Shown: positions 1-64,000 of the stretch, in pieces
Layout of the letters: each line of letters opens with the position of its first letter
Position numbering within the stretch: the stretch's first letter is position 1
DNA from: Polyangium fumosum
Lineage (GTDB): Bacteria > Myxococcota_A > Polyangia > Polyangiales > Polyangiaceae
Reading direction: 5' to 3'
NCBI RefSeq assembly: GCF_005144585.1
Contig: NZ_SSMQ01000008.1
Span: forward strand, 1 to 64,000
Length of the DNA: 64,000 nt
Made by a program: the position numbers and the translations under genes
Notes under the pieces: generated by a model
Databases searched by the model: none
What the model saw: only the letters and a program-made list of their open reading frames with translations
What the model was told of the DNA's origin: nothing

Positions 1-232
1 TGAACCCAGGTGTCGTCGCTTCGCTCCGATGGGCGTGAAGCCGGCTTGGTCGGGTCGGTGGTCCAGGAGGTGATGGCTGCCGGCGGTGGAGTCGTCGCTC
101 CGCTCCGATCGTGCTCCCGAGCACCATGCGCCGAGGGCACGGCCAGGGGAACGTCGCTTCGCTCCGAGGGTGCCCACGTGCGCCGGAACGGGTGCCCAGG
201 TGCCAGCGGAACGGGTGCCCATGTGGAGCGGA
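1..232. repeat. Degenerate direct repeats at the left edge
   Basis: The core GTCGCTYCGCTCCGA occurs three times (near 16-30, 94-108 and 153-167), and a 22-23 bp unit containing GGGTGCCCANGTG occurs three times in tandem (starts near 168, 190 and 213). The last unit runs into the start of the following small gene. A TGA lies at bases 1-3. No convincing gene is visible before base 233; the array probably continues to the left of the window. Confidence 0.55.
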
Positions 233-571
233 ATGCGCATCGAACACGTCTATGCAAACCAGACGTTCCGCTCGGCGCTCACCGGATTCATCCTCTCGGC
301 GGCCGAGGGCCATTTCGGCGGTGAGAGCGTCCCGCCGGCCCTGCGCAGCCGGGTGAGCCCGGGCCGGTTCTTCGTCTGGCCGCTCATGGCCATGGTCTGG
401 GCCTTCGACGTCGAGGTCGTGGCGCGACGCTCGAAAATCGTCGGTTGGATCCGCGACTGCACCACGGTGCGAGATTGCCACCTCGCGCTCGGCCGCGGGC
501 GCGCCTCGCTCGCGGAGGGCCCGCGCGAGGTGGAGAACCTGCCGCGGCAGGAGGACATGGTCGGTTATTGA
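233..571 (+). CDS. Hypothetical protein, 112 residues
   Basis: Third codon positions are strongly G/C and the peptide (starting MRIEHVYANQTF) looks like a real folded protein with a hydrophobic stretch around residues 45-58 (FFVWPLMAMVWAFDVEV). I do not recognise a family. The ATG at 233 has GGAG four bases upstream; an in-frame ATG at 221 and a longer frame back to 86 would translate the upstream repeats and are less likely. Its end overlaps the end of the convergent PAS-STAS gene by 7 bp. Confidence in coding is moderate and no function is proposed. Confidence 0.5.
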   Translation: MRIEHVYANQTFRSALTGFILSAAEGHFGGESVPPALRSRVSPGRFFVWPLMAMVWAFDVEVVARRSKIVGWIRDCTTVRDCHLALGRGRASLAEGPREVENLPRQEDMVGY

Positions 572-1746
572 CCCATTTCGCTCCGACGAACGCGGTTCTC
601 CTCCGACATCCGGCGAATGCAGAGCCGGAGCCCCTCGCGCAGGTTCGCGCACGTCGTCACGCTCGACAGATCGAGCCCGAGCGTCACCGCCGTCTGCGCC
701 ACCGTCGGCCGGATCCCCGTGACGATGCCCTCCGCGCCGAGGAGCCGGATCGCGCGAATCAGACTGAAGAGGTGGCTCGCCGTGGCCGTGTCGACCATAT
801 CGACGCCTGTCATGTCGAGGATCGCGAACCGCGCCGACGTGCGCACCACGGCCGAGAGCAGGTCGTCCATCACGCGCGCCACGCGCTTGCTGTCGACCAC
901 GCCCATCATCGGGAGCGTGAGCACCTTCTCCCATACCTGGATCACCGGCGTCTCCAGGTTCCGAATGACCTCCTCTTGCCGCTCGATGAGATCCATCTTC
1001 GTCCGGAGGTCGACCATGGCCTTCTTCACGTCGCTCTTGGCGAGCGTCAAGCCAAGCATGTGCGTAACGTCGCCGGCCTCGTTGCGTATCGGCAAAAACC
1101 AGCTCTCCCACAGGACATCGAGAGCCTCGCTCGTCGCGTGGACGACCTCGCCCGCGAACGCGCGACGGATATCCGTCATGGAACCCACATCGCCGCCGAA
1201 AATCTCGAAGAGGTTTTGCCCGATGAGCGTCCCGGGCTCGAAGCCGCCAGCTCTGCACCCTTTGCCGTCGTGCACGACGTAATCACCCTGCTGGTCGATC
1301 ACGTACACGGAGATATCCACGTTATCGAGGATCCCCCGGAGAACACGCTCGGGTGACGCCGCGGGCAGCAAAGTGAGGTCCTCGGCGGGGGGCACGGCGA
1401 GCCGCCCCGAGGAGACGCGCGGCGTCGGGACAATCGTCACATACACTTCGGCCCGCCCTGGCGCGCGCCGCGCATGCAAAGAGAACGAGCGATAGATCCC
1501 CTCAACGTCACGCATCTGACAGAGGGCGCTCCAGGCATCGCCCTCGTTCATCGTCGCCCACGACGACGCGACCGCGTCCCTGTGATCGGGGTGAACGGAC
1601 TCGAACAAGGAACCGCCTCGCACGCGCTCGGCTCCGAGGACACGCTCGGCCTCGGGATTGAAGCCGGAAATCGCGCCCTCCTGGCTCGTGACCACGAGGA
1701 TGCCCGGGCAATGCTGGAACCAAGCCGAATCCATTACAGTCTCCAC
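565..1746 (-). CDS. PAS-PAS-STAS regulator (RsbR-like)
   Basis: This 393-residue cytosolic protein has two PAS-like domains (roughly residues 8-110 and 130-245), a short helical linker and a C-terminal STAS domain (about 270-390). The STAS part closely follows stressosome RsbR proteins: FAILDMTGVDMVDTATAS and GIRPTVAQTAVTLG keep the Thr positions that are phosphorylated by RsbT in the Bacillus RsbR family. No RsbT-type kinase or RsbS-like gene lies beside it, so a sensor of redox, ligand or stress state acting on an unlinked partner is the most that can be said. It is transcribed alone, with about 140 bp of AT-richer leader before the next gene. A second ATG at codon 5 is an alternative start. 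Confidence 0.85.
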   Translation of the reverse strand: METVMDSAWFQHCPGILVVTSQEGAISGFNPEAERVLGAERVRGGSLFESVHPDHRDAVASSWATMNEGDAWSALCQMRDVEGIYRSFSLHARRAPGRAEVYVTIVPTPRVSSGRLAVPPAEDLTLLPAASPERVLRGILDNVDISVYVIDQQGDYVVHDGKGCRAGGFEPGTLIGQNLFEIFGGDVGSMTDIRRAFAGEVVHATSEALDVLWESWFLPIRNEAGDVTHMLGLTLAKSDVKKAMVDLRTKMDLIERQEEVIRNLETPVIQVWEKVLTLPMMGVVDSKRVARVMDDLLSAVVRTSARFAILDMTGVDMVDTATASHLFSLIRAIRLLGAEGIVTGIRPTVAQTAVTLGLDLSSVTTCANLREGLRLCIRRMSEENRVRRSEMGQ

Positions 1747-1886
1747 GAACCTACGGGGTCGAACGAAGGGACTATCACGCCGCTCGTAGCATCGTCGAGC
1801 AGGAAATATGCAAAATTGATTACACCCCGAAAAGAATAATCAAGGATAGGTCGACCGCGTGACGTGACGTAAGGACGCGGCGCGGT

Positions 1887-2381
1887 TCAGTCGTCCACGC
1901 GCGCGGCAAGGGCCTTCGGGGCGATCATCTTGTAGCTGCCCGTGACGAGGGCCCGCACCTCGTTCCAGTCGATCGGGCCGTCGTTCGGCTCGTCGAGCCG
2001 CACGTTGATCCACCCGTGTTTGCCGACGTATTTCGCAATGGTGAACCGCGGGTCGGTCGCCACGAGCCCGGCCTGCATCTCGAACGTGGTCTTCACGCCG
2101 AACGACCCCACGCCGTTTTCCCCGCCCATTGCGGCGAAGATCTTGTCCCGGACGCGGAACGTCGGGTGCCCCCAGGCCTCGACCTCGGTCGCCTCGGGAA
2201 ACCCCATGCAAATGGCGCGGAACCGCTCGAGTGCCCCGCCGGGCCCCTCCATTTTGCTCGCTCGTCCGGCCGCCTTTTTCGCCGGGGGAGTTGCCTTCTT
2301 CGCGGGGGCCTTGGCCTTCTTCGTGGCCGTCTTCTTGGTGGTCTTCGTCGATTTCGTCGTGCCGGCTTTCGTGCTCGCCAT
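1887..2381 (-). CDS. MmcQ/YjbR-family protein with Lys/Ala-rich N-terminal tail
   Basis: Residues about 48-164 match the MmcQ/YjbR family, a small CyaY-like fold: FPEATEVEAWGHPTFRVRDK near the start, then GWINVRLDE and a terminal lysine-containing helix. The family is usually about 115 residues, so the first 44 residues are an addition. This tail is almost only Lys, Ala, Thr and Pro with AKKA-type repeats, like histone H1-type tails, and would be strongly basic and disordered, suggesting nucleic-acid contact. The gene starts 6 bp after the upstream kinase gene and is probably the last gene of that operon. Biochemical role unknown. Confidence 0.82.
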   Translation of the reverse strand: MASTKAGTTKSTKTTKKTATKKAKAPAKKATPPAKKAAGRASKMEGPGGALERFRAICMGFPEATEVEAWGHPTFRVRDKIFAAMGGENGVGSFGVKTTFEMQAGLVATDPRFTIAKYVGKHGWINVRLDEPNDGPIDWNEVRALVTGSYKMIAPKALAARVDD

Positions 2382-2387
2382 GGTCTC

Positions 2388-3784
<1,397 letters not shown>

Positions 3785-3788
<4 letters not shown>

Positions 3789-5845
3789 GGGAAAACCACG
3801 GGCACGGGGGCCGTCTGATCGGCGCCTTTTGCGCCGGTCCCGAGCTGGCCGAGGTCATTGCGACCCCAGCAACGCACGGGCCCGCTCACGAGGCGCACGC
3901 AGGTGAACTGCAAGCCGAGCGCGACCTCGGCGACGGGCGGGACGTTGATCATCTGCGGCGCCGATTGGTTCGTCTTGTCCCCCGTGCCGAGCTCGCCGCG
4001 CGTGTTCGCGCCGAAGCAGCGCAGCCCGCCGCCCGCGAGCACCACGCAGGAATGGCCGCCCAGCGTGGCGTCCGTGCCGAGCGAGAGCCCCGTGATGTCC
4101 ATGAGCCCCGGGACGAGCGCCGGCGCGTTTTGTTGCGTGGTATTGCCGATCCCGAGCTGACCTCCGGCATTCTCGCCCATGCAACGGAGCGCCGTGCCGC
4201 CGGCCGACACGACACACGTGAACCGATTGCCCGCGGACACCTGGCTGATGCCGGTCAAATTCGGCACGAGCGTCGGGACCAACCGGTCCGCGACGCCCGA
4301 GCCGAGCTGCCCGTCGCTGCCGTCGCCCCAGCACCGCACCTCACCCGATTGAAGGACCGCGCAATTGTGCATGTCCCCCGCGGCGAGCGCGGTCGCCGTC
4401 ACGTTCGCCAGATCGCCCGTGGGCGTGGTCCGGTTTTCTGCGACGTTATTGCCGAGTTGCCCCGCCGTGCCCGCCCCCCAGCACCGCACCGTGCCAGTCA
4501 TGAGGCGCGCGCAGGTATGACGGCCGCCCGCCGCCACCTGGACCACGTTCGTCAAATTGACGGCCTTCGGCGTCGTCGCGGCGGCCGTCGAGCCATTCCC
4601 GATCTGCCCCGTCGCGTTGCGGCCCCAGCACGAGACCTTGCCGTCGCCCGTCCGGGCGCAGGCGTGCGTGCCCTGCGTGTCGACCCGATTCGAGCCGACC
4701 GAGATCTGCGTGACGCCGGAGAGCCCGGACACGGGGGTCGGGAAGAGCTTCTCCACGACCGTGCCGTCCCCGATCTGCCCCTGCGTGTTCGCGCCCCAGC
4801 AACGGACCGTCCCGTCGCCGAGGAGCACACATGCATTCGTGCTTCCCGCGGAAATCTGCACGATCGAGGCGCACGTCCCACCGAGACAAGCCTCGCTCGT
4901 GCAATCGACGTGCACGGCGCAGGTCTTGCCGCTCGCGCACGGGGCGCAGCCCACGCCGCCACAATCGACGTCCGTCTCCGCACCGTTCTTCACGGCGTCG
5001 CTGCACGTCGGCGCCTGGCACACGCCGGCCGTGCAGACGCCGCTCACGCAATCGGATGCGATGAGGCAGCTCTTGCCGTCCTGGCAATCAGGGCAGTCGC
5101 CGCCGCCGCAATCGGCGTCCGTCTCCGTCGCGTTGTGCACGCCGTCGCTGCACGTCGGCGACTGGCACACGCCGGCGATGCAAACCTTGCTCTCGCAATC
5201 GGCGATCGCCGTACACCCCTTGCCCGTGCCGCAGGGCGGACATACCGGGCCGCCGCAATCGATGTCGCTCTCGTCGCCGTTCTTCGAGCCGTCGGTGCAC
5301 TCGGGCGGCACGCAGAGGCCGGCCGAGCAGGGGCCGCCGCCGCTGCAATCCGAGCTGAAGTTGCACTCGACGCACTTGCCGCTGCCGTCACATACGGCGC
5401 CGCCGCCCTGCGTGCACGCGGAGCCCTGCTTCCGCGGCGAGATCGACGGCTCGCCCTCGGGGCTGCATTCCCCCACGGTGCATTCGAACCCGTTGCCGGG
5501 GACGTCGTTCGTATCCACGACCGTGCGCGTCTGCCCCTCCGCGTCGCACTCGTTCCGCATGCAATCGCCCGGGGTTTGCCCCTGCGCGGGGGCGCCCTCC
5601 GGAAGCATCGAGAGCTCGCAACGGCCCGCGACGCAGGCGCGTGTCTGGCATTCGTTCGTCTCACCCGGACAATCGAGCTCGGTCGAGCACGTCTGCCCGA
5701 CCCCGCCCGCGGCCCCGCTCCCGAGGACCGGATCCACCTCGAATCGATCGAGCCCGGTGATCGCATTGCAAGCCGGTGAGGCAAGCCCGGCAAAGGCGGC
5801 CAGGGCCAGCGTCCCGAAAAGCCCCACACGAAAGGTTCGTCCCAT
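3785..5845 (-). CDS. Secreted Cys-rich and RCC1-repeat protein
   Basis: The start MGRTFRVGLFGTLALAAF gives a signal peptide ending at Cys24 (SPACNAITGLD), possibly lipidated although the lipobox is poor. Residues about 35-290 hold repeated disulfide modules of the type DGSKNGDESDIDCGGPVCPPC followed by short Cys pairs, common in myxobacterial surface proteins. The rest is a set of RCC1/ALF-type repeats recognisable by CARLxxGxVRCWGxNxxGQLG, predicted to form a beta-propeller. The gene sits between a TPR/PEGA membrane protein (1-bp TGATG overlap upstream) and the Ser/Thr kinase (4-bp ATGA overlap downstream), so the three are almost certainly made together. The frame stays open far upstream but that stretch is out-of-frame translation of the previous gene. 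Confidence 0.9.
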
Positions 5846-6837
5846 CAGAACGTCCCCCGGATCCCCGCGGAAAGAGGCCCGGCCCAGGGCACGACCTCGA
5901 CGTGCCCCACGGCCGGTGGGCCCTTTGGTTTGCCCATGACGAGCAACACCACGCCGGCCGCGGCCGCCGCGCCCCCCACGACGAACATCGCCGTGGAGAC
6001 ATTGCCAAGCGTACCCGCCTCGTCGATGTGGCCTTGCGCCGACGGCGGGCACCGGCCTTCCGACGTGCAGAGCTCTTCGAGCTCGCCCACGCGCCCGAGC
6101 GACATCACGCCCGTCACCGCGCCCGCCACGAGCGAGGCCGCGCCCACGCCAAAGGCCGCCATCGCCGGCACAAAGAGCGTCCGACCCGAAGGCGCGGGCT
6201 TCGGCGCGATCACGTCCACCTTCTCGTCGCGCACGGGCCACGCGCTCGCGACTTCGAGGTGCACGGGGACCTTGATTACGCCTCCGCGCTCATCGAGCTC
6301 GATCGTCCGCTCCACCGGGGAAAACCCGCTCGCCTCGACGCGCAGCACGTGTTTGCCCGGATCGAACCGCGTCGCCATGCCGGTCCCAAGCGCGAGGGGT
6401 TTGTCGTCAACCGTCGCCTTCACGTCTTCCGTCGCGGCGCCCGTGACCACGACGAGCAGCGACGGCACGCGCGCGAGCAGCGCTCGTTCTCGTTTGCTGC
6501 CCTCCTCGCGCGCCTTGCGAAACGCAGGCGGCGACGTCGGGCCGAGCGGCTCGGCGGCGAGACGCTCGTAGGTCTCGAGCGCCTCGGCGAGCCGGCCGAG
6601 GCCTTCGAGCGCCTCGGCGCGCATGAGCAAGTGCGTCGGCGCGTGGTAGAGCGCCTCGGCCTGCGTGACCTTCTCGAGCGCCTCGGCGAACCGCTTCGCG
6701 TCGAGATCGTCGGCGGCCGAGAGCGCGATCTCGCGCGCCTTCGAGACGTTCTCCTGCTCGCCCGCATGCGCGAGCGGACCCGAGACGAGGCCGAGAACGA
6801 TCGCGGCGCAAGCGACCCATCGAGACATGGGCGCCAT
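5845..6837 (-). CDS. Secreted TPR/PEGA-like membrane protein
   Basis: This 330-residue protein begins MAPMSRWVACAAIVLGL; an ATG three codons later (6828) is an alternative start. A cleavable signal peptide is followed by TPR-like helices with AEALEGLGRLAEALETYERL (about residues 30-110), a PEGA-like beta-domain (about 120-195, with FDPGKHVLRVEASGFSP) and two hydrophobic helices in the last 120 residues. This arrangement is frequent in Polyangiales and is thought to bind envelope polymers, although no substrate is known. It is the first gene of the kinase operon and its stop overlaps the next start (TGATG). It is divergent from the MYXO-CTERM-like gene at 6976. Confidence 0.82.
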   Translation of the reverse strand: MAPMSRWVACAAIVLGLVSGPLAHAGEQENVSKAREIALSAADDLDAKRFAEALEKVTQAEALYHAPTHLLMRAEALEGLGRLAEALETYERLAAEPLGPTSPPAFRKAREEGSKRERALLARVPSLLVVVTGAATEDVKATVDDKPLALGTGMATRFDPGKHVLRVEASGFSPVERTIELDERGGVIKVPVHLEVASAWPVRDEKVDVIAPKPAPSGRTLFVPAMAAFGVGAASLVAGAVTGVMSLGRVGELEELCTSEGRCPPSAQGHIDEAGTLGNVSTAMFVVGGAAAAAGVVLLVMGKPKGPPAVGHVEVVPWAGPLSAGIRGTF

Positions 6838-6975
6838 TCTGCCGCCCGATCGCGCCGGATGTCGAGGGGAAGAATCGCGCGCTCGATCCGGCCTTGGGTG
6901 CGCGGCCCTCCACCGCTTCGCCGCGCGCGCCCCGTCGCCCTTGACTTCGCCAGGCGGAGGAGCGAGGTGTTCCTG

Positions 6976-7449
6976 ATGCGCGCCCCCATTTCCCAGGACA
7001 AACCTTCCCTCCCGCGCCGTCTTTCCGGCGTTCTCCTCGCGGTCGCCGCGCTCGTCGGGCCCGCCTCCGCGGCCGCCGACGAGGTCGGGCCGCTGGAAGA
7101 GAGCTGTTACAACAAGGCCGCCGGGGATGCGTGCGCCGATCCCGCAGGCGCCGCCGGCACGTGCACCGGCGTGAAGGACCTCCGAGGTCGAGAGCTGCTC
7201 CGCTGCGTGGTGGGCGCAAAAGCTCCAGCCCCGCAAACGACCGAAGCAAAGACGCCGACCCCGCCGGCGCCGGAAACAAAGACCGCGGGCCCGCAGCCGT
7301 CCGCCGCGACCGTGACCGTGGCCGAGAAAAAGGGCTGCTCCGTGGCGGCGGTGGGAAGCTCAAACGAAGGGGCTCCGCTCGGGATCACCGTCGCCCTGGC
7401 CGCGCTCGCGTTCTGTCGGGCAAAACGCCGCGCGCGTCCGGCGGGGTGA
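6976..7449 (+). CDS. Exported protein with MYXO-CTERM-like tail
   Basis: The ATG at 6976 follows a purine-rich GGAGGAGCGAGGTG. The 157-residue product has a signal peptide (residues 1-33, LSGVLLAVAALVGPASAAA), a short Cys-containing region, a Pro/Thr-rich spacer and a C-terminal tripartite tail: a Gly-Cys pair (KKGCSVAAVG), a hydrophobic helix (LGITVALAALAFC) and a basic end (RAKRRARPAG). That order matches the MYXO-CTERM sorting signal in which the Cys is processed by a rhombosortase-like enzyme; the helix here is short, so the assignment is likely but not certain. Three bases separate it from the next gene, making a three-gene operon with the WD40 kinase. Confidence 0.72.
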   Translation: MRAPISQDKPSLPRRLSGVLLAVAALVGPASAAADEVGPLEESCYNKAAGDACADPAGAAGTCTGVKDLRGRELLRCVVGAKAPAPQTTEAKTPTPPAPETKTAGPQPSAATVTVAEKKGCSVAAVGSSNEGAPLGITVALAALAFCRAKRRARPAG

Positions 7450-7452
7450 GGG

Positions 7453-7821
7453 GTGGCCTGGTTCTGGGCATTCGTCTTCACGCAGGTCGTCGAGATCCCC
7501 ATTTACGTCTACGGGCTCCGCGTCCGCGTGTACGAGGCGTTCGGCGCGAGCGCGCTGACGCACCCGATCGTCTGGTTCGTCATTCCGAGCCTGTGGGAGC
7601 GCTTCTACCTCGCCGTGTTCGCGCCCCATCCCTCGTTATGGATCTCGCAGACGCCGCGGTACTGGATCATGGTGGTCATCGCCGAGACGTTCGCCGTGAC
7701 CGCGGAGGCCGGATATTTCCGGTTCATTGGTAAGAAAAAGACGCTCGGGTGGGCGTTCGCCGCGAACATGGCGAGCGTCACCCTGGGATTTGCGAGCCGC
7801 GCGCTCTTCGATTGGCCGTGA
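7453..7821 (+). CDS. Small integral membrane protein
   Basis: This 122-residue protein starts with GTG three bases after the previous stop. It has three to four hydrophobic segments (residues 2-20, 38-55, 70-88 and 98-115) and conserved-looking aromatic and charged residues around FTQVVEIPIYVYGL. I do not recognise a named family. Its TGA overlaps the GTG of the following WD40 kinase (GTGA), so translation of the two is coupled and the protein may act with the kinase at the membrane. Function unknown. Confidence 0.78.
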   Translation: MAWFWAFVFTQVVEIPIYVYGLRVRVYEAFGASALTHPIVWFVIPSLWERFYLAVFAPHPSLWISQTPRYWIMVVIAETFAVTAEAGYFRFIGKKKTLGWAFAANMASVTLGFASRALFDWP

Positions 7822-10800
7822 CCGCCGGACGCACGCTCCCCTCCCCGCTCGAAGCCGCGACGCTCGATCCCGCGGAGGGGAGACGTGTCCGGCCCGGCAC
7901 GCTCGGCGAGACGCTGCCCACGCCCCCGATGGAGACGCTCATCGCGCGCACCGGGAGGGACGAGGCCGACGACGAGGAAGCCCCGGAGAGCGCCGCCGCG
8001 CGGCGCATGCGCGTCGTCGATCCAGAGACGTACGCGGTGGAATCGGAGGTCGCAAAAGGCGGCATTGGCCGGATTCTGCGGGCGTACGACACGCACCTCG
8101 ACCGCCCCGTCGCGCTGAAGGAGCTCATCACGCGGGATCCTCAGACCGAGGAGCGCTTCATTCGCGAGGCGCGGATCACGGCGCGGCTGCAACACCCCTC
8201 GATCGTGCCGCTCTACGAGGCGGGCGTCTGGCCCTCGGGCGAGCCGTTTTTCGCGATGAAGCTCGTCTCCGGGCGCTCGCTCGACCATTTCATCGAGGAG
8301 GCGAGCACGCTCGATCAGCGCCTCGTCCTGCTCCCCCACGTGCTCGCGGTCGCCGAGGCGATGGCGTATGCGCATAACGAGCGCATCATTCACCGCGACC
8401 TCAAGCCGCAAAACATCTTGCTCGGTCCGTTTGGCGAGACCGTGGTCATCGATTGGGGGCTCGCGAAGGACCTCGACGAGGAATCCCCCGAGCCGTCACG
8501 TACCTCGTCGCTGCCGCCGCAGCGATCGTCGTCGCCGTCCTCGCCGGGATCGATGGCGCTCACCGTGCTCGGCGTGGTCATGGGCACGCCCGCGTACATG
8601 CCGCCCGAGCAGGCGGCGGGGCGCAGCGTGGACGAGCGTGCCGACGTGTATGCGATCGGCGCCATTCTCTATCATCTGCTCGCGGGAAAAGCTTCCTACG
8701 AGGGCCAATACCCGATGGAGATTGTCCGGTGCGTGCTGCGCGAGCCGCCGGTGCCCATCGAAAAACTCCAGCCGGGCGTGCCGCGCGATCTCGTGACGAT
8801 CGTGCAAAAGGCCATGGCACGCGCGAAGGCCGAGCGATATCGGACGGCCGGGGAACTCGCCGCGGATCTGCGCCGGTTCCAGACGGGGCAGATTGTCCAG
8901 GCGCACCATTATTCGGCCCGCGAGCGGCTCCTCCGGTTCGCCCGTCGCCATCGCGCGACGCTTCTCATGGCGTTCGCCGCGCTCGCCGCGCTCGCGGTCA
9001 CGGGCGCGCTCGCCGTCGGGAGGGTCCTCGACGCGCGTGACGAGGCGCGGCGCGAGCGCGATAGGGCCGCGGAGGCCGAGCGGCGAGAATCGGAGCGCGC
9101 CGATACGCTCACGCTCGTCGAGGCGCGCGCGGCGGCTTCGCGGGATCCCCTCGAAGCGCTGGCCTGGCTCAAGACATTGTCGTCTTCGTTCCGGGGGCAC
9201 CGGCGCAAGCGGCTCGTGGCTGCGGACGCCATTGCGAAGGGCGTCCCGATGCTGCTGCGTGGGCACGCGGCGGGCATCAACCGCGCGTCGTTTTCGCCGG
9301 AGGGCCGGTTCGTGGCCTCGTCGAGCGACGACCGAACCGTCCGCCTCTGGGACCTGACCACGACCCAAGCGCGCGTGCTCGAAGGGCATACCGACGAGGT
9401 CTGGGAAGCGGCATTCTCGCCGGACGGCGCATGGCTCGCGAGCCGGAGCAAAGACACCACGGTGCGGCTCTGGAGCGTGAAGACGAGCGAAATTAAGGTC
9501 CTCGCGGGACACGCGGCGCCGCTCGGCGCGATTCATTATTTCCGGGACGGGCAGCGCATGGCCTCCCGGGGCCGCGACGGCTCGGTCTGCTTGTGGGACA
9601 TCGCCTCGGGGAAATGCAAACCCGTGTGGCCTGCGGGCGGCGCGGAGCGAAAGCTCGCCATCTCCCCGGACGAACGCACCCTCGCCTTCGTCTCGGCAGG
9701 CTCGCTCGTTCTTTTGGATGTCGACGCCGGGACCGAGCGCCACTTCGAGGGCGAGGCGCACGAGCCGGAGGTGCTCACGTTCTCCCCCGACGGTGCCCTC
9801 GTGGCCACGGGTGATCAAAAAGGCATCGTTCGGTTGTGGGACATTGCGACGGGTGTGTCGAGGCGCCTCGAAGGTCATACCGGGAAGGTGCGAGCCGTCG
9901 TATTTCTCCCGGATTCTTCCCGCCTCGTGTCGTCGGGACTCGACCGCACCGTGCGAATCTGGGACGTCCACACGGGCGAGGCGCGCGTGCTCAGGGGACA
10001 CGAAGGATCGGTCTATACCGTGGCCGTGTCTCCGGATGGAAAGACCTTGATGACGGGCGCCGCCGACCAGACGGCGCGGGTGTGGGACGTGGCCTCCGGC
10101 ATGTCGCGCACCTTGCGGGGCCCGAACGACTCGATCTCGGATGTCGAGTTTTCCCGCGACGGCAAACGTGCGCTCGTCGCGAGTTACGACAACAGCCTGC
10201 GCGTCTATTCGCTCGAAGCCTTGCGCGACCGCGTCATGGCCGTGCACGAGCGCGCGGCGCGCGTGATCGCCATCTCCCCCGACGGAGCATGTATCGCCTC
10301 GGGCGGCGCCGACGGGACGGTCGTTTGGACAAACCTCGCGGACGGCACCCCGCGGACGCTCGGCCAGCACGCGGGCGACGTGCATGATGTCGCGTTTTCC
10401 CCCGACGGCACGGCCATCGCCTCGGCCGGCGCGGACGGCCGCGTGCGTATCTTCAGCACGCAGGGCGCGGCGATCTCGTTCGACGCCCACGAGGGCGCAG
10501 CAAATCGCGTGCTGTTTTCGCCCGACGGCGCGCGCGTCGTCTCGGCCGGCGCGGACGGGGTCCTTCGGAGTTTTCCCGTGAAGGGCGGCGAGGGAAAGGT
10601 CCTCGCGCGGCATTCGACCAAGGCCACCGCGCTCGCGTTTTCCCCGGACGGCGCGCGAATCGCGTATTCCTTCGCCGATGGCCGGGTCGTCTTGCACGAG
10701 GTGACGACGGGCCGGGAGACGGTCCTCGCCGGCCACCACGACGCGGTCCACGTGCTCGTGTTTTCCCCGGACGGCGGCCTGCTCGTGTCCGGCGGAATGG

Positions 10801-11297
10801 ACCATTCCGTGCGGCTTTGGGACGTGCCCCAGGGCGCCCTGCGCCACGTGATCGACGCCGCGGGGACAGGGCTCACGCGGCTCGTGTTTTTCCCGGACGG
10901 CAAACGATTCGCGACGCTCGGCGGCGAGGCCAACGTAAAACTCTGGAGCGCGGTGGATGGCCGGCTGCTCGACGTCTTGCGCGGCTATCGAGGCGTCGTC
11001 GAAGGGCTCGACGTCTCGCCCGAGGGCAGCCGACTCGCGACGGCGGGCGCGGACGGCATCGTGCGGTTATGGGACCTCGAAGCGGGCGAGAGCCGGCTGC
11101 TCGAAGGCCACGAGGGCAACGTCCTCGCCGTCCGGTTCGCCGAAGGAGGCCGCTCCCTCGTGACGGCCGGAAAAGACCGAACCGTGCGGCGCTGGATGGA
11201 CGATCTCCCCATGGAAGCGGCGAGCCTGCGCGCCTTCGTCGAGGCCGCGACGCCGGAGACGGTCACGTCGCTCGGCATTCACTCGGACAAACGCTGA
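7818..11297 (+). CDS. Ser/Thr kinase with C-terminal WD40 repeats
   Basis: Using the GTG at 7818, which overlaps the upstream stop, the protein has 1159 residues. The kinase domain (about residues 72-345) has a Gly-rich loop (AKGGIGR), ATP Lys101 in PVALKELI, HRDLKPQN and GTPAYMPPEQAAG; the DFG motif is written DWG, a tolerated variant. One membrane helix follows (about residues 378-400, LLMAFAALAALAVTGALAV), then a helical linker and roughly 14 WD40 repeats (about 475-1130) with the pattern GHxxxVxxVxFSPDGxxLVSxGxDxTVRLWD. The outer part should be one or two beta-propellers, probably a protein-binding sensor. An upstream ATG at 7749 lies inside the preceding gene in another frame and is rejected. 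Confidence 0.94.
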   Translation: MTAGRTLPSPLEAATLDPAEGRRVRPGTLGETLPTPPMETLIARTGRDEADDEEAPESAAARRMRVVDPETYAVESEVAKGGIGRILRAYDTHLDRPVALKELITRDPQTEERFIREARITARLQHPSIVPLYEAGVWPSGEPFFAMKLVSGRSLDHFIEEASTLDQRLVLLPHVLAVAEAMAYAHNERIIHRDLKPQNILLGPFGETVVIDWGLAKDLDEESPEPSRTSSLPPQRSSSPSSPGSMALTVLGVVMGTPAYMPPEQAAGRSVDERADVYAIGAILYHLLAGKASYEGQYPMEIVRCVLREPPVPIEKLQPGVPRDLVTIVQKAMARAKAERYRTAGELAADLRRFQTGQIVQAHHYSARERLLRFARRHRATLLMAFAALAALAVTGALAVGRVLDARDEARRERDRAAEAERRESERADTLTLVEARAAASRDPLEALAWLKTLSSSFRGHRRKRLVAADAIAKGVPMLLRGHAAGINRASFSPEGRFVASSSDDRTVRLWDLTTTQARVLEGHTDEVWEAAFSPDGAWLASRSKDTTVRLWSVKTSEIKVLAGHAAPLGAIHYFRDGQRMASRGRDGSVCLWDIASGKCKPVWPAGGAERKLAISPDERTLAFVSAGSLVLLDVDAGTERHFEGEAHEPEVLTFSPDGALVATGDQKGIVRLWDIATGVSRRLEGHTGKVRAVVFLPDSSRLVSSGLDRTVRIWDVHTGEARVLRGHEGSVYTVAVSPDGKTLMTGAADQTARVWDVASGMSRTLRGPNDSISDVEFSRDGKRALVASYDNSLRVYSLEALRDRVMAVHERAARVIAISPDGACIASGGADGTVVWTNLADGTPRTLGQHAGDVHDVAFSPDGTAIASAGADGRVRIFSTQGAAISFDAHEGAANRVLFSPDGARVVSAGADGVLRSFPVKGGEGKVLARHSTKATALAFSPDGARIAYSFADGRVVLHEVTTGRETVLAGHHDAVHVLVFSPDGGLLVSGGMDHSVRLWDVPQGALRHVIDAAGTGLTRLVFFPDGKRFATLGGEANVKLWSAVDGRLLDVLRGYRGVVEGLDVSPEGSRLATAGADGIVRLWDLEAGESRLLEGHEGNVLAVRFAEGGRSLVTAGKDRTVRRWMDDLPMEAASLRAFVEAATPETVTSLGIHSDKR

Positions 11298-11301
11298 TTT
11301 C

Positions 11302-12018
11302 TCAGGCGTCGTGTTGCCCGCGCGGGCGCTTTCGGGGCGGGGGCCCGCCGCCGCCGCCGAAGGACGCCTCGGCGCCCGGCTCGGCCGGCGCCTCGTGGCC
11401 CGTACCGTAGGCGCGCAGGAAGGCGTCGAGGTGCTCGTCAGCGAATTTGTCCCAATCGAGCGGGCGCGCCGTCGTCCCGCCGAGCGGGTGTTGATGCAAA
11501 AGGACGAGCAGCGGCGGCGAGACCAGCGCGAGCGCCATGAGCCGCACGTCGCCCGCGCGAAGTTCGCCCCGCGCCACGTGCCGGGCGAGCCGCGCCTCCA
11601 CGGATTCGAGCGTCGGATCGAGCACTTCGCAGAGGTATTTCGGGCCGAGCGTGGGCTCGCGCAGGCCGCAGGCGATGCCGATCGCGTGCACCTCCCCGAC
11701 GCCGGCCCGGAAGCCGAGCTCCAGATAAAACAAAAACCCTCGGAGCGATGCGCGCACGGGCAAGAGCGGGCCCGTCGCGACCTCCAGCATGTACCTCTGG
11801 CCGCGCTCGTGCCAATGCGAGAGCACCGCCGACACCACGCCCTCGCGCGAGCCGAAATAGTGCCGGAGCGTCGCCACGCTCACCCCCGCGGCCGCCGCCA
11901 TTTCGCGGAAGCTCGCCCGCGGGCCGTCGGGCTCCGAGAGCCGCTTCTGCACGGACGCGACGAGCGACGCGCGCGTCGCCTCGAAGTCCGGGTTGCGTGA
12001 TCCTGCGGGCCTGCCCAT
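11302..12018 (-). CDS. TetR-family transcriptional regulator
   Basis: The first 60 residues form a TetR-type helix-turn-helix: SFREMAAAAGVSVATLRHYF is the recognition region. The ligand-binding half (about 75-220) is unlike any group I can name, and the tail is Gly/Pro/Arg-rich. It is divergent from the Rieske-type gene pair with 136 bp between start codons, the usual arrangement for a local repressor that senses a substrate of the neighbouring enzymes. It ends 4 bp from the end of the convergent WD40 kinase gene. The 9-mer CTAGAACAT lies at 12035-12043 in the intergenic space and again at 12818-12826 before the second Rieske gene; it may be part of an operator, though this is weak evidence. 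Confidence 0.88.
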   Translation of the reverse strand: MGRPAGSRNPDFEATRASLVASVQKRLSEPDGPRASFREMAAAAGVSVATLRHYFGSREGVVSAVLSHWHERGQRYMLEVATGPLLPVRASLRGFLFYLELGFRAGVGEVHAIGIACGLREPTLGPKYLCEVLDPTLESVEARLARHVARGELRAGDVRLMALALVSPPLLVLLHQHPLGGTTARPLDWDKFADEHLDAFLRAYGTGHEAPAEPGAEASFGGGGGPPPRKRPRGQHDA

Positions 12019-12100
12019 CTCGTCGTCCGGAACTCTAGAACATCCATCTTGCAGTTCAAGACTCGGGCGCAGCCGCAGGCACGAGCCCGGCCTGGCCGCC

Positions 12101-12128
12101 TTGACGAACGGGGGAATTTTCCTAGACT
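12101..12128 (+). promoter_or_regulatory. Candidate sigma-70 promoter for the Rieske-type genes
   Basis: TTGACG at 12101-12106 and TAGACT at 12123-12128 are separated by 16 bp, 27 bp before the ATG at 12155. The match is good for a high-GC genome, and the position between the divergent regulator and the pair fits. Transcript ends are not visible from sequence. Confidence 0.45.
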
Positions 12129-12154
12129 CACCGTTCTATAAAATGGAGGCTTCC

Positions 12155-12835
12155 ATGTTCGAGGGCTTCGCGAACGTCTGGACGCCGGTCTTGCCTGCGC
12201 TGGATCTGCGGGAGGAAGCCAGACGCGTACGGGTCGCCGGGGAGCCGATCTTGCTCTTCCGCGATGAGCGCGGGGAGCCCGGGGCGTGTGTCGATCACGC
12301 GTCCTCGGCGCTGCCCGAGGTGATCACGCTACAAGCTCGTCTGCCCGCGCGCGAGGCCCTCGGGCTCGTCTGGATCTTCACGGGCCACGAGGCCCCGGCC
12401 GAGGGTCCGGCGTTGCCTTCGCTCGATCCGGTGCGGCCTCTCGTGGTCCACGCCGAGACCTGGTCCGCGCCGTTCACGCGCGTGATCGAGGCCTTGCTCG
12501 ATCCGGCGAACTTGCCCTTCACATGGGCCCTCGGCGACACGCCCGAAGAGCCCGCGCTCGTGTTTCGCGCGCCCGGCTGCGTCGAGTTGTTTCTCCCGCC
12601 GCGCACGCCCGAAAAGCGCACGCTGCTCTACTGTTTCCCCGAGACCGAAGGGACGACGCGTGTCCTTTTCTGCACTACACACGCGCCGGGCGAGGGCGAC
12701 GTTCCCACCTGGATCACCGAGTATCTTGCGGCGACGGATCTCGCCCGCGAGCGTGCCTCCGCGGCCGTGGCCCCCGCGATCTCGCCGAGCGAGGGCTTGA
12801 CAACCGCCTCCTGTTTTCTAGAACATTTGGTGTAA
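12155..12835 (+). CDS. Degenerate Rieske-oxygenase-like protein lacking metal ligands
   Basis: The start MFEGFANVWTPV is chosen because GGAGG lies 5 bp upstream and the next gene begins MFESFANVWTPV. The two proteins align over residues 1-45, then this one has lost about 50 residues that carry the two Rieske [2Fe-2S] motifs (C-x-H and C-x2-H). The mononuclear iron motif of the neighbour, DTPHLPYIH, is here DPANLPFTW, so both histidines are gone. The remaining fold segments (LGLVWIFTGHEAPAEG, helical catalytic-domain core) are kept and the frame is intact over 226 residues. It is therefore probably not an oxygenase; a structural or regulatory partner of the next protein, or an early pseudogene, are the options. 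Confidence 0.8.
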   Translation: MFEGFANVWTPVLPALDLREEARRVRVAGEPILLFRDERGEPGACVDHASSALPEVITLQARLPAREALGLVWIFTGHEAPAEGPALPSLDPVRPLVVHAETWSAPFTRVIEALLDPANLPFTWALGDTPEEPALVFRAPGCVELFLPPRTPEKRTLLYCFPETEGTTRVLFCTTHAPGEGDVPTWITEYLAATDLARERASAAVAPAISPSEGLTTASCFLEHLV

Positions 12836-12847
12836 CAAAACAGGAGG
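12807..12847 (+). promoter_or_regulatory. Inverted repeat masking the ribosome binding site of the Rieske gene
   Basis: CCTCCTGTTTT (12807-12817), in the last codons of the degenerate paralogue, is a perfect 11-bp inverted copy of AAAACAGGAGG (12837-12847), which contains the Shine-Dalgarno GGAGG of the following gene (GTG at 12853). The 19-base loop holds the upstream stop codon (TAA 12833-12835). In RNA this would hide the ribosome binding site until ribosomes translate the end of the first gene, a classical translational-coupling arrangement. The two arms are directly visible; the regulatory role is inferred. Confidence 0.6.
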
Positions 12848-12852
12848 CAAAC

Positions 12853-13902
12853 GTGTTCGAGAGCTTCGCCAACGTGTGGACTCCGGTCATCACGGCCAAA
12901 GAGCTCAGGAAGAAGCCGCTTTCGGTGAAGGTGGCCGGCGAGACGATCGCCCTCTTCCGGGATGGAAAGGGCGGCGTGGGCGCGCTCCTCGATCGATGTC
13001 CGCATCGCGGCGTCGCGCTCTCGCTGGGTCAGGTCGATGCGGACGGCTGTCTCGCATGTCCTTTTCACGGCTGGTCCTTTCAGAAAGACGGCGCCTGCGC
13101 GAAGATCCCCCTGAACACCGTCGCCCCGGAGAAACGCGCGCGTTATGGCGCGACGGCCGTCCCCGTGCGGGAAATCGGCGGGCTCGTCTGGATCTTCACG
13201 GGCCCGGATCCCGCCGGCACGGAGCCCGAGCCGCCGCCCGCGCTGGTCGAGCCGGGGTGGCACGTCGGGTACACCCAGGAGATCTGGAAGACGCACTGGA
13301 CGCGGGCCATGGAGAACATGCTCGACACGCCGCATTTGCCTTACATCCACGGCAAGAGCATCGGCAAGGACGTCAGGAAAAAGCTCCGACCGGACACGAC
13401 CCTCGAGATGCGCATCGAGCCTGCTCCCTTCGGCGGCCTCGTTTACGCAAAATGGGATTACGAGGCGGAGGAGAAGCAGATTTTGAAGTGGCGCAAGCCG
13501 AACGCGATGGAGCTCCAGATCATGAACGAGCCCAAGCGCCGGATGTGCATCCAGGTGTATTGCATTCCGGTCGACGAGGCGCACACGAAGATGATGCTCA
13601 TCTCGGCGCGGACGTTCTTCGGCGCGGAGTTCATCACGTGGTTCGCCACGAAGTTCAACAACATCCTCGGTGAGGATCGCGAAGTGCTGGAGACCTCGAA
13701 CCCGCCCGAGGTGCCGCCGCCGGGCGAGGAGCCGTCCGTCGCGACCGACGCGCCGACGCTGTTTTTCCGAAAGTATTACTTCCGCGAGCTGCGCAGCTCC
13801 ACGTCGACGCTCGTGCCCACGGGCCGACTCGTCCGCAGGCCCGATGCTCAGCCCGAAGCCGAGGAAGCGGGCATGCCCGACGGCGCCGCCGTCGTCCACT
13901 GA
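12853..13902 (+). CDS. Rieske [2Fe-2S] non-heme iron oxygenase
   Basis: This 349-residue protein has an N-terminal Rieske domain with Cys49-Pro-His51 and Cys69-Pro-Phe-His72 (CPHRG and CPFHGW), and a C-terminal catalytic domain with Asp158, His161 and His166 in MLDTPHLPYIHG. This is the alpha subunit type seen in aromatic ring or Pao/VanA-like monooxygenases; the substrate is not predictable. The GTG start has GGAGG 5 bp upstream, and the start matches the paralogue in front. Electron transfer partners (ferredoxin reductase) are not encoded nearby. The C-terminal 25 residues are Pro/Glu/Ala-rich and unlike the family. Expression is probably under the divergent TetR protein and coupled to the upstream gene. 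Confidence 0.92.
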   Translation: MFESFANVWTPVITAKELRKKPLSVKVAGETIALFRDGKGGVGALLDRCPHRGVALSLGQVDADGCLACPFHGWSFQKDGACAKIPLNTVAPEKRARYGATAVPVREIGGLVWIFTGPDPAGTEPEPPPALVEPGWHVGYTQEIWKTHWTRAMENMLDTPHLPYIHGKSIGKDVRKKLRPDTTLEMRIEPAPFGGLVYAKWDYEAEEKQILKWRKPNAMELQIMNEPKRRMCIQVYCIPVDEAHTKMMLISARTFFGAEFITWFATKFNNILGEDREVLETSNPPEVPPPGEEPSVATDAPTLFFRKYYFRELRSSTSTLVPTGRLVRRPDAQPEAEEAGMPDGAAVVH

Positions 13903-13962
13903 CCTCACCCGCACATTCTTCATGTCCGGGGCGCCCGGAATGCGCTATCTCCCGGGCTGCCC

Positions 13963-15846
13963 GTGAGCCCGCCTGCCCTCGAACAAACCTCGAATCCGCT
14001 CCGCCGCGCCACCATCCCGCATTTGCCCGCGCTCGACGGCCTGCGAGGCCTCGCCGTGCTCGGCGTGCTCCTGTTCCACGATGGCAGGCTCGACGGCGGG
14101 TATCTCGGCGTCGACCTGTTCTTCGTCCTGTCCGGATACCTCATCCACTCGCTGCTGCTCGCAGAGTGGGCCAAGGCCGGGACGATCGATCTCAAGGCTT
14201 TCTGGGTTCGCCGCGCGCGCCGCCTCTTCCCGGCGCTCCTCGCGCTCCTGCCCGTGGTCGCGGCGTACGCGCAAAAGCTCGCGAAGCCCGAAGAGCTCGA
14301 TCGGATCCGCAAGGACGGGCTCGCCACGCTGGCCTACGTGGCGAACTGGCGCGCGATTTTCTCGGGGCGGAGCTACTGGGACATGTTCCAGGTGCCCTCG
14401 CCGCTCGAACACACCTGGAGCCTCGCGATCGAGGAACAGTTTTACGTCGTCTGGCCGCTGCTCGCGTTCGGCGTGCTCTACCTGTCGCGGGGCTCGCGGC
14501 GCGTGATGCTCGCCGTGTCGCTCGGGCTCGCGGTGGTCTCGGGCGCGGCGATGGTTTGGCTGGGCAACCGGACGGACACGTCACGGGCCTACATGGGCAC
14601 GGATACACGCGGCGTGGCCATCCTGCTCGGCGCCTCGCTCGCGTGCCTGATGGCCGAGCGCGGGACGTCGAAGGACAAGCAGGTGGTGCGGGCGCTCGAT
14701 GGGCTCGGCGTGCTCGCGGCGATCGGGCTCGCGCTCGCCTGGGTGAAGCTCGACGGGCAGAATCCGCTGCTCTACCGCGGAGGATTTTTCGGGACGGAGC
14801 TTTGCGTGCTCGTGCTCATCGCCTGCGCGGCGCACGGCGAGCAGAGCCTCGTGGCGCGGGCGCTCGCGTTCCGCCCGTTCGCGTGGGTGGGGCTCGTGAG
14901 CTACGGGCTCTACCTCTGGCACTGGCCGATCTACGTGGTGCTGCGGCCGGAGCGGATTGGTTTGTCCGGGATCGGGCTCTCGGCGCTGCGGTATACGGCG
15001 ACGTTCGCGGTGGCGTTGATCTCCTACCATTTCCTGGAGCAGCCGATCCGCAAGCGCGGCGCGCCATTCAGGCGACCGGCGGTGATGCTCTCGTCGTCGG
15101 TGGCGCTCTGCATCGGCGCTCTGCTCGTCGGCACGCAGAGCCGGAGGGTGATGCAGATCGGGCTGCAGCTCTTGCCGTGGCCGGAGACCGTGCCGCCGGG
15201 CACGGTGAAGATCCTGATCGTGGGCGACTCCGTGGCGCAGGCGCTCGGCGAGCGAATGAAAGCGGTGCAGAGCGGCACGGGGGCTTTCGTGATCGAGCGG
15301 GGGACGCCCGATTGCAGCATCATGGAGGGGACGCTGCCGACGCGCTCGTTGACGAACGTGCCACACGACGGCGGCGATTGCGACGCGCGCTGGGGGAGCG
15401 ACGTGGACGAGATGCACCCGGACGTGACGCTGGTCGTGCTCGGCGGCGGGTATTTCGCGCGGGTGGAGGTCGAGGGGCGCTGGCAGCACATCTGCGAGCC
15501 GGGCTGGGACGCGGCGTATGCGAAGGAGCTCGGGGGCAAGCTCGCGATGCTCGCGGACAAGGGCGGCCGGGTCTACGTGGCGCGCGTGCCTTATCCGGTG
15601 GGCGGATGGCAAAAGCCGACGCTGAACGCGCAGGTCGATTGCTACAACACGCTGATCGAAAAGGCAGTGCAAGGGGAGCCGCGGATCCACCTGCTGGACC
15701 TCGCGGCGCACCTCTGCCCCGGCGGGCAATGCACGCTCATGAGTGAAGGCGAGCCGATCCGGCCGGATGGAATGCATTTCGGGGGCCCAGGGGCGAAGGA
15801 GATCGCGCGATGGGTAATCGAGCAGGTCAAAGAACCGCGGCGGTAG
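13963..15846 (+). CDS. Acyltransferase 3 family membrane protein with SGNH domain (OafA/YrhL-like)
   Basis: The first 380 residues are an acyltransferase-3 membrane domain of about 10-11 helices, with the signature LDGLRGLAVLGVLLFH, the R/K-rich loop FWVRRARRLFPALL and EHTWSLAIEEQFYVVWP. The last 220 residues form a periplasmic SGNH-type domain with ILIVGDSVAQAL (block I, catalytic Ser in GDS) and DGMHFGG (Asp-x-x-His). Such two-part proteins O-acetylate envelope polysaccharides, LPS or secondary metabolites. It starts with GTG at 13963, 60 bp after the Rieske gene. Its end overlaps the next gene by 37 bp, implying coexpression. Confidence 0.93.
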   Translation: MSPPALEQTSNPLRRATIPHLPALDGLRGLAVLGVLLFHDGRLDGGYLGVDLFFVLSGYLIHSLLLAEWAKAGTIDLKAFWVRRARRLFPALLALLPVVAAYAQKLAKPEELDRIRKDGLATLAYVANWRAIFSGRSYWDMFQVPSPLEHTWSLAIEEQFYVVWPLLAFGVLYLSRGSRRVMLAVSLGLAVVSGAAMVWLGNRTDTSRAYMGTDTRGVAILLGASLACLMAERGTSKDKQVVRALDGLGVLAAIGLALAWVKLDGQNPLLYRGGFFGTELCVLVLIACAAHGEQSLVARALAFRPFAWVGLVSYGLYLWHWPIYVVLRPERIGLSGIGLSALRYTATFAVALISYHFLEQPIRKRGAPFRRPAVMLSSSVALCIGALLVGTQSRRVMQIGLQLLPWPETVPPGTVKILIVGDSVAQALGERMKAVQSGTGAFVIERGTPDCSIMEGTLPTRSLTNVPHDGGDCDARWGSDVDEMHPDVTLVVLGGGYFARVEVEGRWQHICEPGWDAAYAKELGGKLAMLADKGGRVYVARVPYPVGGWQKPTLNAQVDCYNTLIEKAVQGEPRIHLLDLAAHLCPGGQCTLMSEGEPIRPDGMHFGGPGAKEIARWVIEQVKEPRR

Positions 15847-17669
15847 GCCTTCTCCTCGCCCTCGCCGGGTGCGCAGGGTCGCCGCCGCCTGCGCCGGCAA
15901 ACCCCGCTGCGCCCACTCCTCCGGCGCCGCTCACACAGGAGCGTATCCAGGCGCTCGTCGCCGAGGTCGCGCATCTGCGTGGATTGCCCCAGCGCGCGCC
16001 CGTGCCGGTGTATTTGCTCGACGAGCCGGCGTTCCTCGCGGCGCTGCGCGCGCGGGCCGAGCGGAAGGCGGCGGCGGCCGAGAACGAGGCGCGCACGGCA
16101 TTTCACCTTGCATTTGATCTCCTGCCCAACGGAAAGCCGGGCGACGCGCCGCCGAGCAGCACGCGCGAGGTGCTCGAAGAGCAGGTGCGCGGGTTTTACG
16201 ATCACGAACAGCGGATCATCGTGGTGCGCGCGTCGCGGCCGCGCACCGAGGCCGAGGCCGAAAAGGAGCGGGCGATCCTCGCGCACGAGATCGAGCACGC
16301 CTTGCAGGACCAGAGTTTCGGTCGGCCGGATGTGCAAAAGCAGGCGACGATGGGCGCGGACGAGGTCCTCGCGTACGGGTCGTTGCTCGAAGGCGACGCG
16401 ATGCTCACGATGTTCGCGTATCTCGCGTCGGAGCGTGGCGTGCCGTTCCAGCGCATGGTGCGGAGGGCCGCCGACGTGATGCACGACGTGCCGGCCGAGC
16501 GGTTTGTCGCGGGCGACGGGGACGCGGCGCTGTTTCGCGCGTTGCCCATCGTGCGCGAGCGCCTCTTGTTCCGGTATCACGCCGGCACGGCCATGGTCGC
16601 GGAGCTTTATCGCGCAGGTGGGCTCGATCTCGTCAATCGCATGTTCGTGTCGCCGCCCGTTTCGACCGAGCAGGTGATCCATCCCGAAAAATACCTCGCC
16701 GGGGAGCGGCCGGTCGTGCTGGCCGCGCCGCGGGCGCCCGAGGGATACCGGACGCTCGATGAAGGGACGCTCGGCGAGCTGAAGACGCGGGTCGTGCTCG
16801 ATCGATGTTCGCCCTTGTCCGCGGCGGCGGCCGCGGGCTGGGGCGGCGATCGATACACGCTGGTCGCGGCGCCGAACGGCGGCGTGGGGCTGCTCTGGAG
16901 CACGGCGTGGGATTCGGAGAGCGACGCGGCGGAGTTCGTCGCGGCCATGGAATCGCAGCCCGGCTGCCTGCGCGCGCTGTCGCTCGGGGCCACGTCGATC
17001 GAGGGCGGGATCGTGGTGCGCGCCGAGAAAACCCGCGTGGCCGTGGTCCGTGGGTTGTCAGGGACGCTCGCCGAGGCGGCCGCGAAGCAGATCCTCGATG
17101 CGCCGGTCGCTGCGCCCGCGGGCCCGCCGGTGGTGCACCCCTACCAGCTCTCGCCGCGCGCGCCCTTGCCGCAGCGCGAGCGCGGGTGGCTCGTCGGGCA
17201 CGATTATTTCAGCCGGTGGCTCGGCGTCGCGGGGCGTATCCCGTTCGGGGTGAATGCCGTCCTCGGATACGAGGGGATCGAGCTCCGGATCAGCCGCCCC
17301 GACGTGCTCGTCAGCGGGGCCCTGTTCGTCTCGGACCTCGTGACGACGCCGCGATTCCAGGAAAAACTCTTCGCCGACGTCGCGGGCGGGCTCGCCAAAG
17401 GCGCGGAGGGAAAACCCGTGGTGCCCGCGAGGACCGGGCCCGTGGCGACGCCGCTCGGGGCCGGCCTGGAGCGATGGTGGACGATCGGCGATACGTCGGT
17501 CTCCGTGCGCGCCGTGATGGTCCCGATCTGCGGCGGGACGGGGTCGCTCGTGTTCTTGCAATCGTTCAAGGAGCCGATGGCGCAGCGGACGCTCGACGAG
17601 TGGCTTCAATCGTTCCGCTGGAACACGGACGTGAAGCCCCCCGTCTGCGAGGCGCTCGATCCGCGCTGA
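15810..17669 (+). CDS. Lipoprotein with HExxH metallopeptidase-like motif
   Basis: The 619-residue product has a lipoprotein signal (GLLLALAGC, Cys21). Around residue 158 AILAHEIEHALQDQSFG contains HExxH in the style of zinc metallopeptidases, with E-A-L-Q-D after it; Glu residues at about 190-195 (LLEGDAM) may be the third ligand. The rest (about 330-600) is Ala/Gly-rich beta structure that I cannot assign. The ATG at 15810 has GAAGGAGA upstream and lies within the acyltransferase gene, overlapping it by 37 bp in another frame. It ends 6 bp from a convergent gene. Function as a protease is plausible but unproven. Confidence 0.82.
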   Translation: MGNRAGQRTAAVGLLLALAGCAGSPPPAPANPAAPTPPAPLTQERIQALVAEVAHLRGLPQRAPVPVYLLDEPAFLAALRARAERKAAAAENEARTAFHLAFDLLPNGKPGDAPPSSTREVLEEQVRGFYDHEQRIIVVRASRPRTEAEAEKERAILAHEIEHALQDQSFGRPDVQKQATMGADEVLAYGSLLEGDAMLTMFAYLASERGVPFQRMVRRAADVMHDVPAERFVAGDGDAALFRALPIVRERLLFRYHAGTAMVAELYRAGGLDLVNRMFVSPPVSTEQVIHPEKYLAGERPVVLAAPRAPEGYRTLDEGTLGELKTRVVLDRCSPLSAAAAAGWGGDRYTLVAAPNGGVGLLWSTAWDSESDAAEFVAAMESQPGCLRALSLGATSIEGGIVVRAEKTRVAVVRGLSGTLAEAAAKQILDAPVAAPAGPPVVHPYQLSPRAPLPQRERGWLVGHDYFSRWLGVAGRIPFGVNAVLGYEGIELRISRPDVLVSGALFVSDLVTTPRFQEKLFADVAGGLAKGAEGKPVVPARTGPVATPLGAGLERWWTIGDTSVSVRAVMVPICGGTGSLVFLQSFKEPMAQRTLDEWLQSFRWNTDVKPPVCEALDPR

Positions 17670-17675
17670 GGCGGC

Positions 17676-18863
17676 CTATTTCTTCTTCGATTCTTCGTGG
17701 AATGCGCGGAGCAGCTCGGCCTCGCGCTCGGGCGAGAGGCCCGCGCGGCGTTTGGCCTGGCGCTCCGCGGGCAAGGCATTGAACCAGGCGAGGAGGTCCG
17801 TCAGGGTCGTGTCGAGCGGGCGGAACGTGAGGCCTGCTTTCTGCGCACGAGCGACGCTCACGCGGTGGAAGCCCGCCGTTTCGCCCTCGGCCGGCGCCCA
17901 GATCGGCAGATCGATCGGCTCGCCGCCGCCCGATTCTTTCGTCTTCAGCCACGAGGCCGGGACCCAGGTGAGCTTGACGTCGCTCTTCGGCGAGGCCGTT
18001 TTGCTCGCCTCGATCACGCTCCCCATCGTGTGGGGCGTGCCGGGGCCCGTGGCATTGAAGACGCCGTTCGTGCCGTCCGCGACGAGCTTCACGAGCCACT
18101 CGGCGAGGTCGCGGACGTCGATCACCTGAATGGGATCGTTCGCCGAGCCGGGGACGAGCATTTCGCCGCCCTTCGCGACGCGGAGCGGCCAGTACGTGAA
18201 TCGATCCGTTCCGTCGCCCGGCCCGACGATGTACCCGGGCCGCACATTGGCGACGCGACCCGGCATGGCCTTTTCGGCGGCCTGCTCGCAGAGGGCCTTC
18301 AAGGGGCCGTAATTCTCGAACTCCTTGCCCATGGTCTCGACGGTGGGATCGGCCATGGTCCCGACCGCCGCGGTCTCGTCCATGTTCGGCGTCGAGGTGT
18401 CCTTGTAGACCGAGATGCTGGAGATGAAGATGTATTGCTTGACGTTCTTGGAGAGCAGCTCGGCCGAGGCGCGGACGATACGCGGGACGTAGCCCGAGGT
18501 GTCGATGACCGCGTCGAAGCTCCGGCCTTCGAGGGCCTTGAGGCCCTCGTCCTTGTTCGGGTCGCGGTTGCCGCGGAGCTTTTCGATGTCGGGGAAAAGC
18601 TCGGGGCGGGTCTTGCCGCGATTGAAGAGGGTGATCGAAAACCCGCGCGCCCGCGCCGCATCGACGACGGCGGGACCGACGAACCCCGTGCCGCCGAGGA
18701 TCAGCAGGCTCTTTTTCTGGTTCGTCGGGGGCGGAGGCGCCGCGCCCGCGCCCGCAGCCCCCGCGGGATCGGCGGGAGGCGGGGGCGGCTGGGACGCGCA
18801 GCCGAAGGTCGTGGACGCGGCCGCGGCGAGCGACCCGACGAGGAATGAGCGACGTTTGATCAT
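17676..18863 (-). CDS. NAD-dependent epimerase/dehydratase-like lipoprotein with Tat signal
   Basis: The N-terminus MIKRRSFLVGSLAAAASTTF ends at Cys22 and has the twin-arginine pair with a lipobox-like FGC, followed by a Pro/Ala/Gly linker. Residues about 50-390 are an extended short-chain dehydrogenase: Rossmann motif LILGGTGFVGP, ISSISVYKD, and a Y-x3-K pair in NYGPLKALCEQ. This group is related to the isoflavone reductase/CSP41-type SDRs. Export by Tat fits a protein that folds with NAD(P) before transport, which is unusual for an SDR because nucleotide cofactors are scarce outside. Substrate unknown. It ends 6 bp from the convergent lipoprotein gene. Confidence 0.87.
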   Translation of the reverse strand: MIKRRSFLVGSLAAAASTTFGCASQPPPPPADPAGAAGAGAAPPPPTNQKKSLLILGGTGFVGPAVVDAARARGFSITLFNRGKTRPELFPDIEKLRGNRDPNKDEGLKALEGRSFDAVIDTSGYVPRIVRASAELLSKNVKQYIFISSISVYKDTSTPNMDETAAVGTMADPTVETMGKEFENYGPLKALCEQAAEKAMPGRVANVRPGYIVGPGDGTDRFTYWPLRVAKGGEMLVPGSANDPIQVIDVRDLAEWLVKLVADGTNGVFNATGPGTPHTMGSVIEASKTASPKSDVKLTWVPASWLKTKESGGGEPIDLPIWAPAEGETAGFHRVSVARAQKAGLTFRPLDTTLTDLLAWFNALPAERQAKRRAGLSPEREAELLRAFHEESKKK

Positions 18864-18920
18864 AGCGAGGGATGGACGACGGCGCCGGAGGGTTGTGAAC
18901 GACGATCACCCGCGGGGCGA

Positions 18921-19847
18921 TCAGCCGTCGGCGTTGATGCGGGCGATGAGGGTCTTCAGCACCTCGTCGGCCTTGTCGTTGTCGATCTGGCAGGTGCCGG
19001 CCGCCTCGTGGCCGCCGCCGCCGTATTCGAGCATGAACGCGCCGACGTTCGTCTTGCTGCTCCGGTCGAGGATCGATTTGCCGGTGGCGAAGACGGTGTT
19101 CTGCTTCTTGAGGCCCCACATGACGTGGATCGAGATGTTGGTCTCGGGGTGGAGCGCGTAGATCATGAAACGGTTGCCCGCCCAGATCGTCTCCTCGTTC
19201 CGGAGGTCGAGCACGACGAGGTTCTTGTGCACCGTGGAGCAGCGTTGGATCTGCTCCTTGAAGCGCTCTTCGTGCTCGAAATACATGTCGACGCGCTCCT
19301 TCACGTCGGGCATCTGGAGGATCTCGTCAACGGATAACTCCAGACACGCGTCGATGAGGCGCATCATGAGGTCGTAGTTCGAGATGCGGAACTGCCGGAA
19401 TCGACCGAGGCCGGTGCGCGCATCCATCAGGTAGTTGAGGAGGACCCAGCCCTTCGGCGAGAGGATCTCGTCGCGGGAGAACTGCGCGGCGTCGGCCTTG
19501 TCGACGGCCTCCATCATCTCGTCGGGGATGTCGGCGAACTTCTCCTTGCCGCCATAATGGCGCCAGACGACACGCGCGGCGGAGGGGGCGTGGGGGTCGA
19601 TGATGTGGTTGTCGCGCTTGCCAACCCGCTGCGTCTCGCTCGCGTGGTGATCAAACGCGAGGTGCACCCCCTCGACGTACGGGAGGTTCGTCGTGATGTC
19701 CCGCTCGGTGACGGGGACCTTGCCGTCCTGCATGTCCTTCGGGTGGACGAACTTGATTTCGTCGAGGATGCCGAGCTTCTTCAAGAGGACGGCGCACACG
19801 AGGCCGTCGAAGTCGCTCCGCGTCACCAGCCGGTACTTTTCCGCCAT
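18921..19847 (-). CDS. DHH-family phosphoesterase
   Basis: This 308-residue cytosolic protein has the DHH motifs: SDFDG near residue 12, FDHHAS with Asp66-His67-His68, and the DHHA1-type GGGGHEAAGTC near residue 277. The set is that of exopolyphosphatase/NrnA-like phosphoesterases that use two Mn ions on small phosphate diesters (oligoribonucleotides, cyclic dinucleotide products or polyphosphate). The exact substrate cannot be told from the sequence. It is 57 bp upstream of the SDR lipoprotein gene on the same strand and may be cotranscribed. The ATG at 19847 follows a GGAGGGCAGATC leader. Confidence 0.88.
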   Translation of the reverse strand: MAEKYRLVTRSDFDGLVCAVLLKKLGILDEIKFVHPKDMQDGKVPVTERDITTNLPYVEGVHLAFDHHASETQRVGKRDNHIIDPHAPSAARVVWRHYGGKEKFADIPDEMMEAVDKADAAQFSRDEILSPKGWVLLNYLMDARTGLGRFRQFRISNYDLMMRLIDACLELSVDEILQMPDVKERVDMYFEHEERFKEQIQRCSTVHKNLVVLDLRNEETIWAGNRFMIYALHPETNISIHVMWGLKKQNTVFATGKSILDRSSKTNVGAFMLEYGGGGHEAAGTCQIDNDKADEVLKTLIARINADG

Positions 19848-19917
19848 GATCTGCCCTCCGGACCGCTTTTCGCGCCGGAGGATAACCGAGGCCGCGCGCG
19901 CGGGGAAGCCCCGAGGA

Positions 19918-20514
19918 TCAAGGTTCCTTGTTGCTGCACCAAGGCTCGGCGCTCGCCGTGGAGAGGACGACCTCGCCCGCGCCGGCCGTGAGGTCGACGG
20001 TGCCCTCCCATACGAGCGTGACGGGCGGCTTCTGGTCCGTCACGTTGCGCAGGATGCGCATCGATATCGTGGAGCTCTCGACGGGCGCGACGTCAGCCGC
20101 ATAATCGAAGACACACATGCAGCCACAACGCGCCTCGTCGCCGTTCTCGAGTTTTTCCGGGGCGTCGGTCTGCGTGACGACGTGGACGCCGTCCTCGACG
20201 GCGACGTCGATGGAGTGCCGGCCGCAGCAATTGAGCTGGATGCGCGCGTCGAGCAGGCCGAGCGTGCGCGTGGCGGCGTCGTAATTCCAGAGGAGGCGCT
20301 CGGCCTCGCAATACGTGGCCGGGTCGGGGGAGGGCGGAATCTTCGCGCCCTCCGATGCGCCGAGGAAGCCGCCACACGCGCTGATCGAGGGTGTGACGTC
20401 GAGCGAGGAGGCCGGAGGCGTATTTTCGCTCCCGCTCGATCCTTCGCCGCTGCTACACGCGAAGAAGGAGGTCGCCGATAGGATCAGAATTCCAAGGATG
20501 CCAAGAGATTTCAT
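19918..20514 (-). CDS. Lipoprotein of unknown function, 198 residues
   Basis: The start MKSLGILGILILSATSFFAC gives a lipoprotein signal with Cys20. Six to eight further cysteines follow (LNCCGRHS, ARCGCMCVFDYAA, PWCSNKEP), suggesting a disulfide-stabilised periplasmic or outer-membrane domain with mostly beta structure. I do not recognise a family. An in-frame ATG five codons earlier (20529) is possible, but the 20514 start has GGGAGA 6-8 bp upstream. It is divergent from the cysteine desulfurase gene. Confidence 0.72.
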   Translation of the reverse strand: MKSLGILGILILSATSFFACSSGEGSSGSENTPPASSLDVTPSISACGGFLGASEGAKIPPSPDPATYCEAERLLWNYDAATRTLGLLDARIQLNCCGRHSIDVAVEDGVHVVTQTDAPEKLENGDEARCGCMCVFDYAADVAPVESSTISMRILRNVTDQKPPVTLVWEGTVDLTAGAGEVVLSTASAEPWCSNKEP

Positions 20515-20663
20515 CGTGTGTCTCCCCATCAAGCAGGCGCCGGGTCGCGGCGGCCATAACGACAGGAGGCACGAGCACGAGCGACACGTCAAGGCGGTCG
20601 CACGGGCTCCACGGCGAAAGGCGCGCTTGACGCGAAGGCAGGGGCTGAGTACCGCCAGATATC

Positions 20664-21803
20664 GTGCACGCCGAAGATCCGATCTACCTCGACTACAACG
20701 CATCGACGCCGCTCCTGCCCGAGGTGGTCGACGCCATGTTGCCCTGGCTGCGCGGCGGATTCGGCAATCCTTCGAGCAGCCACGTGTACGGGCGGCGCGC
20801 GCGGGCCGCGATCGAGTCGGCGCGCGCAGAGGTGGCGGCGCTGATCGGTTGCACGCCGGAAGAGCTCGTCTTCACCTCGGGCGGGACCGAGGCGAACAAC
20901 CTGGCGATCCGAGGCGTGGCCGACGCGCTGCCCGATCGAACGCACCTGATCACGTCGTCGATCGAGCACCCCGCGACGTCGAAGCTCTGCGCGTGGCTCG
21001 CGCGGCACGGGCATCGCGTCGATGTGGTGGGCGTCGACGCGGAGGGGCGCGTGCGCGCGGAGGAGGTCGCCGCAAAGCTCGGGGACGAGACGGGCGTGAT
21101 CACGGTGATGCACGCGAACAACGAGACGGGCGTGCTCCAGCCGATCGAAGAGATCACGCGGGCCGCCTGGCGCGCGGGCGCGGTCGTGCACACGGACGCG
21201 GCGCAATCGGTGGGCAAGGTGCCGATCGACGTGGGCGAGCTCGGCGCGGATCTCCTGTCGATCGCAGGGCACAAGCTCTATGCGCCGAAGGGCGTGGGCG
21301 CGCTCTTCATCCGGAAAGACATGCCGATCGCGCCGTTCATGCTCGGCGCAGGGCACGAGCGGGGGATCCGGCCCGGGACAGAGAATGTGCCATCGATCGT
21401 GGGGCTCGGGGTCGCGGCGAAGGCGGCAAAACGGGACCTCGCGGCGGAGGGCGCGCGGGTGCGCGTTTTACGGGACAATCTGTTTGTCCTGCTGCGCGAA
21501 CGGGTGCCGGGGCTCGCGCTGAATGGGCACCCCGAGAAGCGATTGCCGAACACGTTGAACGTGCGTTTCCCACGGGTGAGCGGGACGGCGCTGCTCGCGC
21601 AGGCGGAGGAGGTGGCGGCGTCGACGGGTTCGGCTTGCCACGACGGACACGCGTCGGCGTCGAGCGTGATCCTCGCGATGGGCGTGAAGCCGGAGGAGGC
21701 GATCGGCTCGGTGCGATTGACGCTCGGGCGAGGGACGACGGAGGCGGAGATCACGCGGGCGGCCGAGGTGCTGGCGGCGGCGTGGGTGAAGCTTTCGCGG
21801 TAA
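20664..21803 (+). CDS. Cysteine desulfurase (IscS/NifS class)
   Basis: This 379-residue protein is a class V aminotransferase-fold PLP enzyme: DYNASTP near the start, EHPAT, the PLP lysine K204 in SIAGHKLYAPKG, GTENV, and the active-site cysteine C325 in ASTGSACHDGH. It releases sulfur from cysteine for Fe-S cluster or thiolated tRNA synthesis. No iscU, iscR or tRNA thiolase gene is adjacent, so the role may be a stand-alone sulfur donor. The GTG start at 20664 is the only start before the conserved region. It ends 6 bp from the convergent TPR lipoprotein gene. Confidence 0.93.
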   Translation: MHAEDPIYLDYNASTPLLPEVVDAMLPWLRGGFGNPSSSHVYGRRARAAIESARAEVAALIGCTPEELVFTSGGTEANNLAIRGVADALPDRTHLITSSIEHPATSKLCAWLARHGHRVDVVGVDAEGRVRAEEVAAKLGDETGVITVMHANNETGVLQPIEEITRAAWRAGAVVHTDAAQSVGKVPIDVGELGADLLSIAGHKLYAPKGVGALFIRKDMPIAPFMLGAGHERGIRPGTENVPSIVGLGVAAKAAKRDLAAEGARVRVLRDNLFVLLRERVPGLALNGHPEKRLPNTLNVRFPRVSGTALLAQAEEVAASTGSACHDGHASASSVILAMGVKPEEAIGSVRLTLGRGTTEAEITRAAEVLAAAWVKLSR

Positions 21804-21809
21804 AACCTC

Positions 21810-22775
21810 TCACTGCGCGATACAATGGACCGAGTGCGCGCTGGCAAGCTGGTCCCGGCGCGTGGCCGTGAGCGAGGGCCCGAGCTTCGTGACGAGCTGG
21901 CCCTCCCGCTGGCAATACGCCGTGTCGTAAAACCTCGCATGCGCGGAGATCAACGCCGTCGCCGCGTCGTCGTGCTTCTGCTGCTGGACGTAAAGCTCCG
22001 CGAGGGAAGCGACCATGGCGAGGGCCGTCGTGCGTTCGTCGCCCTTGTTGCTTCCGCTCGCCGTCTTGAAAAAATCGAACGCGGCGCTTGGCCGGCCCAC
22101 GTCGGCGTACACGGCGACGAGGCGCGCGCGGGCAGGAGGGACGAGCGAGGCTGCACAGGACGCGCCCGGCTCTTTCGCCGCGGCCTCGGCGACCTTCTTC
22201 AGCGAGGAGAGCGCCTTCGGAGGGTCGCCATTTTGCCGGTAGACCTCGGCGAGCCGCAAGTTCGCCGCGATCCAGGCGGTGTTGTTCGGCATGGGGAATT
22301 TGAGCACTTCGTCGTACGACTGCTCCGCGAAATCGAGCTTGATGGGGTCCTTCTGGCCGTCCTTGAAGAAGAGCTCGCCGAACGCGAAATAAACGAGCGG
22401 GATGTAGGGCGAGTCCGGGTATTGCTGGACGATCTTCAGGTACCCTTCCTTCGCCTGGTCCAAGTTGCCCGCTCGCTCGGCGGCGAGGGTCTGGGCATAT
22501 TGCGACGCTTCGGGCGAGGCCTTCACGCGCTCGGGCAAACCCCGGCCCTCCCGCATGTGCTCGATACAGGTATCAAGCGCCTCGACGTCGTTCGTGGCCC
22601 GCGACTCGGCGTCCCCGTCCTCCTCGGGTCCCTGCGCAGACACGGGCGGCGCCTCGTGGCCCGCGCCGACCTCGACGACGGGCGCCTTCGCCGGCTCCTG
22701 CTGCGCGGAAGGCCCGCCGCCACACGCGGAAAGAAGAACGAAAAGCGGGAGGAGGGGCGAGGCGACGGCGCGCAT
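21810..22775 (-). CDS. TPR-repeat lipoprotein
   Basis: The start MRAVASPLLPLFVLLSAC gives a lipoprotein signal (lipobox LSAC, Cys18). Residues 100-300 contain TPR-like helical pairs, for example AGNLDQAKEGYLKIVQQYPDSP, LRLAEVYRQNGDPPKALSSL and ELYVQQQKHDDAATALI. This resembles outer-membrane tetratricopeptide scaffolds such as BamD/YbgF-type proteins, but no Bam or Tol gene is near. It is divergent from the methyltransferase, with 220 bp between starts. Confidence 0.82.
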   Translation of the reverse strand: MRAVASPLLPLFVLLSACGGGPSAQQEPAKAPVVEVGAGHEAPPVSAQGPEEDGDAESRATNDVEALDTCIEHMREGRGLPERVKASPEASQYAQTLAAERAGNLDQAKEGYLKIVQQYPDSPYIPLVYFAFGELFFKDGQKDPIKLDFAEQSYDEVLKFPMPNNTAWIAANLRLAEVYRQNGDPPKALSSLKKVAEAAAKEPGASCAASLVPPARARLVAVYADVGRPSAAFDFFKTASGSNKGDERTTALAMVASLAELYVQQQKHDDAATALISAHARFYDTAYCQREGQLVTKLGPSLTATRRDQLASAHSVHCIAQ

Positions 22776-22995
22776 GAAGTCCGAGCCTACGGCATCTCGA
22801 AGGGCGTGGGGCTTCGAGGACGGCGAGGGCCCGCGCCAGCCGTTCGTCCTCGGCGTGGACGTCGTCCCCAAAAACCGACGCAGCGCAGGGTTGTCACGGT
22901 CGGATCCCTACACGACAGGGATCTCCGCGGTATGTGGTCCGTCCTGGTTGAACGTGAACGTTGCGCGCTGCGGCATGCCCTGTCATTCTGAGGCG

Positions 22996-23829
22996 ATGCA
23001 GCAGCCGAGCCGAACGGCGAGGATGGTGGCGGCCCTCCGAGCACGAGCAACGGAGCGAGAAACGCCGCTCTGCGACGATCCGTTCGCCCGCGCGCTCGCA
23101 GGCCCCCGCGGGTTCGAGGACGCGGCGCGTTACGAGCAAGGCTACCCGCACATCGAGCTCTTCGTGGCGCTGCGCACGGCGCTGTTCGATCAGGAGACAC
23201 GGCGCTGGCTCGCGCGAGGGTGTACCCAGGTGGTGCTGCTCGGCGCCGGGCTCGATACCCGCGCGGCGCGGCTCGGGCAGAAGGGCGTGCGGTTCTTCGA
23301 GGTGGATCACCCGACGACGCAGGCGGACAAACTCGCGCGTCTCTCCGCGCTGCCCGGCTATCCGTTCGAGAATGCGACGTACGTGCCCTGCGATTTCGCG
23401 GTGAACGATTTCGTGGAGCGGCTTGATTCGAGCGGTTTTCTCGCAGAGCAGCCGGCCCTCCTGATCTGGGAAGGCGTGACCTATTACCTGGAAGAACCCG
23501 CCGTCCGAGCGACGCTGCGGCGCATCGCCGAAAAGCTCCACCCGAGCTCGGTGATCCTCTTCGACCACGTGGGCAAACGCATGGGCCAAGGAAACGTGCG
23601 CGACGCGTCGGCGATCGCGGCGCGCGACAACGTCGCGGAGATGGGCGAGCCCGTGGTCTTCGGCGTCGATCACGTGCTGCCGATGCTCTACGAGGAAGGG
23701 TTTCGGCGCGCGCGCTGCGCGTCGTTCGACGAGATCGCGCTGAACCTGACGGGGACGTACGACCGGGCGCGGACGTTCCGGTTCCAGCACGCGGTCGTGG
23801 CGAGCGTGGCCGAAGACGTGTGGGCGTGA
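22996..23829 (+). CDS. SAM-dependent methyltransferase (TIGR00027/Ppm-like)
   Basis: This 277-residue protein matches the TIGR00027/PPM family of class I methyltransferases: DDPFARALAG near the start, the SAM-binding QVVLLGAGLDTRAARLG, FEVDHP, VPCDF and IWEGVTYYLEEPAV. Members include mycobacterial putative O-methyltransferases and leucine carboxyl methyltransferase relatives; the substrate is unknown. The start MQQPSRTARMV at 22996 is preceded by GAGG; an ATG at 22976 is an alternative. Confidence 0.88.
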   Translation: MQQPSRTARMVAALRARATERETPLCDDPFARALAGPRGFEDAARYEQGYPHIELFVALRTALFDQETRRWLARGCTQVVLLGAGLDTRAARLGQKGVRFFEVDHPTTQADKLARLSALPGYPFENATYVPCDFAVNDFVERLDSSGFLAEQPALLIWEGVTYYLEEPAVRATLRRIAEKLHPSSVILFDHVGKRMGQGNVRDASAIAARDNVAEMGEPVVFGVDHVLPMLYEEGFRRARCASFDEIALNLTGTYDRARTFRFQHAVVASVAEDVWA

Positions 23830-23991
23830 GGATCCGCCGCTGTTCTCGATCGCGGCCTTGAGCTGCTCGATGCAGCGAACGATCTCGGGCTCGCGCTTGG
23901 ATACCACGCGGCATCTCGCTCGCCCGACGGCGCATTTCCTTCCGTCTCGGCGCGGGACAACACCACGCGCCTCGGTTATTTTCCACGCGAC

Positions 23992-25335
23992 GTGCCCCTG
24001 CCCTTCCTGCTCCCCCCGCCGGTGCTCTTCCTGATGGCCGCGGCCGTCGGAGCGATGTTCACGCTCAACGCGCTCCGGCCCGCCCGGAAGTTCTGGCCGC
24101 TGGTCGGCGCAGGTTTTTTCGCGTCGTGGCTGACCGGCGAGCTCGCGGCGCACCACCTGTTCTGGCAGGTCGTCGCGACGGCGCTCTTCGTGTGGGCCGG
24201 CGGGCTCGACGGCTGGCCCGGCTGGGTCGCGCTGCTCATCGTGTCGCTGTCGTGGATCGGGCTCGTGCGGATCGTGTTCGACGCACGCAAGGCGCGCGAC
24301 GTGACGGAATCGGCGCTGCGCGAGGGGCTCGGCACGGAGTATCGAAGCGTGATCCCCGAGGAGATCGGCGCGCACGTCGACGATCACTTCTCGCTGCGGC
24401 AGCGCCTCTTCCCGCTGCCGGTGCTCGACGGCCGCGTGGAGGTCGTGCGCGACATCGTCTTCTCGCGCGCAGGCGGCGTGAACCTGCGGCTCGACGTCTA
24501 CCGGCCGCGCGGCAACACGAAGCCACGCCCGACGGTCCTGTTCGTGCACGGCGGGGCGTGGGTGATCGGCAGCAAGGACGACCAGGGCAAACCCCTCGCG
24601 TACCGGCTCGCCGCGCACGGGTGGGTCGTGGTGTCGGCGAACTACCGGCTCTCGCCGCGCTTCACGTTCCCGGATCACCTGATCGACGTGAAGAGCGCGA
24701 TCCGCTGGATCCGCGAGCACGGCAAGGCGTACGGGGCCGACCCGAGCTTCCTCGTGATCACGGGCGGCTCGGCGGGGGGTCACCTCGCGGCGCTCGCCAC
24801 GCTCACGCCGAACGATCCACGCTACCAGCCGGGCTTCGAAGACGTGGACACGCGCGTACAGGCCTGCGTGCCGTTCTACGGCGTCTACGATTTCACGGAC
24901 CGGCGCGGGATCTGGCGGGGCACGCTGCTGCGGACGATCCTCGAAAAGAGCGTGATGAAGAAGCGGCTCGACGACGATCACGCGGCGTTCGAGGCGGCCT
25001 CGCCGATGAGCCTGGTGCACGAGGACGCGCCGCCCTTCTTCGTGGTGCACGGCGATCGCGACTCGCTCGTGCCCGTGCAGGAGGCGCGGCTCTTCGTGGA
25101 GCTCTTGCGCGCCCACAGCCGCGCGCCGGTGCTCTACGCGGAGCTGCCGGGCGCGCAGCACGCCTTCGAGGTGTTCCCCTCGGAGCGCACGGGACACGCG
25201 CTCGCCGCGGTGGAGCGGTTCCTCGCGCACCAGTGGGCGCAACATCGCCGCGAGGTCGCGCATGCCGAGGGCGCCGAGGAGAAGCGCCCGGCGGGCGTGC
25301 TCGGCGAGGCCGCGGACGCGACGTCGGCCGCTTGA
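23992..25335 (+). CDS. Membrane-anchored alpha/beta hydrolase (HSL/BD-FAE type)
   Basis: Residues 8-100 contain three to four membrane helices; residues 150-420 are an alpha/beta hydrolase with the oxyanion motif HGGAW (186-190), the nucleophile Ser260 in GGSAGGHLAA, an Asp in HGDRDSLV and a His in GAQHAFE. The HGG motif places it in the hormone-sensitive-lipase or feruloyl-esterase-like group, so an esterase acting on small lipid or carbohydrate esters is likely. The start is GTG at 23992. Its TGA ends 1 bp before the stop of the convergent TlpA-like gene. The C-terminal tail is Ala/Glu-rich and disordered. Confidence 0.9.
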   Translation: MPLPFLLPPPVLFLMAAAVGAMFTLNALRPARKFWPLVGAGFFASWLTGELAAHHLFWQVVATALFVWAGGLDGWPGWVALLIVSLSWIGLVRIVFDARKARDVTESALREGLGTEYRSVIPEEIGAHVDDHFSLRQRLFPLPVLDGRVEVVRDIVFSRAGGVNLRLDVYRPRGNTKPRPTVLFVHGGAWVIGSKDDQGKPLAYRLAAHGWVVVSANYRLSPRFTFPDHLIDVKSAIRWIREHGKAYGADPSFLVITGGSAGGHLAALATLTPNDPRYQPGFEDVDTRVQACVPFYGVYDFTDRRGIWRGTLLRTILEKSVMKKRLDDDHAAFEAASPMSLVHEDAPPFFVVHGDRDSLVPVQEARLFVELLRAHSRAPVLYAELPGAQHAFEVFPSERTGHALAAVERFLAHQWAQHRREVAHAEGAEEKRPAGVLGEAADATSAA

Positions 25336-25336
25336 G

Positions 25337-25888
25337 CTACAGCGTCGCCGCGACGATCTCGTCGAGCGAAGCCTCGTCCACGAGGCCCGTCATGTACCGA
25401 ACGACGCGGCCCTCGCGATCGATCACCACGAGGCTCGGCAGGTTCTGCACGTCGTACGCTTGCGCCGCCTCCTGGCCCGCGTCGATCACGATGGGATACG
25501 AGAGTCCCTTCTTCTCCGCATAACTCTTCGCCTTCGCGGGCGGGTCGTGCGCGTTCACGCCGAGCACGATGAGGCCCTGCTTCTCGTACCTCCGCGCGAT
25601 GCGGTCGAGGATCGGGGCCTGCGCGGCGCACGGGCCACACCAGGTCGCCCAGAAGTCCAGGACCACCGGGTGGCCCTTGAGGCTCTCGATCTGCATGCGC
25701 GCCCCGGGATCGCCGTTCGCCGCGACCGCGAAGACCGCGTCGGGCGCCGGCTTGCCCTCGAACGGGCTCCCCCCGCCAACAACGCGCGGCAGCAGAGAAA
25801 GCACCCCGAGCGCGCCCAGGCCGAGGAGGCCCGCGAACACCCAGGAGCGAACTTTGCCGTCGGAAGAGGCGGAGGCGGGCGTCGGCAC
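25337..25888 (-). CDS. Membrane-anchored TlpA/ResA-like thiol-disulfide oxidoreductase
   Basis: This 183-residue protein has one N-terminal membrane helix (residues 17-35) and a thioredoxin fold outside the cytoplasm with FWATWCGPCAAQ (Cys84 and Cys87) and a cis-Pro region NLPSLVVID. This is the TlpA/ResA/CcmG class that reduces or shuffles disulfides in the periplasm, often for cytochrome c maturation, although no cytochrome gene is nearby. The GTG at 25888 has AAGGAG 5-6 bp upstream. It is divergent from the HEAT-repeat gene. Confidence 0.9.
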   Translation of the reverse strand: MPTPASASSDGKVRSWVFAGLLGLGALGVLSLLPRVVGGGSPFEGKPAPDAVFAVAANGDPGARMQIESLKGHPVVLDFWATWCGPCAAQAPILDRIARRYEKQGLIVLGVNAHDPPAKAKSYAEKKGLSYPIVIDAGQEAAQAYDVQNLPSLVVIDREGRVVRYMTGLVDEASLDEIVAATL

Positions 25889-26007
25889 CCGTTCTCCTTA
25901 GCAAGTTCTTTGCGGCTGCGCCCGAAAGGCGTCCCCTGGTATGTTCGCTCCCCGCAAAGCGGCGCCGCCGCTCCGCCGGTCGCACGAGAGCGACGCGGGG
26001 AGGAACC

Positions 26008-28779
26008 ATGCTCGATCGTCCGAATCCACAGCCCGAACCGTCTCCTCTTCCCAACGGACCAAAGCCTCCTCCCCAGGGCCTCGGGGGCACAGCGAAACCC
26101 ATCAAGCGAAGGCTCCGAACGCCCGATCGGCTCGACCTCGCCAAGTGGCCGCCGGACGACGCCGATCTGCCCGGCGGCACGCCCGACGGCGGCGCCGTGC
26201 CCCCCGCGCCCACCGGCGGCGGCGGCGGCGGTGCCGACTTCGGCGACGGCGACTTCAAGAAGGGCCGCTTCAATCCCGTCACGATCATCGTGGCGCTGCT
26301 CATCGTCGCCGGCGGCGCGGCCGCGCTCTTCTTCGGCATCAAGCAGGGCCAGGAGAAGATGACGGTCGAGCAGGTCGTCAAGGAGAAGAAGAACATCTTC
26401 GTCCTGCCCGTGAAGGACCAGATCCCGCGCTGGCGCACGTGGGCCGCGAACCCGAACGAGTGGTCCCTCCAGCAAGAGGCGCTGATCCAGCTCGCCTACG
26501 CCGAGGATCCCGAGGGCGTGACGAACGCGATCAAGGCGCTCGAACAGCCCGATCACCGCGTGAAGGGCGTCTCCGCGCAGGTGCTCGCCTACTACGGATC
26601 GCCGAAGGGCGACGCCGGCAAGGCGGCGCTGCTCAAGGCGCTGCAGGAGGCCGACGACAGCGACAAGCCGCAGATCGTGTGGGCCCTCGTCATGCTGAAG
26701 GAGCCGCAGGTCTTCAAGGACGCGATGGACCAGTACAGGAAGGGCTTCCTGTCGAAGGTCGAGCGCCTCGGCGGCGGCGCCGCGTTTGATCCGGAGCGGC
26801 TCGCGGCCCTCGTGCCGCTCGACGAGTTCGCCAAGCTCGCGAACGATCAGAGCCCGTCGGTGCGCCAGCTCGTGGCCACGCTGCTCTCGCGCGACGCGAA
26901 CGCGAAGTGGACGCAGACGCTCATCACGCTCGTGAAGGATCCCGACTCCGAGGTCGGCCGCGAGGCCGCCACGGGCCTCGGCAAGATCGGTGACGAGACC
27001 GCGCGCGCTCCCTTGCTCTCGGCGCTCAGCAGCTCGAACTCGGAGAACCGGCAGAAGTTCCTGGAGGCGCTGCGCGACGGCATCGGCGGCGAGGGCCTCG
27101 TGCTCGCGCTCGCCAGCGTGAAGAAGGATCCGCCCGAGACCGAGTGGTTCCAGACGAAGCAGCTCTTCGAGATGATGAAGAACGTCGCCGATCCGCGCCT
27201 CGGTGACTCGCTCGTGAAGTGGGTCGAGACGTCGAAGCCCACGCTGCACTGGCAAGGCGAGGCCGGCACGCGGCTCGCCGAGGTCGGCGACGTCCGCGCT
27301 GCGAAGCTCCTCGGCGAACGCATGCGCGTCGATCCCGACAAGCTCTACGCGCAGGAGCGGTTCTGGGAGGCCGACGAGGGCGGCCACCTCTCGCGCACGG
27401 ACAACCCGCGCATCGTGGCGACGCGCATGCTCGCGGACCTCGCGATGATCCACCCCGACAAGCGCGACGAGCTCAAGGCCGGGGCCGAGGACGGCGTGAT
27501 CTTCTGGCTCAAGAACCGCCCGCAGCCGCACGCAAACGCCTTCCGGTTCCTCGCGGCCGTGCAGAGCGAGAAGATCAAGAACGACCTGCGCGACTGGGCG
27601 TTCCCGAAGGTTCCGCTGCCGAAGGAGGGCGCGCAGCCTCCCTTCCCCACGGAATTCGAGACGGCGCAGAGCGCGCTCCGTTACGTCGGTTTCATCAAGG
27701 ACGAGCCGTCGTTCCCGAAGCTGCTCGAGCAGTTCAAGCGCAAGCCCGACAAGAAGATGGACATCACGCAGGAGGCGCTGAACGGCGCCGGCCTGGCGAT
27801 GCTCGGCATGGCGCTCCGCGCGGTGGGCTACGGCGCCGCGCAGGGCCTCGGGCAGTGGGGCGACAACCGCGCCTCGAAGCCGCTCATGGAGCTCATCGAG
27901 GACGAGTCGTGGCACGAGGAGGCGCGCACGGCAGCCTGTGACGCGCTCGCGTGGTGCGCCGACGACAAGACGATGAGCGAGGTCGCGAAGAAGGCGAAGG
28001 AGTACGGGGCGAAGAAGGAGCCGCGCAAGCAGCTCATCGGCGCTTGTTACGCCTCGACGCTCTCGCTCAAGCCCGTGCCGGCGATCACGCCCGAGCTCGC
28101 GGACCTGCTCACGCCCGAGCTCGACATCGGCCTGCGCATGGCCTACGCCCGCGCGATCGGGGTCAGCGGCTTCGATCAGGCGACCGAGGCGAAGCTCTTC
28201 GAGAAGCTGCAGAACCCGGAGATCCGCAACGCCGCGGCGCTCGCGCTCATCCTCGGCGGCACGACGGAGACGGCGGCCCGCACGGTCGCGATGTACGGCG
28301 ACTTCGGTCCGGACGCGCTGAACGACCTGAAGGACCACTACGAGCGGGCGTTCGGCTACTGGTCGGACGAGGACTTCAAGCGCGGCAACATCTACCGCTG
28401 GGTCGCGAACGCCGAGGCGATCGCGCGCATCAAGGTGGCCGACGTCCCGCAGGAGTGGTCGCGGCAGAAGCTGCAGGGGCAGTTCGACAACCTCAAGTTC
28501 GACAATGGCCCGCACTCCGAGACGCGCGTGGTCTTGCGTTACCGCCTCTGGCAGGACGCGAAGGCGGGCGACGCGGCGCGGAAGAAGGGCGCGATCGAGA
28601 CGCTCAAGTTCATGAAGGAGCGTGGCGTCCTGATGGCGCTCCGTCAGGAGCAGGGCGATACGGGCGCGATGGCGAAGCGCGCCTTCTTCGAGCTCATGAA
28701 CCCGAAGGCGATCGCAGCCGAGGACCGCTCGGCGGCGCAGCCGAAGGACAACAAACCCACCAAGGGCGACAAGCAGTAA
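26008..28779 (+). CDS. Membrane-anchored HEAT-repeat protein
   Basis: This 923-residue protein has a Pro/Gly-rich cytosolic start, one membrane helix near residues 92-112 (VTIIVALLIVAGGAAALFFG) and about 800 residues of helical HEAT/armadillo-like repeats outside, recognisable from units such as DPDSEVGREAATGLGKIGD, and DESWHEEARTAACDALAW. No enzyme motif is present, so it is probably a scaffold. The ATG at 26008 follows GGGAGGAACC, an excellent ribosome binding site. A strong hairpin terminator lies just downstream. Homologues are likely restricted to myxobacteria (inference from style). Confidence 0.86.
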   Translation: MLDRPNPQPEPSPLPNGPKPPPQGLGGTAKPIKRRLRTPDRLDLAKWPPDDADLPGGTPDGGAVPPAPTGGGGGGADFGDGDFKKGRFNPVTIIVALLIVAGGAAALFFGIKQGQEKMTVEQVVKEKKNIFVLPVKDQIPRWRTWAANPNEWSLQQEALIQLAYAEDPEGVTNAIKALEQPDHRVKGVSAQVLAYYGSPKGDAGKAALLKALQEADDSDKPQIVWALVMLKEPQVFKDAMDQYRKGFLSKVERLGGGAAFDPERLAALVPLDEFAKLANDQSPSVRQLVATLLSRDANAKWTQTLITLVKDPDSEVGREAATGLGKIGDETARAPLLSALSSSNSENRQKFLEALRDGIGGEGLVLALASVKKDPPETEWFQTKQLFEMMKNVADPRLGDSLVKWVETSKPTLHWQGEAGTRLAEVGDVRAAKLLGERMRVDPDKLYAQERFWEADEGGHLSRTDNPRIVATRMLADLAMIHPDKRDELKAGAEDGVIFWLKNRPQPHANAFRFLAAVQSEKIKNDLRDWAFPKVPLPKEGAQPPFPTEFETAQSALRYVGFIKDEPSFPKLLEQFKRKPDKKMDITQEALNGAGLAMLGMALRAVGYGAAQGLGQWGDNRASKPLMELIEDESWHEEARTAACDALAWCADDKTMSEVAKKAKEYGAKKEPRKQLIGACYASTLSLKPVPAITPELADLLTPELDIGLRMAYARAIGVSGFDQATEAKLFEKLQNPEIRNAAALALILGGTTETAARTVAMYGDFGPDALNDLKDHYERAFGYWSDEDFKRGNIYRWVANAEAIARIKVADVPQEWSRQKLQGQFDNLKFDNGPHSETRVVLRYRLWQDAKAGDAARKKGAIETLKFMKERGVLMALRQEQGDTGAMAKRAFFELMNPKAIAAEDRSAAQPKDNKPTKGDKQ

Positions 28780-28801
28780 AACGCGCCCGCGCGTGACCTC
28801 G

Positions 28802-28836
28802 AAACCCCCTCTCATCCGCGTGATGGGAGGGGGTTT
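28802..28836. terminator. Strong bidirectional hairpin terminator
   Basis: AAACCCCCTCTCATC (28802-28816) pairs with GATGGGAGGGGGTTT (28822-28836) around a 5-base loop, with one G:U pair and A/T-rich flanks on both sides. It lies between the convergent HEAT-repeat and P450 genes and is suited to stop transcription from both sides. Confidence 0.85.
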
Positions 28837-28842
28837 CGTGTT

Positions 28843-30054
28843 TCAGAACGCGACGGGGAGCGCTTCGAGCCCACGCACGATGTACGTGGGGCGCCAGCGC
28901 AGGGTGTGCGGAGCCGCGGCGAGGCGGAGATCGGGCAGCGTGCGCAAGAGCGTGGCGAGCGCGATCTGGCCTTCGAGCCGCGCGAGCGGCGCGCCGAGGC
29001 AATAATGGATGCCCTGGCCGAAGGCGACGTGGCGGTTCGGGTCGCGCGTGAGGTCGAGTTGGTCCGGGTTCACGAACTGCGAGGCGTCGCGGTTCGCGGA
29101 CGCGAGGACCACGAGCACGAGCGAGCCGCGGGGGAGCCTGACGCCGGCGAACTCGACGTCCTCGCGGGTATATCGCTCGGTCGCCATCTCGACGGGGCTC
29201 GTGAACCGGAGCAGCTCCTCGATGGCCGATTTGATCAGCGATGGATTCTGGCGGAGCCGATCGAGCTCGCCCGGGTGTTGCAAGAGCGCGAGCGTGCCGG
29301 ACGCGATGAGGTTCACCGTGGTCTCGTGCCCGGCGACGGTCAAAAGGATGATCATCGCGAGCAGCTCGTTCTCGCTGAGGTGGCTGCCTTCCTCCTCCGC
29401 CTGCGCGAGGGCGCTCAGGAGATCGTCCCGGGGCCGCGCGCGTTTCTCGGCGATGAGCGCGCGGAGGTATCGCACCATGAAGTAAAAGTGCGGGAGCGCG
29501 AGCAGCATCTTCACGTTCGAGGTCGTCTCCATCAGCGCCTTCGAGAAGCGATGAAACCTCGAACGAGCCTCGGAGGGGATGCCGAGCATCTCGGCGATCA
29601 CGGTGAGCGGCAGCGGGAGCGCGTAATCACGCACGAGGTCCATGCGGCCGCGCGCCGCGACCTTCGCGAGGAGATCGTCGGCGATTCGCTGCACGCGCTC
29701 GCGCATGTCCTCGACCATGCGCGGGGTGAACACCTGGTGGACGAGGTTCCGCAGGCGACGGTGATCGGGCTCGTCGACGTCGAGCATGTTGCGCTCGAGG
29801 GGCTTCACGAAGTCGGGGACCCACGGCTGCTTTGCCTGCTGATCCGGGGTGAGGACGGCGCTGCGGTCCTTGGCGAAGCGCGGATCCTTGAGGACGGCCA
29901 CGACGTCGTCGTATCGGGTGACGAGAAAGGCCGTGCGGCCGTCCTTGAGCTTCGTGGGAAAGACGGGCGCCTCGGCCCGGAGGCGGGCGTAGAACGGAAA
30001 TGGATTCGCCTTGAATCCGGGGGCGAGGATGTCGATCGACGCGGGGGGAGGCAT
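28843..30054 (-). CDS. Cytochrome P450
   Basis: Using the ATG at 30054 (MPPPASIDIL; the frame opens at 30072), the protein has 403 residues, typical for a soluble bacterial P450. It has the I-helix AGHETT (241-246), the K-helix E280-x-x-R283 in EELLRF, and the heme loop FGQGIHYCLG with the thiolate Cys352. Acid-alcohol pair E244/T245 supports normal oxygen activation. No ferredoxin or reductase lies beside it and no biosynthetic cluster is evident, so the substrate is unknown. It ends 6 bp after the terminator. Confidence 0.93.
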   Translation of the reverse strand: MPPPASIDILAPGFKANPFPFYARLRAEAPVFPTKLKDGRTAFLVTRYDDVVAVLKDPRFAKDRSAVLTPDQQAKQPWVPDFVKPLERNMLDVDEPDHRRLRNLVHQVFTPRMVEDMRERVQRIADDLLAKVAARGRMDLVRDYALPLPLTVIAEMLGIPSEARSRFHRFSKALMETTSNVKMLLALPHFYFMVRYLRALIAEKRARPRDDLLSALAQAEEEGSHLSENELLAMIILLTVAGHETTVNLIASGTLALLQHPGELDRLRQNPSLIKSAIEELLRFTSPVEMATERYTREDVEFAGVRLPRGSLVLVVLASANRDASQFVNPDQLDLTRDPNRHVAFGQGIHYCLGAPLARLEGQIALATLLRTLPDLRLAAAPHTLRWRPTYIVRGLEALPVAF

Positions 30055-30173
30055 CGGTCCCCAGCATACCATGCACGCAGGAACAAGGCTGTGGGCGCCG
30101 GAGCGAGCGACAGGGGCGGACGGGCCGCATTTCGGGCTCGCCGCTCAGGAGGGGCGGATGCGCGGAGGGGCGC

Positions 30174-30737
30174 TCACGGGGTTTGATCTTCCTCGTCGAT
30201 CCGACGCGTCCTCTTCCCCGGGATCTGTTCGCCCCTTTGTTGGGCCAGGAGCACGTCACGGAGCTTCCGCAGAGGTTCGAGGTGGTATTCGTAAAAATCC
30301 GTGTCGCTCTGCGTCGCCCTCGCTTCTTCGAGCCCTCGCTCGAGCTCGGCGATGAGCGGCATAAGCACGGCGAGCCCCTCCTCGGGGTTCTCGTCGTAGC
30401 GACAGCACTCCGCGAAGAACCACGTCATCCTGCATTCGATATCAATGTCCGTGAAACCGAGGAGAACGCGTGCGTTCCAAGCGTCCCGACAGGTCTGGAA
30501 GGGGGGGTGCTTTGATTCTGTCAGCCTGATGATATCTTCGGCGATGCGGCGCCTTGTTTCGAGCACGCCGAACTCACTGTCGCCCATGCGCGCCACGAAC
30601 TCCGCCTCGAGCCGACAGTAATCGTCAACGGCCTCGGCGAAGCTACGAGTTCGCTTCAAAGATTTAACCAAGAGAGCGCCGCTCACTTCTGCAAAATCCT
30701 GGAAAATACATTCAATTCTTTCGTCTTCTGTCGTCAT
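30174..30737 (-). CDS. Putative immunity/partner protein of cassette A
   Basis: This 187-residue, strongly acidic cytosolic protein lies 7 bp downstream of the cassette A lipoprotein gene. It is a paralogue of the protein at 31552-32145: they match well from about residue 100 on (FFAECCRYDENPEEGLAVL and a shared QIPGKRTRRIDE tail) but much less in the N-terminal half. No signal peptide, membrane segment or enzyme motif is seen. Position directly after a lipoprotein with a variable tip, small size, low pI and duplication resemble immunity genes of polymorphic toxin systems. That role is an inference; an adaptor protein is an alternative. Confidence 0.7.
   Translation of the reverse strand: MTTEDERIECIFQDFAEVSGALLVKSLKRTRSFAEAVDDYCRLEAEFVARMGDSEFGVLETRRRIAEDIIRLTESKHPPFQTCRDAWNARVLLGFTDIDIECRMTWFFAECCRYDENPEEGLAVLMPLIAELERGLEEARATQSDTDFYEYHLEPLRKLRDVLLAQQRGEQIPGKRTRRIDEEDQTP
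30192..30428. repeat. 237-bp direct repeat, copy 1 (copy 2 at 31591-31827)
   Basis: The last third of the two partner genes is nearly identical at DNA level, with the same spacing and only scattered substitutions. Outside this block the two genes diverge. Together with the repeat at 30967-31527 it flanks the variable segment of each cassette and could support exchange by homologous recombination. Confidence 0.85.
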
Positions 30738-30744
30738 GCTCTTC

Positions 30745-31491
30745 CTACCGCGGCCATCCGGGCAACCAATACTCGCAGGATCCCTTGCCGCGCGTCAGCG
30801 GAATAAATTTGGGCCACTCTTTCTCCCCTCGACACCTGTCGAAGCACATCTTGCATCTCGTTTCTCCAATGACGCTACCCGGTCTGTCCGCCAGGCGCTT
30901 GTTCAGGCAAGCGTTCAGATGCTCTTGACACGGGTCGTCGTCATCGTCCTCCTGCCGATACTTCGTCGCAATATCCGACTTGCCAAGCTCCACCGACGCG
31001 GCGATCACGATGACGATGGGGGCCGCCTCGATGATGAGGTCGGCAAGCACGACCGCCACAGCCACGAGCACGCCGGGGTTTCCGACGAGCGCACGCTCGG
31101 CCGCCGCCTGCCCGTTCGCTGGCGCGGGCGATGCGGACACGCGCACCTTGGACAGCCTGAGGAGCTGCTCCGGCACCGTCATGTTTCGTAGCGCGATCCG
31201 CATGCATATCGCGAGCTCTTCATGGGGCACGCCTTTGCTCTTGACACCCTCGACGTGTCCGTCTTCGTCGACCGTCAACACGACGTCAAACGTAAATTGC
31301 CCTCGGGGAAGGTCACCGACAAACTCATCCACGCATTCTCGCAGCCGCTCCGCCGTCGCGTCCGGCACGCGCGGGCCCTCGCTCGCTTCCGGGTACGTGA
31401 TCTTCGCCCCGCAGCCGAGCGGCAAGAGCGCCAATGACGCGCAGCCGAGGAGCCCGAGGGACAGGAAGGTTCGTACACGCGGGACCGCCAT
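30745..31491 (-). CDS. Variable-tip lipoprotein of cassette A
   Basis: The start MAVPRVRTFLSLGLL (31491) gives a signal peptide with lipobox LPLGC (Cys27); the frame stays open to a TTG at 31527, less likely as a start. Residues about 45-115 resemble the C-terminal domain of AgmX/PglI proteins: Cys53, FDVVLTVDEDGHVEGVKSKG, Cys96 and a helix. A long hydrophobic stretch at 141-170 can cross or insert in a membrane. The last 70 residues hold six cysteines (188, 195, 213, 216, 220, 239), spaced C-x6-C-x17-C-x2-C-x3-C-x18-C. Residues 1-175 are about 95% identical to the cassette B lipoprotein; the tip is not, except its cysteines. Probably a surface effector or recognition protein (inference). Confidence 0.8.
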   Translation of the reverse strand: MAVPRVRTFLSLGLLGCASLALLPLGCGAKITYPEASEGPRVPDATAERLRECVDEFVGDLPRGQFTFDVVLTVDEDGHVEGVKSKGVPHEELAICMRIALRNMTVPEQLLRLSKVRVSASPAPANGQAAAERALVGNPGVLVAVAVVLADLIIEAAPIVIVIAASVELGKSDIATKYRQEDDDDDPCQEHLNACLNKRLADRPGSVIGETRCKMCFDRCRGEKEWPKFIPLTRGKGSCEYWLPGWPR

Positions 31492-31527
31492 GGCCAAGAT
31501 GCGACCAGGAACACCGGTTTCCGTCAA
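30967..31527. repeat. 561-bp direct repeat, copy 1 (copy 2 at 32331-32891)
   Basis: The two lipoprotein genes and about 36 bp before their ATGs are almost identical up to codon 175 and then stop matching. The upstream part includes TTGACG (31527-31522 and 32891-32886, minus strand), which could be a -35 box. The repeat marks a recent tandem duplication whose tips later diverged or were replaced. Confidence 0.88.
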
Positions 31528-31551
31528 CGCAGAGAATGCGTCGAGCGGCGC

Positions 31552-32145
31552 TCACGGCGTTCCGTCTTCATCCGGGTCGCTGTCGCGCGCCTCGTCGATC
31601 CGACGTGTCCTCTTCCCGGGGATCTGTTCGCCCCTTTGTTGGGCCAGGAGCTCGTCACGCTGCTTCAGCAGAGGTTCGAGGTGGTATTCGTAAAAATCCG
31701 TGTCGCTCTGCGTCGCCCTCGCTTCTTCGAGCCCTCGCTCGAGCTCGGCGACGAGCGGCAAAAGCACGGCGAGCCCCTCCTCGGGGTTCTCGTCGTAGCG
31801 ACAGCAATCCGCGAAAAACCAGGTCATGGTATATTCTCGTTCCCTGCCCGAGAAGCCGAGGCGAACGATGTCCTCCCAGGCCTCGCGGCAAACCTCGAGG
31901 GGGGGGCGCTTCGATTGCGCGAGCGTGAGGATCAGCTCGGCGATGCGTCGCCTCGTCTCGAGCACGTGAAAGTCACTGTCGCATCCGCGCACCACGAACT
32001 CCTCCTCGAGCCGACGGAAATCATCCACGGCCTCGGCGAAGCTTCGCTCCTTATCCAGAGACTTGACCAAGAGGCGGCCGCTGGCGTTGCAGAAAGCCAG
32101 CTCCTCCCCCTCCATCTCTCCGCCGGATTCCCGCTCATAGCTCAT
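31552..32145 (-). CDS. Putative immunity/partner protein of cassette B
   Basis: This 197-residue acidic cytosolic protein starts with an ATG that overlaps the stop of the cassette B lipoprotein gene (ATGA), so the two proteins are translationally coupled. It is a paralogue of the cassette A partner: both keep LLVKSL near residue 27, RSFAEAVDD, LETRRRIAE and a nearly identical C-terminal 80 residues, while the N-terminal segment and the region around residues 60-100 differ. Strict coupling fits an antidote or chaperone that must be made whenever the lipoprotein is. No known domain is recognised. An internal ATG ten codons in (32115) is an alternative start. Confidence 0.7.
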   Translation of the reverse strand: MSYERESGGEMEGEELAFCNASGRLLVKSLDKERSFAEAVDDFRRLEEEFVVRGCDSDFHVLETRRRIAELILTLAQSKRPPLEVCREAWEDIVRLGFSGREREYTMTWFFADCCRYDENPEEGLAVLLPLVAELERGLEEARATQSDTDFYEYHLEPLLKQRDELLAQQRGEQIPGKRTRRIDEARDSDPDEDGTP

Positions 32146-32855
32146 TTACACGTCTCCCATTTGGACATCATGATCTTGTCGGGCCATTCGCCGTTCCTCT
32201 TACATCTTGCGTGGCACGCCACGCAGATCGAATGTCTCCAATAACTTCCTTGTTTGCTTTGTCGCGCCGAGTCAAGGCAGTCGTTCAGGGGCTCTTGACA
32301 CGGGTCGTCCTCCTTCTGCCGATACCTCTTCGCAATATCCGACTTGCCAAGCTCCACCGACGCGGCGATCACGATGACAACGGGGCCCGCCTCGATGATG
32401 AGGTCGGCCAGCGTGATCGCCACGGCCACGAGCAACCCGGGGTTGCCGACGAGCGCACGCTCGGCCGCCGCCTGCCCGTTCGCTGGCGCGGGCGATGCGG
32501 ACACGCGCACCTTGGACAGCCTGAGGAGCTGCTCCGGCACGGTCATGTTTCGTAGCGCGATCCGCATGCATATCGCGAGCTCTTCATGGGGCACGCCTTT
32601 GCTCTTGACACCCTCGACGTGTCCGTCTTCGTCGACCGTCAACACGACGTCAAACGTAAATTGCACTCGGGGAAGGTCACCGACAAACGCATCCACGCAT
32701 TCTCGCAGCCGCTCCGCCGTCGCGTCCGGCACGCGCGGGCCCTCGCTCGCTTCCGGGTACGTGATCTTCGCCCCGCAGCCGAGCGGCAAGAGCGCCAATG
32801 ACGCGCAGCCGAGGAGCCCAAAGGACAGGAAGGTTCGTACACGCGGGACCCTCAT
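32142..32855 (-). CDS. Variable-tip lipoprotein of cassette B
   Basis: The ATG at 32855 (MRVPRVRTFLSFGLL) gives 237 residues; in-frame ATG 32864 and TTG 32891 are alternatives. The architecture is that of cassette A: lipobox LPLGC, AgmX/PglI-like domain with Cys53 and Cys96, hydrophobic helix 141-170. The tip has cysteines at 186, 193, 211, 214, 218 and 236, giving C-x6-C-x17-C-x2-C-x3-C-x17-C, the same frame as A although nearly every other tip residue differs. It is the first gene of the four-gene minus-strand group. The disulfide-like pattern indicates an extracytoplasmic tip. Activity is unknown; no nuclease, protease or deaminase motif is seen. Confidence 0.8.
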   Translation of the reverse strand: MRVPRVRTFLSFGLLGCASLALLPLGCGAKITYPEASEGPRVPDATAERLRECVDAFVGDLPRVQFTFDVVLTVDEDGHVEGVKSKGVPHEELAICMRIALRNMTVPEQLLRLSKVRVSASPAPANGQAAAERALVGNPGLLVAVAITLADLIIEAGPVVIVIAASVELGKSDIAKRYRQKEDDPCQEPLNDCLDSARQSKQGSYWRHSICVACHARCKRNGEWPDKIMMSKWETCK

Positions 32856-32964
32856 GGCGACCATGCGACCAAGAACCCCGGCTTCCGTCAACGCAGGTCG
32901 TTCCTACCCATACAGTGCGGCCACACCCTTCTCCCCTTGCGCCCGCTTCTCCTCCTGTGCTCCC

Positions 32965-33777
32965 ATGCCGCGCATGACCAGCCCTTCATTCGATCCTATC
33001 CAGGGGAAACAAGCCTTCGACACGCTCCTCCCTCACTACAAGGTGATGCCGGTGGAGGCCCTCTCCGTCGTCAATGCCGACGCGGGCCTCGTCGCGGTCG
33101 CGGCGCTCGGACTCTCCGCGCGGGCGAACGAGCCGAAGCTCCTCGCGCGCTTCAAGAGCCTGCCCGTGAGCGAATTCGACGCGAACCTCGTCGAGCTGCT
33201 CCCCACGGCCGCCTGGGCGTGCTGGTATGCCGCGACCGAGGATCAAAAGGCGCGCGCCCTGTCCACGGACGCAAAGCTCCCGGTCGAGTTCGTGCAAAAG
33301 GCCATCGCCATCGAGGCGCGCATGCAGGCCTGCTGCGAGTACCATTTGAACGATCACCCCGAGGTCGGCCCCTACCTCGCCATGCTGCGCGGGGGCACGG
33401 GCCACCGCGACCTCGCCGCGGATCTGCTCGGTTATGCCAGCGTCTATCGAGACCATTATGACGCGCTCTCCGCCGATACAAAACACTTCCGTTCGACCGA
33501 CGCCGACGACGCCGTGAAGGTCGCGGAGGAGATCCTCGCCACGCTGGGCGCGCGGCTCGGCCCGGAGGCGCGCGCGGCCGCCGATCACCTCGCCCGCGCG
33601 TTCACGCTCTTGCTCGATACCTACGAGGAAGTCGCCGCCGCCGGCCGGTGGCTCCTGCGTCACGAGCCCACGCCGGAAAAGACCTTCCCCTCGCTCTTCA
33701 CCGTCGTTCGCGCCCGCGCAGGCGGCCGAAGCAAGAAAAAGCCCGAGTCCGCCCCGGCAGCATCCACCGGAGGCTGA
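32965..33777 (+). CDS. Hypothetical helical protein, 270 residues
   Basis: Strong codon bias supports coding from ATG 32965 (or 32974, MTSPSFDPIQG). The protein is cytosolic and mainly alpha-helical, with a Cys-Cys-containing segment EARMQACCEYHLNDHPEVG and a Lys/Pro/Ala-rich tail. I do not recognise a family. No clear Shine-Dalgarno precedes either ATG. It is divergent from the variable-tip lipoprotein cassettes and separated from the third cassette by the 43-bp repeat array, so a part in that system cannot be excluded. Confidence 0.68.
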   Translation: MPRMTSPSFDPIQGKQAFDTLLPHYKVMPVEALSVVNADAGLVAVAALGLSARANEPKLLARFKSLPVSEFDANLVELLPTAAWACWYAATEDQKARALSTDAKLPVEFVQKAIAIEARMQACCEYHLNDHPEVGPYLAMLRGGTGHRDLAADLLGYASVYRDHYDALSADTKHFRSTDADDAVKVAEEILATLGARLGPEARAAADHLARAFTLLLDTYEEVAAAGRWLLRHEPTPEKTFPSLFTVVRARAGGRSKKKPESAPAASTGG

Positions 33778-33786
33778 AAAACCCCT

Positions 33787-34002
33787 CCCGGAGGGCGCGG
33801 ACAGGCGCCGGAGGGCTCCGAAACCCCCTCCCAGGGTCGTACACAGGTGCCGGAGGGCTCCGAAACCCCCCTCCCAGGGTCGTACACAGGCGCGCCGAGG
33901 CTCCGAAACCCCCCCTCCCAGGGTCGTACACAGGCGCCCAAGGCTCCGAAACCCCCCTCCCAGGGTCGTACACAGGCGCCCGAGGGCTCCGAAACCCCCA
34001 TT
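33787..34002. repeat. 43-bp tandem repeat array
   Basis: GGGTCGTACACAGG starts at 33834, 33877, 33921 and 33963 (period 42-44 bp), each followed by a GC-rich arm ending GGCTCCGAAACCCCC; a degenerate fifth copy precedes them. In the first two units CGGAGGGCTCCG is a small hairpin. A single diverged unit occurs again at 35228-35262, directly before the duplicated leader. The array lies just upstream of the third lipoprotein gene. Confidence 0.85.
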
Positions 34003-34159
34003 CTGCTTCCACCCCGCGCGGACGGTCCGATACACTGCTTCGGCAGCGAGGGGTGCGCTCATGGGGAAGGGGCGGCTTGCCGGGGCGGCGTTGTTCGCTA
34101 CGTGCATGGCAGCGTGTTGGGTGCCGATGGGATGCGGGGCGAGCGACGAGTACGCCGCC
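33971..34159. repeat. 189-bp direct repeat, copy 1 (copy 2 at 35235-35423)
   Basis: The block covers the end of the 43-bp array, the presumed promoter region (CGGTCCGATACRCTGCTTCG) and the first 33 codons of the third-cassette lipoprotein. The second copy keeps the same 1264-bp offset throughout with few mismatches, then ends abruptly in front of the orphan partner gene. Confidence 0.88.
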
Positions 34160-34747
34160 GTGCCCGCGCCCCCGACCGAGGGGGCGCTCCCGGCGAGCAC
34201 CGTCCACGCGCTTCAAGCATGCGCGGAGAAACACGCGGGGCGGCTCGGGCGCCATGCATACGAGGTCGACTTTCAAGTCGAGCTGACGGACAACCGGGTC
34301 TCCAAGGTGACGCCCAAGGGGCCGCGGCTCGACGATGCCGGCCTCGAAGGGTGCATGCTCGATGTGCTGCGGACGATGGCGGACGCGGGCTACACGCCAA
34401 ACCCCGACGAGCTGATCTCGCATGGCGGCCTCTTGCCTTCGCGGGGCCTCCTGGCGAACGTGTCGGTGATCTCCCAGTTGATCCGACTCGCCCCGCTGAT
34501 CGTCTCGGCGTCCGGCGTGACGATCGTCGTGGGCGTCGCGGTCCTGGTCGTGGCCGCGGCCGTTTCGTTGAAGGATGCCGCCGACGAGGATGCCGAGAAG
34601 GAGCGGTGCAAGAAGGTGCTCGAGGGTTGCATCGAGAAATGTACAAGGGAAGCCATACCCTCAGGTTCGCCGAGCGGCGACCCGTTCTTCAAATGTCGCA
34701 GAGATTGCCTCGAAGCAGGAAATTGCTGGGGAATGAAACTACATTGA
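34061..34747 (+). CDS. Variable-tip lipoprotein of cassette C
   Basis: This 228-residue protein has a different leader (MGKGRLAGAALFATCMAACW, lipidated Cys25) but the same plan as cassettes A and B: AgmX/PglI-like domain with Cys54 and Cys98 around YEVDFQVELTDNRVSKVTPK, a hydrophobic helix (145-169), and a short tip with six cysteines (183, 190, 194, 212, 216, 222; C-x6-C-x3-C-x17-C-x3-C-x5-C). Overall identity with A and B is low, so this is a diverged relative. It is followed after 20 bp by a small partner gene. No catalytic motif is recognised. Confidence 0.75.
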   Translation: MGKGRLAGAALFATCMAACWVPMGCGASDEYAAVPAPPTEGALPASTVHALQACAEKHAGRLGRHAYEVDFQVELTDNRVSKVTPKGPRLDDAGLEGCMLDVLRTMADAGYTPNPDELISHGGLLPSRGLLANVSVISQLIRLAPLIVSASGVTIVVGVAVLVVAAAVSLKDAADEDAEKERCKKVLEGCIEKCTREAIPSGSPSGDPFFKCRRDCLEAGNCWGMKLH

Positions 34748-34767
34748 ATGACGAGGCCCCACGCCCC

Positions 34768-35214
34768 ATGGAAAAAATCATCGCGAACGAGATCCTGGCC
34801 ACGCTCCACGAATCCTCTTACGTCGTCGACAAGATCCTTGGTGAACTGAAGGGTGCGTGCCCAGAGGAGCCCTTCCACGCTTGCGCCATGCTCCTGGCGT
34901 ACGTGATGTCCGACATGTTCGACAATGTGATGGCGCCCATGTACGACGAGCACCCAGACCTCGCGCCAGATTGGTATCGCGAGGGACCGCCACGGGGAAG
35001 GCCGGCAATAACACCCTTGAAGCTACCCCTGAAGGCTCGGCAGGCGCTGCTCGACGCATTCGAGACCGCCTACGAAAAGGTACAAGCAGCCGGACACCGC
35101 TTGTCCCAGCTTCCAGATCCCCTGGAAGTCGCCCTGTACGCCCAGGGGATCCATCAGGTCTCGGTCAGCTTGTGCCGCGCGAGGGTCACCCTCCTCATGG
35201 CAGACGTCGAATAG
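34768..35214 (+). CDS. Putative immunity/partner protein of cassette C
   Basis: MEKIIANEILATLHESSYVV starts a 148-residue, mostly helical cytosolic protein. It is not related to the A/B partners but is a paralogue of the orphan protein at 35438-35887 (same length, shared MAYVMSDMFDNVMAP-like block at residues 44-60) and of the truncated gene at 35956. A family of small genes behind one lipoprotein, with extra solitary copies, is the typical footprint of immunity genes. The larger open frame reading in from 33847 is not used. Confidence 0.68.
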   Translation: MEKIIANEILATLHESSYVVDKILGELKGACPEEPFHACAMLLAYVMSDMFDNVMAPMYDEHPDLAPDWYREGPPRGRPAITPLKLPLKARQALLDAFETAYEKVQAAGHRLSQLPDPLEVALYAQGIHQVSVSLCRARVTLLMADVE

Positions 35215-35325
35215 GGGTCGCTCCCTTGGTCATGCACAGGCGCGCCGGGGCTCCGAAACCCCCTTTCTGCTTCCACCCCGCGCGGACGGTCCGATACGCT
35301 GCTTCGCCAGCGAGGGAGTGCGCTC

Positions 35326-35424
35326 ATGGGGAAGGGGCGGCTTGCCGGGGCGGCGTTGTTCGCTACGTGCATGGCAGCGTGTTGGGTACCGATGGGATGC
35401 GGGGCGAGCGACGAATACGCCGCA
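35326..35424 (+). pseudogene. Truncated lipoprotein leader (remnant)
   Basis: The first 33 codons match the cassette C lipoprotein (signal peptide, Cys25, ASDEYAA), then the sequence jumps directly to the Shine-Dalgarno region of the next partner gene. The body, membrane helix and Cys tip are missing, so this looks like a deletion that removed the effector part and left the leader and promoter. Translation would continue in a frame overlapping the next gene to 35736, without any protein-like character. Confidence 0.75.
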
Positions 35425-35437
35425 CAAGGAACGAGCA

Positions 35438-35887
35438 ATGAACAAGGAGACCGCCGAGAAGCTGCTTGCAATATCGATGGATTGCTCGCGCGACACCAAC
35501 GAGTCGATCAAGCGAGTCATGGAATGTTGCGACGAAGGGACGTTCAAGATATATCGCGGGCACGGCGGAAAGATCATGGGCTACCTCTTTACCGAGGTCA
35601 TTGCGCCGATTCAAAGCGAGCACCTCGAACTCGCGCCGCCGGATTTCAAGCCGATGCAGCACACCGAGCGGCCGAGACTCCGACTCACGAAGGAGAGCCA
35701 GGACGATCTGCTTGCGCTGCTGAACCGGCTCTATGAGCAGATCGAGACGATGGCGGGCATCGTGCGTGAGAACTGCGATAAGGTAGAGGCTGCGATGTAC
35801 CGTAGCAGGACCCACGAAGTGCTCGTTCACGTCGCGGATGCAATGGCATGTGTGCTGGCTGCTGACATCGAGGAGAAGGAAGGGTAA
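35438..35887 (+). CDS. Orphan immunity-like protein (cassette C family)
   Basis: MNKETAEKLLAISMDCSRDT starts a 149-residue cytosolic protein related to the cassette C partner and to the truncated gene downstream. It keeps the GGKIMGYLFTEVIAPIQSEH block and a C-terminal LVHVADAMACVLAADIEEKE. It sits directly behind the truncated lipoprotein leader, so it has lost its effector but would still use the duplicated promoter. Solitary immunity genes of this kind protect against effectors no longer carried; this reading is inferred. Confidence 0.7.
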   Translation: MNKETAEKLLAISMDCSRDTNESIKRVMECCDEGTFKIYRGHGGKIMGYLFTEVIAPIQSEHLELAPPDFKPMQHTERPRLRLTKESQDDLLALLNRLYEQIETMAGIVRENCDKVEAAMYRSRTHEVLVHVADAMACVLAADIEEKEG

Positions 35888-35955
35888 TGTCGAGGGCGAC
35901 GCAATGGCGAGGGTCGCCCCCCCACGAAACCCATCGCCAGTAGCGGGAGAAGACA

Positions 35956-36252
35956 ATGGACCGAGACACGGCTGAAAAGCTGAACCAGATGACCCTCGAC
36001 GCCTATTTCAAGCTCCACGACGCCGTCGCCCTCGTGCACGCGAGCAGCTCAGCACCCGAAAGAAAAGAATACATCATGGGGTTCGGCAGAGCGCTCGGGT
36101 ATCTTTATACGGACGTTCTGTGTCCACTCTACAAAGAGTATCCAGATCTCAAGCCCGACAACATCGCGTGACCGGGGAACGGGGATCCCTCCGATCTCGG
36201 TCAGCTTGTGCCGCGCGAGAGTCGCCCTCCTCATGGCAGAAGTCGAATAGGG
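35956..36252 (+). pseudogene. Internally deleted immunity-like gene (remnant)
   Basis: An open frame of 71 codons (35956-36171, MDRDTAEKLNQMTLDAYFKL) matches the N-terminal half of the orphan partner (GRALGYLYTDVLCPLYKEYP). It stops early; 10 bp later begins a segment (36181-36252) that is nearly identical to the last 70 bp of the cassette C partner gene (35146-35216), including its stop codon. The middle third is therefore deleted. The short protein may still be made, but the gene is best read as a remnant. Confidence 0.7.
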
Positions 36253-36647
36253 AGCACGCCGCGCCCGAGCGCCCGCACTTCTCGCAGCGCGAGGCTGACC
36301 ACCTCGGAGGCCACCCTGTGGATCTCCTCGATGAGCAGCGCTGTCAGCTCGTCGCCGGCCGGCGCTCCGTGGAAGACGCGTCGACGTTGGCGATTGCCCA
36401 CCTTGTCCTCGGGGACATAGATACGATGATCGCTGCCCACGAGGTGAAGACCGACCCGCTTCTGCTCTGCGAGGTCTCCGAGGAATCGCTCCGATTCTCG
36501 ACGGGTCAGCGCATACCAGGAACCCACGGCCTCCCCGTTCTCCCCCTCGCGAAGGTAAAAGCTGTTGACGTAGATCCTCCCGTCGCTCCGGCGCGCATAC
36601 GCCGTCGGCAATCTCGGCTCGGGCATGGCAATACGTCTTGTCATCAT
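36231..36647 (-). CDS. Hypothetical protein, 138 residues
   Basis: The start at 36647 (MMTRRIAMPEPRLPT) has GAGAGGTG directly upstream; the frame opens further upstream without a good site. Visible features are a beta-rich core (GRIYVNSFYLREGENGEAVGSWYALTRRE) and a helical C-terminus (ELTALLIEEIHRVASEVVSL). The last codons are read from the remnant partner gene on the other strand, so the natural C-terminus may have been replaced when that repeat arrived. No family recognised. Confidence 0.6.
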   Translation of the reverse strand: MMTRRIAMPEPRLPTAYARRSDGRIYVNSFYLREGENGEAVGSWYALTRRESERFLGDLAEQKRVGLHLVGSDHRIYVPEDKVGNRQRRRVFHGAPAGDELTALLIEEIHRVASEVVSLALREVRALGRGVLPIRLLP

Positions 36648-36784
36648 CACCTCTCGATCGACCCGACGCGCGAGAAGGGCAGCGCGACCATGGGTTCGTC
36701 CTCCCCCTATATTCGCAGGAGGAACCATTTCGTGAGGTGTGTCGGGTCGATTTTTCCCGGCGGGAGGGAGGGCCGGGCCCGCGG

Positions 36785-38005
36785 CTACTTGGGCGGCGGG
36801 GGCTCGTCGTCGAACGGCGACCGGCAGCAGAAGGTCACGGCCTGCGCGGGGTCACGCTCGGCAGACCCGGTCGGATCGCCGCCCGTGGAGGCGCAGATGC
36901 CGGGACTGTACGCGAGGTCCGTGATGGCTTTGCCGCCGAGGGCACGGCCGGCAGGCAGGACGTTCGTGCACTGCTCGCCCGTCGAGGAGAGCGGAACCTC
37001 CGCGAACTGCGATCCACACGCGCCGTCCTGGAACAGACGCAGTGTACCCAAGCACGCGCTCCCCACCGGCGTCCCGCCGCACTCGCAGGCCGTGCAGCCA
37101 CGCGTGTCGCTCGGCTGCTCGCCGTAAAGCTCGTACCGCGCGAACGTGTAGTTGCCAGGGCACATCTCGTGGTTGCCGTCAAGGGCGACGCACTGGAGCC
37201 ACGGCAGCGGCGCGTTGTGCATGCAGCGGTACGTGGATGGGTAGAACGACGGGTCGCAGGGCTCGTCGATCTCCTTCGCCTCGCACGCGACGCCGGCGGT
37301 CTCCCAGTCCGTCGTCTTCGTGAACGCGGGCAGCGTCGAGCTGATCGGGCAAGCCTCGCTCGTCGGCCCGGGGAGCGGCGAGGCGTAGACGGACTGCGCG
37401 CACGGCTCGCCGCCGCACTGCGCGCCCGAAGGCAGCGCGTTCGCGCTCGTGCACGCGCCCTCCCAGCCGTCGGGTCCGCCGAACGGGAGCGACGACGCGT
37501 CGCCCTCGGCGCACGTGCCCGCGCGGACCTCGAGGTCCGCGGGCAGCCCGGTGCATGTGCCTTCCGACATGGCGCACGTGCAGGCCTCGCACGCCGCGGG
37601 CGGAGCGATGAGGCCCGCGAAGCGGCGGTACTTCTCGAAGAAGACGACGTCCTCGGGGAGGCCCGCGGCCTTGCGCGCCTCGTCGCAGCTCGTCGGCGCG
37701 AGGGCGCGAGGGCCGACCCACAGGAGCATCGGCGTGCGAGGCCAGCTCCCCGCGAAGTCGTCGCTCGGCTCGGGGAGGCAACGGCCGGAGCAGTAGGATT
37801 GCGGCGCTGGGGTGCCGGGATCGATGAGTTGATCGGCGTCGGTTCCGGCGTCGGCGGCGTCGGGGCCGGCGTCGGGGATGCACCATGGATCGGGCCAGAG
37901 GGCGTCAGCCTTGCAGACGAACTCGTCCACATCGTCCGGCCTACCGCATGCGGCAACAAGCGCTCCGATGGTGAGGGCGGCCGTTGCTGTAACGAAGACA
38001 CGCAT
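36785..38005 (-). CDS. Cys-rich lipoprotein with LWVGP domain
   Basis: MRVFVTATAALTIGALVAAC gives a lipoprotein signal (Cys20) followed by an Asp/Ala-rich linker. The 406-residue protein has about 30 cysteines in repeated modules; one module reads MLLWVGP, then FAGLIAPPAACEACTC and WEGAC. The same order is found in the lipoprotein at 47386. It ends with FCCRSPFDDEPPPPK. Its ATG is 2 bp after the stop of the barrel-like protein gene, so the two are cotranscribed. Likely an outer-membrane or surface protein; function unknown. Confidence 0.8.
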   Translation of the reverse strand: MRVFVTATAALTIGALVAACGRPDDVDEFVCKADALWPDPWCIPDAGPDAADAGTDADQLIDPGTPAPQSYCSGRCLPEPSDDFAGSWPRTPMLLWVGPRALAPTSCDEARKAAGLPEDVVFFEKYRRFAGLIAPPAACEACTCAMSEGTCTGLPADLEVRAGTCAEGDASSLPFGGPDGWEGACTSANALPSGAQCGGEPCAQSVYASPLPGPTSEACPISSTLPAFTKTTDWETAGVACEAKEIDEPCDPSFYPSTYRCMHNAPLPWLQCVALDGNHEMCPGNYTFARYELYGEQPSDTRGCTACECGGTPVGSACLGTLRLFQDGACGSQFAEVPLSSTGEQCTNVLPAGRALGGKAITDLAYSPGICASTGGDPTGSAERDPAQAVTFCCRSPFDDEPPPPK

Positions 38006-38007
38006 GA

Positions 38008-39237
38008 TCAGAACTCCCATCCGCCAACTACCTGGGCACCCAGCATCACCGGCGGCTGATCGACAAGAACCGTTTGACCTACAACAATCTTCTTTCCTTG
38101 CGTGAGCCCGAGTGCGTCGACGCTTGCCGTGAGCACGAAGCGATCGGCGACGTTCCACGTTGCGCCAAGACGTGCACCTGCTCCGGGGAGGAGCGACAAG
38201 GTCAACTTCTCCTCGTAACTCGCAGACTCCGCAGAGATGCTCATCACGCCGAGATGTCCGAGCACGCAACCGTAGAACCAGCGGTAGTGTCCACACGCGC
38301 TGAGCAGTCCGCCCGCCGTCATCGCGTTGATCTGCCCGCCTTGCACGCCCGACGTCAGCCACGCGGCGCGTCCTTCCACGCCGATCGACACGTACTCATT
38401 GGGCCTCAAACTACCCGCGAGCACGCCGCCCACCGCCGGGCTCCACGACGCGACGCCGAACACGACGACGGGGCCCGCCCCGATCGTCCCTCGCAAGCCG
38501 GGCTTCTTCTCCTGCCCGACCACGCCGCCGACGATCGGCTCGCGCCGCGCAGGCTCGTCCTCCCGCGGCTCCTCCACGGTGTAGGCCCGATCGACGTCTC
38601 GCCGACGCAAGAGCCGCTCCGGCGGCGGCAACGGCTTCGGAAGCTCGCGCAGCGTCAGCGTGATCGTCCTCTGCTCCCCCTTGCGCGCCGTGAAGATCAC
38701 CACCGCAGGCTCGTACCCGTCGAGCGTCGCGCGGAGTTCGTGCTCGCCCGGCGTGACGAACATCGAGAGCGCTGAAAACCCGCTCTTGTTTCGCGGCTCG
38801 CTGTCGAGCGTGAGCTTGGCGCCGACATGCGAGATCGTGACGTCGATCCACGCGACCTCGGCGCGCGCCGCGTCGTACGCCTTCAAGAACCCCTGTCGCT
38901 CGTCGGAGCTCGCGCTCGATGCGCGCTGGATCGCGTCGAGCAAGAGGTCGGCCGCATCGACGGGGCGACCCAGCTCGACGAGCAGCACGCCGAGCCGGCC
39001 TGCGATCAACGGGTCATGACGGACCGCGAGCGCCGCGGCGTAGGACCTCGCGGCTGCCGTCTTGCGGCCGGCTACGCGCGCGTCGTCTCCATCGATGACG
39101 TGGGCCGCGAACGTCGCGTGGGTCGCTGCGTCCGCGAGAGCGTCCGGCGGAACGGGAGGCGCGGCGCGTGGCTCGTCGGCGGCCGCGGGGGATGCGATGC
39201 CGACAAGCGCGATGGCCACGACGACGAGGGGACGCAT
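38008..39237 (-). CDS. TPR/PEGA-like outer-membrane beta-barrel protein
   Basis: MRPLVVVAIALVGIASPAAA gives a signal peptide; the frame opens 17 codons earlier (39288), which would place 17 extra residues before the signal. TPR-like helices (about 40-120), a PEGA-like beta domain (about 130-200, FVTPGEHELRATLDGYEP) and a C-terminal beta-strand region with alternating hydrophobic residues ending in VVGGWEF, the aromatic C-terminus typical of outer-membrane barrels. The gene lies between the sigma factor gene and the Cys-rich lipoprotein gene, all on the same strand, and may be the target of that sigma factor. Confidence 0.78.
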   Translation of the reverse strand: MRPLVVVAIALVGIASPAAADEPRAAPPVPPDALADAATHATFAAHVIDGDDARVAGRKTAAARSYAAALAVRHDPLIAGRLGVLLVELGRPVDAADLLLDAIQRASSASSDERQGFLKAYDAARAEVAWIDVTISHVGAKLTLDSEPRNKSGFSALSMFVTPGEHELRATLDGYEPAVVIFTARKGEQRTITLTLRELPKPLPPPERLLRRRDVDRAYTVEEPREDEPARREPIVGGVVGQEKKPGLRGTIGAGPVVVFGVASWSPAVGGVLAGSLRPNEYVSIGVEGRAAWLTSGVQGGQINAMTAGGLLSACGHYRWFYGCVLGHLGVMSISAESASYEEKLTLSLLPGAGARLGATWNVADRFVLTASVDALGLTQGKKIVVGQTVLVDQPPVMLGAQVVGGWEF

Positions 39238-39299
39238 CCCGCGCCAGGGTACTCCGCCGGCGCGGCGTTGAGGAGGCCGAGCGGCCATGCGACGAACCC

Positions 39300-40253
39300 C
39301 TAACGACGCCGGAATTCGAGGTCCGTGACCTTGTCGAGGAAGGGCTTCTCCGTCGTCGCGGCTGCGGCGCCACGTGCCGTCTCGACCGGCCCCGCGGGCT
39401 TCGGGCGAGCCGCGGGCGGCTTTGCGCTCTCCTTTGCGGAGGAGGGCGCGTGCGCGGGGACATCAACAGGCGGCGCAGGCGCGATCTCGATGACGGCGGG
39501 AGCACTCGCGGCGGTCGCCACATGGACCGCGGGCACGGAGAGCCCCGCCCGCGCGGTGTGCAACGACGGCGAAGGCCACGAGAGCGCCGCGATGATCCAC
39601 ACCACCAGGAACTCCCCGCCACGCCAAAAGAAGGGGAAGAGCTTGTCCAGCGCCGCGGCGCCCTCCCGTAGCTCGTCCTCTTCGCTCGCAACGCAGAACG
39701 GAAACACGACGCGCAGCTCGTCACGGCTGATCCCGCTCTCCCTCTCGACGTACGCGCGCGCGTCCTGGAGGCGCTTGCGGGAGGCTTCTTCGGTGATCTC
39801 GAGCAGCTCGGCCGCCTCCTGGTGTGACTTTTCATCGATGCAAACGAGGTAGAGCACGATGAACAGCGGCTCCGGCATCGCCTGGAGCACGAGCCCGACC
39901 TTTCGTCGCAGCTCATGCATCCGGGCGAGGCGCTCCGGGGAAGCGAGCGGCGAGAGCACCGAAACGGCGCCGTCCTCCGTCGTGAGGACGGCGTCCCGCT
40001 GCCGCGTCCGTTCCGCGCGCTTCGCGATGTTCGCGGCGATGCCGAGGACCCATGACTTCAGATCGCCTTCGTCCTCGCGATAACTCGGCACGCTCGCGAT
40101 GGCCTCCGTCATCACGACCTGCACCTCGTCTTCGAGGCTGTCGTCGTTCTCGCGGCCCTTCCGGCGGCTGGCGAGGAAGCGCTCGACGTCGGGACGCAGC
40201 TCCACGACGCGAGCCAAGAGGTCAGAATGGCGGGGGGCAGAACCAGCGCTCAT
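39300..40253 (-). CDS. ECF-like sigma factor with membrane-anchored C-terminal extension
   Basis: Residues 10-85 resemble sigma region 2 (DLKSWVLGIAANIAKRAERT as the -10 binding helix) and residues 115-172 sigma region 4 (QEAAELLEITEEASRKRLQDAR, a helix-turn-helix). ECF sigma factors usually stop there at 160-200 residues; this one continues for 140 residues with a hydrophobic helix at about 213-230 (EFLVVWIIAALSW) and a Pro/Ala/Lys-rich tail. The extension could place the sigma factor at the membrane and replace a separate anti-sigma factor, of which none is seen. It is the first gene of a run with the barrel protein and the Cys-rich lipoprotein. Confidence 0.82.
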   Translation of the reverse strand: MSAGSAPRHSDLLARVVELRPDVERFLASRRKGRENDDSLEDEVQVVMTEAIASVPSYREDEGDLKSWVLGIAANIAKRAERTRQRDAVLTTEDGAVSVLSPLASPERLARMHELRRKVGLVLQAMPEPLFIVLYLVCIDEKSHQEAAELLEITEEASRKRLQDARAYVERESGISRDELRVVFPFCVASEEDELREGAAALDKLFPFFWRGGEFLVVWIIAALSWPSPSLHTARAGLSVPAVHVATAASAPAVIEIAPAPPVDVPAHAPSSAKESAKPPAARPKPAGPVETARGAAAATTEKPFLDKVTDLEFRRR

Positions 40254-40545
40254 GACCTGTATTCACCGGAGGCGAGATTTCGTGACGTAAAAACTTCGCT
40301 CGATGTGACGATTTCGACGGACGGACGGTGCGTCCCTGGAAGGTGGGTCCATGAGAGCGAGTCACAGGAAAAAGCGTGGAGGAGAGGTCCCCGCGAGGTC
40401 CGGCTGTGTTTTTTTCCCCGGTCCCGTCTCCCGGTGCTGCCGGGTGGGTGCTCGCGAGGCGTTTGCGCACGGAGCGCGGGGACATCCTCCACTGCAAATA
40501 TCCTTGCCAAACCGAGGCGCCGCGTCAAGCGATAAATGCACAAAG
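40254..40545. other. Non-coding stretch upstream of the sigma factor
   Basis: No reading frame here has coding character. The part at 40490-40560 is less GC-rich than its surroundings (TGCACAAAGTTACAGATTTC), and a poly-T run at 40410-40416 follows a GC-rich segment. It probably holds the promoter of the minus-strand sigma gene and eroded remains of whatever followed the leader fragment at 40758. Confidence 0.4.
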
Positions 40546-40758
40546 TTACAGATTTCCAAACCGGTAGGTTTTCCCCTGGTCCCTGGGACGAACGCCGGGG
40601 GGTCCCTTGCGTCCGAGCGCTCCATCCACCACGCGCGAGCCGGTCGGGGCCTTGGGCACGGCGGCGTACGCGTCGCCCGCCCCGCATCCCATCGGCACCG
40701 TGGACACCGCCATGCACGTAGCGAGCAACGTCGCCCCGGCAAGCCGCCCCTTCCCCAT
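40546..40758 (-). pseudogene. Third copy of the cassette C lipoprotein leader (remnant)
   Basis: MGKGRLAGATLLATCMAVST follows an excellent GGAGGTGA ribosome binding site. About 39 residues align with the cassette C lipoprotein (about 80% identity, lipid Cys25 in VPMGC, ending AAVPKAPT), after which the frame continues for 31 residues without protein-like features and stops. Body, helix and Cys tip are absent. It lies 5 kb from the complete cassette and on the other strand, showing that the leader module moves or is copied separately. Confidence 0.68.
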
Positions 40759-40898
40759 GTGCTCACCTCCTGGCTTGTGGAGGGCATCCGGCGGTCGAGG
40801 TGGGGCGGAAGAGGGGAACCGCATACGCTCCGTGGATGCCGGACGTCCTCTTCGAGACGAGCGTGACAGGGGCGGACGAGCCGCGATAGGTTCGCAGA

Positions 40899-42728
40899 AT
40901 GAGAATGCTTTCGCGCCCGCTCCGTGTTCTGCCGTTGTCGCTCCTCGCGCTCCTCGGGTGCCCGGAGGATCTGGATCCACCGCCCACGGGCCCGGTCGAC
41001 CCTTGCTTCCGGCCCGCCGAGAATCTGCCCGAGCCCACGCCCCACACGCCGCGCTGGGCCTTCGAGCCCTGGATCTCGAAGGACATCTCGGACGGGCCGG
41101 ACACGTATGCCTTCGTCGCGGGCTTTCGCGAGCGCGACATCCCCGTCGGCGCCGTGGTCCTCGATAGCCCGTGGGAGACCCATTACAACACGTTCATCCC
41201 CAATCCCACGCGGTACCCCGATTTCGGCAAGATGGTGGCGGACATGCACGCGGACGGCGTGCGCGTCGTCCTGTGGATCACGAACCTCGTGAACGCCGTC
41301 TCGTACGACCTCGAAGAGGGGGGCGACGGGTACGTGGGCGCCTCGCCGAACCTCGCGGAAGGTGAAACGTGCGGATATTTCGTCGAGGACTCGTTGCGAT
41401 GGGCGTGGTGGAAAGGCACGGGCGCGGCGGTCGATTTCATGAACCCGTCGGCGCGGGCGTGGTGGCACGAGCAGCAGAATGCCGTGCTCGACATGGGCAT
41501 CGACGGCTGGAAGATCGATTTCGGCGACAGCTACGTCCGCCTCGACACGGTCACGACGGCCGCGGGGCCCGTCCCGCACCAGGAATACTCGGAGGCCTAT
41601 TACCAGGATTTCCTGGCCTACGGCGTTTCGCGGCGCGGGCCCGAGTTCGTCACGATGGTCCGCGCCTGGGACGAGTCGTACGATTTCAAGGGCCGGTTCT
41701 TCGCCCGCAAGGAGCACGCGCCCGTCGCGTGGATGGGCGACAACCGCCGCGATTGGGTGGGCCTCGAGGACGCGCTCGATCACACGTTCCGCTCGGCCGC
41801 CGCGGGGTACGTCGTCCTCGGGTCCGACATCGGCGGCTATCTCGATCGGGACGACAAGGACCTCCTCGGCGAGCAGATCCCGCTCGACCCCGTGAATTTC
41901 GCGCGCTGGACCGCGATCGGCGCGCTCTCGCCGTTCATGCAGCTCCACGGCCGCGCGAACATCACGCCCTGGACCGTGCCGCAAAATGGGACCGAGATCG
42001 TGGACATCTATCGATTCTGGTCGAAGCTCCACCACGAGCTCGTCCCCTTCTGGTACAGCCTCTCCGAGGAGGCGTATGCCGGGGCCGCGGTCCCCGTGCG
42101 GCCCGTGGGCGAAGAGGCGAGCTGGGCCGGGGATTATCGGTATGCGATCGGCGACGCCCTCTTCGTCGCGCCGCTGCTCGACGGCACGGGCAAGCGGGAC
42201 GTCGTGCTCCCGGCGGGGGTACGTTATTATGATTTCTGGTCGCCCTCGGCCGCGCCGATCGAAGGCGGGACGACGGTGCCCGTCGACTTCTCGACCGATC
42301 TGCAGAAGGTGCCGCTCTATTTCCGGTCCGGCGCGATCGTGCCGATGCACGTCGCCGACGACGTCACCGGGCTCGGCAATGCCGCGTCCGCGGGCAAGCT
42401 GACGGTGCTCGTGTTCCCGGACGCGACGTCGACGAGCTTTTCCCTGCACGACACCGATGACGTGGTCACCGTCGTGAAGGCGTCCGCGACCGCGAATGCC
42501 GCGTCCGTGTCGATTTCACGTACGCTCGTGGAGACGCTCCTCCGTGTCCGCGTGGAAGAGGAGCCGGGGAGTGTCACGGTCGCCGGCAGCGCGGCGACGA
42601 AACACGCCACGCGGGCCGCGTTCGATGCGGCCCCCTCGGGCTATTATTACGAGGCGGAGACGCGCTCGGCGTGGGTCAAGGTCCCGGCGGGCGCCGGGGA
42701 GAGCGCGATCGAGCTGAAAAACCCCTGA
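40899..42728 (+). CDS. Glycoside hydrolase family 31 lipoprotein
   Basis: The start MRMLSRPLRVLPLSLLALLG ends at Cys21, a lipoprotein signal. The catalytic GH31 domain is complete: DGWKIDFGDS carries the nucleophile Asp207 and WMGDNRRDW the acid/base Asp281, followed by the usual beta-sandwich domains (VAPLLDGTGKRDVVLPAG, KVPLYFRSGAIVPMH). The family cleaves alpha-glucosides, alpha-xylosides and sulfoquinovosides; the exact sugar cannot be told. At 609 residues it lacks the N-terminal beta domain of typical GH31 enzymes. It is divergent from the leader remnant and ends 3 bp from the VOC gene. Confidence 0.9.
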   Translation: MRMLSRPLRVLPLSLLALLGCPEDLDPPPTGPVDPCFRPAENLPEPTPHTPRWAFEPWISKDISDGPDTYAFVAGFRERDIPVGAVVLDSPWETHYNTFIPNPTRYPDFGKMVADMHADGVRVVLWITNLVNAVSYDLEEGGDGYVGASPNLAEGETCGYFVEDSLRWAWWKGTGAAVDFMNPSARAWWHEQQNAVLDMGIDGWKIDFGDSYVRLDTVTTAAGPVPHQEYSEAYYQDFLAYGVSRRGPEFVTMVRAWDESYDFKGRFFARKEHAPVAWMGDNRRDWVGLEDALDHTFRSAAAGYVVLGSDIGGYLDRDDKDLLGEQIPLDPVNFARWTAIGALSPFMQLHGRANITPWTVPQNGTEIVDIYRFWSKLHHELVPFWYSLSEEAYAGAAVPVRPVGEEASWAGDYRYAIGDALFVAPLLDGTGKRDVVLPAGVRYYDFWSPSAAPIEGGTTVPVDFSTDLQKVPLYFRSGAIVPMHVADDVTGLGNAASAGKLTVLVFPDATSTSFSLHDTDDVVTVVKASATANAASVSISRTLVETLLRVRVEEEPGSVTVAGSAATKHATRAAFDAAPSGYYYEAETRSAWVKVPAGAGESAIELKNP

Positions 42729-42731
42729 CGA

Positions 42732-43193
42732 TCAGGTCGTCTTCGGGTCGCGGAGCCGCTGGTAAAACCACCAGTGGTGGCCGCCGAGGTCCACACACTC
42801 GTATCCGCGATCCGACCAGTATTCCTCGCCGTAATCGACGGTCTCGGGCTCCTTGACGATCCTCGCGCCCGCGGCCCGGGCCCGCGCGCAGTGGGCCTCC
42901 ACGTCGTCGACGTACACCAGGATGTTCTGCGTGTTCGCGCCGCCGATCTGGCTCGGGGCCCTCATGTACGGAAACTTCTCCGGTTTGGGATGGCCCACCA
43001 TGATGAGCCCCTCGCCGTACACGAGCTCCGAATGCTCGACCGACCCGTTTTTCCCCTCGACGAGCAGCCGCACCTGGAAGCCGAAGGCGCGGCAGAGCCA
43101 GTCGATCGCGGCCCTCGAATCCTCGTAGTACAGCGAGCACGAAATGCGGGGCCAGTTCGCCGGGGCCGGCTTCGACGGTTCTTGCGTGGTCAT
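42732..43193 (-). CDS. VOC-superfamily (glyoxalase/bleomycin-resistance-like) protein
   Basis: Using the ATG at 43193 (MTTQEPSKPAPANWPR), with AAAGGAGGAGG upstream, the protein has 153 residues. It shows the paired beta-alpha-beta-beta-beta units of the VOC fold: ALYYED-type start, AIDWLCRAFGFQV, VVYGEGLIMVGH, then NILVYVDDVEAHCARARAAG and GYECVDLGGHHWWF. Typical metal ligands (His, Glu) are only partly present, so the reaction is open. Confidence 0.85.
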   Translation of the reverse strand: MTTQEPSKPAPANWPRISCSLYYEDSRAAIDWLCRAFGFQVRLLVEGKNGSVEHSELVYGEGLIMVGHPKPEKFPYMRAPSQIGGANTQNILVYVDDVEAHCARARAAGARIVKEPETVDYGEEYWSDRGYECVDLGGHHWWFYQRLRDPKTT

Positions 43194-43299
43194 CTGTTCC
43201 CTCCTCCTTTGGAGCGCGCGAGAGCTTTCCCAAGGCCCGCACATGCGTCAAGGCCGAAGGCTCGCAGAGGAGGTTTTTCCGGGAAATGGGCGGGACGGC

Positions 43300-43330
43300 G
43301 GGGAGCACGCGGGCGCGCCGCGCGCTCCCC
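43300..43330. terminator. Hairpin between minus-strand genes
   Basis: GGGGAGC (43300-43306) and GCTCCCC (43324-43330) enclose a GC-only inner part that can extend the stem. It lies just after the stop of the PPC-domain lipoprotein gene (minus strand) but has no clear U-tract, so termination strength is uncertain. Confidence 0.4.
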
Positions 43331-43341
43331 GGAGCCTCGGA

Positions 43342-44733
43342 TCACTCGATCGTGATCGAGACGTTGTAGAGCGCGCCGGAGTAGCCGTACGTCGAGTTCG
43401 TGACCTTGATGAAGTACTTCCCGGGCGCCGGGATCGGGTCGCTCGTGAAGTCCTCGTGGTAGTCCGAATCCTCGCTCTCGCCGCCGAGCGACGTGGTGCA
43501 GTCCGAGCCCAGGACCTCGACGACCGTGTCCGTCTGCGCCTCGCCCGGCGACGTGACGACGTGGATGACCTTGCCCACGTCCGCCTCCACGGCGTCGATG
43601 ACGAGCCAGTCCTGGTCGTCCTTGTCCGACAGCTTGAACGCCTCGAGCTCCGCCGGCAGCGACGCCACCTGCTGCGCCTCACCGCAGGTGTTGTTCGGCT
43701 CGGTCTCCGCCGGGACGATCTCCGTGACCGACACGTTGATGCTGTAGCCCGACGTGCCCGTGTTGTCCCAGTAGATGAAGTAGATCGGATCCGCGCCGGC
43801 CTCGACCGTGGGCGCCGCTGCGAACGTGATCAGGTCGGCGAACTTGCCGCTCGCCGGCAGCACCGCGAAGCGGGGCGACGCGTCGGGCGAGTCGGCCAGC
43901 GCCTCGACGGTGATGACCTTCCCTGCGCTCGTGGGCGTGTACTGGTAGAGCACCGTGGCGAACGGCTGATCGATCGTGCTGGTGAGGATCATGGCCGGCG
44001 TGAGCGCGGTCGGCTGGCGCGCCTCGATCTGCAAGCTCCCCTTCGCGGGCGAGAGGATCTCCTCGCCGGGCAGGCCGCTGGCGAGCGTGATGTCCGCCGT
44101 TCCGGCGGCCGCGGTCACGTCGGTGAAGACCGTGAGATCGGCGCCGTAGAGCTGCGCGTCGTCGACGCCGCCGGAGACGCCGGCCGAGCCGGAGACCGCG
44201 AGGTTCGTGTAGACGATCGGCGTGAAGAACCCGTCGCCGGTGTACGTCAGGTCGAACGGCGTCGAGAGGTCCCGCTGCTTGGCGGTCCCGACGAGGATCG
44301 AGCCCTGCGCCTGCGTGCCTTGGAACGACACTTCGAGCGGCGCATCGAGGGAGAACGCGCCCGCGTAGGTGACCTTCGTGTCGCCCTCGGTGACGTTCAC
44401 GTCGCGCGGGCCGACCGCGGCCGAGGCGTCGATCTCGATCGTCGCGACGATCGCCGTGGGGCTCGCGATCTTCTTTTCGACGATCGTGATGCCCGGCCCG
44501 AAGTCGATCGACGCGCCGTCGGTCCAGCTCGTGTTGAAGCCGCTGATCGTGACGTCCGCGCGGCGCGAGATGAACGCCTTGCCCGGCGTGATCGCGCTGA
44601 TGCTCGGGTCCGCGCTCGGCCCCTCCTCACCCGGCTGTCCCGCGGGCCCCTGCGGACCGGCATCCCCGGAGCAACCGAGCGCAAACAGCGTGACGAGAGA
44701 CAACGACAGAAGACCCACTCGGCTCATTCGCAT
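43342..44733 (-). CDS. Lipoprotein with collagen-like, IPT/TIG-like and PPC domains
   Basis: The ATG at 44733 (MRMSRVGLLSLSLVTLFALG) leads to a lipidated Cys21. A short collagen-like GPQGPAGQPGEEGPS follows, then immunoglobulin-like IPT/TIG-type strands (ISAITPGKAFISRRADVTISG), a bacterial Ig-type middle and a C-terminal pre-peptidase-C (PPC) domain with ETEPNNTCGEAQQVAS and FIKVTNSTYGYSGALYNVSI. Such proteins are surface adhesins or carriers. GAGGAG lies 9 bp before the ATG. It is transcribed alone. Confidence 0.82.
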   Translation of the reverse strand: MRMSRVGLLSLSLVTLFALGCSGDAGPQGPAGQPGEEGPSADPSISAITPGKAFISRRADVTISGFNTSWTDGASIDFGPGITIVEKKIASPTAIVATIEIDASAAVGPRDVNVTEGDTKVTYAGAFSLDAPLEVSFQGTQAQGSILVGTAKQRDLSTPFDLTYTGDGFFTPIVYTNLAVSGSAGVSGGVDDAQLYGADLTVFTDVTAAAGTADITLASGLPGEEILSPAKGSLQIEARQPTALTPAMILTSTIDQPFATVLYQYTPTSAGKVITVEALADSPDASPRFAVLPASGKFADLITFAAAPTVEAGADPIYFIYWDNTGTSGYSINVSVTEIVPAETEPNNTCGEAQQVASLPAELEAFKLSDKDDQDWLVIDAVEADVGKVIHVVTSPGEAQTDTVVEVLGSDCTTSLGGESEDSDYHEDFTSDPIPAPGKYFIKVTNSTYGYSGALYNVSITIE

Positions 44734-44948
44734 GGGAAAAAGCTCCTCAGGAAGGGGATTTGGGGCGTCGCTCGGCACGTCCGAGGTCGAGCCACCAAGG
44801 GTTGAGAGTCGGTAACGAAGTCACGGCGACGGGGGCCGCCGCCGAGCGGTCATGTTCGGCGCAAAGGGGGGCGCTTTCAACCGCTGTGCAAGATTTCCCC
44901 GGCTGGCGGGGAGCCCCCGCGAGGGACGGAATTTCGTAGCACGCGGGA

Positions 44949-45644
44949 CTACGCGGTCGCGGCGTAGCCGCGCCGACGCACGACGTCGAGCAGGATACGG
45001 CCGATCTCCACGATCTGCCCGAAGCGGCGGGGAGGCCATTCCACGTGCGGGAAGGGCGCCTGGCCCCAGAACGGCGAGGGACGCGGTGGCGGGGCGTCCC
45101 CGGGCGCGGCGGCGGCTTCGGCCGTGCCGGCGCCGAGGCGCGGCGCGAGGTGATTCGTGAGGGCCTCGCCGATGACGTTGCTGAGGTCCCGATCGTGCTG
45201 AATGCAATGAATCGTGAGGCGCTCGGCGAGCTCCGGCGTCAGGTAAATCGTGACGGGGCGCAGCGGCACGCCGCCCACGACCGTCGGCTCGGGCAGCGGC
45301 GAAGGCGCAGCAGGCTCGGGCGCGGCGACGGGCTCGACAGGCGCAGCCGCGGGCGCGGCCGGCGCTTCGACACGGGCCTCGACGGCGACGACGGCGCTCT
45401 CCGGGACGGGCGTGACGCCCTCCGGGACGGGCGTGACGTCCTCCGGGACGGGCGTGGCCTCGCTCCGCTCGGACGAGCCGAGCTGCGCCCCCAAACCCCC
45501 ACGCTCCGCTTTCGCCGGGGCGCGGCGCGCGCGCTTCGGCGCTGCTGCTGCGGCGGCGGGCGGCTCGTCTCCGCTGACAAATGCGTCGATCGATTCAGGC
45601 GACGGCGGCTTGCGGAGCGAAACCGCGACTTGCTTCTTGGCCAT
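44949..45644 (-). CDS. Ribbon-helix-helix-like partner of the ParA protein
   Basis: MAKKQVAVSLRKPPSPESID starts inside the ParA gene in another frame (50-bp overlap). The middle is a Pro/Val/Glu repeat (PVPEDVTPVPEGVTPVPES), and residues about 145-190 (VTIYLTPELAERLTIHCIQH) look like a ribbon-helix-helix DNA-binding domain of the ParG/CopG type. ParG-like proteins bind centromere sites and stimulate ParA ATPases, so this is probably the ParB-equivalent partner. No parS site is recognised with certainty. Confidence 0.68.
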   Translation of the reverse strand: MAKKQVAVSLRKPPSPESIDAFVSGDEPPAAAAAAPKRARRAPAKAERGGLGAQLGSSERSEATPVPEDVTPVPEGVTPVPESAVVAVEARVEAPAAPAAAPVEPVAAPEPAAPSPLPEPTVVGGVPLRPVTIYLTPELAERLTIHCIQHDRDLSNVIGEALTNHLAPRLGAGTAEAAAAPGDAPPPRPSPFWGQAPFPHVEWPPRRFGQIVEIGRILLDVVRRRGYAATA

Positions 45645-46278
45645 GGTGGAACCTCGTGAGCTCGTCGAGCAATTGGTGAATCTCTTTCGCGGAGGCGTCG
45701 CGCGGGGCGTACGTGGTGACGCCCTTCCCCACGGCGATCGCCTCCTGGTACGCCACACGAAACCCGAGCTCGGTGCCGAGGACCGGCAGGCCCGAGGTCT
45801 CGAGCGCGGTGCGCGCGCTCTTGGCGAGCGCCGTGCGGCCTTGCTTGCGCGTGATCAGCACGCAGCCGGCGAGTTTGTCCCGCAGCGCGCGCGCCTCCTG
45901 GAACACCTCGATCGCGGCCGTCAGCGCCCAGGCATCCGCCGCGGTCGGGCCGCAGGGGAAGACGGCGACGTCCGCGACCATGAGCGCCGATCGGGAGATC
46001 TCTCCGTGGCGCGGCGGGCAGTCGATGATCGTCAGGTCATACGCGTGCGAGACGCTGTCGAGCTGGCCGGGGCGATGCATCTGCGCGCCCATGGCCACGA
46101 TCGTCGGCGCCTTGTGCCCCGCTTCGCTCGCGACCTCGCCCCACGTGCGCGTTGTGCCTTGTGGATCGGCGTCCACGAGGAGCACGCGCTGCCCCCGCGC
46201 GAGCGCCGCCACGGCGAGGCTCACCGCCGTGGTGCTCTTGCCGATCCCACCCTTCTGTCCGGTGAGCGCGATGATCAT
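45595..46278 (-). CDS. ParA/Soj-family ATPase
   Basis: MIIALTGQKGGIGKSTTAVS contains the deviant Walker A motif with the signature lysine; LLVDADPQG and IIDCPPRHGE follow. At 227 residues it has no N-terminal helix-turn-helix, the small ParA type of chromosome, carboxysome or cluster positioning systems. It overlaps the RHH-like partner gene by 50 bp. Nothing plasmid-like is nearby, so a cargo-positioning role in the chromosome is as likely as partition. The ATG follows a run of G residues as ribosome binding site. Confidence 0.88.
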   Translation of the reverse strand: MIIALTGQKGGIGKSTTAVSLAVAALARGQRVLLVDADPQGTTRTWGEVASEAGHKAPTIVAMGAQMHRPGQLDSVSHAYDLTIIDCPPRHGEISRSALMVADVAVFPCGPTAADAWALTAAIEVFQEARALRDKLAGCVLITRKQGRTALAKSARTALETSGLPVLGTELGFRVAYQEAIAVGKGVTTYAPRDASAKEIHQLLDELTRFHHGQEASRGFAPQAAVA

Positions 46279-46702
46279 GAAGCCCCCCCTACCGGAAGCG
46301 ACGCCGCCGGGCCCAATTTTTGGTGACGCACCTCGGACGCGCCGCGCCATGCCGGACGGGCGTACGCGCACGCGGACGCGGGTCGACCTCGGGGTGGAGA
46401 TGCGAGGGACGACCACGAAGGGCACGCTGGCGGCGGTAGGGCACAAAACGCGGCGACGGTAAAGGGACATCGGCGCCACAGCCCGGACGTCCAGCAACGT
46501 CCGGGCTCTGCGCGATACACGCGCCACGATTGCGCCGACCACCGTTCCCCACGAATCGCGCCGATCGCCGATCGCTGCATGAATACGGGCGTCGATAGGT
46601 CGAGACCACGCGACGTCGCCGTCCGAATGACCGATAGCGCCGCGCCGAGGAACGGGACAAACATCTCTTGACCCCCGGAAAAACCCCCGGTAAGGCCGGA
46701 GG
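46279..46702. other. Non-coding region with a perfect 11-bp inverted repeat
   Basis: No frame shows coding character. AGCCCGGACGT (46480-46490) and ACGTCCGGGCT (46497-46507) form a perfect hairpin with a 6-base loop, about 200 bp upstream of the ParA start. It has no U-tract and may be a binding site, for instance for the RHH protein, or a terminator for nothing visible. Confidence 0.45.
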
Positions 46703-47389
46703 ATGCGGGTTTGTCGACGTCTGGCCTTGGGCGCAGGAGGAGCCGTCTTTCTCGGGGCCCTCGCTTCCTCCGCCGCGAACACAACCCCCAGCGCCCCTCC
46801 CCGACCCACCTCGCCACCGGCCCCCTCCTCATCCTCATCCACCCCGCGGGGCCTCAAGTCGTTCGCCATCGCCGCTGGCCCGCTCGCGCAGATCGGCGGC
46901 CCTGTCCCCAGCCTCTACCACGCGGGGGGCATGCTGAACCTGAGCATCCGGAGCCCGTTGTGGCTGTGGGACGTCGGCACCACGTTCGCCGTGGCCGTGG
47001 TCCCCGAGGAACGCTTCCGCGCGCCGATGCGTGGATACGACGTCTCCATCTTCACGCACATCGGCGTCCGACCCTGGGCGTTTTTCGGGGTCTTTGCCGG
47101 CGCGCGGGTCGGCGACTGGTACGGCTGGAACGAGACGCCGAGTGGCCCCCTGGAGTCCAAGGGGGCGACCGGGGCGGGGCTCCTCGGCGCCGAGTTTTTC
47201 TGGCGGTTCGCGCCCAAGCTCGCTTTTCGTGTGCTCGCCGAAGGGGGGTACACCTTCGCCAAACCCACGCTCCGCGTGGACGCGAGGTTCGACCAGATCT
47301 GGGGCCCGCCTTTTCCTGTGTTCGGCGTCCTCTCGGTGCAGATCATTTACGACATCATGCAATATGATGTGAAGGAACCCCTGGAATGA
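46703..47389 (+). CDS. Secreted outer-membrane barrel-like protein
   Basis: MRVCRRLALGAGGAVFLGAL gives a signal peptide, followed by a Pro/Ser-rich linker. The body alternates hydrophobic and polar residues in beta strands (LWDVGTTFAVAVVPEE, VGVRPWAFFGVFAGARVG, KLAFRVLAEGGYTF) as in outer-membrane barrels, though the last residue is Glu and not aromatic. Its stop overlaps the start of the Cys-rich lipoprotein gene as ATGA. This order (barrel, then LWVGP lipoprotein) repeats the one at 36785-39237. Confidence 0.7.
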   Translation: MRVCRRLALGAGGAVFLGALASSAANTTPSAPPRPTSPPAPSSSSSTPRGLKSFAIAAGPLAQIGGPVPSLYHAGGMLNLSIRSPLWLWDVGTTFAVAVVPEERFRAPMRGYDVSIFTHIGVRPWAFFGVFAGARVGDWYGWNETPSGPLESKGATGAGLLGAEFFWRFAPKLAFRVLAEGGYTFAKPTLRVDARFDQIWGPPFPVFGVLSVQIIYDIMQYDVKEPLE

Positions 47390-48063
47390 AGACGTTACGG
47401 TTTGCCCTCGTGTTGCTCTCGATGTCGACGTTCGTCCTTGGTTGCGAGGAGGAAACCGAGGACGTCGTTTACTCCTGCGACAACCCGGACATCGGCCACT
47501 TCGATTCCAAGGGAAAACCCGACCCGTGCCATCTGGAGGAGAAGGGGAAGCCGCAGTCCCTTTGCATGGGGGGCTGCGAGGAGATTTCGCTTTCGTTCGA
47601 GCAGACGATCGTCGCTTTGTGGGTGGGCCCCGAGGGCAAGGAGCCGGCATGCCCGAAGCAGGCGCCCAAGGCGGTCTTCAACGGGTATGCAGGGCTCACG
47701 GCGCCTCCGACATGCGCGCCGTGCCGATGCTCCGAGCCCTCGTGCACCTTGCCTTCGGTGCGCGCGACGGCGGGGGACGCGTGTGGCGGGAGTGTCGTCG
47801 GCGCGGTCGAGCCGCCGTCGTCGTGGGAAGGCGGGTGCCTCGCGGGCCCGCCGCTCGGGCCTGGGGCGTTCAGCTCGGTGCACGTCGGCGCCGTGGGCAC
47901 GGCGGGCTGCGAGGTCGTCGAGGATCCCCTGCCGACACCGCAGTTTGCCACGGCATGGCCGGCCCAGTGGGCGGTGGCGGCGCGCGGCGAGGCGATCGGC
48001 GAGGCGGTCGCCACGGATGCGAGCGTCTTTTGCTGCGAGCCGCTCGTGGCTCCGCGGGAGTAG
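47386..48063 (+). CDS. Cys-rich lipoprotein with LWVGP domain (second copy)
   Basis: MKTLRFALVLLSMSTFVLGC is a lipoprotein signal. The 225-residue body has about 16 cysteines and the order ALWVGP, YAGLTAPPTCAPCRC and WEGGC, shared with the larger lipoprotein at 36785-38005. It ends FCCEPLVAPRE, matching the FCCRSP end of the paralogue. Translation is coupled to the barrel-like gene in front. The 21-bp repeat array begins 12 bp after its stop. Confidence 0.8.
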   Translation: MKTLRFALVLLSMSTFVLGCEEETEDVVYSCDNPDIGHFDSKGKPDPCHLEEKGKPQSLCMGGCEEISLSFEQTIVALWVGPEGKEPACPKQAPKAVFNGYAGLTAPPTCAPCRCSEPSCTLPSVRATAGDACGGSVVGAVEPPSSWEGGCLAGPPLGPGAFSSVHVGAVGTAGCEVVEDPLPTPQFATAWPAQWAVAARGEAIGEAVATDASVFCCEPLVAPRE

Positions 48064-48075
48064 ACCTCGTACGAG

Positions 48076-48393
48076 AGGTCCAAGGACCTCCGACCAGAGG
48101 TCGGCGACCTCCTACGCAAGGTCGGCGACCTCCGACCAGAGTTTGGCGACCTCCTACGCAAGGTCGGCGACCTCCTACGCAAGGTCGGCGACCTCCGACC
48201 AGAGGTCCAACGACCTCCGACCAGAGGTTGGCGACCTCCGACCAGAGGTCCAACGACCTCCGACCAGAGGTTGGCGACCTCCTACGCAAGGTCGGCGACC
48301 TCCGACCAGAGGTTGGCGACCTCCGACCAGAGGTCGGCGACCTCCGACCAGAGGTCGGCGACCTCCTCCACAAGGTCGGCGATCTCCTCGAAG
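48076..48393. repeat. 21-bp tandem repeat array, 15 units
   Basis: Fifteen units of 21 bp (three of 22 bp) follow one another without spacers. The core is AGGTCGGCGACCTCC followed by either GACCAG or TACGCA. Each unit holds the near-palindrome GGTCGGCGACC, and neighbouring units allow GACCTC/GAGGTC pairing, so both DNA and RNA can fold. 21 bp equals two helical turns, which would set every site on the same face of the helix. It lies between the convergent lipoprotein and DMT transporter genes. Direct units without spacers exclude a CRISPR array. Confidence 0.92.
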
Positions 48394-48545
48394 CGGGAGT
48401 CGGTCCCCCCTACACGAGTCGCTCAAGCGCGGGCATTCACGCACTCGGATCGTACGATGCGCTGCGCGGAGCGGCCGCGTGGATGGGGATCGGCGATCTC
48501 GCGGATCGCACCGTCGGCGGCACTGGAACGAGCGACCGCGCCACA

Positions 48546-49592
48546 TCAGCCCGCAGGCCGCGCCGTGGACGCGGGCCCTGCACGCCGCCGCGCGGTCAAC
48601 GTCGGCCAAGCCAGCACCACGATCGCCGAAAGCACGAGCCCAGCCCCCGCGACCTCGCTCATCGGCGTGGCCTGGCCGAGCCCGAGGAGCGCGAGCGTGG
48701 CCGAGGCGAGCACCCCGGCGAGCACGCTCGACGCGCGGTTCACCGGCACGCAAAACGCATTTTCGCGCCCATCGAGCAGAATGAGCGCGCCGAAGACACC
48801 CGTGCCCTGCGAGAGCAAGCCAATGGCGATCGCCGGCAGCAGCGCGCCCGTCCCCCCGAGCGAAAGGAACCCGGCCCGCAGCTCTTCGAGCGCCGCGCCC
48901 TTTCCGATCACCGCGCCCACCACCAGCAAAAACACCACCACCGGCGTCGCGACCATTTGCTCTTCGACGAAATATCGATACGTGTCGCGCGGGTCCTCCG
49001 ATTTCGCCAGATGGCTCATGAAGCGCAGCCGCACGAAATAACTGGCGAGGTACGCGGCGACGTCGACCGAGGCCACCCACGTCATGTCGTACCTCGCCCC
49101 ATCGGCGAGCGTCACGGCGAGCGAGGCGAGGCTGAGCCCGAGCGCGATCCACGAGACCATGCGGACGCGGCGCCCGCTCCCCGCGTCGACGAACGGCGCG
49201 AGGACGAGCACGCCGCCGCGCATGAGGAGCATCATGAGGACGATCGATACGCCGTCGAAGGTGTACGCGAGCGTGGTCGTCGCGATGATGACCGCCGTGG
49301 CCACGCCCGAAAGGAAGGTCCAGCGCGTGGGGACGGGGATCACGCGGCCGAGCACGGTGCGATGCGTCGCGTACCGAAAGAGGCCACGCCACGAGAGGAA
49401 GACGAGCATGCCCACGAGCGAGGCGATCGTGGTGACGGGCAAGAGTTCGAAGCCCGAGACGGCGCGCGTCATGCCGGCGATCCGGCCCTGCGACGCGAGC
49501 TTGGTGAGCGCGCTGTAGGGCCAATAGCAGGCGAAATAGCCGAACGCGTAGAGCCAGATCCGGGCGTCGTGGGCGGGGCGGGCGTCGGTCAC
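48546..49592 (-). CDS. DMT/EamA-type membrane transporter
   Basis: This 348-residue protein has about ten hydrophobic helices and no soluble domain; the two halves are roughly similar, as in the drug/metabolite transporter (DMT/EamA) superfamily. Charged residues lie in short loops. Substrate unknown. The GTG at 49592 is the start; the C-terminus is Arg/Ala-rich. The gene is divergent from the SLC13-type transporter, with 86 bp between starts. Confidence 0.75.
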   Translation of the reverse strand: MTDARPAHDARIWLYAFGYFACYWPYSALTKLASQGRIAGMTRAVSGFELLPVTTIASLVGMLVFLSWRGLFRYATHRTVLGRVIPVPTRWTFLSGVATAVIIATTTLAYTFDGVSIVLMMLLMRGGVLVLAPFVDAGSGRRVRMVSWIALGLSLASLAVTLADGARYDMTWVASVDVAAYLASYFVRLRFMSHLAKSEDPRDTYRYFVEEQMVATPVVVFLLVVGAVIGKGAALEELRAGFLSLGGTGALLPAIAIGLLSQGTGVFGALILLDGRENAFCVPVNRASSVLAGVLASATLALLGLGQATPMSEVAGAGLVLSAIVVLAWPTLTARRRAGPASTARPAG

Positions 49593-49678
49593 GAGGGCGA
49601 GAGAATGCGCTGATTCTCACGCTGCGCAAAGGGCAACGGCGCGTGCGTCGAGGCCGACCCTCGGGCTATAAGCAGGCC

Positions 49679-51106
49679 ATGTCGCCTGAGCCGGCGAAGG
49701 AATCGAGCCTCGCGCCCCTCGTGTTGCGGCTCGATCCGCGCGCGATCCTCGGAGTCACCCTGGCGGTCGTCGCGGCCTTCGTGACGCACCGCGGCTGGCT
49801 CTGCGTGTCGCTCGGGCTCACGCGGCCGGCCGAGATCACGCTCGGGATCGTCACGGTCGCGGCCACGCTCTGGCTCACCGAGGCCGTGCCGCTCTTCGTC
49901 ACGAGCCTCGTCATCCTCGCGCTCGAGCTCGTCTGGCTCTCGCCCGCCCTCGACCCCGCGCACCATGGCCCGACGCTCTTCCTGAACGCGTTTTTCTCGG
50001 ACGTGACGCTCCTCTTCCTCGGCGGCTTCGTGCTCAGCGTCGCCATCGAGCGCACCCAGCTCGACCGGCGCATTTCGCGCGCGCTGCTCCGCCGCGCAGG
50101 CACGTCCCCGCAACGCGTGCTGCTCGCCATGATGATCGCGACGAGCGTGATCGGCGTGTGGATGAGCAACACGGCCGCGTGCGCGCTGATGCTCGGCCCA
50201 GCGGCGTCGATGCTCGCGCGGGTCCCGCCGGGCGACGGGTTCCGCAAGGCGCTCCTGCTCGGCATCGCGTTCTCGGCGAACCTCGGCGGCCTCGCCACGC
50301 CGATCAGCTCACCGCCCAACGCGATCGTGATCCGGTACCTCGGCGCCGAGGCGCCGAGCTTCGCGGTGTGGATGGCGCTCGCCGTGCCGCTGCAGGTGGT
50401 GCTGCAGCTCGTCCTGCTCGTTTACCTCGGGCGTCGTTACCCGAGCGGCGTGAAGGCGATCACGCTCGACGACGAGCCGCCCCTTCCGTTCGGACGTCCG
50501 CAGGCGCTCGTGCTCGGCGTGTTCGTGTTGACGGTGGCGGGCTGGATCTTCGGCGGCGCGCTCTCGATCAGCTCGGGCACGGTCGCGCTCCTGCCGGTCG
50601 TGGTCTTCTTCGGCACGCACCTCCTGCGCGCGCCGGACCTGCGCGCCCTGCCGTGGGACGTGATCCTCCTGATCGGCGGCGGGCTCGCGCTCGGCGCGGC
50701 CGTCGAGCAATCGGGGCTCGCCGCGTGGGCGACACAAAGGCTCCCGACCACGGGGCTGCCGCCCTTCGTCGTGATGGGCGTCGTGGCGGTCTTCGCGGTG
50801 GTGGTCTCGTCGGTCATGAGCAACACGGCCGCGGTCAACCTGCTCGCGCCCGTGGTGGTCGGGCTCGAAGGCGTGCCCTCCGCGCCCCTGCTGCTCGTCG
50901 CGGCGTTCGCGTGCACGCTCTCGATGCCGCTGCCGGTGAGCACGCCGCCGAACGCGATGGCGTACGGGTTCAGCGTGGACCCTGCCGGGCGGGGCGAGTT
51001 CACGGCGCGGGATATGATCGTCCCGGGTACGTTCCTCACGATCGTCGGCCTCGGGGCGCTGGCCGCGTTCACGAAGCTCTGGTTTCCGCGGTTTTTGGTG
51101 TTCTGA
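49679..51106 (+). CDS. SLC13/DASS-family sodium-coupled anion transporter
   Basis: This 475-residue protein (ATG 49679, MSPEPAKESSLAPLV) has about 11 membrane helices and the two sodium-site motifs of the DASS family, WMSNTAACALML and VMSNTAAVNLLAP, each followed by a conserved S-x-P-P-N-A (SSPPNAIV and STPPNAMAY). Members carry dicarboxylates, citrate or sulfate with sodium; the substrate cannot be decided here. The in-frame ATG at 49643 would add 12 residues. It ends 6 bp from the convergent gene. Confidence 0.9.
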   Translation: MSPEPAKESSLAPLVLRLDPRAILGVTLAVVAAFVTHRGWLCVSLGLTRPAEITLGIVTVAATLWLTEAVPLFVTSLVILALELVWLSPALDPAHHGPTLFLNAFFSDVTLLFLGGFVLSVAIERTQLDRRISRALLRRAGTSPQRVLLAMMIATSVIGVWMSNTAACALMLGPAASMLARVPPGDGFRKALLLGIAFSANLGGLATPISSPPNAIVIRYLGAEAPSFAVWMALAVPLQVVLQLVLLVYLGRRYPSGVKAITLDDEPPLPFGRPQALVLGVFVLTVAGWIFGGALSISSGTVALLPVVVFFGTHLLRAPDLRALPWDVILLIGGGLALGAAVEQSGLAAWATQRLPTTGLPPFVVMGVVAVFAVVVSSVMSNTAAVNLLAPVVVGLEGVPSAPLLLVAAFACTLSMPLPVSTPPNAMAYGFSVDPAGRGEFTARDMIVPGTFLTIVGLGALAAFTKLWFPRFLVF

Positions 51107-51112
51107 CGCGAC

Positions 51113-54100
51113 CTAGCCGCGCTTCCGCGCCCCCATCGCAAACGCGATCCCCGCCTGCAAGCTCCCCTTCGTCACGATCCCCTGAAGCTCCGCCGAGCTT
51201 CCCACGAGCGACCGCGCCACGTCCGCGCGCACGCCCGTCAGGATCGCCTGCGTCCCGAGCAGCTTCAGCGCCGCCGCCGTTCGGACGAGCGCCTCCGCGA
51301 TGTAGATGTCGCCGCCCTTCACGCCCGTCACGTCCAGGATCACCGCGCGCGCGCTCCGCTCTGACGCGCCGCGCAGCGCCGCGCCCATCACCTCTTCCGA
51401 GCGCGCCCGGTCCATCGCCCCGATGAGCGGCATCACCACCACGTCGTCCGTGATCGGGATGATCGGCGTCGACAGCTCCGCCAGGCGCTCGCGCTGCACC
51501 TCGATGATGTGCGCTTGCAGCGACTCGCGCTCGAGCTCCGCGAGCATGCGTTGTTCGAGCTCGACCCGGAGCTGCTCCGCCGTCTCGTTCGACTCCCGCG
51601 TCCGCCGCGCGACCTCCTCTTCGAGGCCCTCGTTCGTGCGCAGCAGCTCCTCCGTCACGCGCTGCACCTCCGTGTAGAGCAACGCGCTCTCCACCGCGGC
51701 GGCCGCTTGCGAGGCCAGGAAGTCCACCAGCACGAGCCGCGCCGGCACGAACGCCTCCGTCGCGAGCGCGTGCTCCAGGTAGATGATCCCCACGAGCCGG
51801 CCCTTGTGCAGCATCGGCGTGCACAGGATCGAGCGCGGCGCGCGCGCCACCATGTACCGATCCTTCGCGAAGCGACGATCCGAGCGCGCGTCGCCGAGCA
51901 AGAGCGGCTCGCGCGTGCGCCGCACGTACTCCACCACCGAGAGCGGCAGCTCCTCCGTCTCCTCCGCGAGCACGCTCGGGCCCGCCGTCAGCCGCTCCGG
52001 ATCCACGACCATCGTCGCCTCGACCCAGAGGCGGCCGCCCCGCTCGATGAGCAGCATCCCCCGGTCCGCGCCCGCGCTCTCGATCACCGCGCGCACGACG
52101 CGCAAGAGCACACGTTCGAGGAGGATCTCGCCCGCGATCGCCTGCGCCGCGCGGATCACCGTGGCCGTGTCGAGCGTCGCGAACGAACGCTCGCCGGGGC
52201 TCGAGTTCGCCGGCATGTCCCAGGGCGGCGTCTCGTTCTCCCAGAGGTCCTCGTACCGCGCCGCGATGTTCTCCACCTTCGCGCGCGCGCCCCAGCGCAG
52301 GTAGGCCTTGCGCGCGTCGAGCACGTAGGCGCGCGCGAGGCGCTTTCGGCCCCGGTGGATGTGATGCACGGCCGCGCGCTCGCTCGCGAGCGCCTCGTCC
52401 TTGATCAAGCCGTGCTCGCACGCGCCCGAGATCGCGGTCTCGAAGAGGTCGATCGCCTCGGCGTCGAGCCCCTCCGCGCGCGCGCGCTCCGCGCGGACGA
52501 GGTCGAGCCGGTGCTGGTACGTCTCGGGGCAGCTCCGGGCGAGGGCGACGAGCTCGGCCTCGCGCCGATCGAGGTCCGCCCTCCGGCGCGCCTGATCCGC
52601 AGGCGTGCCCGCGTGGAGCAGCGCCGCCGCGACGAGCGCGCCGTGGAAGTGGACCTCCGTCGCGAAGTACTGCGCGATGACCGTGGGCAAAAGCGCCTCG
52701 GCCTCCGCGGCCGCCTTCTCCGCGAGCTCGAGGTCGTGGAAGAGCAGGCCGAGCTCGAGCCGCGCCGCGTGGTAGCGGCACGCGATGAACTGGAGCTTCT
52801 TCTCGACCAGCGAGGCGACGAACGACACCTCGTCGAACTCGCGATCCGAGAGCGAGATCCGACCCCGCGTCCGGCCGCGCAGGCAACGGATGAGCTGGTA
52901 GGTGATCCGCAGGTACGCCTCCGACGCCGCGTCCCGCGTCTTCTGCATCAGCGTGAGGAAGCCCTCGGCCTCCTGCTCGACGACGGCGAGGTCCTCGCCG
53001 ATCCCGAGCCGCACGATCGTCGTCGAGAAACACGCATACGACAGGAACGAGAAGTCGCCCGTCGCGAGCCCTTCGCGTTGCGCGCGTTCGAGGAAGGGCA
53101 GGCACGCCGCGAGCGGGCGGCGGAACGGGTGCAGCGTCACGCCGTGGTTCAGGTAGACCTTGCAGGCGATGTTCGGGCTCGGCAGCCGGTCGTGCAGGCG
53201 CAACGCGATCTCGCCCATCCGGTACGCCTCTTCGTACCGCCGCTGCGCGACGAGGCTCATGCCGTACGCGGAGAAGCCGTACGCCGAGAGCTCCGTCGGC
53301 CCCCACGCGAGCGTCGCGCGCACCATCCGCGCGCACACGAAAAACATGAGCGACGGCGAGGAGCCGTACGCCGCCGACACGAGGTGCATCCACGTGCGCA
53401 AGGTCGCGCGCTTCCGCGCGTCGTCGAGCGGCGGGGCCGAGGTGATCGAATCGATCGAGCGGGCTTCGAGCTCGACCACGAGCTCGGCTTGTTCCTTCGC
53501 GAGCGCCGCTTCGAGCTCCGCCTCGTCCGGCAGCGCCTCGCCGAGCAGCGCGAGGGCCTCGCGGCCCACGCGCACCGCGTCCACGAACCTGCCCTGCGTC
53601 ACGTAGAGCACCACCAAGAGGTCGTGCACGCCCGCGCGATCGAGGGCCGAGTTCGCATGCGAGAGGAGGAGCGCGAAGAGCTGCTCGGCCTCGTGGAACT
53701 GGCCCGTCAGGTAGGCGCACGCCGCGCGGTCCCGCGTGAGCGCGAACGTGAGGAACGTTTGCTCCTCCCAGCCGCGCTCGCCGAGCAGCTCCATGCCCGT
53801 CGCGAGGTAGCCGATCGCCGCCTCGTACGCGGCCGCGCCCTTCGCCTGTTGCCCGCCGTCGAGCGCGAGCCGCGCGACCTCCAGCCGCTCGGCCGGATCG
53901 TTCATCACCGCGATGCCGCGGCTCATGTGCAAGAGCAGCTCGAAGAGCCCTTCGCCCTCCATGCCGATCTCGTCGCGCAGCCGCCGCCCGATCGCGAGGT
54001 GCAGCGCGGGCACCTCCTCCGGGCGCAAGAGCGAGTAGGCCGCCTGCTGCACCTTGTCGTGCGAGAACCGGAACGCGCGCGGCGCGATCGGACGGGGCGG

Positions 54101-56113
54101 GGTCGACTTGCCCGAGCCGCGCGACGTCGAAGGCCGCACGCGCACGGGGATCACGAGCCCCTCGCTCAGCGCCGCGGCGAGGTCCGCGCGCACCTCGGTC
54201 TCCGGCCTGTCGGCGAGCGCCACGAGCGCGTCGATCTGGAACTCGTGCCCGAAGACCGACGCGAGCTCGAGCGTCCGCTGCGCCGCGGGCGAGAGGTCGC
54301 CGATCTTGTCGAGCAGGAGCGTCACGATGTCGTCGGTGACCGTCTCCTCGATCCGCGCCTCGTCCGAGATCACCGTGCCCGTCGCGGGATCGACCTCGAC
54401 GAGGCCCTCGCGCACGAGCGTGCCGAGGAGCTGCCGGATGAAGAGCGGATTGCCGCTCGTCTTGCTCCAGAGGAGCACGCCGAGCGACTCCACGTCCGCG
54501 AGGTCGCAGCCGAGCAGCCCCGCGACGAGCGCGCGCACGTCCGACGGGCGCAGCGGCCGGAGTTCGACCTTCGAGACGGGCACGCCTTGCCACTCGACCT
54601 CGTCGATCACGCGCCCGACGGCCCGGAACCCGTCTCCGTCCTCGCGGCCGCGGAACGCCACGACGACGAGCAGGTAACTCGACTGCGGATCCGAGAGCAG
54701 GTCGCGCAGGAGCTTGAGCGAGGCGGGGTCGGCCCACTGGAGATCGTCGAGGAAGAGCAGCACCGGCCGGCGCCGCGTGAACACCGACAGGAAGCGCTGC
54801 ACGACGAGCGCGAAGCGGTTCTGCGACTCGATCGGGCCGAGGTCCGGCGCGGCCTCCGCAGGCCCGAAGAGCAGGCCGACCTCGGGGACCACACGCGTGA
54901 CGAGCTCGGCGTTCGGCCCGAGCGCGACGTCGATCTCGCTGCGGATGCGCGCGAGCTCGGACTCGCTCTCGGCGAGCGCCGCGCGCACGAGCTCGCCGAG
55001 CGCATGGCCAAAGCCCGAGAACGGCAGGCCTTGCCCGATCGGATCGAACTTGCCCGTGACGATGTAGGCGTCGTCGGGGCCGATGCGCGTGGCCGCGTCG
55101 AGGACGAGCGCGGTCTTGCCCATCCCGGGGGCGCCCTGGATGGCGAAGAGCTCCCGCCCGCCACGCCGCGCTCGCTCGATCGCCGAGGCGAACGCCTCGC
55201 GCTCCGCGTCGCGGCCGTAGAGACGGACCGCTGACGCCAGCATCGTCGGCCGGTCCTGACCACCGAGCGGGAAGGGATCGATGCGGCCCGATTTGCGCAG
55301 CCGCGTGAGACACGTCTCGAGGTCGGCCACGAGGCCGCGCGCGCTCTGGTACCGATCGTCGGCGCCCTTCGCGAGCAGCTTGAGCACGAGGCGCGACACG
55401 GCCGGCGGCACGTTCGGTTCGAGCTCGTGGGGCGGCTTCGGCGTGCGCGCGAGGTGCGCGTGCACGAGCGTGACCGGGTCCTGCGTGGTGAAGGGCGGCG
55501 AGCCCGTGAGCATCTCGTAGAGCACGGCGCCGAGCCCGTAGAGGTCGGCGCGGTGGTCGACCGGGCGGTTCGTGCGGCCCGTCTGCTCGGGCGGCATGTA
55601 CGCGAGCGTGCCCTCGGGCGCTTGCGGGTTCGGCGTGCGCAGCGACTCCTCGCCGACGCGCGCGGCCGAGGTGAAGTGGAGGAGCCAGACGGCGCCGTCG
55701 TCCTCGCGGAAGAGGACGTTCTTCGGCGCGATGTCGCGGTGGACGATGCCGTGCGCCGCGAGCGTGGAGAGCGCCCGCCCGAGCGCGATCGAGATCTCCA
55801 GCGCGGTCTCGATGCGCAGCCGGCGCAAGGTGAGCAGCTCGGCGAGCGTGCATCCGCCGGGGTCGGCGCGGAGCAACGCGAACACGTCGCCGTGCTCGAC
55901 GAGGCCGAGCGTGCGCGGGACGATGGTCTCGCCGAGGTCCTTGGCGATGGCGTGGGCGCGGCGGATGCGCGCGCGTTCTTCCCCGCGGGCGCGGGCACGG
56001 GCCGTCTCGACGAGCACGGGCGTGCCGTCCTCGAGCTGGCCGCGGTGCAGAGCGAAGCGCGCGTCCTCAGCGAGGGTTGCGATGATGGTGCAGCCGGGGA
56101 ACTCGGGGACCAT
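51113..56113 (-). CDS. Giant kinase-like/AAA/GAF/STAS signalling protein with degenerate kinase domain
   Basis: This 1666-residue protein follows the order seen in PknK-type sensor proteins: kinase-like domain (about 1-285), AAA ATPase of the MalT/LuxR-type STAND class (about 300-560, Walker A GAPGMGKT near residue 327, LLFLDDLQWADP), a long TPR-like helical region (about 600-1250), a GAF domain (about 1290-1440) and a STAS domain (about 1515-1640, ILDVTGVKGGD). In the kinase-like part the Gly-rich loop is absent, the ATP lysine is Glu36 (PVLVETARAR), and DFG reads HFT, although HRDIAPKN and GTLAYMPPEQ are kept. It is therefore probably a pseudokinase used for binding. Confidence 0.85.
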   Translation of the reverse strand: MVPEFPGCTIIATLAEDARFALHRGQLEDGTPVLVETARARARGEERARIRRAHAIAKDLGETIVPRTLGLVEHGDVFALLRADPGGCTLAELLTLRRLRIETALEISIALGRALSTLAAHGIVHRDIAPKNVLFREDDGAVWLLHFTSAARVGEESLRTPNPQAPEGTLAYMPPEQTGRTNRPVDHRADLYGLGAVLYEMLTGSPPFTTQDPVTLVHAHLARTPKPPHELEPNVPPAVSRLVLKLLAKGADDRYQSARGLVADLETCLTRLRKSGRIDPFPLGGQDRPTMLASAVRLYGRDAEREAFASAIERARRGGRELFAIQGAPGMGKTALVLDAATRIGPDDAYIVTGKFDPIGQGLPFSGFGHALGELVRAALAESESELARIRSEIDVALGPNAELVTRVVPEVGLLFGPAEAAPDLGPIESQNRFALVVQRFLSVFTRRRPVLLFLDDLQWADPASLKLLRDLLSDPQSSYLLVVVAFRGREDGDGFRAVGRVIDEVEWQGVPVSKVELRPLRPSDVRALVAGLLGCDLADVESLGVLLWSKTSGNPLFIRQLLGTLVREGLVEVDPATGTVISDEARIEETVTDDIVTLLLDKIGDLSPAAQRTLELASVFGHEFQIDALVALADRPETEVRADLAAALSEGLVIPVRVRPSTSRGSGKSTPPRPIAPRAFRFSHDKVQQAAYSLLRPEEVPALHLAIGRRLRDEIGMEGEGLFELLLHMSRGIAVMNDPAERLEVARLALDGGQQAKGAAAYEAAIGYLATGMELLGERGWEEQTFLTFALTRDRAACAYLTGQFHEAEQLFALLLSHANSALDRAGVHDLLVVLYVTQGRFVDAVRVGREALALLGEALPDEAELEAALAKEQAELVVELEARSIDSITSAPPLDDARKRATLRTWMHLVSAAYGSSPSLMFFVCARMVRATLAWGPTELSAYGFSAYGMSLVAQRRYEEAYRMGEIALRLHDRLPSPNIACKVYLNHGVTLHPFRRPLAACLPFLERAQREGLATGDFSFLSYACFSTTIVRLGIGEDLAVVEQEAEGFLTLMQKTRDAASEAYLRITYQLIRCLRGRTRGRISLSDREFDEVSFVASLVEKKLQFIACRYHAARLELGLLFHDLELAEKAAAEAEALLPTVIAQYFATEVHFHGALVAAALLHAGTPADQARRRADLDRREAELVALARSCPETYQHRLDLVRAERARAEGLDAEAIDLFETAISGACEHGLIKDEALASERAAVHHIHRGRKRLARAYVLDARKAYLRWGARAKVENIAARYEDLWENETPPWDMPANSSPGERSFATLDTATVIRAAQAIAGEILLERVLLRVVRAVIESAGADRGMLLIERGGRLWVEATMVVDPERLTAGPSVLAEETEELPLSVVEYVRRTREPLLLGDARSDRRFAKDRYMVARAPRSILCTPMLHKGRLVGIIYLEHALATEAFVPARLVLVDFLASQAAAAVESALLYTEVQRVTEELLRTNEGLEEEVARRTRESNETAEQLRVELEQRMLAELERESLQAHIIEVQRERLAELSTPIIPITDDVVVMPLIGAMDRARSEEVMGAALRGASERSARAVILDVTGVKGGDIYIAEALVRTAAALKLLGTQAILTGVRADVARSLVGSSAELQGIVTKGSLQAGIAFAMGARKRG

Positions 56114-56264
56114 GCGGGGGGAGCCTCCGCCGGAGGTGGAGTTTCGACCGCACGATACGGCGGGTTCGGGCGCGGATGGAAGGGGCGAAGGGTCCGGGAT
56201 CTTGCTCGCGCCGGGGAAAACCCTCTTGGTCGACGTTGGGGGCTCCGGTCGACCTTGGGCCCGG

Positions 56265-57317
56265 TTACGGCTTCGGCGGCGAGGGCTGGTGGGGGGCGCG
56301 CGTCTTCGGCGTCCATCCCTTGGAGTACGCGCCGTGTTTCTTCGGCGTGGGCTGGGGGGGCGGGCGCCAGAGCGTCGGATCGGCGTCGGCGGCAGGGTCG
56401 GGCGTGGCGTCGGCGCAGCAACGGAAGGAGACGAAGTAATAGGTGAACTCCGGCTCGTGGCTGACGGTCATGGGCCGGCAGGCGTTCCGCACGTGGCCCC
56501 AGGCGCCGCCTTTCAGCCCGGCCCACTTCGACTTTTCGTAGTTCTTCTCCGCGTTGACCCACTCGTCCACGTTTCCGGTTTGATCGTGGACGTCGAACCC
56601 GCTCGTGCAGCCGGGCATCTCGCCGCTCGACACGCTCTGGTCGAGGCGAAAAAGCTCCTGATCCTGGAGCCAGGCCTCACGCGAATAAATGTTCTTGAGG
56701 ACGGGTTGGTACCAGGGGTTGTCGATGTTGCAGGTTTTGGGGTCGCGCTTGTACCCATAAGGGAATGGCGTCTTTTTCGGCCCTTCACAGGCCGCGACCC
56801 ACTCGCTCTCCCAGCAGAGTCGTTTTCCCTGCTCCTGGCACATCTGCAGCGAGTCGTACCAGTCGACCATGACGGGCGGGTGCGCGCCCGCCTGGTTCGG
56901 GTACTCGTATTTGTCGATGCAGTATCGCTGGCGCCGGAGCTCCGTCTTGCACTTCTGCGCCTGCTCGGCGAACTCGTGGCAGATGATGATCTTGTTCGGC
57001 TTGTTGTGCTCTTTTTTCAAGCACTCGAGCTCGACGTCAGGGCAATACGTCGTGTCGACGAACGCCATGCCCTCCGGGCAAGGCGACTTCGCTTTCGCCT
57101 CACTCGCCGGCGCCGCGGACATCAGCTCCGCGCTCGCGCTCGTGGAAGGAGCGGCCGTTTTCGCCGTGGGAACGAGCTCCGCCGGGGGCGCGCTCGGCGT
57201 TGGGCTCGGCACGCCCGTCGCGTTCGCTCCTTTTGGGAACTCCGTTGGACCGCCGCAGCTCGATGCCGTGAGGGACATCACGACAACCACGGTCAACCTT
57301 TTCAAATTCGATCCCAT
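56265..57317 (-). CDS. FGE-sulfatase (SUMF1)-like lipoprotein
   Basis: MGSNLKRLTVVVVMSLTASS leads to a lipidated Cys21, then a Ser/Thr/Pro-rich linker and, from about residue 80, the formylglycine-generating-enzyme fold: YCIDKYEYPNQAGAHPPV, GKRLCWESEWVAACEGP, and DQTGNVDEWVN. In active FGE two cysteines lie in a GGS-x2-C-x4-C loop; here it reads GGAWGHVRNACRP, with only the second cysteine kept. So it is likely a non-enzymatic surface member of the family. Its start lies 37 bp from the divergent sucC start. Confidence 0.82.
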   Translation of the reverse strand: MGSNLKRLTVVVVMSLTASSCGGPTEFPKGANATGVPSPTPSAPPAELVPTAKTAAPSTSASAELMSAAPASEAKAKSPCPEGMAFVDTTYCPDVELECLKKEHNKPNKIIICHEFAEQAQKCKTELRRQRYCIDKYEYPNQAGAHPPVMVDWYDSLQMCQEQGKRLCWESEWVAACEGPKKTPFPYGYKRDPKTCNIDNPWYQPVLKNIYSREAWLQDQELFRLDQSVSSGEMPGCTSGFDVHDQTGNVDEWVNAEKNYEKSKWAGLKGGAWGHVRNACRPMTVSHEPEFTYYFVSFRCCADATPDPAADADPTLWRPPPQPTPKKHGAYSKGWTPKTRAPHQPSPPKP

Positions 57318-57354
57318 GCTGGACTCATGCGTGTGATACCTTGCCCGCCCTCGC

Positions 57355-58548
57355 ATGAAAATCCACGAGTATCAAGCCAAGCAAATCTTCGCACGCTACG
57401 GGATCCCCGTGCCGAAGGGTGAGCCTGCCTTCTCCGTGGCGGAGGCGGAGGCCGCGGCGCAACGCCTGATCGAGGCGACCGGGATCCCGGTGGTCGTCGT
57501 GAAAGCCCAGATCCACGCAGGCGGCCGCGGCAAAGGCGGCGGCGTGAAGGTCGCAAAGGGCGGCGTCGCCGAAGCACGCGCGCTCGCCGAGAAAATCCTC
57601 GGCATGCAGCTCATCACGGTGCAGACGGGCCCCGCCGGGCAGAAGGTCCGCCGGCTCTACATCGAGCAGGGCCTCGACATCGACCGCGAGATCTACCTCG
57701 CGCTCACGCTCGACCGCGACCGCCGCCGCATCGCCGTGATGGCCTCGCGGGAGGGCGGCATGGACATCGAGCAGGTCGCCCACGACACGCCCGAGAAGAT
57801 CCACACGCTGCACGTCGACCCCGTGATCGGCCTCGCCCCCTACCAGGCCCGCAAGCTCGCGTTCGCGCTCGGGCTCGGGGCGAAGGAGCAGATGCGGCAG
57901 TTCACGAAGCTGCTCGACGGCCTCTACAAGTGCTTCCTCGCCGAGGACTGCTCGCTCGTCGAGGTGAACCCGCTCGTCGTGACGAAGAAGGGCGACATCG
58001 TCGCGCTCGACGGCAAGATGACGTTCGACGACAACGCCGAGATCCGCCACCCCGAGTGGGCGAATCTGCGCGACGCGGACGAGGAGGATCCGGTCGAGCT
58101 CGAGGCGAAGCAGGTGGGCATCTCGTACGTCTCGCTCGACGGCGACATCGGCTGTCTCGTGAACGGCGCGGGCCTCGCGATGGGCACGATGGACATCATC
58201 CTGCACTACGGCGGCAAGCCCGCGAACTTCCTCGACGTCGGCGGCGGCGCCACGCAGGAGCAGGTGAAGAAGGCGTTCCAGATGATCCTTCGCTCCGACA
58301 AGGTGAAGGGCATCTTCGTCAACATCTTCGGCGGCATCATGCGCTGCGACGTGGTCGCGGCGGGTATCGTCGCGGCGACGAAGGAGCTCGGTTTGTCGGT
58401 GCCGCTCGTGGTGCGGCTCGAAGGCACGAACGTCGAGGCGGGTCGCAAGATCCTCGACGAGAGCGGCCTGAAAATCGAGAGCGCTTCTTCCATGGGCGAC
58501 GGCGCGCAAAAGATCGTCGCCGCGGTGAAACCGGGCGCCGCGGCCTGA
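57355..58548 (+). CDS. sucC: Succinyl-CoA synthetase, beta subunit
   Basis: This 397-residue protein starts [20 protein letters not shown], the classical sucC beginning, and contains the ATP-grasp domain ([37 protein letters not shown]) and the C-terminal CoA-ligase domain ([32 protein letters not shown]). With SucD it makes ATP or GTP from succinyl-CoA in the citric acid cycle. SucD follows 40 bp downstream. The ATG overlaps nothing; the divergent FGE-like gene starts 37 bp away, so the promoters must be compact. Confidence 0.97.
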
Positions 58549-58588
58549 TGCCGGGGATGATTTTCGTCACGAAAAGGAACCAGTTGCG

Positions 58589-59461
<873 letters not shown>

Positions 59462-59470
59462 TCGCCCTCG

Positions 59471-59490
59471 GGGGCCCTTCCCAGGGCCCC
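59471..59490 (+). terminator. Hairpin after sucD
   Basis: GGGGCCC (59471-59477) and GGGCCCC (59484-59490) pair around TTCCCA. The run after it is C-rich rather than T-rich, so it may act as a weak terminator or as 3' end protection. Confidence 0.5.
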
Positions 59491-59791
59491 TCACCCCTTC
59501 CTCCCATCTCCCTTGCTCCCGGATCGCAGCGCGCGAGATTGCGTGCGCTTGCCGAGCCGCGCGAGAAACGTCCACGACACACGCTGTGGAGATCGCGCTG
59601 ATTTCGCGAAGCGAGCGCGATCAAAAGTCTTGACGAAGGAAGGCGCCTTGCGTTGCATGGTTCGTACGCTCGCACCCCGGGCACCCGGCGGACGATTCTT
59701 GCGTCGGCGAAGTCGCGGGGCCGAGCGTGGGCTCGGATGACCGAGCTCCAGGGGGCGACCTTCCTATTTTCGAACGAAAGGTGGAGAAGCC
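59491..59791. other. Non-coding region with nested palindrome before the GMC gene
   Basis: No frame shows coding bias. GATCGCGCT (59591-59599) and AGCGCGATC (59614-59622) are perfect inverted copies, and TTCGCGAA inside the loop is itself palindromic. TTGACG at 59630-59635 may be a -35 box for the GMC gene, but a convincing -10 is not seen. Confidence 0.45.
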
Positions 59792-61558
59792 ATGAGCGCT
59801 GCTTCGTCATCTCCCAATTTCAATTATGGATACCCGACGCCGGGCCCGCAGACTCCCAGCGGGCAGCAGGTGATGAATCACGTTTTTTTCCTCTCCGAGA
59901 CAGGCTGGAAGCGGGCGCGCGAGGAGGAGACGTTCGATTACATCGTCATCGGCAGCGGCTTCTGCGCGCTGGCGTTCGCCGAGCGCACGCTCAGCAAGAA
60001 CCCCCACGCGAAGATCCTGATCGTCGAGCGCGGCTCGTTTTTCCTCCCGCAGCACTTCCAGAACCTGCCCATCTCCTACCAGCGCACCCTGGGCGGCCTC
60101 TCCGAGACCTTCCCCTGGACCCTGTCGGCCAATACAGTGGCCCAGCCCCCGGGCAACATCCAGTTCCAGCACGGAATGGTGCCCTTCTTCGGCGGTCGCA
60201 GCACCCTGTGGAGCGCGTGGTGCCCCCGCCCCACGCACGAGGAAATGGCGGGCTGGCCGGAGGAGGTCATTCGCGCGGCGAACGAATACTTCGGAGAGGC
60301 CGAGAAGCTGCTGAACGTCGTCCCCGCCGACGAGATCGACAAGAATCTCGACGAACCCAAGCTCAAGCGGAAGGTTGCCCAGACCCGCCCGGTCTACGCC
60401 AAGTTGCAACAAGAGCTGCAGAAGATGCTGCAAGAGAACCGGCGCAAGGTCTCTTCGTTGACGCGCTTCATGGCGGCGCCGTTGGCGGTCGGGGCCGGCG
60501 TGCAAGAGGGCCTCGACTTCGCGAAGTTCTCGACGCCTGCGCCGCTGCTCAACCTGATCGACCGTCAGGCGAGGCTCGCCGCGAAGGGCGAAGGCAGCCC
60601 GCTGCACATCGCGACCGACTGCGTGGTCACCCGAATTCTCCAGCAGAATCTCATCAAAAATGGACAAACGGAGCACCACGCCACCGCGCTCGAGACCTCC
60701 CGCGGGGTCGTGAACGTGGGCAACGCGAAGGTGATCCTGGCCATGGGGACGCTGCCGGCGACCACGCTGGTGCTCAATTCGTTCCCGCAGGTCGAGAAGG
60801 CAGGCACGCGCTTCACCTCGCACTTCATCACCTCGGTGATCGCGCGTATCCCCCGGAACGCCTACCCCTTCGGCGACAAGCTCGAGGAGCTCGAACTCGC
60901 GGCGATCTACGTCGCGGGAGAGAACCCGAAGAGCAAAATGCAGTACCATATTCAGCTCTCGGTGCTCTCCGACAAGAACCCGGAGCAATACGCCGAAAAG
61001 GCAGCGCGCTACATGCCGGACGTCGTGGCGACGGCGTCGCAGGCGCAGCTCGCGACATCGCAGGACCACCTGGTCTTCGTGTGCGCCGTGCTGGGCGAGA
61101 TCGACTGCAACAACCCGCAGAACTTCTTCCGTCCCAATGGCGGGTCGGATCCCACCACGAACGTGACCTTGCAGGTGCTGGCCAGCGACACGGACCGGGC
61201 GACGTGGGACACGATGGATGAGGGGACGTTCCAGCTCCTCGAAGGCGCGCTGTTTCCCCCGGACGCGAAGAACAAGGGGATCGAATACTGGCACGGCGAT
61301 CCCAACAAGGGCGAATGGACGAAGGAGCGGCCCAGCATCACCGAGCGCCGCGTGCCCGGCCTCGTCCACGAGGGCTCCACCCTGTGGATCGACAAAGGCA
61401 AGGAGGGCGTGGTGGACCTGAACTACAAGCTCAACGGCGTCGAAAATGTGTACGTGACGGGCGGTAGCCTCTGGCCGGTCAGCGGGTCGTGGAACCCGAC
61501 CCTGACGATGGTCGCGCTCACGCAGAACCTCGCCGACCATCTGGCCAAGAAGCCCTAG
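59792..61558 (+). CDS. GMC-type FAD-dependent oxidoreductase
   Basis: This 588-residue protein has the N-terminal FAD-binding motif FDYIVIGSGFCALAFAE (G-x-G-x2-A instead of the usual last Gly) with the ribose-binding Glu in ILIVERGSF, a middle substrate domain and the C-terminal GMC signature VTGGSLWPVSGSWNPTLTMV. There is no signal peptide but a Ser/Gly/Pro-rich start. The family oxidises alcohols, sugars or sterols; no substrate can be named. GGTGGAG lies 8 bp before the ATG. It ends 6 bp from the convergent PP2C-like gene. Confidence 0.88.
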   Translation: MSAASSSPNFNYGYPTPGPQTPSGQQVMNHVFFLSETGWKRAREEETFDYIVIGSGFCALAFAERTLSKNPHAKILIVERGSFFLPQHFQNLPISYQRTLGGLSETFPWTLSANTVAQPPGNIQFQHGMVPFFGGRSTLWSAWCPRPTHEEMAGWPEEVIRAANEYFGEAEKLLNVVPADEIDKNLDEPKLKRKVAQTRPVYAKLQQELQKMLQENRRKVSSLTRFMAAPLAVGAGVQEGLDFAKFSTPAPLLNLIDRQARLAAKGEGSPLHIATDCVVTRILQQNLIKNGQTEHHATALETSRGVVNVGNAKVILAMGTLPATTLVLNSFPQVEKAGTRFTSHFITSVIARIPRNAYPFGDKLEELELAAIYVAGENPKSKMQYHIQLSVLSDKNPEQYAEKAARYMPDVVATASQAQLATSQDHLVFVCAVLGEIDCNNPQNFFRPNGGSDPTTNVTLQVLASDTDRATWDTMDEGTFQLLEGALFPPDAKNKGIEYWHGDPNKGEWTKERPSITERRVPGLVHEGSTLWIDKGKEGVVDLNYKLNGVENVYVTGGSLWPVSGSWNPTLTMVALTQNLADHLAKKP

Positions 61559-61564
61559 CAAAAC

Positions 61565-62293
61565 TCAGGGAAACCGGCTCCGCCGCCTCCGCGAAGGCAC
61601 GCCCGAGCTCCGCTTCGCGCCTCCCGTGAGGATCCGGCGCGGGTACATCGAGATACGCTTTCGCGCCACCGGGTTCGGCGGCAACAACGAAATCGCCACC
61701 GCGGCGACGTCCGCCTCGTTCGCCGCCTGCCGCACCGCCCCGAGGCCTCCGTCGAGGAAACGGCGCACGAGGTCCTCCATGGCCTCGTCCGCGCCGGACG
61801 CGAGCAACCCATCCGTGAACAGAAGCAGATGCCGCACGCCCGCGAGCTTGCGCTCCCCCGCGCGCATGAACGCCTCGGCCGAAGGCTCGCCGGAGAGCAC
61901 GTGCGCGTCCTCGGGCGCGAGGCGCTCGAACGAGCCATCCGCCCGGACCACGACGACCTGGCTCCGGCCGACCATCACCCACTCGAACGTGTCCTTCGCC
62001 ATCCGCACCACGGCCGCCGCGCTGCCCGTTTGCGCCCCGCCCTGGGCCCGCGCCGCGCCGATGCGCCGATTCGCCTCCTGACACAGCTCCGCGAGCGGCG
62101 CGCGTGTCCGCTCGCCGAACACCTCGCTCGCGATCGCCCCGCTCCGCCCCCCGTCGAACACGCCGTACACGTGGCCCGACACGAGCAGCACGTCCTCGTT
62201 CGTCGCCTCGCCCGGGGCACCGGAAGACGCGGCCGCTTCGAACAGCGTCTCGACCGTCATGGCCAGCGCTCTCCGGGGGGCCTTTCGCTTCAT
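61565..62293 (-). CDS. PP2C-like protein phosphatase
   Basis: The protein has PP2C-type metal motifs: NEDVLLV, GVFDGG, LLLFTDGLL and EADVAAVAI. It is short (242 residues from ATG 62293, MKRKAPRR; starts at 62308 and 62260 are alternatives) and the C-terminus is basic (RRRRSRFP). PP2C phosphatases reverse Ser/Thr kinase action, so this may serve one of the kinases in the window, but no direct link is seen. Confidence 0.82.
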   Translation of the reverse strand: MKRKAPRRALAMTVETLFEAAASSGAPGEATNEDVLLVSGHVYGVFDGGRSGAIASEVFGERTRAPLAELCQEANRRIGAARAQGGAQTGSAAAVVRMAKDTFEWVMVGRSQVVVVRADGSFERLAPEDAHVLSGEPSAEAFMRAGERKLAGVRHLLLFTDGLLASGADEAMEDLVRRFLDGGLGAVRQAANEADVAAVAISLLPPNPVARKRISMYPRRILTGGAKRSSGVPSRRRRSRFP

Positions 62294-62344
62294 GGCCTTT
62301 CCATCCAACCAGGCTCGCGGCTTTCCGTCAATCGCCGGGCACGC

Positions 62345-63319
62345 TCACTTCTTGCTGCGAAAAGCGTCCGTCGCCGTGACGAGCTCGTGGATGATTCCAG
62401 GCTCGAACGCCGAGTGCCCCGCGTCGGGCACGAGACGAAGGTTTGCCTCGGGAAAGGCGCGGTGCAGATCCCACGCGCTCTTCGCGGGACAAACCACGTC
62501 GTAGCGCCCCTGCACGATGACGGTGGGGATGTGGCGAATGCGGCCCACGTCCGTGAGGAGCTGCCCGTCGTGCTCGAAGAACCCGCGGTTCACGAAGTAA
62601 TGGCACTCGATACGGGCGAATGCGTCGGCGAACGTGGCGCCCGCGCAGCGCGCGATGTAATCGTGGTTCTGGAAGAGGAAGCTCGTGCTGCCCTCCCACA
62701 CGCTCCACGCGCGCGCCGCGGCTTGCCGCACGGCCGGGTCGTCGCTCGTGAGGCGCCGATGATATGCGGCCACGAGATCCCCCCGCTCCGCCTCGGGGAT
62801 CGCGGCGAGGTACGCGTCCCAGGCGTCGGGGAAAAACGCGCCCGCGCCGGTGTCCTGGTAAAACCAGTCGATCTCCCACTTGCGCAAAAGGAAGATCCCC
62901 CGGAGCACGAGCTCCGTGACGCGCTCGGGGTGCTTCTCCGCGTAGGCGAGGGCGAGCGTCGAGCCCCACGAGCCGCCGAAGACCTGCCAGCGCTCGATCC
63001 CGAGGTGCTCGCGCAGCCGCTCGATGTCCGAGACCAGGTGCCAGGTCGTATTGTCGTCGAGCGACGCGTGGGGCGTGCTCTTGCCGCAGCCGCGCTGGTC
63101 GAAGAGGACGATGCGGTAATGGGCCGGATCGAAGAACCGCCGCTGCTTCGCGTCGCTGCCGCCGCCGGGCCCGCCGTGCAGGAAGACGACGGGTTTTCCG
63201 GTGGGATTGCCGGACTCCTCGAAATAGAGCTCGTGCACGTCGGAGACGCGCAGGCGCCCGGTACGGAAGGGCTCGATTTCGGGGTAGATGGGTCTGCGAA
63301 TGGGGAGGGATCCGGCCAT
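62345..63319 (-). CDS. pip: Proline iminopeptidase
   Basis: This 324-residue protein has the alpha/beta hydrolase motifs of the S33 family: FLHGGPGGGSDAK, FDQRGCGKSTPH, the nucleophile Ser117 in GGSWGSTLALAYAEKHP, and the Asp and His in VQGRYDVVCP and DAGHSAFEP. It removes N-terminal proline from peptides. The start MAGSLPIRRPIYPEIEPF at 63319 is the standard one; the frame opens 13 codons earlier. It is divergent from the membrane protein at 63431. Confidence 0.93.
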   Translation of the reverse strand: MAGSLPIRRPIYPEIEPFRTGRLRVSDVHELYFEESGNPTGKPVVFLHGGPGGGSDAKQRRFFDPAHYRIVLFDQRGCGKSTPHASLDDNTTWHLVSDIERLREHLGIERWQVFGGSWGSTLALAYAEKHPERVTELVLRGIFLLRKWEIDWFYQDTGAGAFFPDAWDAYLAAIPEAERGDLVAAYHRRLTSDDPAVRQAAARAWSVWEGSTSFLFQNHDYIARCAGATFADAFARIECHYFVNRGFFEHDGQLLTDVGRIRHIPTVIVQGRYDVVCPAKSAWDLHRAFPEANLRLVPDAGHSAFEPGIIHELVTATDAFRSKK

Positions 63320-63430
63320 GGGCGCGCGAGCTTGCCAGACGGACCCACGCCTGTCCATCGGGGGAATCTTCCGGAATCATCAGAACGCGTGGTATGTCTC
63401 GGGCCGCCCTGGGAGGGAGAACACTCCATC

Positions 63431-64000
63431 ATGAACGAACCCATTTCCTCGCACGCGGCCGATCACGAGCCGCCGCCGCCCGAGCCCATCGACGAGCTCG
63501 TGGAAGACCGCAAGAAGCGCTCGCGCCGGCTCCTCACGTTCGGGGCGCTCGCCGTCGTCCTCGGAGGCGGCGGGATCTTCGGGCTGCTCCGGTATCAGGA
63601 CGCGCAGAACACGAAGGCGATCGCCGAGGCATGGAGCGCGTTCGCAACGTGCACGATCGGCGCCGAGCTCGACGAGAAGGAGCCCGCGAGCCAGCGCTTC
63701 CGGCGCGTGCAGCTCGAAGCGATGACGATGACGGACGCCGAGCGGATGACGCCGGGCGTGGACAAACCCTGGCCGGCCGCGTGCGCGCCGCTCGGCCACG
63801 CCGTCGCCGAGGTGTGGAAGAGCGCGGGGCGCACCGAGGCAGGCGGCAAGGACCTCGGCGCCGCGGCCGAAGGCCTGGCGAAATCCCTCGGCGAGCCGAC
63901 GGCGCGCATGGGCGACCTCTCCGAGGCGATCGACGAGGCCTTCACGCAGGCCAAGAAAGCCGGCGTGCAGCGCGTCGTGGTCGAGAAGGGCCCGCGCGCG
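63431..64000 (+). CDS. Membrane-anchored protein, cut by the right edge
   Basis: MNEPISSHAADHEPPPPEPI starts a frame that stays open to the end of the window (190 codons). One membrane helix lies near residues 34-53 (LLTFGALAVVLGGGGIFGLL) after a basic KKRSRR stretch, so the C-terminal part is outside. That part is helical (ATCTIGAELDEKEPASQRF, DLSEAIDEAFTQAKKAG). GGGAGGGAGAA lies upstream. No family recognised from the visible part. Confidence 0.75.
   Translation, partial: MNEPISSHAADHEPPPPEPIDELVEDRKKRSRRLLTFGALAVVLGGGGIFGLLRYQDAQNTKAIAEAWSAFATCTIGAELDEKEPASQRFRRVQLEAMTMTDAERMTPGVDKPWPAACAPLGHAVAEVWKSAGRTEAGGKDLGAAAEGLAKSLGEPTARMGDLSEAIDEAFTQAKKAGVQRVVVEKGPRA

Follow-up and report, generated by a model that had tools for sequence, protein, structure and literature searches.

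A short paralogue of a Rieske oxygenase, lacking all metal ligands, is retained beside its intact neighbour in Polyangium

Rieske oxygenases (ROs) are studied as machines whose subunits pass electrons to the next subunit. Why, then, would a bacterium keep, directly beside the gene of an intact RO, a short relative of that gene from which every metal ligand has disappeared? The question is raised by a locus in a stretch of 64,000 nucleotides (the window) of the 13-Mb genome of a member of Polyangium, a genus of the Myxococcota. Polyangium species are soil bacteria. An earlier note, made from the letters of the window alone, had pointed to the short gene and had argued that it was kept for a non-catalytic role. 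Here we describe what the short protein has lost, how its gene is distributed and selected, and which roles may be considered for it.

The short protein and its lost metal sites

The genes and protein sites in question are the following (strand after the coordinates, basis in parentheses).

11302-12018, minus: divergent gene of a TetR/AefR-type regulator, which lies beside the RO locus in each of the six Polyangium genomes as well as in two further genomes, G036 and G101 (synteny, family scan)
12155-12835, plus: short paralogue of an RO alpha subunit, metal ligands all gone (open reading frame, alignments, dN/dS)
12296-12343, plus: junction in codons 48-63 of the short gene where the C-x-H and C-x2-H motifs have been deleted, a net 40 residues (joint and profile alignments)
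12500-12526, plus: DPANLPFTW, residues 116-124, counterpart of DTPHLPYIH; N119 and W124 replace both iron histidines, and Asp116 is kept (alignment)
12749-12751, plus: Glu199, aligned to Asp275 of the intact RO, the presumed third iron ligand; invariant in all five short proteins (alignment)
12853-13902, plus: intact RO alpha subunit, 349 residues, GTG start, presumed ligands complete (alignments, Pfam)

The short gene is an open reading frame that begins with an ATG at 12155, ends with a stop codon at 12835, is preceded by GGAGG, and encodes 226 residues as compared with 349 in the intact neighbour; its coordinates had been given exactly in the earlier note, which also called its frame and ribosome binding site intact. 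As had also been noticed, the protein begins like its neighbour (MFEGFANVWTPVL in the short protein and MFESFANVWTPVI in the intact RO, whose first codon, GTG, is read as M), with 55% identity over residues 1-49. When profiles of the five short proteins and of eleven intact ROs were compared by means of hhalign, 201 columns were aligned with a probability of 99.9 and an E value of 3e-32. Because the match covers this many columns at such an E value, the kinship is not a matter of chance, and the homology extends over both domains of an RO alpha subunit. With 13.6 bits, the short protein misses the gathering cut-off of Pfam model PF00355 (20.3 bits), and all five short proteins match this model at E ≤ 1 (best E 0.0078). 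The intact RO scores 77.6 bits with PF00355 and 50.8 bits with PF19112 (VanA_C). An artefact of sequencing or annotation in a single genome was ruled out, as the gene is carried by five genomes.

The absence of both Rieske motifs, which had been read from the sequence together with a loss of about 50 residues, is confirmed by the alignments, but the length is not, as the net loss is 40 residues: D47 to P64 comprises 18 residues in the short protein, whereas D47 to P104 comprises 58 in its neighbour. In a 24-row joint alignment, the deleted motifs are the counterparts of C49-x-H51 and C69-x2-H72 in the intact RO, and these [2Fe-2S] ligands are missing from all five short proteins. The mononuclear iron site, which comprises two histidines and one acidic ligand, has fared no better. 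The change from DTPHLPYIH to DPANLPFTW is present as described, N119 and W124 stand for H161 and H166 of the intact RO in the same alignment, and N119, W124, and E199 are identical in all five short proteins. A glutamate could in principle bind a metal; both histidines, however, are gone. Beyond what had been noticed before, the third ligand is altered, and the short protein also lacks the 34 residues right after the iron motif and the C-terminal part beyond the third ligand. On the basis of RO structures, we take C49, H51, C69, H72, H161, H166, and D275 of the intact RO to be the metal ligands, an assumption that is backed by the invariance of all seven positions in eleven intact relatives.

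Distribution, descent, and selection

A search for the same pair in other genomes, as the earlier note had proposed, revealed a short gene together with an intact RO gene in five of the six Polyangium genomes. The two genes are adjacent in all five carriers, and the short gene was never seen alone. Full-length short proteins were confined to these five genomes in searches of 59 relatives, 108 genomes of the family, and 317 genomes of the class (each count includes the window's own genome), and the other matches in the family and class searches were partial. The class search, which used a profile of the short protein at E ≤ 1e-6, gave matches in 27 genomes, five of them full-length and all five in Polyangium; nine first-look candidates were scored per genome, a setting at which a distant case could slip by. 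A contig scan that rests on two peptide patterns found a pattern in 64 stretches and confirmed 11 loci, including two Polyangium loci that match residues 1-226. Among the nine remaining loci, eight match up to residue 122-125 and one (L065) matches over residues 1-213 at 26%; loci L064-L071 and L063 carry an intact Rieske motif, and L064-L071 are part of the tree and the alignment. A wide family of metal-stripped short proteins was not found in the contig, family, or class searches.

The genomes also provide a glimpse of the locus before and after the short gene. In G036 and G101, the TetR and RO genes adjoin with 145 and 125 bp between them, which is likely the ancestral state. In the Polyangium genome without a short gene, G002, the gap between the two genes is 319 bp, and about 110 bp within it match the middle of the short gene. 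Since this match no longer lies in one frame, the short gene has been lost in G002, leaving a relic. In G004, a frameshift near codon 207 alters the last 20 or so residues of the short protein. With a relic in one genome and a changed tail in another, the short gene is retained yet dispensable.

The short proteins form a clade with 100/100 support in the 24-row tree, and together with the ROs of Polyangium, G036, G101, and G008 they are separated from the rest of the tree by a branch with 98/96.6 support. The branch that joins the short clade to the ROs has a length of 2.5 changes per column, which the midpoint root splits into 1.71 and 0.79, whereas the tips have at most 0.28. Because this branch is so long, the exact placement of the clade is uncertain: constraining it with the Polyangium ROs came at no likelihood cost (p-AU 0.509), and constraining it with G036 was also not rejected (p-AU 0.083). 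The duplication lies within the family, in the Polyangiaceae lineage, and is most simply dated to the Polyangium stem.

A dN/dS check, also proposed earlier, gave an omega of 0.186 for the short gene, which is not near 1 (2ΔlnL 114.0 against omega = 1) and is nearly double the value of 0.105 obtained for the intact RO in the same five genomes with the one-ratio codon model. The fit of model M0 to the short gene was based on 200 codons within residues 1-203 and on a fixed five-taxon tree; codons 204-226, which contain the apparent promoter of the next gene, were excluded. By stretch, omega is 0.070 for residues 1-50, 0.259 for 51-95, 0.244 for 96-203, and 0.302 for 125-203, which is nested in the preceding stretch, and all four values lie below 1 (2ΔlnL 16.1-69.8). 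Pairwise maximum-likelihood dN/dS values range from 0.16 to 0.24 for the short gene and from 0.09 to 0.13 for the intact RO, and NG86 counts are higher, at 0.24-0.49 and 0.19-0.33, respectively. Third codon positions are the most variable in 10 of 10 pairs, and the coding indels among the five short genes are multiples of three, except for the 3' frameshift in G004. Of the antisense frames, one is open in four of the five genomes; omega was fitted for the sense frame. Being an average over the genus, omega is compatible with a recent relaxation of constraint.

These results bear on the possibility that the short gene is a useless copy in slow decay that stays open by chance and through GC-rich codon usage, while the promoter of the RO gene preserves its 3' end. 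The relic in G002 and the C-terminal frameshift in G004 are what such decay would leave behind, the short-gene omega does lie above that of the intact RO, and the promoter in the last codons accounts for the conservation found there. However, omega = 1 is rejected for codons 1-203, a region without the promoter part, as well as in each of the four stretches. Neutrality, moreover, predicts stop codons, and in a rough simulation of neutral change all five copies were free of stops in only 29 of 2000 runs; the simulation starts from the present-day sequence with branch lengths rounded from pairwise values, and is meant as a control only. Thus, the idea of a decaying duplicate is already refuted in large part, and we consider it improbable. 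The earlier view that the gene is retained rather than simply decaying is supported by its presence in five of six genomes, by its omega, and by the invariance of N119, W124, and E199. With its catalytic residues lost and its sequence under purifying selection, the short protein is a genus-restricted, selected pseudoenzyme of the RO family, and we estimate the probability that it is a retained and functional one at about 85%.

Locus and control region

The following sites are candidates for the control of the locus.

12034-12043, plus: TCTAGAACAT, upstream of the TetR gene, a candidate for part of a TetR operator (decamer search)
12101-12128, plus: promoter-like site of the short gene, TTGACG-16-TAGACT (scan; one found, mean of 0.0 in shuffles)
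12797-12824, plus: promoter-like site of the intact RO gene, TTGACA-16-TAGAAC, in the final codons of the short gene (read by eye)
12817-12826, plus: second exact copy of TCTAGAACAT, over the -10 element of the intact RO gene, inside the short open reading frame (decamer search)

In all five carriers, the divergent TetR gene is followed by the short gene, the RO gene, and an acyltransferase gene (acyltransferase-SGNH gene), the last three in the same direction. The operon position that had been assigned to the short gene holds as far as adjacency is concerned, but the pair does not look like a plain operon, as each of the two genes has a promoter-like site of its own. The site at 12101-12128 is the sole one listed by the scan within 11900-14050. 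The site at 12797-12824 is absent from the scan, whose rule demands a T at the last -10 position. Its hexamers, TTGACA and TAGAAC, are found in five of the six genomes, including G002, whereas G001 has TTGACG and TAGAGC; five of the six genomes have a 16-nt spacer, and G002, where the short gene has been lost, has one of 17. From their sequences, the short gene and the RO gene appear to stem from a tandem duplication that included the promoter, so that each has a predicted transcription start of its own. Since the predicted RO promoter sits in roughly the last 14 codons of the short gene, their conservation is uninformative with regard to the protein. As for the decamer, the window contains two exact copies, and three copies with at most one mismatch as compared with 0.57 expected. 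Because it was picked after being seen and varies among congeners, it is only a lead to a possible TetR operator.

The close spacing at this junction could also suggest that the short open reading frame is translated as a leader, its translation governing access to, or coupling with, the start of the intact RO. The stop codon of the short gene is followed by the GTG of the RO gene after 17, 17, 17, and 16 nt in four of the five genomes, and the apparent RO promoter lies within the short open reading frame, both as might be expected of a leader. In G004, however, the short distance is lost (52 nt), and a leader would be expected to keep its frame and not its amino acids, whereas the lowest omega, 0.070, is found in the first 50 residues, far from the junction. 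We therefore regard a leader function as very improbable.

The intact RO itself matches the NCBIfam model of 4beta-methylsterol monooxygenase best, but its score of 68.4 bits is so far below the cut-off of 600 that no function was assigned. The GTG start at 12853 is common to the ROs of all six Polyangium genomes. The C-terminal tail EEAGMPDGAA.VH is conserved in all six as well, including that of G002, which has no short gene, and the last 20 residues of ROs from other genera look unlike it. The context of the intact RO in G036, G101, and G008, as judged from open reading frames, revealed no nameable pathway; a TetR gene is present beside the RO in two of these three genomes. Among the seven neighbouring proteins scanned in the window, there was no reductase or GST-like protein of the NdmCDE kind.

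Several other features of the window were observed. The acyltransferase-SGNH open reading frame overlaps the next one on the same strand by 37 bases (15810-15846), if the first start codon is used. Positions 7749-11294 encode a protein of 1182 residues with a protein kinase domain and, after it, many WD40 repeats. Tandem arrays are located at 33801-33999 (43-bp unit, 4.7 copies, 91% matches) and at 48085-48387 (21-bp unit, 14.3 copies). Rfam and tRNA scans of the 64-kb window gave zero matches.

Predicted fold, possible roles, and known systems

AlphaFold2 gave a mean pLDDT of 45.2 with the five short sequences alone, and a mean pLDDT of 70.9 with a pTM of 0.71 with 24 sequences that include RO relatives. 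In ten-residue blocks, the 24-sequence model reaches 78-91 in residues 1-50, 47 in 51-60, 72-89 in 61-120, 49-58 in 121-150 (around the lost iron site), and 32-33 from residue 211 onwards, in the tail. From residue 96, the order of strands (E) and helices (H) is the same in both models, the five-sequence one being of low confidence: E96-103, H107-115, E135-139, E142-145/147, E155/156-162, E168-175, and H183-202. The best 50 matches listed by Foldseek for the 24-sequence model are all ROs, as are the 50 matches listed by VIA-align 2, which was run over 1000 of Foldseek's chains and placed dicamba monooxygenase 3gke first (Z 17.9, rmsd 3.3, 222 residues). Because RO sequences were part of the model's alignment, these matches speak for compatibility with the RO fold more than they provide independent proof of it. 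When the PDB was searched by sequence with the profile of the short proteins, four weak matches were obtained, none of them an RO by name (best E 0.084). The models suggest that the short protein keeps the base of the Rieske barrel, with the cluster-binding loops cut out.

We propose that the locus began with the tandem duplication of a stand-alone, TetR-linked RO gene together with its promoter. The duplicate then lost, in a burst of change, the portion of the Rieske domain that binds the cluster as well as the three iron ligands, and purifying selection has since kept the short gene in five of the six species. The short protein would fold as a trimmed RO subunit, consisting of the Rieske-barrel base and a small, iron-free helix-grip domain, and might bind the intact RO next door, with which it could form a mixed oligomer as a structural or regulatory subunit, or whose activity it could dampen. 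Such a partner role, whether stabilising, allosteric, or dampening, is suggested by a metal-free subunit of the same predicted fold beside the enzyme. The partner would not be essential to the enzyme, since G002 keeps an intact RO without the short gene and the tail is altered in G004. On balance, we tentatively favour the reading that the short protein acts through the intact RO as a non-catalytic partner, at slightly less than even odds.

A separate ligand-binding function would, however, look nearly identical in sequence. The short protein may be a stand-alone ligand-binding protein whose iron-free helix-grip pocket senses, carries, or buffers the substrate or product of the RO, and perhaps it is tied to the signal of the TetR regulator. 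The common order of strands and helices from residue 96 is consistent with this idea, though one of the two models is of low confidence, and so is the TetR gene next door. But the 34 residues after the iron motif, which presumably border the pocket in RO structures, are gone, and constraint is tightest in the N-terminal Rieske-barrel part (omega 0.070) and not in the pocket domain (0.244-0.302). As these N-terminal 50 residues are the most RO-like part of the protein, their constraint may be taken to argue for a fold or interface in common with the RO more than for a role of the pocket alone. A stand-alone pocket protein thus appears unlikely.

If the short protein does act as a partner of the RO, the architecture of these enzymes suggests one way in which it might do so. 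Structurally characterised ROs are consistently described as C3 oligomers, and within these the cluster of a given subunit passes electrons to the iron of its neighbour at a distance of about 12 Å (PMC12445004). A metal-free subunit in an RO trimer would break this cluster-to-iron electron circuit between subunits. Hence, a metal-free alpha-type subunit in mixed trimers or hexamers could set the activity of the enzyme by breaking or gating the electron path, much like a prozyme, although the odds are against this particular mechanism. In the open-licence PMC literature (titles and starts of abstracts, among the matches listed), neither prozyme-like control of an RO nor a metal-free RO paralogue was found, and among those matches the complete loss of both metal sites is without a counterpart.

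The locus clearly illustrates how a duplicate can pass through a burst of change and then come under constraint within one genus, with G002 as a natural loss for comparison. A natural, selected metal-free paralogue beside a working RO would show how the oligomer tolerates or uses a dead subunit. In descent and predicted fold, the short protein resembles RO alpha subunits such as dicamba monooxygenase, guaiacol O-demethylase (7qwt), SxtT/GxtA, and NdmA, but it differs from them in that the Rieske ligands and all three presumed iron ligands are absent and in its length, 226 residues as compared with 349 in the intact neighbour. A closer parallel in one respect is NdmC of the N7-demethylase NdmCDE, described as a non-heme iron monooxygenase whose Rieske domain has moved to NdmD (PMC4408171). 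Like the short protein, NdmC is an RO-type subunit that has no Rieske cluster itself, and it works in a complex; unlike the short protein, which has lost the iron site too, it is reported to keep its iron (PMC4408171). The short protein is therefore not a split RO of the NdmC type.

Outside the RO family, dead paralogues that are kept with an active partner have been described as the prozymes of trypanosomatids (AdoMetDC, PMC5201418; DHS, PMC3663545), and in the bacterial metformin hydrolase MetCaCb the metal cluster is described only in MetCa (PMC11271267). The short gene is likewise kept with an active paralogue, adjacent to it in all five carriers. However, these proteins belong to unrelated enzyme families, and complex formation, which according to these reports has been demonstrated there, is inferred in the present case. 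The reports further describe the dead partner as needed, whereas the short gene is dispensable in at least one Polyangium. The beta subunits of alpha3beta3 ROs are also non-catalytic, and they support the RO hexamer (PMC12445004). They are not described there as derived from alpha subunits, whereas the short protein is homologous to an alpha subunit over most of its length.
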